A stretch of 42,596 bases of DNA from Pseudobutyrivibrio sp. (GTDB lineage: Bacteria; Bacillota; Clostridia; Lachnospirales; Lachnospiraceae). The DNA lies in NCBI RefSeq assembly GCF_017471675.1, contig NZ_JAFUSK010000040.1:1-42596 (forward strand), in the 5' to 3' direction. The position numbers were made by a program, and so were the translations under genes. This document shows positions 1 to 42,596 of the stretch, in pieces. Under the pieces are notes generated by a model. It was not told the DNA's origin and did not search any database. It worked only from the letters and a program-made list of their open reading frames with translations. How positions within the stretch are numbered: position 1 is the first letter of the stretch; the number at the start of each line of letters is the position of its first letter.

Positions 1-257
1 ATAACACCTGTTGTACCGCAAACCTTTGAAAGCTCCTCTACGCACATGATGTATGTAAGAACATCACATCCCTGTCCGCCATACTCCTTTGGTACTGGAA
101 TACCCATGAAACCGTATTTCATCATCTTCTCTACGTTTTCACGTGGGAACTGTTCTGTCTCGTCAATTTCCTGAGCCACTGGCTTAACTTCATTCTGAGC
201 GAAATCTCTGAATAACTGTCTAGCCATCTCATGCTTTTTATCTAATGTAAAATCCAT
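1..257 (-). CDS. bcd: butyryl-CoA dehydrogenase, N-terminal part (runs off window edge)
   Basis: The reading frame begins MDFTLDKKHEMARQLFRDFA and continues through FGMGIPVPKEYGGQG-like residues typical of the alpha-helical N-terminal domain of acyl-CoA dehydrogenases. The first 85 or so residues are in the window. The start ATG (255-257) has an AAGGAG ribosome site at 267-272. In this operon the enzyme would reduce crotonyl-CoA to butyryl-CoA with an electron-transfer flavoprotein, whose genes would be expected beyond the left edge. It is the third gene after thl and hbd, all on the minus strand. Identity as butyryl- rather than another short-chain acyl-CoA dehydrogenase rests on the operon context. 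Confidence 0.9.
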   Translation of the reverse strand, partial: MDFTLDKKHEMARQLFRDFAQNEVKPVAQEIDETEQFPRENVEKMMKYGFMGIPVPKEYGGQGCDVLTYIMCVEELSKVCGTTGV

Positions 258-283
258 GATCTGAATCTCCTTAATTTATTGAT

Positions 284-410
284 GTCACATTGCACTCTAT
301 GTTTACATGCTCCCGCAGGCCATCTCCCATACTTTCACTCCGGTGCAGTAGCTCCTCGCTCGGTATGGGGCCCTCCTGCTCGCGCTTGCCAAGGTTGAGA
401 ACAATGTGAC
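284..410 (-). repeat. palindromic intergenic element, copy 1 (hbd-bcd spacer)
   Basis: A 127-bp element whose ends are inverted: GTCACATTG at 284-292 and CAATGTGAC at 402-410, followed inward by CTC/GAG. The core (about 304-390) is nearly identical to that of copy 2 in the next spacer, with about four differences in 87 positions. The core has further internal pairs such as CCATAC/GTATGG and GCAGG/CCTGC. The outer stems of the two copies differ in sequence but each is self-complementary, which favours a folded RNA or DNA structure over mere sequence conservation. No protein is called here. Confidence 0.85.
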
Positions 411-449
411 TTATAATTTACATAAAGCCTTATATGGCTTATTTACGAT

Positions 450-1322
450 TTACTGAGCATCTACTGCTGTCTTTGTGCGGTCTGCGTTGTATACGTAGAA
501 TCCCTTACCAGACTTAACACCAAGGTTACCACCACGAACCATCTTACGAAGAAGTGGGCAAGCACGATACTTGCTGTCACCTGTTTCGTTGTAAAGAACG
601 TCCATGATTGCAAGGCAGATATCAAGACCGATGAAATCGCCAAGCTCAAGTGGTCCCATTGGGTGGTTAGCACCAAGCTTCATAGCAGCATCGATACCAG
701 CGATATCAGAAACACCTTCCATCTTGATGAAAGCAGCTTCGTTAATCATTGGGATAAGGATACGGTTTACTACGAAACCAGCAGCCTCGTTAACCTGTAC
801 AGGAGTCTTACCGATTTCCTCAGAAATCTTCTTAATCTTCTCTACAGTCTCAACTGGTGTGTTAACACCTGCGATAACTTCAACAAGCTTCATTCTGTCA
901 GCTGGGTTGAAGAAGTGCATACCGATCATTGGACGTGTAAGTCCGTTACCAATCTCTGTGATTGAAAGAGATGATGTGTTAGAAGCGAAGATGCAGTCAG
1001 CCTTTGCAATCTTGTCAAGCTCTGCAAATGTTGTCTTCTTAACTTCCATGTTCTCGAAAGCTGCCTCAACGATGAGGTCGCAATCTGCACAAAGATCTTC
1101 CTTAAGACCTGGTGTAATCTTAGCAAGGATAGCATCTACTGTAGCCTGCTCCATCTTGCCTTTCTCAACAAGTCTTGCATAACCCTTAGCAATCTTGTCC
1201 TTTCCACCTTCTGCCCACTCCTGCTTAATATCGCAGAGTGCTACTTCATAACCGTCAACCATTGCAAAAGCTTTTGCAATACCCTGGCCCATTGTACCAG
1301 CGCCAATTACGCCTACTTTCAT
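450..1322 (-). CDS. hbd: 3-hydroxybutyryl-CoA dehydrogenase
   Basis: 290 residues, the usual length of the short bacterial enzyme. The N-terminus has the NAD-binding Rossmann motif GAGTMGQGIA (7-16). The catalytic region has FNPADRMKLVEVI (138-150) with the conserved HFFNPA pattern, and the C-terminal domain has NHPMGPLELGDFIGLD. It converts acetoacetyl-CoA and 3-hydroxybutyryl-CoA in the butyrate pathway. An AGGAGG-type ribosome site lies just upstream (ATTCCTCCTG on the plus strand at 1327-1336). It sits between thl and bcd on the same strand, with palindromic repeats in both spacers. Confidence 0.97.
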   Translation of the reverse strand: MKVGVIGAGTMGQGIAKAFAMVDGYEVALCDIKQEWAEGGKDKIAKGYARLVEKGKMEQATVDAILAKITPGLKEDLCADCDLIVEAAFENMEVKKTTFAELDKIAKADCIFASNTSSLSITEIGNGLTRPMIGMHFFNPADRMKLVEVIAGVNTPVETVEKIKKISEEIGKTPVQVNEAAGFVVNRILIPMINEAAFIKMEGVSDIAGIDAAMKLGANHPMGPLELGDFIGLDICLAIMDVLYNETGDSKYRACPLLRKMVRGGNLGVKSGKGFYVYNADRTKTAVDAQ

Positions 1323-1349
1323 TTTTATTCCTCCTGAATAATTTAGTCC

Positions 1350-1474
1350 GTGACAATTCCTCTATTCTTACATGCTCCCGCAGGCCATCTCCCATACTTT
1401 CGCTCCGGTGCGGTAGCTCCTCACTCGGTATGGTGCCCTCCTGCTCGCGCTTGCCTAGACTGAGAAATTGTCAC
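1350..1474 (-). repeat. palindromic intergenic element, copy 2 (thl-hbd spacer)
   Basis: A 125-bp second copy of the element at 284-410. Its outer arms are GTGACAATT (1350-1358) and AATTGTCAC (1466-1474), again followed inward by CTC/GAG. The core (about 1370-1455) matches copy 1 almost base for base, while the outer 9-bp arms have changed together so that pairing is kept. It ends about 30 bases before the hbd start codon on the transcript, so it would form part of the hbd leader within the polycistronic message. Confidence 0.85.
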
Positions 1475-1519
1475 TCACTTAATATTTATAATTTATAGAA
1501 TAATTAAACTCTAAAACGT

Positions 1520-1648
1520 AGCCTTATGCTTCGTATTTCTCTGGGTTAAATTGTGGCCAAGGAAAGCCACAATTTAATCTGCTTTCAGCAGACAACTCAT
1601 TTTGTGCTCCACACAAAATAAGTTGCCATTTACGAAAAGCATGAAGCT
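1520..1648 (-). repeat. nested hairpin element abutting the thl stop codon
   Basis: The outer imperfect arms are 1520-1535 (AGCCTTATGCTTCGTA) and 1631-1648. Inside are three clean hairpins: 1546-1577 (TTAAATTGTGGC / GCCACAATTTAA), 1579-1591 (CTGC/GCAG) and 1594-1624 (AACTCATTTTGTG / CACAAAATAAGTT, loop CTCCA). The element begins directly after the thl stop codon. Its far end re-encodes the last five thl residues plus stop (EKYEA*) on the same strand, differing only at third codon positions. No T-run follows, so it is not a simple terminator. Confidence 0.7.
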
Positions 1649-2851
1649 TTATGCTTCATACTTTTCTACGATAGTAGCGCAACCCATACCGCCACCGATG
1701 CAAAGAGTAGCAAGACCCTTCTTGTACTCTGGGTTGTGAATCATGTCGTAAAGTAATGTTACAAGGATACGAGCACCTGAAGCTCCAACTGGGTGACCAA
1801 GAGCGATAGCACCACCGTTTGGATTAAGCTTGTTAAGGTCGAAGCCAAGCTCCTTACCAACTGCTACTGACTGAGCAGCGAATGCTTCGTTTGCTTCGTA
1901 AACGTCAAGATCTTCGATTGTAAGACCAGCCTTAGCAAGAGCCTTCTTTGTTGCAGGAACAGGACCAACACCCATGATTTCTGGAGCGCATCCGCCAAGT
2001 GCACCAGCTACCCATGTAGCAAGTGGCTTAACACCAAGTTCCTTAGCCTTCTCCTCAGACATAACAACAAGTGCAGCTGCACCATCGTTGATACCTGAAG
2101 CATTACCAGCTGTAACAACTCCGTCTGGATAAAGAGCCTTAAGCTTAGCAAGACCTTCCATTGTTGTACCAGGTCTTGGGCCTTCATCTGTATCGAAAAT
2201 AACTGTTTCTTTCTTCTTCTTGATTTCTACAGGAACGATTTCATCCTTGAATGCACCAGCTTCGATAGCCTTGCAAGCCTTGTTCTGAGAATTAACTGCG
2301 AACTCATCAAGCTCTTCTCTTGTAAGCTTCCACTGCTCAGCTACGTTATCAGCTGTCTTAATCATGTGGTAATCATTGTATGCATCCCAAAGAGCATCCT
2401 TAACCATTGTATCTACTAAAGCGCCCTGGCTGTTTGATGGCCATGTCATTCTGTAACCATAACGTCCGTTAGGAAGAGCGAATGGTGCAAGAGACATGTT
2501 CTCCATACCACCTGCTACAACAACATCAGCATCACCAGCGATGATCATCTGAGCTGCCTGGTTTACACAGTTAAGACCTGAACCGCAAACAACGTTTGTA
2601 GTAACTGCTGTTGTCTCATTTGGAAGACCAGCCTTGATAGCTGCCTGACGTGCAACGTTCTGTCCTAAACCTGCCTGGATAACGCAACCCATGTATACAT
2701 GCTCTACGTCCTCTGGCTTGATTCCAGCTCTCTTAACTGCTTCCTTAATAACGATTGCACCAAGCTCTGGTGCAGGAATTGTGCTGAGTGATCCGCCCAT
2801 TGTACCAATGGCTGTTCTACATGCACTAGCAATAACTACTTTTTTTCCCAT
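1649..2851 (-). CDS. thl: acetyl-CoA acetyltransferase (thiolase)
   Basis: 400 residues, the standard length for degradative/biosynthetic thiolases. Visible motifs are the active-site cysteine in [14 protein letters not shown] (about residue 90), GGMENMS, the catalytic histidine in [16 protein letters not shown] (about 347-362) and the second cysteine in [13 protein letters not shown] near the C-terminus. It condenses two acetyl-CoA to acetoacetyl-CoA as the first step of butyrate formation. An AAGGAG-type ribosome site precedes the ATG. It is the promoter-proximal gene of the thl-hbd-bcd operon. Crotonase (crt), usual in clostridial versions of this operon, is not between thl and bcd. Confidence 0.97.
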
Positions 2852-3008
2852 GTTTTCTTTCTCCTTTTTCTAAGAAATACTTTTTGTTTCGACACTGTAT
2901 TCCCTTTTTGGGGTTTCGTCATATTTAACAAATAAGGAAGTTCAAATCTGTTAATTTTTTAACGAGCCACCTCAAAAAAAAAGACTTTCCAATGCCGCCG
3001 ATGGCTAA

Positions 3009-3037
3009 ATTCTAACACAACCACATGTATAATTCAA
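3009..3037 (-). promoter_or_regulatory. thl operon promoter
   Basis: On the minus strand TTGAAT (-35, 3032-3037), a 17-base spacer and TAGAAT (-10, 3009-3014) with an extended TG one base upstream of the -10. The predicted start leaves a leader of about 150 bases before thl. The same extended -10 string GTTGTGTTAGAAT occurs upstream of thyA. Confidence 0.65.
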
Positions 3038-3261
3038 TTAAAGATTTTGTCAGCATTTATGTATATCGATAAGTTTTCTGAATTTTTGCATCCAATTTGC
3101 TCAATTCACACACTCCGCTCGTTAAAAAATTATCAAAAAACCTTGATTTTTCGTTGGCAAGGAAACCAAATCTATCAAGGACAGTTTCTCAATTGTGTCT
3201 TTTTAGGTGACAATTTGCATAAAATTCGCAATTTCGATATACCGTATTTACGCCTTAAACA

Positions 3262-3290
3262 GAAAAAGTTCTAGAGCCTTCGCCCTAGAA
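3262..3290 (-). terminator. terminator after the downstream sortase gene
   Basis: On the minus strand the stem TTCTAGGGC / GCTCTAGAA (3269-3290) is followed by CTTTTTCTG. It lies about 40 bases past the sortase stop codon and closes the surface-polymer locus. The rest of the 2852-3332 spacer holds only the thl promoter and leader; I see no gene there. Confidence 0.75.
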
Positions 3291-3332
3291 CCCTACCGTC
3301 GTAAACCTATAACAATAAAAATTGCCACCCTT

Positions 3333-4046
3333 TTAATAATTATAGGTTGCAAATCCTGTTTGTTTTGCAATCACTAAAAAGCGATATCTACTGTCATTAA
3401 TACAAGTTGAAAGTGTTACCAGTTTATCTTCTGCTGTCACCTGAACACCAGGCCTTACATGCTCTACACTTGATTTGGCATATCCTGATAAAGACATATT
3501 TATGAAGCTCTGCTTTCCAGCATCTGTATATGAAGGAAATGCAGATAAAATCAGCGCATTTGAATACTTAACTGTAGAATATATTTGGTAAGTATATACT
3601 CCTTCTGGTGTATAGATGTACATATCCTGATTCTGATTAAAGAAATCAGCATTATCAAAGCTATGCAGACTTCCAAAAGCTGACTTATTTTTCATGTTAT
3701 GTCCGTATATTACTGTGTTAAAATCAGCAAAAGTTTTTGTATTGATTTTATTAGTATAAATAGCTCCTGGATATCCCTTACTACCATCAACATTTTTCAT
3801 CAGGTAATAATCATCTTTAGCATTCTGAACTATTGGATAATTCACCTGTGTATTAGGAATATATATCCACGCATAAATATCAGGATTATATTCCTGTAAT
3901 GCTGCAAAATCCACCTGATTATTGGCGTTGACAAGTGATAAGGTCTTGGTTTTAGCAGACGCTTCGCTACTACCTATTGGGGATATAAAAGTCCCTACAA
4001 TGAAAAATAGTGCACATATTACACTAATAGCTCTTTTATGTCTCAT
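3333..4046 (-). CDS. class B-type sortase (locus-distal copy)
   Basis: 237 residues with an N-terminal signal/anchor segment (about 8-30). Class B sortase hallmarks are present: NTQVNYPIVQ with YYL downstream, catalytic His116 in YGHNM, catalytic Cys215 in TLSTC, and Arg222 in RYRFLV. A transpeptidase of this kind cleaves a sorting signal and joins the protein to peptidoglycan or to another protein. It follows the COG5610 gene, has an AGGAGGG ribosome site, and is followed by a terminator. A weak copy of the operator motif seen at 18124 and 28705 lies upstream. Its substrate is unknown; the only visible SPKTG protein is 22 kb away, next to the other sortase. Confidence 0.9.
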   Translation of the reverse strand: MRHKRAISVICALFFIVGTFISPIGSSEASAKTKTLSLVNANNQVDFAALQEYNPDIYAWIYIPNTQVNYPIVQNAKDDYYLMKNVDGSKGYPGAIYTNKINTKTFADFNTVIYGHNMKNKSAFGSLHSFDNADFFNQNQDMYIYTPEGVYTYQIYSTVKYSNALILSAFPSYTDAGKQSFINMSLSGYAKSSVEHVRPGVQVTAEDKLVTLSTCINDSRYRFLVIAKQTGFATYNY

Positions 4047-4086
4047 AACTGCCCTCCTAACAAATATAATAGTTGTAATAACTATT

Positions 4087-4125
4087 ATATATCATAGTTA
4101 TTGTGGCAGCTATATCTATCAGTTA
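4087..4125. promoter_or_regulatory. candidate weak operator upstream of the sortase gene
   Basis: The plus strand reads ATAGTTATTGTGGCAG, then CTATATCTATCAGTT, resembling the ATAGTTGTT...GTGG-CTATAGCTATTGATT arrangement at 18124-18156 but with a spacing two bases shorter and opposite orientation relative to the gene. AATAGTTATTAC, also found at 28729-28740, occurs nearby at 4066-4085. The resemblance is partial, so this is a candidate only. Confidence 0.3.
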
Positions 4126-4148
4126 ATTACATAAAAAGTTCATTATTA

Positions 4149-6152
4149 TCACTCAACTCCAATTGTGAGGCTAAAATTTTTGTAGATATCTTTTAAATAT
4201 TTCTCATTGTTGGAAGCAGCTAAAGCCATAGGAGCATATGCATCTCTTCCGCTGATATTAAACATATATGAATAATCTTTAAATCTCTTTTTGTAATCTG
4301 CAACAAAAGTAATGATACCATCCCATATGTCCTTTATGCCTTCTGGATTTGGTTCCGCTTTACCATAATATGGTTCAATATCTCCTGTAGCAGATACTTT
4401 AAAGCCTTTAAAAGATGGACTTGGAGATGATGTAAGCAACTCAAAAAACAGATTATATCCTAGATTTGGATTGTGTTTCTTCCATAAATCTCTGTTATCC
4501 ATAGATGAATACAAATAGGACACCAGACTTTTATCAAGTATAAAAGTCTCACTCATATCAGGCTCAGAATTAAATACAGTATTGGTACCTGCGACGACAC
4601 CTGTTAGTCTACAATCTATATTCCATTCCTTCTCAAATAGTGTCTTTAAAGCTACAAATCCACTACCTGCCCACCCTATATCTATGACAACTGCATTTGT
4701 TGAATCCCCAACAATTCTTCTATAATATTTACCAGCTAATTCAGTTTCCTTAGAATATATAGTAAGTATCTTAGCCCAATTTTTCTCTATAAAATCTTCG
4801 AATGTGTTGATATTGTCCGATGTTAAAAGATCATCCTTATCTAATTCAGATATTAGCTCTCCTAGCTCCATCTCTTTTAATATCTGAGAAAACGACTTTT
4901 TCTGCCCGATTTTGTGACGAACTAGCTTCCTAATGTAATCGTACTTCATATATTTAGCCGACCATTTAGCTGCCGCAATTCTTGATATTAACACATATTC
5001 TGTATTCTCATTTGAATATAGAAAATCATAAGCCTTCTTTAATATTTGCCCATCGCGGGACAAAAACAGAAGTTTATCGACAGAATTTTGCCTACAATAC
5101 TCATGTATAAAATGGCAGTATCCAACTACAAATAATCCTCCATAAATAAAGCCATATTCTTGGTTCAAATTTAGTTTAGATATACCAGAATATAATCTAT
5201 TGTTAATCACACCACGGTAAGCCCCACCTATAATTGGAGAAATATCATAAGAGCGATAAAGCAATGAGTTCCTATTAATATTGGAATAAAGATATGCATT
5301 AATTCCCGCTCTCCTAGCCTGAGTATAATCGCTATTCTCATTGTCTCCCACATGAATAATCTTAACATTCGGACCATAATTCTTCTTTTGATCCTCAATC
5401 ATCTTAGCAAACAGCGTCCCCGTATATTTTGACTCTTGATATTCACAGGAAATGTATAAATCTTCATAACCACAGTAATTGCATTTTTCCAATATTTCCT
5501 GCATGACTCGAACCGGTAGATACATATCAGACGTAATTACTATGTGCTTACCAACACTCACTAGCCTTTCATATATTTGTTGCATATATCGGTTTGGATA
5601 GCATAATGATAGTTCCGTCTCTACCTCTGTTTTATAACCGTACTCTGCATTGATACCAGTCTTGATTTCTACTTCCTGCCATATTTCCTTTAGGTTCACT
5701 TCATAAGAACCATAATGCTTATACTTCTTATTTCTTGCTGCCACTTCGCACTCTATACGAATTCTCTTAAAATCAAGATATCCTAATTTTTCTCCAATTA
5801 TATAGAACAAGTCTGTAGGCTCTGAAAATGGTCTAAATATCAATGTATCAAAAATATCAAATGATATCACATCATATTTCATTAGCTCACCTAACAGCTC
5901 TTCAATAGATGGGAGCTTCATCAATTGGGATTCTGGGATGCCTATTGATAACTTTTTACTTTCATATAAACTGCTTGGCTTATAATTTTCCAACCATTTG
6001 AACTGCAATATATAATAAGCAAAATTGAGCCAAAGTAAATATAGCCAGGATAATATTTTCCTAACACCCATTGTTCCATCATGGTATGAATGATATCGTT
6101 CTTTAATTCCTGGCTTTCTATTTACAAAAAAATTGTAGATGTTTAATTTCAT
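4149..6152 (-). CDS. COG5610-type HAD-superfamily protein with C-terminal polymer-locus domain
   Basis: 667 residues. The N-terminal HAD-like half has SFDIFDTL (97-104, nucleophile region), ITSDMY (207-212) and HVGDNENSDYTQARRAG (268-283), the usual HAD motifs I, II and IV. The second half (about 330-667) has FLSRDG (363-368) and DIGWAGSG (491-498), the pattern seen alone in the protein at 22575-23921. Such proteins are common in polysaccharide loci; their chemistry is not settled. The start has an AGGGGG ribosome site. It is separated from the sortase gene by about 100 bases and is probably co-transcribed with it. Confidence 0.8.
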   Translation of the reverse strand: MKLNIYNFFVNRKPGIKERYHSYHDGTMGVRKILSWLYLLWLNFAYYILQFKWLENYKPSSLYESKKLSIGIPESQLMKLPSIEELLGELMKYDVISFDIFDTLIFRPFSEPTDLFYIIGEKLGYLDFKRIRIECEVAARNKKYKHYGSYEVNLKEIWQEVEIKTGINAEYGYKTEVETELSLCYPNRYMQQIYERLVSVGKHIVITSDMYLPVRVMQEILEKCNYCGYEDLYISCEYQESKYTGTLFAKMIEDQKKNYGPNVKIIHVGDNENSDYTQARRAGINAYLYSNINRNSLLYRSYDISPIIGGAYRGVINNRLYSGISKLNLNQEYGFIYGGLFVVGYCHFIHEYCRQNSVDKLLFLSRDGQILKKAYDFLYSNENTEYVLISRIAAAKWSAKYMKYDYIRKLVRHKIGQKKSFSQILKEMELGELISELDKDDLLTSDNINTFEDFIEKNWAKILTIYSKETELAGKYYRRIVGDSTNAVVIDIGWAGSGFVALKTLFEKEWNIDCRLTGVVAGTNTVFNSEPDMSETFILDKSLVSYLYSSMDNRDLWKKHNPNLGYNLFFELLTSSPSPSFKGFKVSATGDIEPYYGKAEPNPEGIKDIWDGIITFVADYKKRFKDYSYMFNISGRDAYAPMALAASNNEKYLKDIYKNFSLTIGVE

Positions 6153-6201
6153 GTTATTAAGCCCCCTGATGTAGTCAATGTTTTTTTCTAAATATACGTA
6201 A

Positions 6202-6564
6202 TTATCTGCATTTCATAGCTATCCTATAACCGAAACAGAGTTGACAGAATTTGTCGACGGCATTATATTAATCTTAAAAGAAGCGCTTGATGATGGGCGT
6301 CTCACAGAACGCGAATATGAAGACTATATCGAACTTATTGATAAGTCTGCAAAACGCGTATTTAGTCGCTACAAAAATTTCAGAGAGCAGGTGATTTCTA
6401 TGACAAAATCTTTAATAACTTTACCAAGTGAAAGATATGAGATTTATGAGAAACAATTGGCTGAGAAGGATATGCAGCTTTCCCAAAAAGATGCCATCTT
6501 GTCACAGCAAGAAGCTGAAATAGCGGCCCTTAAAAGACAGCTCGCAGAGGTTACAAACAAGTAA
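6202..6564 (+). pseudogene. 5'-truncated remnant, coiled-coil tail (PD-(D/E)XK transposase/Rpn-like C-terminus)
   Basis: An open frame starts after a stop at 6199-6201 and runs FHSYPITETELTEFVDGIIL-like through VKRVFSRYK-type residues to a heptad-rich tail (LAEKDMQLSQKDAILSQQEAEIAALKRQL). No ATG or convincing ribosome site is present; the first usable start is TTG at 6241. The composition resembles the C-terminal end of Rpn-type nuclease/transposase proteins, but this is a weak match by eye. It has its own terminator and opposes the surrounding minus-strand operon, so I read it as a relic of a mobile gene. Confidence 0.5.
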
Positions 6565-6571
6565 CTTTCTT

Positions 6572-6598
6572 GGTTCCACCATTTGGTGGGACCTTTTT
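6572..6598 (+). terminator. terminator of the truncated remnant
   Basis: Stem GGTTCCACC / GGTGGGACC with a 4-base loop (6572-6593), followed by TTTTT. Confidence 0.85.
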
Positions 6599-6619
6599 AG
6601 TTTCAAGAAAACATTGCCT

Positions 6620-7381
6620 TTATGTAAGGTATATTTTCTTCAATCCTTCTTCAAACATATCCACTGCTCTTTTTCCATTGTACCTATCCATTGATTTCCA
6701 CCAAGTGTATGGGTACCCTGGATGCGATGTATATATCACCCTAGAATCCTCCACATATCTTCCATTTCCATGCTTATATGCTTCAGTCGCCGATACACTA
6801 GTAAACACTATGCACTTAGGATGCAGCGCTTCTATGACTTTGTCCACAATACTAACTGATTTAGCTTCCAATGTATTCCATGACATATAAGCATCATCTA
6901 TGCTTCCAGTCTTGATTGCAGATTTGCACATGGATTCCCAAATATTCATGGCATTGTAGATTGCAGGCATCTGATAGAAATTCATGAAGGCAAAATATCT
7001 GTAGAGCTGTTTATCGTCGGCAGAAATACTCCTGATTTCACGCCCTAGCACTACCTCACTAAAAGACTTAACCACATTGTTAAATATCCCTACAGAATCT
7101 GCAGGATTACTTTGCATGTATTTTTCGATTACATCTCTAGTGTTAAATGATAGGCCATAGTCATCGGTTACATCAGGACATGGAGATGTCCACCAGTTGT
7201 CACAAAAGTACTTAAGGCTGTATTTATCTACAGCGTCAGGTGCATAAAGCTGGTTGATGTAGTGGCTTTCACCTATCTGCAAGATGCGGTGAGTGTCAAA
7301 ATCTGCACCTATGAAAGGAGTGTATTCAGGGTGAAGTTGATAAAACTCAATATTTTCTGAATCGAAGGTCAAAACATCCAT
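6620..7381 (-). CDS. uncharacterised polymer-locus protein
   Basis: 253 residues, no signal peptide or membrane segment. Visible features are ILQIGESHYI (33-42), a central VIEALHPKCIVFTSVSATEAY and a C-terminal TSHPGYPYTWW. The layout of an N-terminal G-ES-Y loop with a late HPG loop recalls the uracil-DNA-glycosylase fold, which has been recruited in several unrelated proteins, but I cannot confirm this. It lies 11 bases after the ABC-2 permease on the same strand, at the end of the choline/cytidylyltransferase operon, which suggests a role in making or exporting the polymer. Confidence 0.6.
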   Translation of the reverse strand: MDVLTFDSENIEFYQLHPEYTPFIGADFDTHRILQIGESHYINQLYAPDAVDKYSLKYFCDNWWTSPCPDVTDDYGLSFNTRDVIEKYMQSNPADSVGIFNNVVKSFSEVVLGREIRSISADDKQLYRYFAFMNFYQMPAIYNAMNIWESMCKSAIKTGSIDDAYMSWNTLEAKSVSIVDKVIEALHPKCIVFTSVSATEAYKHGNGRYVEDSRVIYTSHPGYPYTWWKSMDRYNGKRAVDMFEEGLKKIYLT

Positions 7382-7392
7382 ACAATTAACAC

Positions 7393-8169
7393 CTACATTT
7401 TTCCAACAATTCCATTTTTATTCTTAATCATTAGGAATCTTCCTAGGCCAAACAGTAACACCGCCCATACCGTCAGCTTACCCCATGCGGTCCAGTGAGA
7501 AGGCAGATTATAAATCAAAGAATTTCTTACCAAATAAATTGACAGGAATATTGGATTATAAGTTAAAACCGAATGTAACCTTTCTGGCAAATGATCTATT
7601 GGTATAAACGCACCTGATACAAAGAACATCATAGTCATAAACACAGAATACAAATATGAAATATCAGCAAAATATACATAAGCAATTGCTAATATCTCGC
7701 CCATACCATTTACAACAATCACCGTCAACAATAATATTGGTATTAGCTGTACTGCCCTGAATGTAATTTTGATGTGAAAATACATCATAATTGGGATTAG
7801 AGCTATAGCCGAATAACACATTTCTTTAAAGGCTTCAAAGACTTTTTGAAAAATAAAAATTTCAATCGGTAATTGAGTCTTTGTAATGAACCCCTTATTA
7901 TTAACCAAGCTATGCATTGCACCTGTTGTGGCATTTGTATAAAAATGTAGCATTGTGATACCTGTAAACACAAATATTGGGAAGTTATCAATCTTATGTA
8001 TGATTACATTTTGATAATACACTGATAGAATCAACATATACAAAAATGGATTTATCACATTCCAAATAAAGCCTAGGTTTGTATCATCTATATTTCTTTT
8101 TTGCTCTTTAAAGCTTACTTGCCGTATCACAAAAAAATACTGCTTTATTTTTATTATTTCTTCTCCCAT
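7393..8169 (-). CDS. ABC-2 type polysaccharide/teichoic acid export permease (copy 1)
   Basis: 258 residues with six likely membrane segments. The N-terminal amphipathic stretch FFVIRQVSFKEQKRNIDDTN leads into LGFIWNVINPFLYMLILSVYY, and the C-terminal half has MMFFVSGAFIPIDHLPE followed by the NPIFLSIYLVRNSLIY segment. This is the TagG/Wzm family pattern. It would form the channel of an ABC exporter with a separate ATPase. No ATPase is adjacent; the only one in the window is the cohesin fusion at 20900-22600. It is a paralogue of the permease at 20134-20895. Confidence 0.88.
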   Translation of the reverse strand: MGEEIIKIKQYFFVIRQVSFKEQKRNIDDTNLGFIWNVINPFLYMLILSVYYQNVIIHKIDNFPIFVFTGITMLHFYTNATTGAMHSLVNNKGFITKTQLPIEIFIFQKVFEAFKEMCYSAIALIPIMMYFHIKITFRAVQLIPILLLTVIVVNGMGEILAIAYVYFADISYLYSVFMTMMFFVSGAFIPIDHLPERLHSVLTYNPIFLSIYLVRNSLIYNLPSHWTAWGKLTVWAVLLFGLGRFLMIKNKNGIVGKM

Positions 8170-8181
8170 ATCTGCCTTAAT

Positions 8182-8889
8182 TCACACATTTAAACCATTT
8201 ACAAAATGTTCAAATAATTCCACATCTTCTTTTGTTGTAATTTTAATATTACTCTGCTCACCATATGTATAAAATACTGTGTCGCCTAATGCATACATCA
8301 AACTGGTTGTATGCGGATCCACTATATCTAATAATTCGTTTTTACGCCCTCGATTATAAATATCTACTAAATACTCAAATCTAAAGCCATATGGACAAGC
8401 AATTTGTATAAATTCATCTCTATTGCAGTATTCACATGACGAATCGTCTGTTGTTCGTTTACTTATAAGCTGATAGCAAGGAGTAGCGGTTACAGCCATT
8501 CCCTTTTTTTCAGTCATGTCAATCACTGAATTCACAATTTTTTGGCTGGTAAACGGTGCTGCTCCGTATTGAATATATACAAAATCATCATCACATATTC
8601 CCTCTTGTAATAAATGATTTATACCATTAATAACCGATTTCTGAAAAGTATTCCCGCCTTCTACTACCCACTTAATTTTTGAAAAACCGTATTTTCTAAT
8701 CATGTTTTTGCAATAAACAAGCCATTTATGATGACAAACTATTTCTATGCAATCAATCCTATTATTTTGCTCAAAAATATCCATTGTATACGCTAATATC
8801 GGTTTTCCACCAATTTCAATAAACTGTTTTGGTCTATCAGCACCTACTCTTGAGCCGACACCGCCTGCTAAAATCATAACCACATTCAT
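8182..8889 (-). CDS. TarI/IspD-type cytidylyltransferase
   Basis: 235 residues. The nucleotide-binding N-terminus is MILAGGVGSRVGADRPKQF (5-23), with GKPILAYTMDIF next, the IspD/TarI signature. Central VYIQYGAAPF takes the place of the usual VHDGARPF loop. The start codon overlaps the previous gene's stop (ATGA), so the two are translationally coupled. In a surface-polymer locus a CDP-alditol (ribitol, glycerol) product is more likely than methylerythritol, but no TarJ-like reductase is seen. The replacement of the usual HDAARP-type acidic residue by Gly-Ala-Ala is notable and may change the substrate. Confidence 0.8.
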   Translation of the reverse strand: MNVVMILAGGVGSRVGADRPKQFIEIGGKPILAYTMDIFEQNNRIDCIEIVCHHKWLVYCKNMIRKYGFSKIKWVVEGGNTFQKSVINGINHLLQEGICDDDFVYIQYGAAPFTSQKIVNSVIDMTEKKGMAVTATPCYQLISKRTTDDSSCEYCNRDEFIQIACPYGFRFEYLVDIYNRGRKNELLDIVDPHTTSLMYALGDTVFYTYGEQSNIKITTKEDVELFEHFVNGLNV

Positions 8890-9617
8890 CTTACGTTTCC
8901 ACCAATACTATTTTTATGTATATCTTGTGCATGAATCAAATCTTCCACACTATTTACCTCTGCCCACTCGTCATTAGATATATCCCTATAATAAAGCTCA
9001 AACCTACGAAACATAATCATCTGTACCATTGCATCTTCCCAATACAAATCATACATATTATTCTGAATCATGGAATCGATTTCTCGCTTTAAGAGTCTGC
9101 TTGATACAGGATCCAATTTAATCACGCCACAATATTTAACACTGCTGTTAACCAGCCCTCTTGACATAGTTACGATTTTATCTTCTTTTATCATCGCATT
9201 ATAAGAATCTTCTTTATTTGCTGTTTTATCTATAAATACATATGGATAATCAGTGTCACTGATTATATATTTCTCCATAATTGAATCAGCAAAAACCATA
9301 TCTCCGTGTAAAATAGTAACATTTTCTCTTTCTAGGTACTCCCGTGCGAACCATAACGAAGAAATTGAATTTGTAACATCATAAAATGGATTTTGTACAA
9401 ATATTACATTATCATCTTCTAATTCCTTCTTTACATTGCCAAACATATAACCAACAATAACAACTATTTCCGCATTTTTATCATATTTTCTTATTCCTCT
9501 AACTAATCGTTGAATTACTGAAGTATTTTCATCTAATTTATAACTAGTTTTTGGGTAATTAAGTGTAATAGATTGCAAGAATTTTCCTTTTCCAGCCGCT
9601 GGAATTATATAAGTCAC
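8886..9617 (-). CDS. LicC-like choline-phosphate cytidylyltransferase
   Basis: 243 residues of the nucleotidyltransferase family. The N-terminus IIPAAGKGKFL (4-14) is the pyrophosphorylase loop. FVQNPFYDVTNSISSLWFA (about 74-92) is the stretch typical of LicC-type enzymes, and LHGDMVF carries the metal-binding acid. LicC activates phosphocholine to CDP-choline. The gene lies three bases after the LicA-like kinase and overlaps the TarI/IspD-like gene, giving a compact kinase-cytidylyltransferase cassette. Choline is the likely substrate by family; ethanolamine or another amino alcohol remains possible. Confidence 0.8.
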   Translation of the reverse strand: MTYIIPAAGKGKFLQSITLNYPKTSYKLDENTSVIQRLVRGIRKYDKNAEIVVIVGYMFGNVKKELEDDNVIFVQNPFYDVTNSISSLWFAREYLERENVTILHGDMVFADSIMEKYIISDTDYPYVFIDKTANKEDSYNAMIKEDKIVTMSRGLVNSSVKYCGVIKLDPVSSRLLKREIDSMIQNNMYDLYWEDAMVQMIMFRRFELYYRDISNDEWAEVNSVEDLIHAQDIHKNSIGGNVR

Positions 9618-9620
9618 AAA

Positions 9621-10541
9621 TTATTCCTCCTCATACATTTCTATTGCTATTTTTGAATATTCATATGCATATCGATACCATAGTTCTTTATTCTCACCTA
9701 CCATTTGTCCTTTTGACTCTTTTAACATTGTCCAATGTAAATAAAACCAGCCTGTTATTGCTATGTATGCGTAAAAATGTTTTTTCTGAATCTCATTAGG
9801 TTTATGTCCAAAGTAAGTAAATAAAATACGGTCAACATCATCTTGAGAGTGTTGCCCACCACATATATACGAACCTATATCAAATCCAGGGTCACCATAT
9901 CCTCCATATTCCCAATCGATAAGATAGATGTTTTCTTTATTTATTAAGAAATTCACATCCCTTGCATCACCATGAATATTGCATTTACGTATACCATCAT
10001 TTTTAGTTAGATTATCCAATTTGTATATTCTTTCTCTAATTTCATTAAATTTATCAAACCTGCCATATTCTTCCAGAGGAATTTGTTTCTTAATTCCTTC
10101 AGCTTTCTTAATAACATCAAAATTGCATCTAACTTTACAGGACACTGAATGTAAATCCCTTAATAGCATAATAGCTCTAACCATATGATTTAAATTGTGG
10201 TAATCAAAGTCAAAATGTTCTATATATCTTCCTATGCGCCAGCCATCATCAACATCCATAGCCACAAGTGTAGTGTCAATCCCTGCATTACCGACAACAT
10301 ATTGCATTATGGTCTCTCTACTTCTATCAACAAGTGCGTCTGACCCCAATCCAGGATGTCTATAAATATATTTTCCACCATTATACCTAAATGACATTAC
10401 TATGTTGGTCATACCAGCTTGAACAGGTAAAAGCTCCTCTATTTCATCATTTTTACACGAAAAAACATGACATATGTTTTCAATTATCACATTACGTTCT
10501 TTATCTTTTAGCACCCCACCTGTTGTTATTACATCTGACAT
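9621..10541 (-). CDS. LicA-like choline/ethanolamine kinase
   Basis: 306 residues of the choline kinase/APH fold. Visible are an N-lobe with GMTNIVMSF (43-51), the catalytic Brenner motif HGDARDVNFL (190-199) and the metal-binding LIDWEYGGYGDPGFDIG (207-223). It would phosphorylate choline or a similar amino alcohol in the cytoplasm. GGAGGG precedes the ATG by five bases. It lies 14 bases after the APS-kinase-like gene and is directly followed by the LicC-like gene, supporting a phosphocholine-type modification of the exported polymer. No LicD transferase is visible in the window; the TagF-like protein at 11900 could serve instead. Confidence 0.85.
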   Translation of the reverse strand: MSDVITTGGVLKDKERNVIIENICHVFSCKNDEIEELLPVQAGMTNIVMSFRYNGGKYIYRHPGLGSDALVDRSRETIMQYVVGNAGIDTTLVAMDVDDGWRIGRYIEHFDFDYHNLNHMVRAIMLLRDLHSVSCKVRCNFDVIKKAEGIKKQIPLEEYGRFDKFNEIRERIYKLDNLTKNDGIRKCNIHGDARDVNFLINKENIYLIDWEYGGYGDPGFDIGSYICGGQHSQDDVDRILFTYFGHKPNEIQKKHFYAYIAITGWFYLHWTMLKESKGQMVGENKELWYRYAYEYSKIAIEMYEEE

Positions 10542-10555
10542 AAATGCCCTCCATT

Positions 10556-11083
10556 CTATATAAACTCATTTTTCTCTAAATAGGCAGTTATAATATCTAC
10601 CGCCTCTTTTACTGTCATTTTTTCTGTATCAATTGTGATATGACTATTTTGAGGGATTTGGAAAGTATCATCAGCTCCATTTAAGTTTTTGATTTTTCCT
10701 CGTTTCGCTTTATCGTAATATCCTTTAACGTCGCGCTTAGCACATTCCTCATAAGAACATTTTACATACACTTCTATATATCCCGAAGGAAACACTTCTT
10801 TCACCATCTCGCGTTGTTTTTCATATGCCCCTACTTGTGTAACAATTACAGATATATTGTTACTTAGAAGGTAATCAAAAACAACGCACACAACCTTTTC
10901 ACATTTTATCCTCTCCTCGTATGTATAACCAAAGATTCCGCCCATTTTATCTCTTATATCATCACCATCAATAAATTGATAGTTCTGTATATTTCGACTA
11001 TTAAGTTCATTTTCCAAAGCTGAAGCAATAGTAGTTTTTCCGCTTCCACTAGTACCAATAAAATATAATAAAAATTTTTTCAT
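10556..11083 (-). CDS. adenylylsulfate kinase-like protein
   Basis: 175 residues. P-loop GTSGSGKTT (10-18), then FIDGDDIRDKMGGIFGYTYEERIK (about 38-61) and the C-terminal CAKRDVKGYYDKAKRGKIKN followed by a DDTFQIP loop are all typical of APS kinase (CysC). Inside a polymer locus, such enzymes either make PAPS for sulfation or have taken on another small substrate. No sulfotransferase or ATP sulfurylase is visible here, so the sulfation role is unproven. It is the first gene after the toxin-antitoxin cassette and its terminator-like hairpin. Confidence 0.8.
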   Translation of the reverse strand: MKKFLLYFIGTSGSGKTTIASALENELNSRNIQNYQFIDGDDIRDKMGGIFGYTYEERIKCEKVVCVVFDYLLSNNISVIVTQVGAYEKQREMVKEVFPSGYIEVYVKCSYEECAKRDVKGYYDKAKRGKIKNLNGADDTFQIPQNSHITIDTEKMTVKEAVDIITAYLEKNEFI

Positions 11084-11141
11084 AACACATTATCTCCCAA
11101 AATACACAAAGTAATTATCAAATTCATATTTTTCCTTTCAC

Positions 11142-11186
11142 AAAAAACACCCAATGCAAAGCTTTTCATACTTCACATTGGGTGTT
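11142..11186 (-). terminator. terminator-like hairpin R1 / right end of toxin-antitoxin cassette
   Basis: The arms AACACCCAATG (11146-11156) and CATTGGGTGTT (11176-11186) are perfectly complementary, and on the minus strand the hairpin is followed by a T-run (plus-strand A at 11142-11147). It follows the toxin gene. The arm CATACTTCACATTGG (11168-11182) is also the inverse partner of the sequence at 11857-11881 on the far side of the cassette. Confidence 0.75.
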
Positions 11187-11196
11187 AGAAATCCCT

Positions 11197-11511
11197 TTAT
11201 ATTTTATTTTCATAATCCTCAAGCGTGTGATAAATCTTAACCACTTCAACTATATCATCCTTTATTCTGTAAAGCATAATATAATTGTGCCGCCTGAAAT
11301 GTATCTTCCTAAGCTTTCGTCTTGCAAGCTCTGGTTCATCACATATCTTTATGCTGCCTGCATTGTTTTCAAGAGCAGCGATAGTCTCATCGTAATCGTC
11401 CGCAACAGCAAGTGCTGCTTCCACATTCATTAAATGATTTACTATATATGCTAAATAATCCTTGAACTGTTCCTTTGCCTCAGGTACTACCACTACTCTG
11501 TAGCTAATCAT
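11197..11511 (-). CDS. RelE/ParE-family toxin
   Basis: About 104 residues from the ATG at 11511. The sequence has the family layout: a beta-strand YRVVVVPEAKEQFKDYLAYI, a helix pair, and a C-terminal LRKIHFRRHNYIMLYRIKDDIVEVVKIYHTLEDY with the basic-aromatic stretch of ParE-like toxins. The start ATG overlaps the antitoxin stop (ATGA), and AAAGGA lies nine bases upstream; a GTG six bases earlier is less well placed. ParE toxins hit gyrase and RelE toxins cut mRNA; sequence alone does not decide which. Confidence 0.88.
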   Translation of the reverse strand: MISYRVVVVPEAKEQFKDYLAYIVNHLMNVEAALAVADDYDETIAALENNAGSIKICDEPELARRKLRKIHFRRHNYIMLYRIKDDIVEVVKIYHTLEDYENKI

Positions 11512-11750
11512 ATACACAGTTCCTTTCTAATATCAACTAATGCTTCGTGTGCATCTTGATAATTCCCCATGTTTGCCTGTTCTATTCCTCTATCTAATGA
11601 CTCCAAGAATTCGGCTTTTGTCTCTGGTTTAAATGGATTACTATATATATCATCAGCTAATGTGAGCCCTTGAATAAAACCTATTAGATAAGTAAGCTTA
11701 GCTTCAGGAATAAGATCAATCAGCTCCTTTGCTTTTTCACGATTACTCAT
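11508..11750 (-). CDS. antitoxin of the RelE/ParE pair
   Basis: 80 residues, starting with an ideal AAGGAGG site six bases before the ATG. The N-terminal half (REKAKELIDLIPEAKLTYLIGFIQGL) is helical and probably dimerises; the C-terminal half, KPETKAEFLESLDRGIEQANMGNY, is the usual toxin-binding tail. It overlaps the toxin gene by four bases. Promoter -10 TATAAT with an extended TG sits at 11821-11826, inside the inverted-repeat-bounded cassette, so the pair can be expressed independently of the polymer operon. Confidence 0.85.
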   Translation of the reverse strand: MSNREKAKELIDLIPEAKLTYLIGFIQGLTLADDIYSNPFKPETKAEFLESLDRGIEQANMGNYQDAHEALVDIRKELCI

Positions 11751-11820
11751 GCTTTACCTCCTTGCACATAATCTTCACTAAATCAATAGAAAAGCTCATC
11801 ACAATTCTTAATATAAATAT

Positions 11821-11828
11821 ATTATAAC
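11821..11828 (-). promoter_or_regulatory. toxin-antitoxin promoter -10
   Basis: Minus strand TGTTATAAT (extended -10) about 70 bases before the antitoxin ATG. No strong -35 is visible, which is common for extended -10 promoters. Confidence 0.5.
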
Positions 11829-11856
11829 ACGAAGATTGAAAAATTAAGAGCACAAT

Positions 11857-11881
11857 CCAATGTAAAGTATGAAATTTTCAA
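11857..11881. repeat. half-hairpin R2 / left end of toxin-antitoxin cassette
   Basis: The plus strand reads CCAATGTAAAGTATGAAA then TTTTCAA. It is almost identical to 14233-14256 and is the inverse partner of CATACTTCACATTGG in R1. It sits about 20 bases past the stop codon of the TagF-like gene and lacks the partner arm that R1 and R3 have. Confidence 0.65.
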
Positions 11882-11899
11882 GTTGCTATCACAAGGCAG

Positions 11900-13627
11900 C
11901 TAATCTTCCTGTTCTACTACAATATTTTCTGATTGAGCTGCTACTTTCTTCTGATATTCAGTTAGAATAAAATCCTTTATACGCTGACCGTTTTTTCCGT
12001 CGAAATGAGTGATATATTTATCAGCTATAGCATTACGTATATCGCACTTAGGATCATCTGCGTCGCGAATCATATTTAGGTAATTTACCATATCATTTGG
12101 CTGATAACACTTGTAATATGCCTCTATGATTTCAGGATGATTAATAGTAACCTCATAATCACCTTTGAAAAGTATTGCGATTGGTTTTCGTGTACATAAC
12201 GCAGATATAGTAGTTCCGCTACCAACTTCCATCATCATTGCATCTGCAACTTGATATGAAACTGAATAATCAGGTCTTTCATCCCATACAATGTTTGGTG
12301 TGCTCAAAATATACCTTCTTAGTTGCTCTACATCTTTATCAGTCCATATACCGAAATTCTTCATATCTCTAACAAATACTGGATGCGGCCTAAAAATCAA
12401 AGCCATGTCATCGTTATTATCAAAAAATTCAAATACTGCTTTCGCATATATATCAAATGACACGCTAAAACTTTTATCCCATTCGTGATCAAGCAACCAT
12501 AAAATTATTTTTTTGCCGTAAATCTTAGACCAATCCGCTGGTATGTCTTTGTTAGATGATATTTTTTCATATATACAATCAAATTTAGGATTACCTAAAT
12601 TTCTAACTAAATTTTCACCAACCTTATTTTTTTGACAAATGTCGTACAATATCTGATCCGTAATCATACAGTCTACTTTTAAGTCTTCTAGTCTCCTCAC
12701 TGTTCGAAGCAAATGACTTTCTGTATCATACTCATTTAATAAGATAGATACTGGCATAAATGCTAAAACAACTGAATTTAACCTATATAATTGAATCAAA
12801 TTTTTAGGATATTCAAACATTTGATTAGTTCCTGCAAATATTATAATTTGCGGCCTATCTATCTCTACATTCCAATCGTTTTTATAACAAAAATTAATTT
12901 CTTCCCGATTAAGTATTTTTTCTAATTCAAAATCATTATCAAAATAAATTATTACTTTAAAATCTATCCCTCTCATTCCAATAAATGACTCAGCTAGAGT
13001 CTTCATACAATTCCAAAAATATCCACCTTTGCCACCCCAATATACAGCCCTTACCTTTATTTTTTTTGGCAGTATTCTAGATAACGCACATTTATCTCGG
13101 TAGAGCTTTCCAAATACAGCTATACCATCTCGTTCAAATCTTTCAACTCGATCATCATCATGGAAATCATATCTTATAGAATCAATTAATACTTTATAAT
13201 CTAAATCATAAACAACAATGTTTACACCTCGAAGATTCAGTGCATAATCTTTATCATTAATTACTATTTTGCACTCATTCCCAGTTTTCCAGCTCTTACT
13301 GGATATTAAAAGTTTGGTATTACCGTCTATAGTTAGTGTCGTCTCTATATTTTGCTCTGGAACTTTCGCCCCTATATCCGCTAATACTTTCCCCTTATTT
13401 ATGATTCCTATATATGTATGCCATAGAGACTTGTCAAAATTTGTAAATCCAAGATTTTTAAGCAATGAAATGGTAGTAGCTGAAATCAAGTTACCTGGCG
13501 TATCCTTTACCGCCGCAACTATTAGGTACTTATGCTTCATGTTATTCAGCGTATGAAGGTATTCATCGACACTTTTCATTTTTGAAAAAGGTGCAATATC
13601 ATAATTGATATTTGTTCTATCACTCAT
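11900..13627 (-). CDS. ILEI-domain / CDP-glycerol glycerophosphotransferase-like fusion
   Basis: 575 residues. Residues 31-158 have the ILEI/FAM3-like (PANDER) pattern: KYLIVAAVKDTPGNLIS, LKNLGFTNFDKSLWHTYIGI and GVNIVVYDLDYKVLIDS. Residues about 190-550 look like the TagB/TagF glycerophosphotransferase family, with IFRPHPVF (about 405) and YQVADAMMMEVGSGTTISALCTRKPIAILF (about 455-485), the region that binds the CDP-activated donor. It probably moves a phospho-alditol or phosphocholine group from a CDP donor to the glycan. The ILEI domain in a cytoplasmic transferase is unusual; it may bind the growing glycan. The gene is flanked by the two inverted-repeat cassettes. Confidence 0.78.
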   Translation of the reverse strand: MSDRTNINYDIAPFSKMKSVDEYLHTLNNMKHKYLIVAAVKDTPGNLISATTISLLKNLGFTNFDKSLWHTYIGIINKGKVLADIGAKVPEQNIETTLTIDGNTKLLISSKSWKTGNECKIVINDKDYALNLRGVNIVVYDLDYKVLIDSIRYDFHDDDRVERFERDGIAVFGKLYRDKCALSRILPKKIKVRAVYWGGKGGYFWNCMKTLAESFIGMRGIDFKVIIYFDNDFELEKILNREEINFCYKNDWNVEIDRPQIIIFAGTNQMFEYPKNLIQLYRLNSVVLAFMPVSILLNEYDTESHLLRTVRRLEDLKVDCMITDQILYDICQKNKVGENLVRNLGNPKFDCIYEKISSNKDIPADWSKIYGKKIILWLLDHEWDKSFSVSFDIYAKAVFEFFDNNDDMALIFRPHPVFVRDMKNFGIWTDKDVEQLRRYILSTPNIVWDERPDYSVSYQVADAMMMEVGSGTTISALCTRKPIAILFKGDYEVTINHPEIIEAYYKCYQPNDMVNYLNMIRDADDPKCDIRNAIADKYITHFDGKNGQRIKDFILTEYQKKVAAQSENIVVEQED

Positions 13628-13651
13628 TGTTTAACTATCCTTTCTTTTAAT

Positions 13652-13699
13652 AAAAATAATCCCAATGTAAAGTTCAACCTCATACTTTACATTGGGATT
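13652..13699 (-). terminator. terminator-like hairpin R3 / right end of nucleotidyltransferase cassette
   Basis: Arms AATCCCAATGTAAAG (13658-13672) and CTTTACATTGGGATT (13685-13699) are perfectly complementary, followed on the minus strand by ATTTTTATT. It lies past the end of the nucleotidyltransferase gene and shares its core with R1, R2 and R4. Confidence 0.75.
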
Positions 13700-13825
13700 T
13701 TCATTTCAAAATATTCAGATTTAACCAAACAATCTCTCGAACCACTCTCGCTCTATCTCGTAGCACTTATTCAATATATCAAATCTGACTTAATCTGGAC
13801 CTGAGTTAGGATAGGTGGCGAATTC

Positions 13826-14194
13826 TTATCCTTTGGCATAAATTAATTCTCCATTTTCAATATCGTCAGCTATCTTGCTTGTATATTTTTTATTGGACTG
13901 GAAATATATAATATCATAGCTTTGTGAGAAATCATCAAACTGATATAATTTCCTAGTGAATTCTCTATATGTTTTTGAAGATAAGCACTTTGCCTTTGGC
14001 TTAGAGCCATAAACAGCTATATCCACATCAGAATCCTTTTTACATTTATTTGTTATACTAGAACCAAACAAAATAATCTTATCAATCGAATCACATGTTG
14101 AAGCTGCATCAATGATATTTTCAACACATTCCTGCTTGATATCTGCTACTTTAAAAGATTTACCACGCGCTTGCATTTTAATAACTTTACACAT
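13826..14194 (-). CDS. MNT-type nucleotidyltransferase
   Basis: 122 residues from the ATG at 14194, chosen because AGGAGG lies eight bases upstream; a longer frame from 14263 has no such site. The minimal nucleotidyltransferase signature is present: ILFGSSITNKCKKDSDVDIAVYG, giving GS followed by DVD. Proteins like this often pair with HEPN toxins as antitoxins, or act alone as small nucleotide transferases. No HEPN partner is adjacent. It is bracketed by R3 and R4, so it looks like inserted cargo between two polymer genes. Confidence 0.75.
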   Translation of the reverse strand: MCKVIKMQARGKSFKVADIKQECVENIIDAASTCDSIDKIILFGSSITNKCKKDSDVDIAVYGSKPKAKCLSSKTYREFTRKLYQFDDFSQSYDIIYFQSNKKYTSKIADDIENGELIYAKG

Positions 14195-14232
14195 AATGCA
14201 CCTCCTATGTTCATGGTAACATCTTAAAAATA

Positions 14233-14256
14233 CCATGTAAAGTATGAAATTTTCAA
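14233..14256. repeat. half-hairpin R4 / left end of nucleotidyltransferase cassette
   Basis: The plus strand CCATGTAAAGTATGAAAT then TTTCAA matches R2 (11857-11881) with a one-base deletion, and is the inverse partner of CATACTTTACATTGG in R3. It lies about 17 bases past the stop of the GT2-GT4 gene, the same relative position as R2. Confidence 0.65.
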
Positions 14257-14272
14257 TGTTCAAATGGTATAA

Positions 14273-16909
14273 CTACTTTTGTCTCATAATCATTTTTCTA
14301 AGACTTCTAGGAATACTTGTTACTGCTCTTCCTATCTTAAATGACTTCGACTTCCAAGTTTCAGCTAACCGCCATCGTGCATCATCTCTTTCACTTCTCA
14401 AAATTGAAATTTCTCTTTTTAAATTTTCCATTTCCTCCGAGGTTACATATCTTTCTTCTCCCGAAAAATGACTATATAAAAATTCATTTTCTTCGAGTAA
14501 ATCCTCATAATCCTTAAGTGACAAGCTTCCCCCTACTTCCTCTGGCAAGCCATAATACTTTGATAATGATGCTATATGCTGATCCATCGTTGTAAGTCCT
14601 GTATGATTTTTCCAATATGTATCTAGCAGTGAAGGGGAATCTATTATTCTCTTTAATTTTTCGATGAACTGTGCTTCATTACCATTTTCAAATCTAAAAA
14701 TTTCCGAATCACAAAGTTCACTTGCTCCCCCAGCATCACTACATAGGATTGGAATTCCGTTAGCTACCATTTCTATCGCTACCTGCGGCAAATTATCTTC
14801 CCACAATACTGGTATAATTCCCAAATTTGCATTCCGTAAAATACTAGGTAAATCAGAATGCCGATATCCATGTACTATCTTTATGTCATTAAATGCGTCT
14901 AGTTTACTTTCTATAGACTTATCCTTACCATTTGTTGTGGTGGTTAGAATAAGATTTATCCTCTTAGCATAGTCAGTTTCCAACCGCGACAATGCATTTA
15001 ATAGGAAAGGATATCCCTTTTCTACATAGCCCAAATCTGAACCAAGATAGACTATAGTGAAATAATCTCTAACAGGATTAGATGATTTTCCGATTTGATA
15101 CCCCGCTATCTTTGTACCAATGTAATCAATACTCAAGATGTTATTATCTATTCCATTCTCAATAGCAATGTCTTTTACCCTCTTTGAAACCGCTAAAACA
15201 TAATCAAAGTTTTCATTTATAGCCTCCGTTGCCCTGACTGTAAACTCTGTAAAAGTTGTAGCTGGTCTTTTAGTATTAATATCTCCCAATCCTAATGCAT
15301 CAAGCCACCCATATTCATCATATTTATAGGCATCCTGCACTGGATACTGACCACGTTTTATAATCTCTACTTCTATATTTTTAAATGTATTTCTATCTAT
15401 ACATTTATCACATCTCACTGAATCTTTTTTTGCATCGCAGATACGTTTCTCTTTTCTATCAAAGTAAAATCCAGTCATGCAAAAAGGAATATAATTATGA
15501 ATTGAATAAATAAATTTTGTCTGACTATATTTTTTCTTTAAATCGAACACATCTAACGACAAGCCTTCAATATTATTAAAATGTACCGCCAGGAAAGGCC
15601 CATTCTCCTCCATAAAACTATCTATAACTTTTCGCAATTTATCATTACTAAATGTTATTTCCGGATTCATAAAACACATATCTATTGGTGCTGGTATAGG
15701 AGAATTAACAACTTCAAAGCTTCTTAATCTTTCTCCAAAAATATTATCCGTTTGTCTTATAAAGGTATCATTTACCGATACATCATAAGCCCATCCACTA
15801 CTAAGGAAATAAATCTGAATATCTGGACGTTTTCTCAGTAAAGTTTGAATTAGATTTTTGCAGTAAATAGTTACACCGCCACCAACACTACCAGGATTAT
15901 CAAATGGAACCCAATTGTATATTAATACTTTCCCTTGAGAAGGAATTAGGTCATATAATGGAGACCGATATTTAAAATAATTCTTTTGATCCCATATATT
16001 AAAATCATCAATAATAACATCCTGCTTCAGATTGTTAAGCATTTTTCTCATATAGGGGCGAACGGAATCTTTATATCGTATGTATGACTTTTCCTGGGTT
16101 AATCCAATAAGATACATTAATGCTCTTGCATATGCAAATTTCAATGTCTCCTCGTCAGCATGATTACACTTATCTATGGCATCTAAATTATCAATCATCC
16201 TTTCCATAGGAAGTTTCAAGTTGTACTCATTTGAAGAAGATGCCGAATTTGTTTTCCTGTAACAATAATAAGGTCGCCTAGTCCATTTAATGCTCTTTGC
16301 CAAACATAAAGTTTCAAAAAAGAACGGATTATCGACCCAACCTCCGCCTTCAACCTCTTTAAACTTAATGCCATTACTTAAAATGAAATCTCTTCGATAT
16401 ATACCAGACCAAATTGATGGATGCCCCCAAAGGATCTGAGGATACTCAGATAAATAAAATTTTTCTATAACATCTGGCATTTCTTTTCGCTCACGATTTA
16501 CAACTTTTGTTACAGTTCCATCGTTTTCATCATAGCAATCCCAAAAGTTTCCCTTTACAACATCAACAGTTCCATCATCAGTCAGTGCATATAAGTCCTC
16601 ATACATTTTAGGTACAATATAATCATCACTTTCTACAATACCTATATATTCTCCTTTAGCCAATTCAAAGCCTCTATTCATAGTATTTCCGTAGCCTGAA
16701 TTTTCTTTATGTACAACAGAGAATCTGCCGTCTTTCTTAACAAAAGTATCAATAATCTCACTTGAAGCATCTGTTGAACCGTCATCCATACAAATAACTT
16801 CTATATCCCTTAAAGTCTGTTTTCTAATACTTTCCAGACATTGACATAGGTACTTTTCGACATTACATATTGGTACAATAATTGATATTTTAGGTGTATT
16901 GTTTATCAT
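14273..16909 (-). CDS. two-domain glycosyltransferase (GT2 + GT4)
   Basis: 878 residues. Residues 7-240 are a GT2 fold: ISIIVPICNVEKYL, the DDGS donor-binding loop (42-45), and the SDDYI acid pair. Residues about 335-800 are a GT-B/GT4 transferase: GSVGGGVTIYCKNL, YLGSDLGYVEKGYPFLL, IIPVLWEDNLPQVAIEMVANGIPILCSDAGGASEL, which contains the E-x7-E motif. The last 50 residues form a short coiled coil followed by a basic tail that may bind the membrane. One polypeptide could add two sugars in succession. It follows the GlfT2-like gene by ten bases. Confidence 0.9.
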   Translation of the reverse strand: MINNTPKISIIVPICNVEKYLCQCLESIRKQTLRDIEVICMDDGSTDASSEIIDTFVKKDGRFSVVHKENSGYGNTMNRGFELAKGEYIGIVESDDYIVPKMYEDLYALTDDGTVDVVKGNFWDCYDENDGTVTKVVNRERKEMPDVIEKFYLSEYPQILWGHPSIWSGIYRRDFILSNGIKFKEVEGGGWVDNPFFFETLCLAKSIKWTRRPYYCYRKTNSASSSNEYNLKLPMERMIDNLDAIDKCNHADEETLKFAYARALMYLIGLTQEKSYIRYKDSVRPYMRKMLNNLKQDVIIDDFNIWDQKNYFKYRSPLYDLIPSQGKVLIYNWVPFDNPGSVGGGVTIYCKNLIQTLLRKRPDIQIYFLSSGWAYDVSVNDTFIRQTDNIFGERLRSFEVVNSPIPAPIDMCFMNPEITFSNDKLRKVIDSFMEENGPFLAVHFNNIEGLSLDVFDLKKKYSQTKFIYSIHNYIPFCMTGFYFDRKEKRICDAKKDSVRCDKCIDRNTFKNIEVEIIKRGQYPVQDAYKYDEYGWLDALGLGDINTKRPATTFTEFTVRATEAINENFDYVLAVSKRVKDIAIENGIDNNILSIDYIGTKIAGYQIGKSSNPVRDYFTIVYLGSDLGYVEKGYPFLLNALSRLETDYAKRINLILTTTTNGKDKSIESKLDAFNDIKIVHGYRHSDLPSILRNANLGIIPVLWEDNLPQVAIEMVANGIPILCSDAGGASELCDSEIFRFENGNEAQFIEKLKRIIDSPSLLDTYWKNHTGLTTMDQHIASLSKYYGLPEEVGGSLSLKDYEDLLEENEFLYSHFSGEERYVTSEEMENLKREISILRSERDDARWRLAETWKSKSFKIGRAVTSIPRSLRKMIMRQK

Positions 16910-16918
16910 TATTTCTCA

Positions 16919-17950
16919 CTATTCCCTTCGAAGTTTTCTTTCTACCAATCTCCAACTAATGGCAGTTCTATATTTACTAATTGGCATCGAGACTAACTTT
17001 ACATGATTTTTACGTGTATCTAATTTTCTCAGCCACTGGATTCCACGCAAAAAGTCTCTCATTCCTATAATTACCATATATTCATTTAAATAATCTTCTT
17101 GAACATGATAAGATGTTATCTGAGTCTTCCAGTTAAACAATAATTTTTTTGGTTCTGAAATATATCCATACATCTCATTCACAAACAATGTATTCCTAGT
17201 ATCGTAATATAGCATCACAGGGTTCATTTTCTTCTCCCATGTCTCATGCCATACCTGAACACCCTCAATAATAATCGGAACTTCGCCGCAACGTAGTCCG
17301 TACTCAACATCATCACAGTGAATGAAAAAGGGCATCACATCATTGTCTTTAACAAAGCTATAGGGATAACAACAGAACCACCAACCGCCATAATCAGCAT
17401 CAATGTCATAATTGACCTTACCAGGTTGATATGTGCCATCACTGATGTCACGCAGGAATTCAACATGCTGTATATCTCCACCATTCCATTTCTCAGCTGC
17501 TGTCCATTGAATTGTAGGATTATCTTTATCAATCATCCTCCCTGCCACTGGACGTTTCTTGTATATTTCTTCTTCTGTCCTCAAGAAATCAAACAGAATA
17601 TAGAAACAACTATTTTCAAAACTAACATCATCGTCCATAAAAATTACATGTGTGAATTCATTATCGTATTTACGGATTTCTTCAATTCCCCTTTGAAATC
17701 CTCCTGACCCACCTGTATTAGGATTGTGAAACAGATGAACAAATGGATTGGAATCCATATTAATTTCAGATGCATTATCCACAATAAAGATATCCAACTT
17801 GCCATAATATTCTTCTTCTAAATCATCAAAAAACTTTGACTGTAGTAGTTGAGAAATATTATGCTTTAGTTGGTCTTCACGTTTGTAGGTGCAAATATTT
17901 AAAGCCAAATGTACTCTATTTTTTAATTTTGTCACAACTCCCCCTGCCAC
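16919..17950 (-). CDS. GlfT2-like galactofuranosyltransferase family GT2
   Basis: 343 residues. NTGGSGGFQRG (78-88), HVIFMDDDV (101-109) and FFIHCDDVEYGLRCGE followed by WHE match the GlfT2-type galactofuranosyltransferase layout, where the DDD binds UDP-Galf with a metal and the later DDxE/HE residues are catalytic. It probably extends the surface glycan, perhaps with galactofuranose. The start is not certain: GTG at 17950 and GTG at 17935 are both possible. It is the first gene after the promoter/operator at 18101-18156 and has a leader of about 145 bases. Confidence 0.88.
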   Translation of the reverse strand: MAGGVVTKLKNRVHLALNICTYKREDQLKHNISQLLQSKFFDDLEEEYYGKLDIFIVDNASEINMDSNPFVHLFHNPNTGGSGGFQRGIEEIRKYDNEFTHVIFMDDDVSFENSCFYILFDFLRTEEEIYKKRPVAGRMIDKDNPTIQWTAAEKWNGGDIQHVEFLRDISDGTYQPGKVNYDIDADYGGWWFCCYPYSFVKDNDVMPFFIHCDDVEYGLRCGEVPIIIEGVQVWHETWEKKMNPVMLYYDTRNTLFVNEMYGYISEPKKLLFNWKTQITSYHVQEDYLNEYMVIIGMRDFLRGIQWLRKLDTRKNHVKLVSMPISKYRTAISWRLVERKLRRE

Positions 17951-18011
17951 TCTTCCTTAGGCTTTCCAATTAATTTTTTAAATTAAAAGTTTTGGTAATA
18001 AGTAGATAGAA

Positions 18012-18059
18012 TCATCTAAATAGATGTGGTTTTAAGACACATAACCCTCTCTCCGCCAT
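18012..18059 (-). CDS. possible leader peptide
   Basis: A 15-codon frame (ATG at 18057-18059, TGA at 18012-18014) lies in the transcribed leader of the GlfT2-like operon, preceded by AATAAGGTT. No clear amino-acid bias such as an attenuator run is seen. It could be chance. Confidence 0.25.
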   Translation of the reverse strand: MAERGLCVLKPHLFR

Positions 18060-18100
18060 AACCTTATTCCCCAATACAATAATGCTCTTGCATTGATTAT

Positions 18101-18156
18101 ATTTTAAGTAATATGGATGGATAAATCAATAGCTATAGCCACCATTTAACAACTAT
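18101..18156 (-). promoter_or_regulatory. promoter and operator of the glycosyltransferase operon
   Basis: Minus strand: operator ATAGTTGTTAAATGGTGG followed by CTATAGCTATTGATT (18124-18156). The TTGATT is the -35 (18124-18129), then a 17-base spacer and TAAAAT as the -10 (18101-18106). The same arrangement, with the same hexamers and spacing, lies at 28682-28744. Confidence 0.75.
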
Positions 18157-18194
18157 TTTCTCTATTTAAAACAGTCATAGCTCGCACATGTTAC

Positions 18195-18229
18195 AAAACA
18201 GCCCTAGGATTAAATATATCCTAGGGCTG
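18195..18229 (-). terminator. terminator after the ATPase relic
   Basis: Stem CAGCCCTAGGA / TCCTAGGGCTG (18199-18229), followed on the minus strand by TTTTG. Confidence 0.8.
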
Positions 18230-18237
18230 TCTTCATT

Positions 18238-18490
18238 TATTCATCTTCAATATGATATAGTCTTACATAATCTCCAAACTCAGGTAATGTAAGCCAATAC
18301 AATCCATCGTGATTGTTTGATGTTGCTATGATTCCTTTCCCTACCAATCTTTCTTTGTAGGTATTAAATGTAGTTGATTTCATCTTTTCCATTGACATAC
18401 TTTTCAAAATACCAATAACCTAATAATTGATAAGCAAATGCGTAACCTTTTGTTTTCTTAGCAAGTCTTATCCCCGTCAACCTTTAGTAT
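18238..18490 (-). pseudogene. relic of an AAA+ ATPase with C-terminal winged helix
   Basis: Two frames carry parts of the same family. One reads GIRLAKKTKGYAFAYQLLGY then WYFEKYV and soon stops. The other, ending at 18238, reads MKSTTFNTYKERLVGKGII followed by LTLPEFGDYVRLYHIEDE, the C-terminal winged-helix of the archaeal-type ATPases common in Firmicutes. About 30-45 codons of the usual sequence are missing between them, and the N-terminal P-loop part is gone. It lies between the DUF4869 pair and the glycosyltransferase promoter. The remainder of the 17951-18616 spacer holds the promoter, leader and two terminators. Confidence 0.65.
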
Positions 18491-18562
18491 CCAACCTTAT
18501 TTTTAGCAAACCTTTAGTATTACAATAATGCTCTGCATTCAGAGTTATTACTACTTGTTTCT

Positions 18563-18602
18563 GAATATAAAAGAAGCTCTAGCACAAAAGTCGTGCTAGA
18601 GC
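18563..18602 (-). terminator. terminator after the P-loop gene
   Basis: Stem GCTCTAGCAC / GTGCTAGAGC (18576-18602) followed on the minus strand by TTCTTTTATATT. Confidence 0.9.
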
Positions 18603-18616
18603 CTATAGAATCAACT

Positions 18617-19579
18617 TCAACAATTAACAAATTCCATTAATTTCTTAACCTTAGTTATACACCTATTTGATAAAAAGAATCTATCTAAATGCCGTTTTGA
18701 ATAATTGTGTCCTGCATCAAGTGAAATGCTACGTAATTGCTCGGTAAAAAATTGTTCCCAGCTATCATATATTTTGCTTTCTGCATAATCATATGTTTCT
18801 TCCAATATTCCATTAGGGACATTGAATATGTTGGACTTTAGTAATAAGTACTCAAATGATTCTGGAGCATAAATAATGCAATTATTCTTATATTCAGAAA
18901 TTGTTCTCATCATCTTCTGCATATCTGCACCAAAAGCCGCCCCATCAACAATCCCCAGCACTGTCTTTCCCTCATTTGCATATCTTTTCATCTGATTATG
19001 CATTTTTGTCTTTCCACTACTAGACACACAAGCACATTGAAAGAGTTCATCAAAAAATTCATATCCAGAATTTGTATCCTCTGTGATAACCACATCAGGT
19101 GTGACATTAGTAGGCGTATCTAAATTATAAATATTATATATTGATTGATACACTAGATTAGGCTTGATATATTTTTGACTTTCTCTATCTTCACGAATCT
19201 CATATATTTCATTAATACTATACGCCAACTGTGGAAGGCTATCTCTATAAACGATTACATAATAATTATCTGAGTGATGTAAGCATTTTGCAAATTCTTC
19301 TGTCTTAATAAATGGCATGTTCTCTTCAACAAAAATAATGCTATCTTTAGTATTAATGATAAAATCCTGCCATCTTTCATTCGGGAGCACATAACATTTT
19401 CTATCACAATTAAGCACTATTCCCGAGCTATTACCAAGCCTGGAATAATCAGCAATCATATTAATCAGCGTTGTTTTTCCCGTTGCACTGTTACCTTGTA
19501 TTATAGTAATATTTCTTTTCACCTCAAATTGATAATGAAGTTTGTTGTTGTATATTTCTATAGAATATTTTCCTCTCAT
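18617..19579 (-). CDS. P-loop NTPase paired with DUF4869
   Basis: 320 residues. Walker A is GNSATGKTT (29-37), and SIIFVEENM (about 80-88) is a possible Walker B. There is no ABC signature. The centre has DVVITEDTNSGYEFFDELFQ and CACVSSSGKTKMHNQM. A hydrophobic segment is absent, so it is probably soluble. An AGGAGAG site precedes the ATG, and the gene starts eight bases after its DUF4869 partner. A terminator closes the pair. No function is established; pairing with a conserved small protein suggests a two-component cellular or defence module. Confidence 0.7.
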   Translation of the reverse strand: MRGKYSIEIYNNKLHYQFEVKRNITIIQGNSATGKTTLINMIADYSRLGNSSGIVLNCDRKCYVLPNERWQDFIINTKDSIIFVEENMPFIKTEEFAKCLHHSDNYYVIVYRDSLPQLAYSINEIYEIREDRESQKYIKPNLVYQSIYNIYNLDTPTNVTPDVVITEDTNSGYEFFDELFQCACVSSSGKTKMHNQMKRYANEGKTVLGIVDGAAFGADMQKMMRTISEYKNNCIIYAPESFEYLLLKSNIFNVPNGILEETYDYAESKIYDSWEQFFTEQLRSISLDAGHNYSKRHLDRFFLSNRCITKVKKLMEFVNC

Positions 19580-19587
19580 ATTCTCTC

Positions 19588-20037
19588 CTAGATTAGATTA
19601 TTATCAATTATTTCAGCATCTAGTTCAGACCTGTTTCTAACTAGCTTACCTGTATTTTTTACTATAATTTCAAAGTCTCCATCTCCAAAATCCATAAAAT
19701 ACCCAAGCCTGATAGTAACATCCTTAACTTTTCCTATTTCTAAAAGCCATTTGGCACAATTATCGCCACATGCAGAAGCATTGAAAATATGATTCAAATC
19801 GTTATTAATCAATATAAGAGTTTTCACTCCACCTGATAATTCCTTTTGGGAAATAGGCCCAAGTACTGGACTCTCTATAAGATGAGGTCCTATAACCTCT
19901 GACTTATCAACATCTTTGATCATCTTAATAGAAAGCTTGTCTGTTATCCACTCATCTTCATAAGTATTATTAAAAAAGGTATCTGGGTCAAATATGTAGT
20001 TTTGTTCTTCTATTTCACCATATATAATATTGAGCAT
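19588..20037 (-). CDS. DUF4869-family protein
   Basis: 149 residues matching by recall the DUF4869 pattern: MLNIIYGEIEE, YFNN-type residues, YEDEWITDKLSIKMIKDVDKSEVIGPHLIESPVLG, KELSGGVKTLILINND and FNASACGDNCAKWLLEIG. It is soluble and acidic. The ribosome site AAGGGG is seven bases from the ATG. It forms a two-gene unit with the P-loop NTPase, set between the permease terminator (20106-20132) and its own. The function of DUF4869 is unknown to me. Confidence 0.75.
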   Translation of the reverse strand: MLNIIYGEIEEQNYIFDPDTFFNNTYEDEWITDKLSIKMIKDVDKSEVIGPHLIESPVLGPISQKELSGGVKTLILINNDLNHIFNASACGDNCAKWLLEIGKVKDVTIRLGYFMDFGDGDFEIIVKNTGKLVRNRSELDAEIIDNNLI

Positions 20038-20105
20038 ATTAATCCCCTTGTATTTTTTCTTTTTAAATATAATAACATAGTTTCAATTAATTTTATGCTA
20101 TTGTT

Positions 20106-20132
20106 AAAAAAAACCTTCTCACAATGAGAAGG
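20106..20132 (-). terminator. terminator after ABC-2 permease copy 2
   Basis: Stem CCTTCTCA / TGAGAAGG with loop CAA on the plus strand (20114-20132); the minus strand continues into eight T. It lies immediately past the permease stop codon and ends the sortase-LCP-glycosyltransferase-exporter operon. Confidence 0.9.
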
Positions 20133-20133
20133 C

Positions 20134-20895
20134 TTACAGTTTTTTCACTATATCATTTTCCTTATACTTAAAAACCAATAATCCTACCAAAAACATTCCT
20201 ACTCCCCAAATGACCATAAGCTTCAGTTCCTGCACATCTACACTGCCTTCAAGCACGCAACGTCTTGCTATATTAGGGTAAAAATACAAAGGATTTAACC
20301 TGGTAATTTCGTGCAAGCTTTCTGGATATCTTTCTATTGGAATGTACACTGCCACCATGTGCACCAAAAGAACTATGAAGTTTCTCCATAGGAACTTTAT
20401 ATCTTTATAAAATACATAAATTGTAGCTAGTATAAACGAAACGCCAATCGAAAATAGCATTTCAAAAAATACATCCACCACAAATATAATAACTGTCCAA
20501 TTCAATCTAACCCTAAACACCGCAAGCACAATAAGTAATGCTATACATGAAAATCCAAGATTAACTAACGCTGTGTAATCTCTGGACAATACAAAAATCT
20601 CTCTAGGGAGTTTGGTCTTTTGAAATAGATTTTTGTTATCTTCGAATGCCGTCATACTAGTAGTGGTTGCCGTATTGAACATTGACCACAGTGTAAACCC
20701 TGTAACATAATACACTGGATACATAGTCCTATTTGTGGAAAATCCGCTAAACACTATGCTCATTACAATCATAAATAACAACGGATTTAGTACAGACCAT
20801 ATGATACCAAGGAATGATCTTGCATATTTTCTAGTAATCTCTCTAGCTGTTAACTGACGGATTACAAATATATATTGTCTTATACCATAGTTCAT
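20134..20895 (-). CDS. ABC-2 type polysaccharide/teichoic acid export permease (copy 2)
   Basis: 253 residues with six likely membrane segments. It opens YIFVIRQLTAREITRKYARS and LGIIWSVLNPLLFMIVMSIVF, and has VYIPIERYPESLHEITRLNPLYFY in the C-terminal half, as in TagG/Wzm permeases. It starts four bases after the cohesin-ABC gene, so the two almost certainly form the exporter. It is a clear paralogue of 7393-8169, with the same N-terminal FVIRQ motif and the same P-E-(R/S)-LH loop. Confidence 0.9.
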   Translation of the reverse strand: MNYGIRQYIFVIRQLTAREITRKYARSFLGIIWSVLNPLLFMIVMSIVFSGFSTNRTMYPVYYVTGFTLWSMFNTATTTSMTAFEDNKNLFQKTKLPREIFVLSRDYTALVNLGFSCIALLIVLAVFRVRLNWTVIIFVVDVFFEMLFSIGVSFILATIYVFYKDIKFLWRNFIVLLVHMVAVYIPIERYPESLHEITRLNPLYFYPNIARRCVLEGSVDVQELKLMVIWGVGMFLVGLLVFKYKENDIVKKL

Positions 20896-20899
20896 AATC

Positions 20900-22600
20900 C
20901 TAGCTGGCTTCTCCCTCTTTCATTTTTCTGTAAGCGTCGCAAACCTTTTTAGGTTCATCCACCATCTTAAGTTCACCTTTTTCTATCCACACACACTTGC
21001 TACAATTGCTTATAATAGTCTCCATGCTATGACTAACAATAAGCACAGTGCTACCGCTATGAATCAACTCCTTAACCCTAGCAAGGCTTTTCTTTCTAAA
21101 AAATTCATCACCTACTGAAAGCACTTCATCCAGAATAAGTATCTCAGCAGCATCACCAGCTGTAGCTATAGCAAAACCCAGTCGGCTTACCATACCACTG
21201 GAATAGTTTTTAACCTTTTCATCCATGAAATCCTCAAGTTCAGCAAAAGCAACAATCTCATCGTAATGCTCATCCAAAAACTGCTTACTGTAGCCTATAA
21301 TAGCACCATTTAAATAAACATTTTCCTTGCCAGTAAGTTCCATGTCAAACCCTGTTCCAAGAGTTAGAAGTTGAACCTTTTTCCTATCTACAGTGACCTT
21401 GCCTTCTGTTGGGCGCAAAGCTCCTGAAACTATTTTTAACAATGTAGATTTACCGGAACCATTTGTCCCAATAATTCCTACAATCTCTCCACGATAAACA
21501 TCAAAGCTTACGTGATATAGAGCAAACAGCTTACGGTAACTTATCTGTCGCTTCAAAAACTGGATTATATAATCCTTAAGCCCAGAGGCCTGAGAGCTTG
21601 CTATATGAAATTCCATAGTAACATCATCTACAGAAATCACTGGCTCGTAATTTTCATTATTATCATCTGAATTATATATATCCTCTACCGTTATAACAGA
21701 GCCATCGTCTTCCAAATCCATAACATCCAACTTAGAAACTGTATGTTGTGAAGCTATTCCTCTTTTCTTTTTGAGCCTGCTTTTTTCTTTTACTCCAGAT
21801 TGATTAGATAATTTATCTCCAAAGAATCTTTTTATAAGAGCCACAACAATCTGTGTAAATACGATAATCCCAATAAATACCACACCTATTACAAAATAAG
21901 GGTGATACATAATAGACTTTACTTTCTCCTCCTCATATGATTGTGCCGTATCTTCTACAGCCTCAGATATTATTTCTTCCTGCTGCGCATCTTTAACAGG
22001 TTGTACCTGCTCTTCCTCGGCAACTAATGGCTCTTCCTGAGTTTGCTCTTCTTGTATAGTCTCAGCCTGTGTTTCTTCTGCAGCTACATCCGCCTCTTCT
22101 TCAGTTACCGTTTCTTCCTGTTCTTCTTCATCTGCAGGCGCAGCAACAGTAATAGGCGCAGGATTAGATGCAGAAATATTAAATGCAGCGCCCGAATCGT
22201 TGTATATCTCAGCCGAAGCAAAGCTAACTGCCGTATCTCCCGCATTTGTTTTTGGTCTAAAATTAACCATGTATTTAATCTCAGGACCACCACTTTCTCC
22301 AACAAAGGCCAGATATCCTCCGGCAGTGTCGGCTCCATCTGCACCACCTAAATATTCCATTTTGCTTGGATCATATTTTATAGTTACAGCATAAGAACCA
22401 GTGCCACTTTCTGTATTAATATATACACCCACTGGAAAAGACTCACCCTCATTGGAGCTATATGATGTAGAGCCAAAATGAATGGAAGCATCATCCGCCT
22501 TAACTGTAATTTTATTTACCACTAGACCTACAGTCACAACAGATACCAATGCCACCGCAGATATTAAATAGATTTTATACTTTAATAGCTTTTCTAACAT
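20900..22600 (-). CDS. cohesin-like domain / TM / polysaccharide ABC ATPase fusion
   Basis: 566 residues from the ATG at 22600, chosen over an earlier ATG because AGAGGG lies just upstream and this gives a clean signal anchor. Order: TM1 (about 10-30); a beta-rich extracytoplasmic cohesin-like domain (about 38-153) with SIHFGSTSYSSNEGESFPVG and VTIKYDPSKMEYLG; a Glu/Gln-rich linker (156-226); TM2 (about 235-256); a basic cytoplasmic stretch; and a TagH/Wzt-type ATPase with Walker A GTNGSGKST (378-386), signature YSSGMV (466-471), Walker B ILILDE (487-492) and H-switch SHS (523-525). The N-terminus is outside and the ATPase is inside. Export ATPases normally have none of the first half. The following gene is its permease. 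Confidence 0.85.
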   Translation of the reverse strand: MLEKLLKYKIYLISAVALVSVVTVGLVVNKITVKADDASIHFGSTSYSSNEGESFPVGVYINTESGTGSYAVTIKYDPSKMEYLGGADGADTAGGYLAFVGESGGPEIKYMVNFRPKTNAGDTAVSFASAEIYNDSGAAFNISASNPAPITVAAPADEEEQEETVTEEEADVAAEETQAETIQEEQTQEEPLVAEEEQVQPVKDAQQEEIISEAVEDTAQSYEEEKVKSIMYHPYFVIGVVFIGIIVFTQIVVALIKRFFGDKLSNQSGVKEKSRLKKKRGIASQHTVSKLDVMDLEDDGSVITVEDIYNSDDNNENYEPVISVDDVTMEFHIASSQASGLKDYIIQFLKRQISYRKLFALYHVSFDVYRGEIVGIIGTNGSGKSTLLKIVSGALRPTEGKVTVDRKKVQLLTLGTGFDMELTGKENVYLNGAIIGYSKQFLDEHYDEIVAFAELEDFMDEKVKNYSSGMVSRLGFAIATAGDAAEILILDEVLSVGDEFFRKKSLARVKELIHSGSTVLIVSHSMETIISNCSKCVWIEKGELKMVDEPKKVCDAYRKMKEGEAS

Positions 22601-23921
22601 ACATCCCTCTTTTATATAGACGTTCATTAAATAATGCCCATCTGCATTTAACACTATTCCCTAAAAGTTTAACAATGCTTCCCTCTGGCCATCCGCTTTC
22701 ATGAAGCTTTTCTTTACTATTGAAAAACTTAATAGTAACTTTTCGTAAGAAGCCCTGCTTTTTTAGCTCATCCATATCCCAATTGGCAGCAACATTTTGC
22801 ATCTGAAGTTCCAATACATCATCACAGAACTGTAATGAGCCAAACAACTTAGCCTCCATCTTCGTTGGACTTCCCATAAATAAAGACAGGAGCTTTGTTA
22901 CTATTCCAATACTCAAATCCCCTGCCTTTAAATATCCTTCATATAACATTAATAATTCTTTATTACGTCTAAGCAGCTTTTCATTCGGATTACCAGCACC
23001 GCTGCAAATAGGTTTTATAACAGAATTTTTATTTTCATATCCCATCGTCATTCCCTCTGGCGATGAAAATAAGGTTTCAAATAAGCAAATGGAAAATCTA
23101 ACCTTTCTTGAAATATCTTTATTCGGATGTAAATAGTAGGATTTGAAGCATTTACCATCAGCGTTTTTAGGGATATCATATATACCAAAATAGTATCCAT
23201 TCACTTTTACAGTTCTTTTTAACATATGACTTAGAATATTTCCCATGCTGACTGCTGTTGTTCCAAGCCATCCACTATCTACTATCGCATATACGATATT
23301 TTCTGTGAGTCCAACATACTCAAAATAATCAGTAATACTTTTATAAAAATATTCAGAGTGCTCCTGAACCATTTCAAAAAAAGAAATACCAAAAGCATCT
23401 ATCCGCGCCTTCAACTCCTGAATTTGCGCATAAGATAAGCATTCTTTTAGTCTATCTTCAAATCTAAGTTCTTTTGCAACCTCTAATATTTCTTCATCAG
23501 ATAAAGCACAACGCTTCATCAGCTTTTCAAATGTAATATCTATACCACCTACACATATTGAATCTATGCATTTCCTGCCAATAAAATGATATTCTGCATT
23601 TCTTAAAACATACCTAGACACATGTATGTACCTTAAATCGATAACTATTCCAAGTTTTGGCATCAATTTCTTAGCCAATTCGTACATAAGCCAACCATCC
23701 CTAGCTAAGAAATACAACCTATTTATACCATCAGCTTTTGCCCTCTTTAACACCCAACTAACATATTCAGTCATAACAGGAGCATATACATGCAAGAAGC
23801 TTTTATCATAATAATCAGCTTGTTTGCCTAACTGTTCCAGCGAAAGTCTCAAAGCTTCTGAGTGATTCGGACTCGCTTTCAATATTGAGTTGTACTGATG
23901 CAGCCTCTCTTCTGGAATCAT
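22575..23921 (-). CDS. stand-alone COG5610 C-terminal-type domain protein
   Basis: 448 residues. YFLARDGWLMYEL (70-82), HVSRYVLRNAEY and AIVDSGWLGTTAVSMG (about 213-228) match the second half of the 667-residue HAD protein at 4149-6152 (FLSRDG, DIGWAGSG), but the N-terminal HAD nucleophile motifs are missing. It overlaps the previous GT2 gene by 107 bases and the next gene by 26. The ATG at 23921 has AAGG immediately upstream and GGAGGG about 14 bases away. The long overlap could mean a later non-ATG start, but the conserved region begins within 45 residues of this ATG. Confidence 0.72.
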   Translation of the reverse strand: MIPEERLHQYNSILKASPNHSEALRLSLEQLGKQADYYDKSFLHVYAPVMTEYVSWVLKRAKADGINRLYFLARDGWLMYELAKKLMPKLGIVIDLRYIHVSRYVLRNAEYHFIGRKCIDSICVGGIDITFEKLMKRCALSDEEILEVAKELRFEDRLKECLSYAQIQELKARIDAFGISFFEMVQEHSEYFYKSITDYFEYVGLTENIVYAIVDSGWLGTTAVSMGNILSHMLKRTVKVNGYYFGIYDIPKNADGKCFKSYYLHPNKDISRKVRFSICLFETLFSSPEGMTMGYENKNSVIKPICSGAGNPNEKLLRRNKELLMLYEGYLKAGDLSIGIVTKLLSLFMGSPTKMEAKLFGSLQFCDDVLELQMQNVAANWDMDELKKQGFLRKVTIKFFNSKEKLHESGWPEGSIVKLLGNSVKCRWALFNERLYKRGMYVRKAIKV

Positions 23922-24738
23922 CCTTACGCTTTATTCCCTCCGAACGCTTAATAAACTCTAATAATACTGGTGGAACCAGACATGCAACTATAGGTCTAAG
24001 TACAAACACCCACCCAATTGGAAACAGCTTACCCATCTGTTTATAATTTCTATATCTTGTTTTCGCTTCGTTTATACGATATTTTGTCTTTCTCTTTCTA
24101 TAAGATTCTTTAGTTTCTCTATATCTAAATAATGTTTCTTGCAGATTGTATCCTTTTAATCCTCTTTGAATTAGGTGCATAAAGATTTCATAGTCTTCGC
24201 ATCTAAGGGTTTCCTCAGTAGCAAGGTATCCTCTTCCTTCATCAAATATCTCCGCTCTAAACATTACCGATGGGTGTGCATAAGGTGAAAATCTGTAGTA
24301 ATCCATCATCTGTGGAATTTCTGGATATGGTCGCTCTCCCCAAACACCATTTTCATCAAATAGCTCTGTATTACATCCACACCACGCATACTCAGCATGT
24401 TCCTCCAAGAAATCAACTTGCTTTTCAAGTCTTGTTCGCAGAGAAACGTCATCAGCATCCATCCTAGCAATATATTTTCCCTTTGCATGTAATATACATT
24501 CATTTAAAGAAAAGGCTAGACCTTTATTTTCTAAACGACGCATTACTACAATTCTCTCGTCTAGTTCTTTCAACCCCTGTACAATTTTTGCTGCTTCATC
24601 ACATGAGCCATCGTCCCATATAATAAATTCTAAATTGTCGTAAGACTGATTTAGAATGGAAGATACTGCCTCTCTTAAAATCTTCTCATCCCATTGATTG
24701 TAAACACCCATAATAACGGAAACTAGCGGTTTATCCAT
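23815..24738 (-). CDS. glycosyltransferase family 2
   Basis: 307 residues. VSVIMGVYNQWDEKILREAVSSIL and the donor loop IIWDDGSCDEA (39-49), then ARMDADDVSL (about 91-100) with the DAD metal site, followed by a C-terminal basic/hydrophobic stretch RPIVACLVPPVLLEFI that may dock at the membrane. It adds one sugar of the repeat from a nucleotide donor. It overlaps the GT4 gene by 16 bases and the COG5610-type gene by 107. Confidence 0.92.
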   Translation of the reverse strand: MDKPLVSVIMGVYNQWDEKILREAVSSILNQSYDNLEFIIWDDGSCDEAAKIVQGLKELDERIVVMRRLENKGLAFSLNECILHAKGKYIARMDADDVSLRTRLEKQVDFLEEHAEYAWCGCNTELFDENGVWGERPYPEIPQMMDYYRFSPYAHPSVMFRAEIFDEGRGYLATEETLRCEDYEIFMHLIQRGLKGYNLQETLFRYRETKESYRKRKTKYRINEAKTRYRNYKQMGKLFPIGWVFVLRPIVACLVPPVLLEFIKRSEGIKRKDDSRREAASVQLNIESESESLRSFETFAGTVRQTS

Positions 24739-25877
24739 GCCCCATATACCTTCTTCATAGTTTTCTCAACTTCATGCACTGTAAATATCATTCCAGACCG
24801 CCTACATATTTTTGACAATCTATCTCTATAGTTCTTGTCAACCATAAGTGTTTCTATAGCGTTTGCGAAATCCTTTACAGAATCCGGTCGACACACAATA
24901 GAATTTACAGTATCAATTGCGTACTCCCTTGTTCCCCTGTTATCTGCCACGATAAGAGGAACTCCACAAAGTAGTGCCTCAACTGCAGCAATTCCCAAAC
25001 CTTCTCTATGTGAAGGGAAGGCAAAGACATCTGCAATACTTAAAATTTCAGGCATATCGGTCCTGAAACCTAACAGTTTAACTTGGGACTTGAAGTTGTA
25101 TTCAGATATCTGCCTTTCCAACACTGACAAATTAGGTCCTTTACCACATATGAGGTAATATACCTTGCTTATATCAAAGCCTTTCTTATTCTTAAGATAA
25201 GCCAAGGCATCAATAACTATTTTTTGATTTTTATTCTTGTTTAATTCTGCAGCTGTTACAATAACGAATGCATCATCAGGAATGCCAAAGCTCCTACGAA
25301 GAGCCAGATTTTTCTCTCGCAGGCAAAAACGTTTTTCATCCACTCCCACACTATGAATCTGAGCGACTTTTCCCCCATCCTTTAATTTAAAAGTCTTAGC
25401 ACGCTCATAGTCTTCGCAATTGATTGTAATAATCTGGTCTGTCCATCTTGCCAAGAATTTTTCTACTGTGTAATATAAAACCCAATTCCTTATTGGCGCT
25501 CCATTATAAAAATGGAATCCATGGGCAGTGTATATCACATATGGCTTTCTAGCGCAAAGCTTTGCAGCCACTCTAGCCACAACGCCTCCCATAGGGTTAT
25601 GGCAATGTACAATATCTATCTCGTAATTATCAATTATATCTATAACCTGCTTAATAGCACCGAAGTTCTTGGTACTGGCAGGACTTTTTTCAATATCAAT
25701 CTGATGAAATATTATCCCTTGTTTAATTAATTTTTCTTCATCAAATGTATAAATGGGATTTCTAAAGTTAGATGCATAATGTATCTCGCATCCCATCTCC
25801 TTCAAAAGCTTCACATCATTGCTTTCAAACTGAGGTAAGAATCCACTGATTGTAGTTAAAAATAGTATTTTCTTCAT
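24723..25877 (-). CDS. glycosyltransferase family 4 (EpsD/EpsF-like)
   Basis: 384 residues from the ATG at 25877, which has GAGGA five bases upstream; an in-frame extension of 19 codons is unlikely. N-terminal acceptor domain MKKILFLTTISGF...HCHNPMGGVVARVAAKL and YTAHGFHFYNGAPIRNW; C-terminal donor domain VTAAELNKNKNQKIVIDAL, LLGFRTDMPEILSIADVFAFPSHREGLGIAAVEALLCGVPLIV with the E-x7-E pair. The family includes EpsD/EpsF and PglA-like enzymes. It is the first glycosyltransferase of the operon and follows the anchored surface protein. Confidence 0.93.
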   Translation of the reverse strand: MKKILFLTTISGFLPQFESNDVKLLKEMGCEIHYASNFRNPIYTFDEEKLIKQGIIFHQIDIEKSPASTKNFGAIKQVIDIIDNYEIDIVHCHNPMGGVVARVAAKLCARKPYVIYTAHGFHFYNGAPIRNWVLYYTVEKFLARWTDQIITINCEDYERAKTFKLKDGGKVAQIHSVGVDEKRFCLREKNLALRRSFGIPDDAFVIVTAAELNKNKNQKIVIDALAYLKNKKGFDISKVYYLICGKGPNLSVLERQISEYNFKSQVKLLGFRTDMPEILSIADVFAFPSHREGLGIAAVEALLCGVPLIVADNRGTREYAIDTVNSIVCRPDSVKDFANAIETLMVDKNYRDRLSKICRRSGMIFTVHEVEKTMKKVYGAWINR

Positions 25878-25892
25878 CTCATCCTCAAATAT

Positions 25893-25917
25893 CAGGGAAT
25901 GCACTTGGCATCCCCTG
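25893..25917. repeat. hairpin in the leader of the GT4 gene
   Basis: Arms CAGGGAATGC and GCATCCCCTG form a strong stem about seven bases before the GT4 ribosome site. No T-run follows, so it may regulate or protect the message rather than terminate it. A second, AT-rich palindrome lies at 25944-25973. Confidence 0.5.
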
Positions 25918-26003
25918 TAGTCCTTATCAACCACATGATTTCGGAATTAAAATTAGATCTAATCTTTTAATTCAAGCCCAAAATTTCAAGTGATAATTAT
26001 TAT

Positions 26004-26675
26004 TTAAGCTAATACCTTCTTTGTACAAACTACTGCACCTGCTGCACCAATCACAATAAACATTAATGCTGCTGGAAGTGTCTCACCTGTCTTTGGTGAT
26101 GTTGCTGGAGCTGCTACAGAAGCAACGTTTAATTCTACTACTGCAAATGGTGAAAGTGTTGCAGACTCGATTGTAACTGCACCCTTAGTAGCTGCCTTTG
26201 GTACAAGAATTTCCCAAGACTTTGACTTCTCTAAATAGTGAAGTACATATACTCTACCTGTACCAATATAGTTGCAAGAAAGTGTAAACTCATAGTTGCC
26301 AGCCGCATTCTTTGTAGCACCTGCTGGTGTTACATCAACAACTGTACGAACGATTGCTGAAACAGTTTTCTTAGGATCTGCTGCTGCCTGTGCAATAGTA
26401 GGATCACCAAGCTTATCAAGATTGTTAAGAATGATGTTCTGTGTTGCAACAGATGCTGACTTAACTGTTGTTGCTGAAACAGCTGTCTCTTTATATCCTG
26501 TAGAAACTGTTGTTGCTGCATCATAAGCTTCTGGAGAAGCTACTGCTTCAACTGCTGTTCCAACTGCTGGTGTCTCAGCTGCAGGAACTGTAGCACTAGG
26601 AGCTGCAAATGCAGTGATAGAGCTCAATGTAATAACCATAGCAGCTGTAAGCGCTGTAATTACTGACTTTTTCAT
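26004..26675 (-). CDS. secreted protein with SPKTG-type sorting signal
   Basis: 223 residues. Signal peptide 1-25 (MKKSVITALTAAMVITLSS, cleavage near AFA-AP). The mature part is Ala/Thr/Val-rich. The C-terminus has the sorting pattern SPKTGE (about 193-198), then a hydrophobic span (LPAALMFIVIGAAGAVV) and a short basic tail. It should be anchored by a sortase; the class B sortase gene is two genes upstream in the same operon. SPKTG departs from the NPQTN typical of SrtB and is closer to the LPXTG type, so the pairing is inferred from position only. Confidence 0.85.
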   Translation of the reverse strand: MKKSVITALTAAMVITLSSITAFAAPSATVPAAETPAVGTAVEAVASPEAYDAATTVSTGYKETAVSATTVKSASVATQNIILNNLDKLGDPTIAQAAADPKKTVSAIVRTVVDVTPAGATKNAAGNYEFTLSCNYIGTGRVYVLHYLEKSKSWEILVPKAATKGAVTIESATLSPFAVVELNVASVAAPATSPKTGETLPAALMFIVIGAAGAVVCTKKVLA

Positions 26676-26747
26676 GTGTGATTTCCTCCTCTCCTAAATT
26701 CATGTGGTTTATATATCAAATTAGAGGTGTGGTCCCCTAAGTGATAC

Positions 26748-27824
26748 CTATTTAACTTCTTCATAAAACAAATTAACTATCATCTCCTCAGCCGCATCCT
26801 CATCCATATAGAATTCTTCAAACTGAGTTCCATTCATAGTTTCACCTTCTAAGGTATATATATTGTCCAAATCAAAATCGTAGTCTAAATATTCTGTAGC
26901 CATGTAGGTGAATGTGCTTAAATCGATATCAGTAACCATGTACTCTCCCATGGTCTTATACAAATCCAACGCAATACGTATATCCGATAATGACTTTTCT
27001 TTAGCTTTATTTATAAAGGCCTTGAGATACTGTTTTTGTCTATCAAGTCTTAACTGATTAGAGTTAAATGCGTTCTCATTTCTCAATCGAACATACCAGT
27101 ATGCCGTTTTACCCTTTAATGTGACATTTTCTCCTGTATGAAGATTCATGTTATATTCTGGGTATACGATGTCATCCAATACTGTTACATCAACTCCTCC
27201 AATAGCATCGTTAAGCTTTGGGACCCCATCCATGCTTATGGCAGCATAAGAATTAATCGGTATATTAAATAACATCCTGGATACTGCTTTTACCTGCCTC
27301 TCACAGCTTTCCACTCCACCATCTCCATAACCATGCTGAAGAGAAATCTGTTGTGTTATCACGCCTGTATAGTTCCCCTCATCATCCCAAACATCAACAT
27401 CTGCCATAGTGTTTCTATTAATTGCAATGAAAGATATTTCCTTTGTATGAGGATTGATTACAGTTAAAAATAATGTATCCGCCTGCCCTCCCTTATTTGC
27501 TGTGTCACCAGCTTTCCAGCTCTGTCCTCCAACATCATCTACCGTCTCTGCATCAATTCCCATCACAAGAACTGATATCAAATCCTCATTGAGCTGATAC
27601 ACCTTACCTTTATATAGAATCTGATTTTCTGATAATGCTGTACTACTTTCCCCCACATCAGCATTACGTTCACCTGCTATTGCTTTACTCAATTGGCTTT
27701 TTCCAACAAGCCTTAAGACAAAGACAATCCCCACTATTACAATAATTATTGTCAAGATTGTAATAATCGTCCTCAATCCAACTGTCAGCTTCTTCTTTTC
27801 TGTAGTAATATTGTTATCAAGCAT
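26748..27824 (-). CDS. LytR-CpsA-Psr (LCP) family polymer transferase
   Basis: 358 residues with an N-terminal membrane anchor (about 16-40) and an extracellular LCP domain: LISVLVMGIDAE, GGQADTLFLTVINPHTKEISFIAINRNTMADV, YAAISMDGVPKLNDAIGGVDV and VRLRNENAFNSNQLRLDRQKQYLKAF. The conserved Asp/Arg residues of the family are there (RNT, RLRN, RLDRQ). LCP enzymes move polymers from lipid carriers to peptidoglycan. Its place between a sortase and a sortase substrate fits attachment of the locus product to the cell wall. Confidence 0.93.
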   Translation of the reverse strand: MLDNNITTEKKKLTVGLRTIITILTIIIVIVGIVFVLRLVGKSQLSKAIAGERNADVGESSTALSENQILYKGKVYQLNEDLISVLVMGIDAETVDDVGGQSWKAGDTANKGGQADTLFLTVINPHTKEISFIAINRNTMADVDVWDDEGNYTGVITQQISLQHGYGDGGVESCERQVKAVSRMLFNIPINSYAAISMDGVPKLNDAIGGVDVTVLDDIVYPEYNMNLHTGENVTLKGKTAYWYVRLRNENAFNSNQLRLDRQKQYLKAFINKAKEKSLSDIRIALDLYKTMGEYMVTDIDLSTFTYMATEYLDYDFDLDNIYTLEGETMNGTQFEEFYMDEDAAEEMIVNLFYEEVK

Positions 27825-27839
27825 AATAAAACCTTTATC

Positions 27840-28643
27840 TTACTCTTCAGGAGGAATTAATACTCCTACAACTAAAAATCTTTGATCAGAATTATGATCT
27901 GTCGTGCAGGTCGAAAGAGTAATTATTCTATCCTCTTTAGTTACATCAATGTCGTCTTTGATATTAGCTATTCCATAGCCATTATCTTTTACATTAAAAA
28001 TATCCTTTATGTATTGTTCATATACATATTCATTGTTGTAGTCATAATTCAGTAATAAATGATTGGAATTATACTCATACGCAGCAAAAACCTTATATAC
28101 AAACACATCATTCTCTGTCCATATGTATATATACTGTTCTTTTGAAAATGTATCCTCTTCCTCATAATTATGAAGTGAAGAAAACATTGTCTTATCCTTA
28201 AGGTTATGACCATACAGCACTGTATTTTTATCACTAAAATCCTTAGCATTATAGTCTTCTGTATATATACAGCCAGGATAACCAGGTGTACCATCAATAT
28301 TATTGTTCAAATAATACGTATTATCTGTAGGATGCTGAAGGACCGGATAATCTACCGTTGTATCCGTCACTGTAATCCAAGCATATATATCTTCGTTTTC
28401 TTTATGAAGCTTGTTCCAATCTAAATTCTTCTCGGGGATTTCGATTCCAAGATTACTATATGGCATTTCTTCTACTTCATCTTTAACAGGCTCGACATCA
28501 TTAACAACTTCGGTGATTTCTTCAATTTTCTCTGCTGCCGATTTTCTTTTTTGAGCCTCTCTTAATATGAGGACAATACCAATAGCTATAACTACTAGAA
28601 ATGCAATTAATGCAATGAAATATTTAGTCTTTTTCTTTTTCAT
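27840..28643 (-). CDS. class B-type sortase (operon-leading copy)
   Basis: 267 residues from the ATG at 28643. An upstream TTG at 28676 is rejected because the -10 of the operon promoter lies at 28682-28687, so the TTG would fall at the transcription start. TM anchor 7-28, then the sortase domain with VDYPVLQ and YYL, catalytic His146 in YGHNL, Cys246 in TLSTC and Arg255 in QRFLVV. It leads the sortase-LCP-SPKTG operon, with the operator overlapping its -35 and an XRE regulator divergently transcribed on the other side. Confidence 0.9.
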   Translation of the reverse strand: MKKKKTKYFIALIAFLVVIAIGIVLILREAQKRKSAAEKIEEITEVVNDVEPVKDEVEEMPYSNLGIEIPEKNLDWNKLHKENEDIYAWITVTDTTVDYPVLQHPTDNTYYLNNNIDGTPGYPGCIYTEDYNAKDFSDKNTVLYGHNLKDKTMFSSLHNYEEEDTFSKEQYIYIWTENDVFVYKVFAAYEYNSNHLLLNYDYNNEYVYEQYIKDIFNVKDNGYGIANIKDDIDVTKEDRIITLSTCTTDHNSDQRFLVVGVLIPPEE

Positions 28644-28681
28644 AATTCTGTAAATCCCCTGTAAATACATATCCAATTCAT

Positions 28682-28744
28682 ATTTTACTTATTCTTTATC
28701 TGAAAATCAATAGCTATAGCTACTAATTAATAGTTATTACTACC
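28682..28744 (-). promoter_or_regulatory. promoter and operator of the sortase-LCP operon
   Basis: Minus strand: ATAACTATTAATTAGTAG then CTATAGCTATTGATT (operator with the -35 TTGATT at 28705-28710), 17 bases, and TAAAAT (-10, 28682-28687). The core is close to a perfect palindrome (AATAGCTATAGCTATT). The layout is the same as at 18101-18156. The other half, AATAGTTATTAC (28729-28740), faces the divergent XRE gene. Confidence 0.75.
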
Positions 28745-28830
28745 TATTTCTTTATTGAATATTTCAGAAAATATTTATATGAAGCATTTATATATGACTT
28801 TTTTTAAGTTCAACAGACGAGGGGGATATA

Positions 28831-29160
28831 ATGGCAGTTGATTACAAGCTAATTGGAACAAGGATTAAATCTTATAGAAAGGGCAAAAAACTAACCCAAG
28901 AAAAATTGGCTGAACTTCTTAATATTTCAGTTGGGTATGTTAGTAAAATGGAAAGAGGAATAGAACATCCAAACCTGGAAATGCTTTCTAATATTGCAGA
29001 TATATGTAATTGCGATATTGCTAATTTAGTAAGTGAATCTACCATCAGTCAAACGGAATATTTAGATGATGATTTTAGAAAATTATTAGAAGAACTTTAT
29101 CCTGATCAAAAATCTATGCTTTATTATATGTTAAAATACTATCTTAGTTCTGGAAAATGA
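28831..29160 (+). CDS. XRE-family HTH regulator
   Basis: 109 residues. The helix-turn-helix is at about 8-62: IGTRIKSYRKGKKLTQEKLAELLNISVGYVSKMERGIEHPNLEML. The C-terminus (DDFRKLLEELYPDQKSMLYYMLKYYL) is helical and could dimerise. The ribosome site is GAGGGGGA. It is transcribed away from the sortase-LCP operon with the palindromic operator between them, the usual position for a local regulator. It is my first candidate for binding the motif repeated at 18124 and 28705. Confidence 0.88.
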   Translation: MAVDYKLIGTRIKSYRKGKKLTQEKLAELLNISVGYVSKMERGIEHPNLEMLSNIADICNCDIANLVSESTISQTEYLDDDFRKLLEELYPDQKSMLYYMLKYYLSSGK

Positions 29161-29163
29161 AAA

Positions 29164-29195
29164 TGTGCCCTGCAAAATACAGGGCACATTTTTTT
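29164..29195 (+). terminator. terminator of the XRE gene
   Basis: Stem TGTGCCCTG / CAGGGCACA (29164-29188) followed by seven T. It faces the end of deoD and may act weakly on that side too. Confidence 0.9.
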
Positions 29196-29222
29196 ATATC
29201 TTATACATAAAATCTTTATTAA

Positions 29223-29939
29223 TTACAAAGCAATAGCTGTCTCAAGTGCAAGTTTCATCATTTCTGTAAATGATTTCTGGCGATCCTCTGCTGGGATTTC
29301 CTCAGATGTTACGAATGAATCAGAGATTGTAAGCATACAAGTAGCATTCTTTCCAAGCATGTTAGCGTTGTTGAAAAGTGCGAAGCTTTCCATCTCTACG
29401 CAATCGCAACCGCAACGCTCCTTAACTGCCTTCCAGCCGCCCATCTCTGGTGCTGTGTAGAACTGGTCTGCAGAATGAACCTTAGCAAGCTTAGCATCGA
29501 TACCAAGCTCCTTAGCCTTTGCGATAGCAATATCGTTAATCTTCTTGCTTGGATAAAGTGTCTTGTCCTCTACTCCGTTTGTGTACTTAGCAAAAGTAGA
29601 ATCTGAATAAGCGCTCTCAGAAATAACTACATCTAGAACATTAAGCTTATCTGTGTAGCTTCCTGCTGAACCGATACGAATGATGTTTTCTACATCATAG
29701 AATGCGTAAAGCTCGTAAGAATAGATACCGATTGAAGGCATACCCATTCCACTTGCCATTACTGAAACTGGAACTCCCTTGTAGGTACCTGTAAATCCAA
29801 GGCAGTTACGAACTGTGTTTACACACTTAACATCCTCCAAGAAATTATCAGCTACGAATTTAGCACGTAGTGGGTCTCCTGGCATAAGTACTGTTTTGGC
29901 GAAATCCCCTTTCTTCGCCTCGTTGTGTGGTGTTGCCAT
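29223..29939 (-). CDS. deoD: purine-nucleoside phosphorylase, DeoD type
   Basis: 238 residues, the usual length of the hexameric enzyme. ATPHNEAKKGDFAKTVLMPGDPLRAKFVA at the N-terminus (His near 4, the GDPLRA phosphate site), GMGMPSIGIYSYEL, RIGSAGSYTDKLNVLDVVI and CVEMESFALF with the nucleoside-binding Met-Glu. ATG follows AAGGAGG. It cleaves purine (deoxy)nucleosides with phosphate for salvage. It stands alone, with no deo neighbours in the window. Confidence 0.96.
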   Translation of the reverse strand: MATPHNEAKKGDFAKTVLMPGDPLRAKFVADNFLEDVKCVNTVRNCLGFTGTYKGVPVSVMASGMGMPSIGIYSYELYAFYDVENIIRIGSAGSYTDKLNVLDVVISESAYSDSTFAKYTNGVEDKTLYPSKKINDIAIAKAKELGIDAKLAKVHSADQFYTAPEMGGWKAVKERCGCDCVEMESFALFNNANMLGKNATCMLTISDSFVTSEEIPAEDRQKSFTEMMKLALETAIAL

Positions 29940-30018
29940 AATTTTTCCTCCTTATTAATTCATATTTGTAAGCTCCACTTACTAAAGTGCTGCAAATCCC
30001 ATTAGAATCTGCCGGCAC

Positions 30019-31242
30019 TCATTTGTAGTTATAGAAATAATGGGCGTTAATTGTTGTGCCCTCTGTTCTATCTAAAAATCCTGATTGCCCAGCTGCCACC
30101 TGAGAATCATGTAGGCTCTGAGCGTATGTATATGTACAGAAAAATAGTGCATCTGTATTAGTATTACCAGCTATCGCCTGTGCAGCCGCATATTGGCATG
30201 CACTATTAGGCCCCTCAGCTAATATAAGAGCAACACGGCCTGATGTAACAGGAGCAAACTGGCCTGATGCATATACTACCCCTGAAACGGTATTTGGAAA
30301 CTTTGAGCTGGCTACCCTGTTCATAACAACAGAACCAACCGCAAGTCGCCCTGCATCTCCCTGATTTGCCGCCTCTGCCTGGATAAGTGCAGCCAATATC
30401 AGTGTCTCTTCATCAGATGTGCTGTAGCCTCCGGAATATCCACCATGCTCACCAGCTAACTTTTCAGCCAATGCCACCTGGGCATCCTGGTATTGCTTTT
30501 GGATTCTCTTTTCGTAATCCTTTGCCTCCTGCAGCTGCTTTTCTATTTGTTCTATAGCAGCCTGGGTGTCGGCAATCTGAGAATTAGTAATATTCAAAGC
30601 TGCCGATGTATCTCCTACCAATACTCCCAGCTGAGTCTTCTTGGACTCCAGATTATCCTGGTAGGCGCTTAGTTCCTGGCCTTTTTCTTCGATTGCACTT
30701 TTTGTATCTTCTATTTCTTTTTGGGTTGCCTCAAATTTCTCTACGGCCTTTTGGTCGTAAGCAGTAATCTGAGCCATATATTCCAGTCTTTGTAAAAACT
30801 CTGAAATCGAACCACTTTCTAAAAAGTTAACCAAGGTATTTGTAGTTCTGTTTTCATACATATATTGAATGCGAAGCTTCATGCTTTCCTTTTGTGCATC
30901 TAAAGATGCCTGATTTTGCTCCAGCTGCTCCTTTAGCACCTCAATATCAGCCTCTACCTTAGCTATATCCTCTTCTGTTTCAGATATTTCCCCTGTTACA
31001 TTAGATATTTGATTGTTTAGATTACTAATCTGCCCTGAAAGGCTATCAGCCTGCCCCTCTAACTGTTGCTTAGTTCCTTCAACCTGCTTTCTTTTGTCGT
31101 TTAGCTCGTTTACAGTGCCTTTCGCTTTTTCCGATTCCTGCTTTAGCCTGTCTACTTCAGACTGTGACGCCTGGGCAGCCGACGAACATAAGCAAAGAGC
31201 CGCAATTATAAATATTGCAAGGCATCCTTTGAATCTCTTCAT
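30019..31242 (-). CDS. secreted coiled-coil SleB-type cell wall hydrolase
   Basis: 407 residues from the ATG at 31242 (GGGAGAAGGG just upstream). This start gives a standard signal peptide (MKRFKGCLAIFIIAALCLC, cleavage near AQA) and leaves ten bases after ilvN, whereas a longer frame would overlap it. Residues about 25-250 form a long coiled coil like that of PcsB/CwlO proteins. The C-terminal domain (about 275-400) is of the hydrolase_2/SleB type: LILAALIQAEAANQGDAGRLAVGSVVMNRV with the catalytic Glu, GQFAPV and ALFFC. It probably helps split or remodel peptidoglycan during growth. Sharing an operon with metabolic genes looks accidental. Confidence 0.88.
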   Translation of the reverse strand: MKRFKGCLAIFIIAALCLCSSAAQASQSEVDRLKQESEKAKGTVNELNDKRKQVEGTKQQLEGQADSLSGQISNLNNQISNVTGEISETEEDIAKVEADIEVLKEQLEQNQASLDAQKESMKLRIQYMYENRTTNTLVNFLESGSISEFLQRLEYMAQITAYDQKAVEKFEATQKEIEDTKSAIEEKGQELSAYQDNLESKKTQLGVLVGDTSAALNITNSQIADTQAAIEQIEKQLQEAKDYEKRIQKQYQDAQVALAEKLAGEHGGYSGGYSTSDEETLILAALIQAEAANQGDAGRLAVGSVVMNRVASSKFPNTVSGVVYASGQFAPVTSGRVALILAEGPNSACQYAAAQAIAGNTNTDALFFCTYTYAQSLHDSQVAAGQSGFLDRTEGTTINAHYFYNYK

Positions 31243-31252
31243 TCCCTTCTCC

Positions 31253-31762
31253 CTATCGGCACGAACTACTGATAGATTCAACAGCAACTGCGCCGCCTCT
31301 AGTCACCTCTATTTTCTTAAATCTAGATTTTAAAAGAGCTATAAGCTCGTTATTTTTACGTTCTGTAAGAGTACATTCAAACAAAACTGAATCATTACCT
31401 ATATCTACTATTTTAACATTTCCGCCCTGATTGAAAACCTCTGCAATCTGAAAAGTTTCTGTCTTGCCTTCGCTGTTAAGTCCAAAAACCTTAGCGTAAA
31501 GGATTTCTTTCATATGTATAGGCATAGATGTTAAATCAATAACCTTTATTACCTCAACCATGGCATTTAACTGCTTCTTGATCTGCTCAAAGGTAGCGTC
31601 ATCAGCCATTACAGAGATTGTCATTCGAGAAACATCTTCCCTTTCTGTAGTGCCAACTGTAAGAGTCTGCAAATTGTATGACTTTGCAGAAAAGAGCCCT
31701 GAAACCTTTGCCAAAACACCAACCTGATTTTCAACGTATAATGCAATCCATCTATTTTTCAT
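31253..31762 (-). CDS. ilvN: acetolactate synthase small subunit
   Basis: 169 residues. The N-terminal ACT domain (MKNRWIALYVENQVGVLAKVSGLFSAKSYNLQTLTVG) binds the feedback inhibitor valine, and the C-terminal regulatory domain is also present (VFNQGGNVKIVDIGNDSVLFECTLTE). It regulates the IlvB catalytic subunit for branched-chain amino acid synthesis. The gene starts five bases after ilvB. Full-length ilvH-type layout, so the synthase should be valine-sensitive. Confidence 0.95.
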   Translation of the reverse strand: MKNRWIALYVENQVGVLAKVSGLFSAKSYNLQTLTVGTTEREDVSRMTISVMADDATFEQIKKQLNAMVEVIKVIDLTSMPIHMKEILYAKVFGLNSEGKTETFQIAEVFNQGGNVKIVDIGNDSVLFECTLTERKNNELIALLKSRFKKIEVTRGGAVAVESISSSCR

Positions 31763-31767
31763 ATCAT

Positions 31768-33459
31768 CTACCTCAGTATCATGTCGCTAAGTGGTGTGCC
31801 ACTTTTTACCATAGGAAGTACTAAATCGTCTGGTGAAACAATAAATTCTAAGAGGATTGGACCACCCTTGTGCTCCCTTGCTTCCTTGAAAGCTGGCAGA
31901 ATCTGCGCCTCCTCGGTTACTCTTATGCCCTTACAGCTATAGCTAGCCGCCCATGCCATAAAATCAGGATAATAATTGCCATCCTTGCTGGTAAGGTCTG
32001 TAATCTCGTATCGCTTACCATAAAACAGCTGTTGCATCTGACGCACCATGCCAAGATTAGAATTATTAAATAAGCATATAATTATTTGATGCTTCTCAGA
32101 CATAGCAGTAGCCATCTCCTGCATATTCATCTGGAAACCACCATCACCTGTGATAAGCACAACAGGCTTGTCAGGATTTCCTATGGCTGCACCAAGGGCT
32201 GCCGGGAAACCAAATCCCATGGTTCCAAGACCACCTGATGTAATAAACTGCTGCCCCTTATGAAGTTGGATAAACTGAGACGCCCACATCTGATGCTGTC
32301 CAACATCTGTTACGATATTTGCATCAGGGAATACTTCATTAATAGCAAGACATACATCCTGAGGACAAACTCCTATCTTAGCCTTAGGCATAGAAAGCGG
32401 ATGCTCTGCCTCCCACTCTGATATTTTATTAAGCCATTTCTCGCAGTTAATTCTCTCTGCATATTCTGCCAATCTATCCAATGCAATCTTTGCATCTGCA
32501 GTAACTGGCACATCTACTGACACATTTCTTGAAATAGATGCCGAAGCTATATCCACGTGGACAATCTTTGCATTAGGGGCAAATTCATCCAATTCGCCAG
32601 TGATTCTATCATTGAATCTGGTTCCGATGGAAAATAGCACATCACATTCTGTTACAGCCTTGTTGGCTGCAAATCTTCCATGCATCCCGCAGTTACCAAT
32701 AAACAGCGGATGGTCCTCAGGCATTACGCCCTTTGCCATAACAGTGGTAGTTACTGGAATGTTCATCTTCTCAGCAAACTCTAAAAGCTTATCTTCTGCA
32801 CCTGCTATTCTAACACCTCCACCTGCAAGCAAAAGTGGACGCTTAGCGCTTTTCAGCAATCTATATGCTTTCTTAAGCTGACCGATATGCACTGTCTCAT
32901 TAGGATGATAGCCACGAATATCCACATGTTTAGGATACTCAGGATTACCTGAAATAGTCTGAATATCCTTTGGAATATCAATAAGTACAGGACCAGGCTT
33001 ACCAGTTGATGCAATCTGAAAGCCCATCTTAATAAGCTTTCCCATATCATCACGATTTCGCACTGTAACGCCGTACTTAGTGATAGAACGGGTCATGCCA
33101 ACAATATCTACCTCCTGGAAGGCGTCGTTTCCTATAAGATGAAGTGGCACCTGTCCTGTAAAAATCACCATAGGAATACTATCATAATAAGCATCTGCAA
33201 TGCCTGTAATGGTATTAGTTGCACCAGGACCTGATGTGACAAGCACAACAGCTGTCTTACCTGTAGCTCTGGCATAGCCCTCTGCCTCGTGTACAAGAGC
33301 CTGCTCATGACGGCCTAAGACCACATTAATACCCTCGGTCTTGTATAGCTCATCTACAATATCTGTAATCATACCGCCTGGGTATGCAAATATAGTATCT
33401 ACTCCTTCTTCCTTCAGTGCCTTTACGAACAACTTTCTTCCAGTAATATTAAGTGCCAT
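31768..33459 (-). CDS. ilvB: acetolactate synthase large subunit
   Basis: 563 residues. The N-terminal thiamine-diphosphate PYR domain has FAYPGG and the activating Glu in GRHEQALVHEAEGYARATG; the central domain has GNCGMHGR. The C-terminal PP domain has GDGGFQMNMQEMATA with the metal/TPP motif GDGG...NN (NNSNLGMVRQ). It forms 2-acetolactate or 2-aceto-2-hydroxybutyrate. There is no T-box or leader peptide in the 22-base gap after folA, so it is probably expressed with thyA-folA. Confidence 0.97.
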   Translation of the reverse strand: MALNITGRKLFVKALKEEGVDTIFAYPGGMITDIVDELYKTEGINVVLGRHEQALVHEAEGYARATGKTAVVLVTSGPGATNTITGIADAYYDSIPMVIFTGQVPLHLIGNDAFQEVDIVGMTRSITKYGVTVRNRDDMGKLIKMGFQIASTGKPGPVLIDIPKDIQTISGNPEYPKHVDIRGYHPNETVHIGQLKKAYRLLKSAKRPLLLAGGGVRIAGAEDKLLEFAEKMNIPVTTTVMAKGVMPEDHPLFIGNCGMHGRFAANKAVTECDVLFSIGTRFNDRITGELDEFAPNAKIVHVDIASASISRNVSVDVPVTADAKIALDRLAEYAERINCEKWLNKISEWEAEHPLSMPKAKIGVCPQDVCLAINEVFPDANIVTDVGQHQMWASQFIQLHKGQQFITSGGLGTMGFGFPAALGAAIGNPDKPVVLITGDGGFQMNMQEMATAMSEKHQIIICLFNNSNLGMVRQMQQLFYGKRYEITDLTSKDGNYYPDFMAWAASYSCKGIRVTEEAQILPAFKEAREHKGGPILLEFIVSPDDLVLPMVKSGTPLSDMILR

Positions 33460-33481
33460 CTTTAATTCCTCATAAAGCTAA

Positions 33482-33967
33482 CTAACGTGTATATGTTCTA
33501 AAATAAAACTCTATATCATAATATGTCTGCTCCTCAGATTCCTCTGCAAGCTTCCAATCGATCATTTCATCTAAATTAGGGAAATAAGTATCTGCATCGT
33601 AAGCATAATCTACATAGGTAACGAAAGCTCTGTCACATTCATCAAGCATTAATCTGTAGATGCTTTCACCACCAATAACATAGATATCATCCGAATTGTA
33701 CTTTTTTAATTCTTCATTTAATTCTTCCTTAGAGTGTACTACCACTGCGCCTTTGGCTTCGTATTTAGCATCTCTTGTAAGTACGATGTTAACCCTGTTA
33801 GGAAGTGGCTTGCTATTAGGGAAGCTTTCTAAGGTCTTGCGTCCCATAACCACTACCTTACCTGTGGTGGTCTCTCTAAAAAACTTCATATCATCTGGGA
33901 TACTCACTAGCAGCTTGTTATCCTTGCCAATGGCCCAGTTTTTATCTACCGCAACAATAAGATTCAT
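33482..33967 (-). CDS. folA: dihydrofolate reductase
   Basis: 161 residues. MNLIVAVDKNWAIGKDNKL (1-19), DMKFFRETTTGKVVVMGRKTLESFP (27-51) and IYVIGGESIYRLML (about 95-108) are the folate- and NADPH-binding motifs. It recycles dihydrofolate produced by thymidylate synthase, whose gene lies 24 bases upstream; the thyA-folA pair is a common arrangement. Confidence 0.97.
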   Translation of the reverse strand: MNLIVAVDKNWAIGKDNKLLVSIPDDMKFFRETTTGKVVVMGRKTLESFPNSKPLPNRVNIVLTRDAKYEAKGAVVVHSKEELNEELKKYNSDDIYVIGGESIYRLMLDECDRAFVTYVDYAYDADTYFPNLDEMIDWKLAEESEEQTYYDIEFYFRTYTR

Positions 33968-33991
33968 TTATTCTTCCTTTCTGTAATCAGC

Positions 33992-34843
33992 TTAGACAGC
34001 GATCGGTATATTACGAATTTGTTCGCCGGCTTCGTAGCCTTCTACGATAAGGTCGTCTGTGGTGAAATCGTAGAAGTTCTTAACCGCTGGGTTAAGGGAA
34101 ACCTTAGGAGCTGGAAGCTCTGGGCGGCTAAGTAATTCCTTGATGGCATCCACATGTCTATCATAGATGTGGGCATCAGCAATAACGTGAACCAGCTGAC
34201 CTGGAATCATATCGTTTACCTGTGCAACCATCATTAGAAGGATGGCGTACTGGCATACATTCCAATTATTAGCTGCAAGGATATCCTGAGAACGCTGATT
34301 TAGCACCATGTTAAGCACCAGCTTACCAGATTCCTTATCCTTAGTAACATTGTATGTAGCTGAGTAACAGCATGGATCAAGATGTCCTGTAGCAAGATCG
34401 TGGAACTGGTAAAGGTTAGTCATAATTCTACGTGAATATGGAGTCTCCTTAAGCTGCTTAAGAACATAATCCATCTGGTCAATCATCTCGCCCTTAAACT
34501 CAAACTTTTCGCCTACCACATAGCCATAGGCTGTTCCGATAGAGCCCTCTTCATCAGCCCATTCATCCCAAATATGAGGCTTAAGATCCTTAATATTGTT
34601 AGACTTGCGCTGATAAATCCACAGGATTTCATCCATAGCAGATTTAAGAGCGGTCTTTCTAAGGGTAAGAGCTGGGAATTCGTCCCTTAAATCGTATTTA
34701 TTTACCACGCCAAACTGCTTGATGGTGTAAGCCTTTTCACCTGTATCCTGCCAGATTGGACGCACTATCTCATCCTTGGTATCTGTGCCATTGTCAAGAA
34801 TATCCTGGCACATCTTCTTGAAAATAATGTCCGCTTTGCTCAT
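33992..34843 (-). CDS. thyA: thymidylate synthase
   Basis: 283 residues. PCCYSATYNV (about 168-177) holds the catalytic cysteine, PYSRRIMTNLYQF the phosphate-binding Arg pair, and QRSQDILAANNWNVCQYAILLMMVAQ the dUMP/folate-binding region. It makes dTMP from dUMP with methylene-tetrahydrofolate. It is the first gene of the thyA-folA-ilvBN unit, with AGAGGAG upstream. Confidence 0.96.
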   Translation of the reverse strand: MSKADIIFKKMCQDILDNGTDTKDEIVRPIWQDTGEKAYTIKQFGVVNKYDLRDEFPALTLRKTALKSAMDEILWIYQRKSNNIKDLKPHIWDEWADEEGSIGTAYGYVVGEKFEFKGEMIDQMDYVLKQLKETPYSRRIMTNLYQFHDLATGHLDPCCYSATYNVTKDKESGKLVLNMVLNQRSQDILAANNWNVCQYAILLMMVAQVNDMIPGQLVHVIADAHIYDRHVDAIKELLSRPELPAPKVSLNPAVKNFYDFTTDDLIVEGYEAGEQIRNIPIAV

Positions 34844-34912
34844 AACATTCTCCTCTTGGAATTTACGATTTATGTTTTCTGATGAAAATCAAAAATCTTA
34901 TACATTTGTCTT

Positions 34913-34921
34913 ATTCTAACA
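34913..34921 (-). promoter_or_regulatory. thyA operon promoter -10
   Basis: Minus strand TGTTAGAAT (extended -10), preceded by GTTGTG as in the thl promoter. No good -35 is seen. Distance to the thyA start is about 70 bases. The 34844-35080 spacer otherwise holds a hairpin (CCAGACC / GGTCTGG, about 35035-35070) in the leader of the following small gene. Confidence 0.45.
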
Positions 34922-35080
34922 CAACATATTGAAGTTTGGATAGCTATTTTAATATTTTTAGTAGAGAATATATCCCTATTTTTCTTGAAAACACCCATGG
35001 TTTGCGTTACTATATTTTGTAGTTATTTATTTACCAGACCTCTCCACCTGGAAATATACCGGTCTGGTTCAGGAGAAGAA

Positions 35081-35326
35081 ATGAGTCAACAAAAAGTAGA
35101 TCAAAAGAAACACGATAAAGCTAATCGTAAATCAATTTTAAGAAAGAAAAAAGTTGAAGAAATCGCTAGCCTAGTATGCGTTACAGTAATCGCCATCGCT
35201 ATCGTAGGCTGGATTGGATACTCAATTTACAATAAGGCTGAGCAAGCCAAAGCAGCAAACGCAACATATGAGTACAACGAAATTACTACAACTGCCATCC
35301 AGGACTATCTTAACACATTAAACTAG
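35081..35326 (+). CDS. small single-span membrane protein
   Basis: 81 residues from the ATG at 35081, which has AGGAGA just upstream; a longer frame from 34985 would include the leader hairpin and is not favoured. A highly basic N-terminus (KKHDKANRKSILRKKK) precedes one membrane span (about 30-50), then an alanine-rich tail ending DYLNTLN. The positive-inside rule puts the N-terminus in the cytoplasm. No family is recognised; the layout recalls small cytoplasmic-membrane proteins next to thyA in related genomes, but I cannot verify that. Confidence 0.7.
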   Translation: MSQQKVDQKKHDKANRKSILRKKKVEEIASLVCVTVIAIAIVGWIGYSIYNKAEQAKAANATYEYNEITTTAIQDYLNTLN

Positions 35327-35400
35327 TCCGTCTGTGGCGTACAATTGTCGTCAGCTGTTTTAGATTTCACAATTTATCCACAGTTTTATTGCTACGTTGA

Positions 35401-35409
35401 TGTTATAAT
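35401..35409 (+). promoter_or_regulatory. promoter -10 of the 52-residue gene
   Basis: TGTTATAAT is a consensus extended -10, about 57 bases before the small gene's ATG. Confidence 0.6.
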
Positions 35410-35465
35410 ATCTTTAAGAAAAGCAAATCATATTATTATTTATACTTTTCAAGGAGGTATTTGTA

Positions 35466-35624
35466 ATGTTTGATTGTAGTTTATTCCAAGATCTTAAGGC
35501 AGATGGTATAGGAAAAGAATTAATCGAAAGTATCCAGGAGCGCATCGAACAGCGTGAATCTCAGGTTCATGAGCAGGCCGCTTCTTTGGGAGTTTTCTTA
35601 TCACCAACTACCATGAATAGATAG
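35466..35624 (+). CDS. 52-residue acidic helical protein, uncharacterised
   Basis: ATG at 35466 follows an ideal AAGGAGG site and a consensus extended -10 promoter; a strong terminator follows. The protein runs MFDCSLFQDLKADGIGKELI, then a highly charged amphipathic helix (ESIQERIEQRESQVHEQ), then a hydrophobic end LGVFLSPTTMNR. All expression signals are clean, which makes it very likely real although short. No known family is recognised. Confidence 0.75.
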   Translation: MFDCSLFQDLKADGIGKELIESIQERIEQRESQVHEQAASLGVFLSPTTMNR

Positions 35625-35652
35625 GAAGGGCAATTTAATAGGGGGTTAAAAA

Positions 35653-35684
35653 AGAGATATCCGCGCTGGATATCTCTTTTTTTG
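35653..35684. terminator. bidirectional terminator
   Basis: Stem AGAGATATCC / GGATATCTCT with loop GCGCT, T-run on both strands. It serves the 52-residue gene on the plus strand and the MFS gene on the minus strand. Confidence 0.93.
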
Positions 35685-35691
35685 TTCAATC

Positions 35692-37059
35692 TTAAATTTC
35701 GTCGCTACCCTTAAGCTCTTTTATTCTTCCTAGAATCTGTTTTTCATTAAAAGTAAAGAATATGCATGCACCTATAAAGCATGTAACAAAGGCTATCGCA
35801 GCTGTTGCTCTGTAGCTTTGCTTAGTCTGGGCAACTGTAACAGATGTAAACACTACCATTGCTATGGCCTGGCCCATCTTGAAAGCAAATGTTCTTGCCG
35901 CAAAGAACATTCCGCTTCTATCTTCTCCTGTCTCTAACCTAGTAAGCTCTGCCACATCTGCAACACAGGCCTGTGGAAGAATTCCAAGGATGGCCATAGG
36001 AATAGATGCTGCTACGGCTATAATGAATCCCCAATGTAATCCCTTTCCGCAGAAGGTTGTCACCATAAATACACACGCGTAGGCAAAGAAACCAATGATA
36101 ATAAGCTGCTTCTTGCCAATCTTCTTAGCCAAAATATTTACAATTGGATACAAGCATACACTGATAAATGTCATTGTAGCAGTTAGGACAAATGTCCATG
36201 TATCTGCAATCTCCATAAGCTGTGTCTCATAGAATGCTAAGCCAGTTTGGAACAATGTCAACGCGAAGAAATAAATCACATCGCTGTAAACAAAATGCCT
36301 AAATTGCACATTGGAAAATGTTTTCACAAGAGATGCAAATGGCTTGGTATCGCTAGGCTTGCTCTCGATATAATCTCTTTCATTAATATAAAATGCTGGA
36401 ATCAACATAGCAATACATGCAATAACAGCCATGATTGCAACAGCCATTCTAATGGACGCGACCTGTCCCAAGCTTCCTTCAAGAGCACCTGCAAGGTTTG
36501 GAAGCAAGAATGAAATCGACTGACCTACAATAAATGTGAATGAAATATAGGTTGATACATTAATTCTATGCTGCTGCGTATCTCCCAGCTCTGCTATAAG
36601 AGCATTATATGGTGTACAAAACATGGTCATAAAAAGATAGAACACCATAAGCAACACAAACAATACTACATCATTCACTTGCACATTAGCTGTCTGAGGC
36701 AATACAAATAACCCAATTGTACAAAGCGAAAAAGGTATCGCCATGGCGCGCATAAATGGGATTCGCCTTCCGCCCTTATAACCAGCTCTATCCGACCATC
36801 CCGCAATTAAAGGATCTGTAATAGCATCAAAAATACGACCTGCTGCAAGCACAAGGCCAAACAATGTTAACTTAAAAAATATTGGATGTTGTGTGATTCC
36901 AGAAGCAAAAAGACCTGTGTTAGGATTCTGATCACTAGGTGTTCCCGTGTAGTAATAGACCATCCAGTTGGATACCACTCCTGAAAGTAAGCTCCAACCA
37001 AATTGCCCCAAGGCAAACACCCATAGAAGTTTGTTAGTAATAGGTTTTAGTTGTTTCAT
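35692..37059 (-). CDS. GPH/MelB-type sugar symporter (MFS)
   Basis: 455 residues with 12 likely membrane segments. The GPH pattern is visible: WVFALGQFGWSLLSG at the N-terminus, FDAITDPLIAGWSDRAGYKGGRRIPFMRAMAIPFSL (about 80-115), and YNALIAELGDTQQHRI with a matching C-terminal loop VADVAELTRLETGEDRSGMFFAARTFAFKMGQAIA. It probably imports an oligosaccharide or glycoside with a cation. No glycoside hydrolase is adjacent, so the substrate is open. Confidence 0.9.
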   Translation of the reverse strand: MKQLKPITNKLLWVFALGQFGWSLLSGVVSNWMVYYYTGTPSDQNPNTGLFASGITQHPIFFKLTLFGLVLAAGRIFDAITDPLIAGWSDRAGYKGGRRIPFMRAMAIPFSLCTIGLFVLPQTANVQVNDVVLFVLLMVFYLFMTMFCTPYNALIAELGDTQQHRINVSTYISFTFIVGQSISFLLPNLAGALEGSLGQVASIRMAVAIMAVIACIAMLIPAFYINERDYIESKPSDTKPFASLVKTFSNVQFRHFVYSDVIYFFALTLFQTGLAFYETQLMEIADTWTFVLTATMTFISVCLYPIVNILAKKIGKKQLIIIGFFAYACVFMVTTFCGKGLHWGFIIAVAASIPMAILGILPQACVADVAELTRLETGEDRSGMFFAARTFAFKMGQAIAMVVFTSVTVAQTKQSYRATAAIAFVTCFIGACIFFTFNEKQILGRIKELKGSDEI

Positions 37060-37242
37060 TATTTAGTTATTCCCCCTTTGAATTAAATATACCCGCAGTA
37101 ATATTATAGCGCATCTACCCTATTTTGGGGTAAGAAATATATTGTTCATTTTTAGCATTTACACGCATCTATAGGGATTCTCCTTACAAGAGATTGCAAA
37201 TTAGGTGTAAATAAGGCATTCTAATCTTAGGAGGATTTTCCT

Positions 37243-38147
37243 ATGGATAAAGAAAAGACCGGAATGCTTATAAAGGAAGCCCGCATCAGCAAAGGCTACA
37301 CTCAGGCTGAATTAGCAGCTATTATAGGAGTATCAAACAAAGCTGTTTCGCATTGGGAAAACGGAGAAAGTTATCCTGATGTGGGACTATTAGAAAGTTT
37401 ATCATCATGCCTGGGGATTAGCATCGAGGAGCTTGTTGTTGGTGAACCTGCAGACAATGATGAATTCACTATGAAAGACTTCAAAAGACTGCTGCGTTCC
37501 AAGCGCAAGGAATCCATAAAAAAGATTATTCCTCTATTTGCTAATGCCATCATTATGATTATTATTCTAGGAAGATTCTATTTCGCATTTCTTTCATGCA
37601 AAGGATATTCTTGGAGTTACGCAAATGACATTGCGCTACTTATAGTTTGTTATTTAATTATGTTTTTCATTAATTATAGGGGGCAAAAATCTCAGATAAG
37701 CTTTCAAGGGAAATCGTCAACAGCTGGAACAATATTAGCATTATCTCTGCTATCACTTAGCATTATAATTATGTTTTTTTCGTTGGTATTTGTGACATTA
37801 TATTAGAGGTAATTCCTGCTGAATGTGTTGGGCCAATCCTTTCTTTTATCCTTGGGGTTATAGCTGTAATTAGTGCTGGTTTATTTGAATACATTTGGTT
37901 CATAGCCAAAAACAAATGTAATGAACTGGCATCATTTGTAAATATAGGCACTATTTTTCTATGCATTTCTTATAGAGAATGGCTTGGCAGTCTATTATCT
38001 ATTGAGGTTTCATTACACTCATTGTGGATAATAACGATTGTTATTGGTGTAATGATGATTACTTCATGGATAATATCTTCGCTTTTACGATTAAAGGAGA
38101 AACGTCGAGCGTTCAACGGGAATAGTGTGCGTGTTCGAAAACACTAG
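37243..38147 (+). pseudogene. XRE regulator with C-terminal membrane domain, frameshifted at a T7 run
   Basis: The first frame (37243-37806) starts with AGGAGG and an HTH: MLIKEARISKGYTQAELAAIIGVSNKAVSHWENGESYPDVGLLESL, then membrane segments, and stops just after a run of seven T (37774-37780). The next frame continues without a break to 38147, with LEVIPAECVGPILSFILGVI then AVISAGLFEYIWFIAKNK and a final membrane pair (LWIITIVIGVMMITSWII). One extra T restores a single protein of about 300 residues. It may be a sequencing error, phase variation or a true lesion. The 3' 79 bases recur at 41568-41646. Confidence 0.8.
38021..38099 (+). repeat. 79-bp direct repeat, left copy
   Basis: Sequence from ATTGTGGATAATAACG to ATTAAAGGAG, inside the C-terminal coding region of the XRE-membrane protein. 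It matches 41568-41646 at 77 of 79 positions in the same orientation. Confidence 0.9.
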
Positions 38148-38219
38148 TAAATAGGAGGTTTGTGGGACTGTCTTTTTATTTGTCCCCTTTTTGTCCCCCG
38201 TATATTTTCCATATTTGTC

Positions 38220-39161
38220 TTAGTATTTTCTATATTTGGTAATAGTTTCCCAATTACTAGGAAATCCCATTTCTTTTAAAATCATTGTTGCAATTTCTGC
38301 TTTTGATTCTCTCTGGTATCTTTTTATTAACTTGCTCAGACTATTTTTAAACTCTTTAAAATCAGAACTATCCAATAAATACTTAAAAGAAATAACAACA
38401 GAAAATAAATCTCGTTGCCCATATGTATATTCATTTCCATTTGCATTTAAAGGTATGCTTAATTTTTCATGCAACATCAATTTGGGACAAGCTTCTCTGG
38501 TTTTAAAAGTATATAAACGTTCTCCGTGTGCACATGAATTTCTACATATAGTTACTTCTCTTAGAACAGATGCAAGTGTACCTTCATTCAAGAAAGGATA
38601 CTCTTTTGAAATACAATATTTTATAGATTGTTTTTGAAGTTGATACATCTTGACAGTCTGACCAAATGTAACAGCATTTAGTAACACCCATAAAGGAACG
38701 TTATTATGATTAGCTTTTGCATGTTCAATATAATGATAGTTTCCCTTATCTATTATAGATGTAATAACTTTAATTAACGTATTTATATCTTGCCTATTTT
38801 TTAATGTATCATAGTCATAATTGTTAACATCTAAATAATCACACTGAGACTCAGAAAAATTCTCTGTGAACGCAGTGGCTAGGTGAACTTTTAATTGTTT
38901 TTCTACAATAATAGAATACTGTAAAAACAATCTTCTAAGCGCAGCATCAAATTCGTACAACTGAACTATTTCTTCGAACTTAGTCCCATCCTTATAGTTT
39001 TTCGTGGTTTTATTCTTAAAAGCATCTTTATATCCGCAAATTAATGAATAATATCCATACTTCTTTAAAACTGTTAAGGCATATTTCTCATCAGAAATCG
39101 TAAGACCTTTCGATTTCAACTTTTCAATTTGTTCATTGTAGTTTAGATAAGGTTTATCCAT
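38220..39161 (-). CDS. abiF: AbiF/AbiD-type abortive infection protein (Abi_2 family)
   Basis: 313 residues from the ATG at 39161, which has GGGAGA six bases upstream. A longer frame would run back through the small RNA and is rejected. The Abi_2 pattern is visible: DKPYLNYNEQIEKLKSKGL and DEKYALTVLKKYGYYSLICGYKDAF at the N-terminus, FDAALRRLFLQYSIIVEKQLK centrally, and the HEPN-like RNSCAHGERLY (RNSCAH at about 207-212) that marks an RNase active site. Such proteins limit phage growth by RNA cleavage. AbiF homologues are known to lie beside a structured RNA, as here. Confidence 0.85.
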   Translation of the reverse strand: MDKPYLNYNEQIEKLKSKGLTISDEKYALTVLKKYGYYSLICGYKDAFKNKTTKNYKDGTKFEEIVQLYEFDAALRRLFLQYSIIVEKQLKVHLATAFTENFSESQCDYLDVNNYDYDTLKNRQDINTLIKVITSIIDKGNYHYIEHAKANHNNVPLWVLLNAVTFGQTVKMYQLQKQSIKYCISKEYPFLNEGTLASVLREVTICRNSCAHGERLYTFKTREACPKLMLHEKLSIPLNANGNEYTYGQRDLFSVVISFKYLLDSSDFKEFKNSLSKLIKRYQRESKAEIATMILKEMGFPSNWETITKYRKY

Positions 39162-39179
39162 AAATACTCTCCCAAATAT

Positions 39180-39248
39180 AAAAAAAGGGAAGCTCCGCAG
39201 AGACTTCCCTGGGTCACAACTCACACAGAGATATGTGACGCATTCACT
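39180..39248 (-). ncRNA. AbiF-associated small RNA
   Basis: The predicted transcript starts at about 39248, set by the promoter just upstream, and ends in seven T directly before the abiF ribosome site. It has a stem GTCACA / TGTGAC (39213-39218, 39234-39239), then a terminator-like stem GGGAAG-CTC / GAG-CTTCCC with loop TGCG (39187-39209). It is about 69 bases long. This fits the abiF RNA motif described upstream of abiF genes, by recall. The hairpin also serves as a terminator or attenuator before the abiF gene. Confidence 0.75.
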
Positions 39249-39254
39249 GTAATC

Positions 39255-39283
39255 ATAATAGTCGCCACGCAACTATAAGTCAA
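39255..39283 (-). promoter_or_regulatory. promoter of the AbiF-associated RNA
   Basis: Minus strand TTGACT (-35, 39278-39283), 17 bases, TATTAT (-10, 39255-39260): close to consensus. Confidence 0.75.
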
Positions 39284-39434
39284 TACCTATCAGACTATAT
39301 TTGTGGTTAAAATATTAATAAAATAAGCAGTTATCATTACTCTTTATCTGGAATGTTCAAATTATGGGTGAAGATATTCCATTTGTACAGTATTAAAATT
39401 TAATACATTAATCTTATATCATAAGGATGAGTTT

Positions 39435-39521
39435 ATGCAAATAGCAGATGATGAATATCAGCATTTAAGAAGAATAAATCTAAGTTTTCCTATTCCTAGT
39501 ATTACCTTTCACGGCTTGTAG
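39435..39521 (+). CDS. short frame with ribosome site, probably a truncated remnant
   Basis: 28 codons, MQIADDEYQHLRRINLSFPI and on to a stop in the repeat at 39514-39558. AAGGATGAG precedes the ATG. It looks like the beginning of a gene cut off by the repeat. It could also be chance. The rest of the 39284-39656 spacer has the repeat and a terminator. Confidence 0.3.
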   Translation: MQIADDEYQHLRRINLSFPIPSITFHGL

Positions 39522-39558
39522 TTTTCTCCCCGCGTTGCTAAACTTTTCGACAAGAGAA
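39514..39558 (-). repeat. 45-bp repeat, copy 1
   Basis: Plus strand GCTTGTAGTTTTCTCCCCGC then GTTGCTAAACTTTT...CAAGAGAA. It matches 40735-40780. On the minus strand both copies could be read as a protein tail (KFSNA-RKLQAV-G), suggesting remnants of one duplicated 3' end. Confidence 0.75.
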
Positions 39559-39572
39559 ATAGTAAGCACAAA

Positions 39573-39608
39573 TAAAAATGCCTCTCCTGTCTGATCCACA
39601 GAAGAGGC
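39573..39608 (-). terminator. terminator of the lipoprotein gene
   Basis: Stem GCCTCTTCTGT / ACAGGAGAGGC on the minus strand (39580-39608), followed by ATTTTTATTTG. Confidence 0.8.
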
Positions 39609-39656
39609 TGTTGTTCTCATTGAGAACATAACTAGTTATTTTCCTTGATAACTGTT

Positions 39657-40109
39657 TTAATTGTTCCAATCATATTCCGATGTTAAATTATCTGGATATT
39701 TATTAACACTTTGTTCGCGCATAAGCATTGAGCCATCCATTTCACCGCTATTGTAAAAACTGATTATCCATTCATTAGAAGAATAGTCTTTATATTCGTA
39801 AATACGGTTATTTTCATCACCATCTACAATTCCAATCCAATTGCCTCTGTCTGCATTATCAACTGCAACAAATGGCACAAATACCTTGTCATCAATAGTA
39901 ATATATGCATAGTCGTCGTTTGTTCCAGATGTGTAAGTCTGTAAATTATCTGGCTCCTTTTCAGTTCCACATGCCGATAAGACTAGCATTGCCATAATTA
40001 TAATATTAAAAAAATACTTTTTCATAGTTAATAATCCACTTTTTCTACGAATAGTTAATAGTGATTTACAATAAATATTCTTTGGCTCAACATATTTTAT
40101 TTCTAACAT
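39657..40109 (-). CDS. small lipoprotein, uncharacterised
   Basis: 150 residues from the ATG at 40109 (GGAG eight bases upstream, 15 bases after the GNAT gene). The lipobox LSAC lies 47 residues in; a start at 40025 (MKKYFFNIIIMAMLVLSAC) would give a standard signal peptide but has a poor ribosome site. The choice is open. The mature part is acidic (TNDDYAYITIDDKVFVPFVAV and EYKDYSSNEWII) with no family recognised. It sits in the AbiF island. Confidence 0.65.
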   Translation of the reverse strand: MLEIKYVEPKNIYCKSLLTIRRKSGLLTMKKYFFNIIIMAMLVLSACGTEKEPDNLQTYTSGTNDDYAYITIDDKVFVPFVAVDNADRGNWIGIVDGDENNRIYEYKDYSSNEWIISFYNSGEMDGSMLMREQSVNKYPDNLTSEYDWNN

Positions 40110-40124
40110 TTTCTTTCTCCATGT

Positions 40125-40691
40125 TTATTTGTAAATAGTCCAATAATCTTTATATGCATAATGGTCTAGTGTTCCAACCAACAATCTATCTGATTTTGTA
40201 AATCCATATTCAGAAAATGCCTGTGCTCGTTCTACAGCATATAGCGGAACTTTAGAGATTATTTCGTCACATTCAAATAGTTCAAAAGCAGGCGGAACAA
40301 TTATAGATAGAATTTCTTTAATAGCGGCAGCATTTTCATAATCGCTTCTTAAATCTAAGCGTAGAACTCCTACATGATTAAAATCATCCTCAGCTATTCT
40401 ATGAAACAACTCTATACTACCAATTGATTTGGAAAAATTCCTGTCAATTATTGCCCATCTTACGAACCATTTCTTTTCATACGAATCATTCCAAAAATCT
40501 ATGGCGGCTTCCATTTTCTCCAATGTCGGATAGTAAAAGTTATCCCCGTGACAATTATCACTATTAAAAAATGGTAATGCATTTTTATCACTATAAACTT
40601 CTAATAAATCACGAGAATCACTCTTCATTACAAAGCGTAAGGTGAAATTATCATTTTCATATTTAGGGCGGTTCTGATAAACACTTGACAT
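40125..40691 (-). CDS. GNAT-family acetyltransferase
   Basis: 188 residues of the RimJ/RimL type. TLRFVMKSDSRDLLEVYSDKNALPFF, KWFVRWAIIDRNFSKSIGSIELF and a middle RLDLRSDYENAAAIKEILSIIVPPAF correspond to the substrate lid and acetyl-CoA region, although the canonical Q/RxxGxG/A loop is degenerate (RSDYENA). AGGAG precedes the ATG. The substrate is not known. It is co-directional with the lipoprotein. Confidence 0.75.
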   Translation of the reverse strand: MSSVYQNRPKYENDNFTLRFVMKSDSRDLLEVYSDKNALPFFNSDNCHGDNFYYPTLEKMEAAIDFWNDSYEKKWFVRWAIIDRNFSKSIGSIELFHRIAEDDFNHVGVLRLDLRSDYENAAAIKEILSIIVPPAFELFECDEIISKVPLYAVERAQAFSEYGFTKSDRLLVGTLDHYAYKDYWTIYK

Positions 40692-40734
40692 ACATTAAAT
40701 CTCCTTATTTTCTTCTGCATTGACCCCATTCACT

Positions 40735-40780
40735 GCTTGTAGTTTTCTCCTCGCGTTGCTAAACTTTCTCTGCAAGAGAA
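40735..40780 (-). repeat. 45-bp repeat, copy 2
   Basis: Second copy of the 39514-39558 sequence, in the spacer between the SAP-domain gene and the GNAT gene. Its minus-strand reading LQRKFSNARRKLQAVNGVNA runs to a stop within the GNAT leader. Confidence 0.75.
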
Positions 40781-40801
40781 TTTGCACAATACTTATACTT
40801 A

Positions 40802-41371
40802 TCATTCAAGAGCTATAAGATCTGCTCTTTCATAGCGATTATGTCCTTGAATTTGCTTTTTATATTTCCAGCACTTGATTGCGTCCTCCAAAGACTTTCC
40901 TTGGTTATCCGCGAAAAAATCACGAATATAAATATTATACTCAAATTGACGATCAATCGTTTTTTTTCCCTTTTTCTTTTCTTCAAGAATTTGATAATAA
41001 GCTGCAATTGCGTCTCTATAGGTTTTACCAGTATTACTCTTTAGCCATTTTTGAAAAGCCACATTAAAAGAAAACGTAGTTCCTATATGTTCCTTAAAAA
41101 ATGCTCTGTGTTTCTCTGTGCAGACAAAATTGGGTTCGATTTTTGCATCCAAGTAAATATTGGATGTTGGAACTGTCATTTTCTTTTTTCTTGAAACAGA
41201 TACAATCTCACCCGTATCAAGGAATTGAGCAATCCGTTCTGTTATCTCAATTTTTCCACCAGATGTAGGTAGCCCATTTTCTCTGCAAAAATTTATCAAC
41301 TCTTCTTTCAAAAAGTAAAAATTGCGAAATGTTTGGCTATCCAAATTATTATCTAAAATAGGTCTTTCCAC
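40802..41371 (-). CDS. SAP-domain protein (DUF6434-like C-terminus)
   Basis: 189 residues, GTG start preceded by AGAGGG. Residues about 15-55 (LKEELINFCRENGLPTSGGKIEITERIAQFLDTGE) are a SAP helix-extension-helix, a putative DNA/RNA-binding domain. The C-terminal half (ICTEKHRAFFKEHIG-like, FSFNVAFQKWLKSNTGKTYRDAIAAYYQ) is of the type seen in DUF6434. The function is unknown; the chance of a DNA-binding role is good. It lies at the edge of the AbiF island. Confidence 0.8.
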   Translation of the reverse strand: MERPILDNNLDSQTFRNFYFLKEELINFCRENGLPTSGGKIEITERIAQFLDTGEIVSVSRKKKMTVPTSNIYLDAKIEPNFVCTEKHRAFFKEHIGTTFSFNVAFQKWLKSNTGKTYRDAIAAYYQILEEKKKGKKTIDRQFEYNIYIRDFFADNQGKSLEDAIKCWKYKKQIQGHNRYERADLIALE

Positions 41372-41567
41372 TATTTTCCCTCTATGAATCCCAGTTTATT
41401 TATTCTTCTAATTAAAACTCAAACTCAATACATCGGTAATTATTGTACTTCATTAACAGATTAATAGCTACATAAAAAAATCATGGGAATTTTCTAAAGC
41501 TAGCGATTAAAGTCGCTGTCTTTTTTGTGCGCACTTTAAAAATCAGAGATAACGGAGGAAAACGATA

Positions 41568-41646
41568 ATTGTGGATAATAACGATTGTTATTGGTGTAAT
41601 GATGATTACTTCATGGATAATATCTTCACTTTTACTATTAAAGGAG
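41568..41646 (+). repeat. 79-bp direct repeat, right copy
   Basis: Same orientation and 77 of 79 identical to 38021-38099. It is outside any complete gene here: upstream is a ribosome-site-like GGAGG (41554-41558) and downstream the frame stops within 10 codons. The remainder of 41372-41760 holds no gene I can support. Confidence 0.9.
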
Positions 41647-41768
41647 GCATCTTGCGTCCATACCACAAGGTTTTAAATGAATAAGTCAGATATATGGTTA
41701 TCTTGTAGGCATTTTATTTCTGGACGATTAAGATTAATACACAGAATGAGCGAATAGCAGATTTCTTG

Positions 41769-42132
41769 TTAAGTGAAAAAGGGAAAAGTAACTATTCCAC
41801 TTAAAAAGAGAGAATCGTGTTAAGTGAATATACGTAAATTTTATATCCACTTAAATCACATTAAATATTTTTAAGTATAGTTCAGTTTATTTTAAAACCT
41901 CTTATTTTCACTTAACAAGATTCATAAACTTGTTAAGTGAAAATTTGTTATAAAATAATAAACTTAACAAGTTCAAATATCATAACCAAAATGTTAAGTG
42001 ATTTTTTTCAATAACCAAATAAACTTAACCCCATTTTACATTCTTAAGTGAAAATATTTATTTTATTAATTCACTTAACTTTTAGTCAATTTCTAATTAA
42101 GTGAATTTTAGAAAACAAAAAATTTCACTTAA
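41769..42132. repeat. array of seven spaced palindromes, TTAAGTG...CACTTAA
   Basis: Seven units each begin TTAAGTG and end CACTTAA (or one-base variants): 41769-41804, 41820-41854, 41871-41915, 41933-41967, 41993-42028, 42044-42078, 42097-42132. Six are 35 or 36 bases and one is 45. Starts are 51, 51, 62, 60, 51 and 53 bases apart, near five or six helical turns. Eleven of 14 half-sites keep TTAAGTG; several extend to CTTGTTAAGTGAAAA. Interiors are A/T-rich and unrelated. It is not a CRISPR array (no conserved repeat unit with unique spacers). Confidence 0.9.
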
Positions 42133-42146
42133 CTGCTGTAGAATAG

Positions 42147-42400
42147 GTTTGTTTTCAGCACCAAAACAAACGAAGCAGGAACAGAAACCGAGCCGGCAGG
42201 CGAGACCTCGAACCTTCGAGACCCGTATGGGCCTACGCGCGAGACGAAATTAAGGAAACATCACGATTTCTCATCGCAAGCTCGATAAATCAAACGGGAA
42301 GACGCAGCATTATATGTGCTTCGCACGGCCGCGTCGTGGCAAACAGGTTCCTCCCACTAAAGTGGATCCCTCCTATATGCATTTCGTCCCGCCTCGATTA
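42147..42400. other. GC-rich hairpin-dense segment without a gene
   Basis: After the AT-rich array the sequence changes sharply to GC-rich and carries stems GTTTGTTTT / AAAACAAAC (42147-42171), CTCGAA / TTCGAG (42207-42220), CCC / GGG (42222-42231), GACGC / GCGTC around GTGCTTCGCAC (42301-42335), and CCACT / AGTGG (42354-42365). No tmRNA, RNase P, SRP or rRNA signature is seen on either strand. It may be a structured RNA or the end of an element at the tRNA gene. Confidence 0.5.
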
Positions 42401-42416
42401 AAGTGCTCTTTTAATA

Positions 42417-42450
42417 CAAAAAATGAGGCCATCCAAATGGATGACCTCAT
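42417..42450 (-). terminator. terminator after tRNA-Gly
   Basis: Stem ATGAGGtCATCC / GGATGgCCTCAT (42423-42450) followed on the minus strand by TTTTTT. It lies inside a longer palindrome that includes GCTCTTTTAATAC / GTATTAAAAGAGC (42401-42470). Confidence 0.85.
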
Positions 42451-42465
42451 TTTCTGTATTAAAAG

Positions 42466-42538
42466 AGCGCGAGACGGGACTCGAACCCGCGACCCCCACC
42501 TTGGCAAGGTGGTGCTCCACCAACTGAGCCACTCGCGC
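42466..42538 (-). tRNA. tRNA-Gly (anticodon GCC)
   Basis: Acceptor stem GCGCGAG / CTCGCGC (42532-42538, 42467-42473), D-loop region GGCTCAGTTGGTGGAGC, anticodon arm CCACCTTGCCAAGGTGG with anticodon GCC, and T arm GCGGGTTCGAGTCCCGT. CCA is not encoded. Just upstream a strong palindrome (TTCGTG...CACGAA, 42542-42580) covers the tRNA leader. Confidence 0.97.
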
Positions 42539-42596
42539 TTATTCGTGTATTTTTCGAGCTTCGCGAAGAAAAATCACGAAGTTGAGAAAATGCAAA

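Follow-up and report, generated by a model that had tools for sequence, protein, structure and literature searches.

Plasmid partition centromeres of the iteron and heptad types are phased arrays of short sites for DNA-binding proteins, and REP units are conserved throughout. BIME clusters consist of regularly spaced, alternating palindromes between genes (PMC2817692). REP sequences carry a GTAG or CGTC tag (title of PMC3733652). In REPIN-RAYT systems, as described in PMC3116915, distinct single-copy enzyme genes have palindromes beside each of them and scattered elsewhere, and some genomes hold several such pairs.

We analysed a window of 42,596 nucleotides (the whole stretch of DNA under study) from a Pseudobutyrivibrio genome, which contains an array of seven palindromes. 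Arrays of this kind look like the repeat component of an undescribed enzyme-and-repeat partnership, tied to a family of small nucleases in which each member has its own site. They resemble REPIN-RAYT systems in that cognate palindromes are found both beside an enzyme gene and dispersed between genes. They differ in the enzyme, which is PD-(D/E)xK-like with RSKSE, PDF and EHxG motifs and not a Y1 (HUH) tyrosine transposase (Pfam and NCBIfam scans of the array-linked family returned no Y1 transposase family), and in conservation, which is confined to half-sites of 7-9 bp with a largely free interior. They also differ in layout, with 3-17 units in helical phase, and in number, since each class occupies about 3-13 array places in those genomes where we counted them. 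The logo of the arrays with half-site TTAAGTG...CACTTAA (class A) lacks the GTAG tag of REP sequences, and their whole sequence is not conserved. With another enzyme superfamily, a free interior and many units laid out in phase, the arrays are not members of the REPIN-RAYT group. With BIMEs they share regular palindromes, alternating orientation and an intergenic position, but here the half-sites alone are conserved and the spacing falls in whole helical turns. Partition centromeres are likewise phased arrays of short sites; the arrays described here, in contrast, are dispersed over the chromosome, their partner is a nuclease family, and no ParA-like gene was found among the 20 proteins scanned with Pfam from the window and other array loci. 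Unlike CRISPR arrays, they conserve about 7 bp rather than identical repeats, and their spacers vary by point changes between orthologues; Pfam detected no cas genes among 10 window genes, including the three nearest the array. Searches of open-licence PMC returned no literature on such arrays or on the nuclease family, and it is these searches, together with the Pfam, NCBIfam and PADLOC scans, that make both appear novel.

The window array lies at the end of its contig (C10 ends where the window ends). The sequence-only reading had described 14 half-sites in strictly alternating orientation, and mapping reproduced this arrangement, with 11 of the 14 exact matches to TTAAGTG or CACTTAA. Start-to-start spacings are 51, 61, 52, 61, 50 and 53 bp, which agrees with the 51-53 or 60-62 bp given earlier for all steps except the one of 50. 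The unit length of 35-36 bp, previously assigned to six of the seven palindromes, fits all seven.

Table 1. Positions of the class A array and its units in the window.
Feature	Position	Strand	Basis
Complete class A array (seven units over 364 bp)	41769..42132	.	Half-site mapping and homology boundaries (41768-42132 against the C65 array; 41762-42142 against two other-species arrays)
Unit 1, TTAAGTG-N22-CACTTAA	41769..41804	.	Left and right half-sites exact
Unit 2, TTAAGTG-N21-CACTTAA	41820..41854	.	Left and right half-sites exact
Unit 3	41881..41915	.	Right half-site exact; left half-site (41881) with two mismatches
Unit 4	41933..41967	.	Left half-site exact; right half-site (41961) with one mismatch
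Unit 5	41994..42028	.	Left half-site exact; right half-site (42022) with one mismatch
Unit 6	42044..42078	.	Left and right half-sites exact
Unit 7	42097..42132	.	Left and right half-sites exact

The window contains four exact units. When its full length was shuffled 500 times with dinucleotides preserved, the mean was 0.002 and no shuffle gave more than 1; 2000 shuffles of the array region alone produced none. A motif-free scan that accepted any 7-mer recovered seven units at the array, compared with at most two in 300 shuffles, and elsewhere in the window three units were never reached within 900 bp. Chance and AT-rich composition are thereby ruled out as the origin of the array, and the earlier description of a helically phased, protein-site-like array rather than AT-rich noise is borne out. 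Two outcomes had been named as fatal to it: equally regular arrays in shuffled sequence, and an absence of clustered copies from related genomes. The shuffles gave nothing comparable, and clustered copies were found in the same genome and across the genus; thus, the array observation survives.

The window's own genome contains 24 exact class A units in six clusters, on contigs C7, C10, C27, C51, C65 and C88, compared with two matches to the reversed pattern. When the genome collection was scanned for a unit and a half, 45 stretches matched; eight named Pseudobutyrivibrio genomes accounted for 37, the other eight being single stretches from other groups; the array pattern was absent from the viral collection (viral_contigs). 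A class A unit is present in 11 of the 29 genus genomes and in 18 of 397 sampled family genomes, once each except in the window's own genome (24) and in G271 (4), where the units sit in a near-identical GC-rich repeat. G271 belongs to another genus, and around position 1944083 of its contig C1, palindromes of 34 bp with TTAAGTG ends recur every 48 bp in near-identical form.

We mapped 52 distinct class A arrays, counting orthologues apart. A seven-unit layout with spacings of 50-61-52-61-50-53, or its mirror image, was seen in 23 of them. Another 11 have this layout with a central unit shifted or the array shortened by about one helical turn, seven have it with one unit added or some units missing, and 11 fit no version of it. 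In the class A logo, information drops beyond TTAAGTG and its A/T flanks. The interiors, earlier called unrelated, are so within the window array, but this description fails against the C65 array of the same genome, to which the window array aligns in register with 74% identity over ~365 bp; some arrays of other species reach 70-72%. Homology between the most similar arrays stops at the outermost half-sites or within ~10 bp of them. Outside the half-sites, identity between the window and C65 arrays is 0.68, against a spacer-shuffled null of 0.53 ± 0.03. Clear homology outside the half-sites (0.64-0.68) was found in five of 26 comparisons with the window array, and the remainder gave 0.53-0.62, close to the antiparallel control (0.55-0.60). 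These five represent two loci, namely C65 with its orthologue in AD2017, and one place shared by OR37, AD2017 and RUG12053. Judged by these alignments, some of the dispersed arrays descend as copies from one element and have since diverged, a claim that we limit to some and do not extend to most. The window and C65 share a tRNA-Gly and further near-identical pieces, so a segmental duplication is possible for that pair; the second homologous locus has no tRNA in 8 kb.

Arrays away from nuclease genes exist for three half-site classes. Class B arrays, with half-sites TTACCACT...AGTGGTAA and units mostly of 39 bp repeated mostly every 52 bp, are found in 16 of the 29 genus genomes. Class C arrays (TGCATCC...GGATGCA) are found in 20 of 29, the reversed control giving 0, and repeat the pattern of a gene with its array plus dispersed arrays. 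Comparison between species indicates that the arrays have inserted into intergenic positions. Two ABC-2 transporter genes that lie next to each other in array-less species have the C88 array between them, and the gene downstream of this array was found in 27 of 29 genomes. Among 21 loci viewed at this ABC-2 junction, class A arrays are present in G000, G409, G418 and G400, and also in G402, and the genes abut in several others; G413 has a different array at the same place, with half-site TTACCACT and 17 units at 51-53 bp. The purN-purD junction of the purine operon is also polymorphic among species. Of the 29 genomes, nine have class B half-sites there (three of them read directly from the sequence, purD being outside the locus), 14 have none and six could not be parsed by the script. 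The purN-purD gap in the 14 genomes without class B measures 2-212 bp, the shortest being 2, 4, 14 and 16 bp. Class B arrays at this junction contain one unit in G400 and 6-14 units in the others, and a GGAGGA stretch remains next to purD in the junction sequences viewed. Incidental inspection revealed no target-site duplications.

The nuclease family was reached through class B arrays, which lie directly upstream of a gene for a 272-aa protein. A search of the genus with this protein returned 1-11 relatives in 28 of 29 genomes. The member beside the class A array of C51 is a gene of ~280 aa (L013:8224-9075) with the array directly upstream, 30 bp from its first possible start and farther if a later start is used. 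To assess how general the pairing is, we assembled 102 family genes: 70 from the genus by protein homology (30 loci from the search and 40 taken by position among the matches listed), three class A nucleases found via arrays, and 29 from other genera. The 900 bp upstream were scanned with no motif named, an array being defined as at least three units within 900 bp. Arrays were found near 72 of the 102 genes, 66 upstream and six downstream only, comprising 55 of 73 genus genes and 17 of 29 genes from other genera. Without the three array-selected genes the count is 69 of 99, and without the class A and class B clades, the route by which the family was found, it is 54 of 82. Many family genes have a palindrome array of their own with a differing half-site. 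The same scan detected no array at 30 of the 102 genes; among the 12 of these from other genera, five have less than 225 bp of upstream sequence and seven have 900 bp. In the control, nine of 164 non-nuclease genes reached three units. Each of the nine lies at an array of class A or class B, and the control loci had nearly all been picked for such arrays.

Class A arrays and class A nucleases co-occur across the 29 genomes: nine genomes have both an array and a close class A nuclease, two an array only, one a nuclease only and 17 neither (hypergeometric p about 5e-5, calculated by hand), where a close nuclease was defined by identity of at least 47% (next best 41%), a cut-off set after the list was seen, and some genomes are incomplete. 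The array-only genomes, G404 and G411, have class A palindromes without a close class A nuclease. In the nuclease-only genome, G413, the array has mainly the half-site TTAAGTT in place of TTAAGTG. In G398, the class A nuclease orthologue (C14:134791-135627) contains an internal stop, and the genome retains 14 class A palindromes.

The motifs RSKSE, PDF and E-H-x-G are invariant in all 40 members of an alignment of the family (A1). No Pfam or NCBIfam model covers it, the best matches to single members being 5e-4 (Pfam) and 5e-3 (NCBIfam), each in one of the 40. T7 endonuclease I gave a weak profile match (E 0.035). An AlphaFold model built from a 13-row alignment has pLDDT of about 90 over most of residues 150-264 and below 50 for residues 37-46 and 56-69; a single-sequence structure model was poor (pLDDT 39). 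The best fold match is to the R2 restriction-like endonuclease (E 0.023, probability 0.98), followed by restriction enzymes, none with E below 0.02. On the modelled fold and the core motif, the C-terminal domain is PD-(D/E)xK-like, and it resembles known nucleases of this type (PDC-S68, T7 endonuclease I and the R2 endonuclease) through matches that are weak but consistent. The array-linked family differs from these in that no Pfam or NCBIfam model covers it and its nine viral relatives match residues 151-264 only. The N-terminal ~145 residues, unmatched in those relatives, are a candidate half-site binding region.

Of 120 Lachnospiraceae genomes sampled, 43 contain family matches (E 1e-10), the window's own among them, a few of these matches being fragments or ends of ~1100-1240-aa frames. 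At L239-L247 and in G035, G079 and G088, the same C-terminal nuclease domain forms the end of long proteins of the candidate PDC-S68 type, with frames of ~1100-1240 aa in the genomes and comparable ones in viral contigs. Plasmid records contain no full-length relative of the query protein P0001. A relative with 30% identity over 86% of the query lies on a 4.2-kb unannotated 'Bacteriophage sp.' scaffold with no clear array. On these searches of the viral collection and of plasmid records, we reject a phage or plasmid element.

Half-sites differ by clade of the nuclease family. Across the 72 arrays, the similarity of half-sites is correlated with the identity of the proteins (Pearson 0.525, none of 999 permutations as high; Spearman only 0.128), with values of 0.53 for the N-terminal and 0.448 for the C-terminal part of the protein. 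Median motif similarity is 0.98 above 80% protein identity, 0.79 at 60-80% and 0.56 at 50-60%, and below 50% it lies at background (0.27-0.29). Orthologues inherit gene and array jointly, so part of this correlation reflects vertical inheritance and is not proof of co-evolution. Modal unit spacings of the 32 motif clusters fall at 52-54, 61-65, 72-75 and 86 bp, with one at 45. When periods of 8-14 bp were scanned across these clusters, the best was 10.8 bp (R 0.82), and none of 2000 spacing sets jittered by up to 5 bp scored as high within 10-11 bp. Spacing is thus quantised in helical turns, which favours binding on double-stranded DNA.

On balance, and with modest confidence, we read the window array as a non-autonomous dispersed copy of the binding array of the C51-encoded nuclease, in a relationship resembling that of REPINs and RAYTs. 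No family match lies on contig C10 among the matches listed for this genome, so on this reading the window array would be served in trans by the C51 gene. The N-terminal part of the nuclease would bind the 7-9 bp half-sites, two of which, about 28 bp apart, make one unit. Units about 5, 6 or 7 helical turns apart would then align nuclease oligomers in phase along the DNA. The PD-(D/E)xK domain may nick or cut in or near the arrays, and cut-and-copy repair may spread them or alter their unit number, as REPINs are served by RAYTs. In most clades of the family, the gene is accompanied by an array with a half-site particular to that clade. We observed that genes and arrays are paired, that this pairing is general and that protein and half-site are correlated, along with phasing, half-site constraint, dispersal, whole-element homology among a few dispersed arrays, and the differences in insertion and unit number; to these observations we add putative binding, cutting and movement of the arrays. 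More broadly, these may constitute an undescribed class of elements, in which sequence-specific Lachnospiraceae nucleases bind phased palindrome arrays and copy them between genes, the half-site being re-specified as paralogues diverge; we hold this more tentatively, at a little short of an even chance. Should the pairing prove functional, partnerships of the REPIN-RAYT kind would have evolved a second time, in an enzyme class unrelated to the first. The 32 motif clusters would then amount to about thirty naturally occurring pairs of enzyme and site, from whose sequences a protein-DNA recognition code could be read, and the arrays would be a new agent of intergenic change in common gut and rumen bacteria, even inside core operons such as that for purines.

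An unlikely alternative, although the best placed of those considered, is that these are mainly DNA-binding proteins that regulate themselves from the adjacent array, with the dispersed arrays insulating or organising the chromosome, perhaps in a centromere-like manner, and the nuclease fold retained for structural reasons or for repair. Among the 52 genus genes that have an array upstream, 43 follow the end of that array by 1-94 bp, which is the position of an operator, and the dispersed arrays occupy intergenic gaps with a fixed, phased geometry. Constraint on the half-sites points the same way: their conservation exceeds that of the remaining array sequence in five of six non-independent comparisons among five orthologous nuclease-side sequences (for example, 82/84 against 166/230 elsewhere, p 4e-8), the comparison of L251 with L253 not being significant (83/98 against 207/266, p 0.19). 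In G399, moreover, two duplicated class A arrays flank a gene of 193 aa (L126 7232-7813) that matches MreB below threshold (E 1e-5; 25.0 bits, with the cut-off at 27). Against a regulatory role, the RSKSE, PDF and EHxG motifs show no exception in the alignment, many species have no arrays at the ABC-2 and purN-purD junctions, and the dispersed arrays have no common orientation. Nor do the neighbours of class A arrays share a gene family, except at orthologous positions, which rules out a gene-specific operator.

A role in defence, with the nuclease as an anti-invader effector and chromosomal arrays that mark self or keep the enzyme bound and inactive, is more doubtful still. PADLOC models for the candidate defence system PDC-S68 match all 40 aligned members (best 1.6e-31), HEAT_CxxC_PDDEXK matches 32 of the 40, and several diverse paralogues occur per genome. 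However, the models matched are themselves candidates, and in the member shown the PDC-S68 match is limited to the last ~120 residues of ~1200-aa models.

CRISPR-like guiding of a nuclease by an array has a point of comparison in TIGR systems. A CRISPR-like or TIGR-like array, in which transcribed hairpins or spacers guide the nuclease, would account for constant palindromes with variable interiors beside nuclease genes and for folding better than shuffles (z -7.8 and -7.1 for the two strands), as expected of any palindrome set, but it is very improbable here, since RNA does not need the helical-turn spacing of the 32 motif clusters or the one-turn unit shifts and shortening of 11 of the 52 class A arrays, orthologous interiors differ by point changes, and the Rfam scan placed nothing on the array above the gathering score, the tRNA alone being significant.

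The sequence flanking the window array was also compared with other array loci. The sequence-only reading had raised a tie between the cluster and tRNA-Gly, which does not hold in general: in a scan of 40 array loci (8 shorter ones lay outside it), tRNA-Gly is present in three, tRNA-Pro in one and no tRNA in 36. The three tRNA-Gly loci are the window, C65, where the tRNA gene is 5.6 kb from the array, and the orthologue of C65 in AD2017, where the distance is about 750 bp. As these are the locus of the window array and those of the arrays most closely related to it, a local link is possible in the three cases. The segment at 42171-42596 is GC-rich and includes the tRNA-Gly region and a 31-bp inverted repeat (42405-42468); pieces of it recur in the genus, and some match to the queried stretch was found in 29 of 29 genomes.

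On the other side of the array, two copies of a 79-bp direct repeat (38021-38099 and 41568-41646) are 97% identical. This is probably the repeat that had been placed beside a decayed XRE-membrane gene in the sequence-only reading, and it also occurs on contig C248 of G409. The clear gene nearest the array (40802-41371, minus strand) encodes SAP_new25 and DUF6434 domains and has no homologue in seven other array loci (best chance match E 0.64). No integrase was found among the few array neighbours scanned with Pfam. At a Vallitaleaceae locus (L073 5275-5337), a gene that looks XRE-like by eye is preceded by repeats in which half-sites of class A and class B are joined; an operator of an XRE repressor was rejected as an explanation, as nothing connects this locus to the arrays.

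Several family genes (for example on G073:C17, G009:C103 and G078:C21) start no more than a few hundred bases from contig ends, as if arrays break assemblies; a functional pairing may also account for the apparent breaks of some assemblies at these genes. Farther from the window array, a 42-bp direct repeat (39505-39546 and 40726-40767, 93% identical) flanks two small genes. An Abi_2-like gene, a candidate abortive-infection gene, lies at 38220-39272 on the minus strand. Two segments near it (38185-38377 and 39163-39343) recur at ~96% identity in C65 (L014 2430-2798), where the copies lie between the tRNA-Gly and the array, in a ~5-kb stretch that is absent from the AD2017 orthologue. The window and C65 may thus share a mobile segment at tRNA-Gly.
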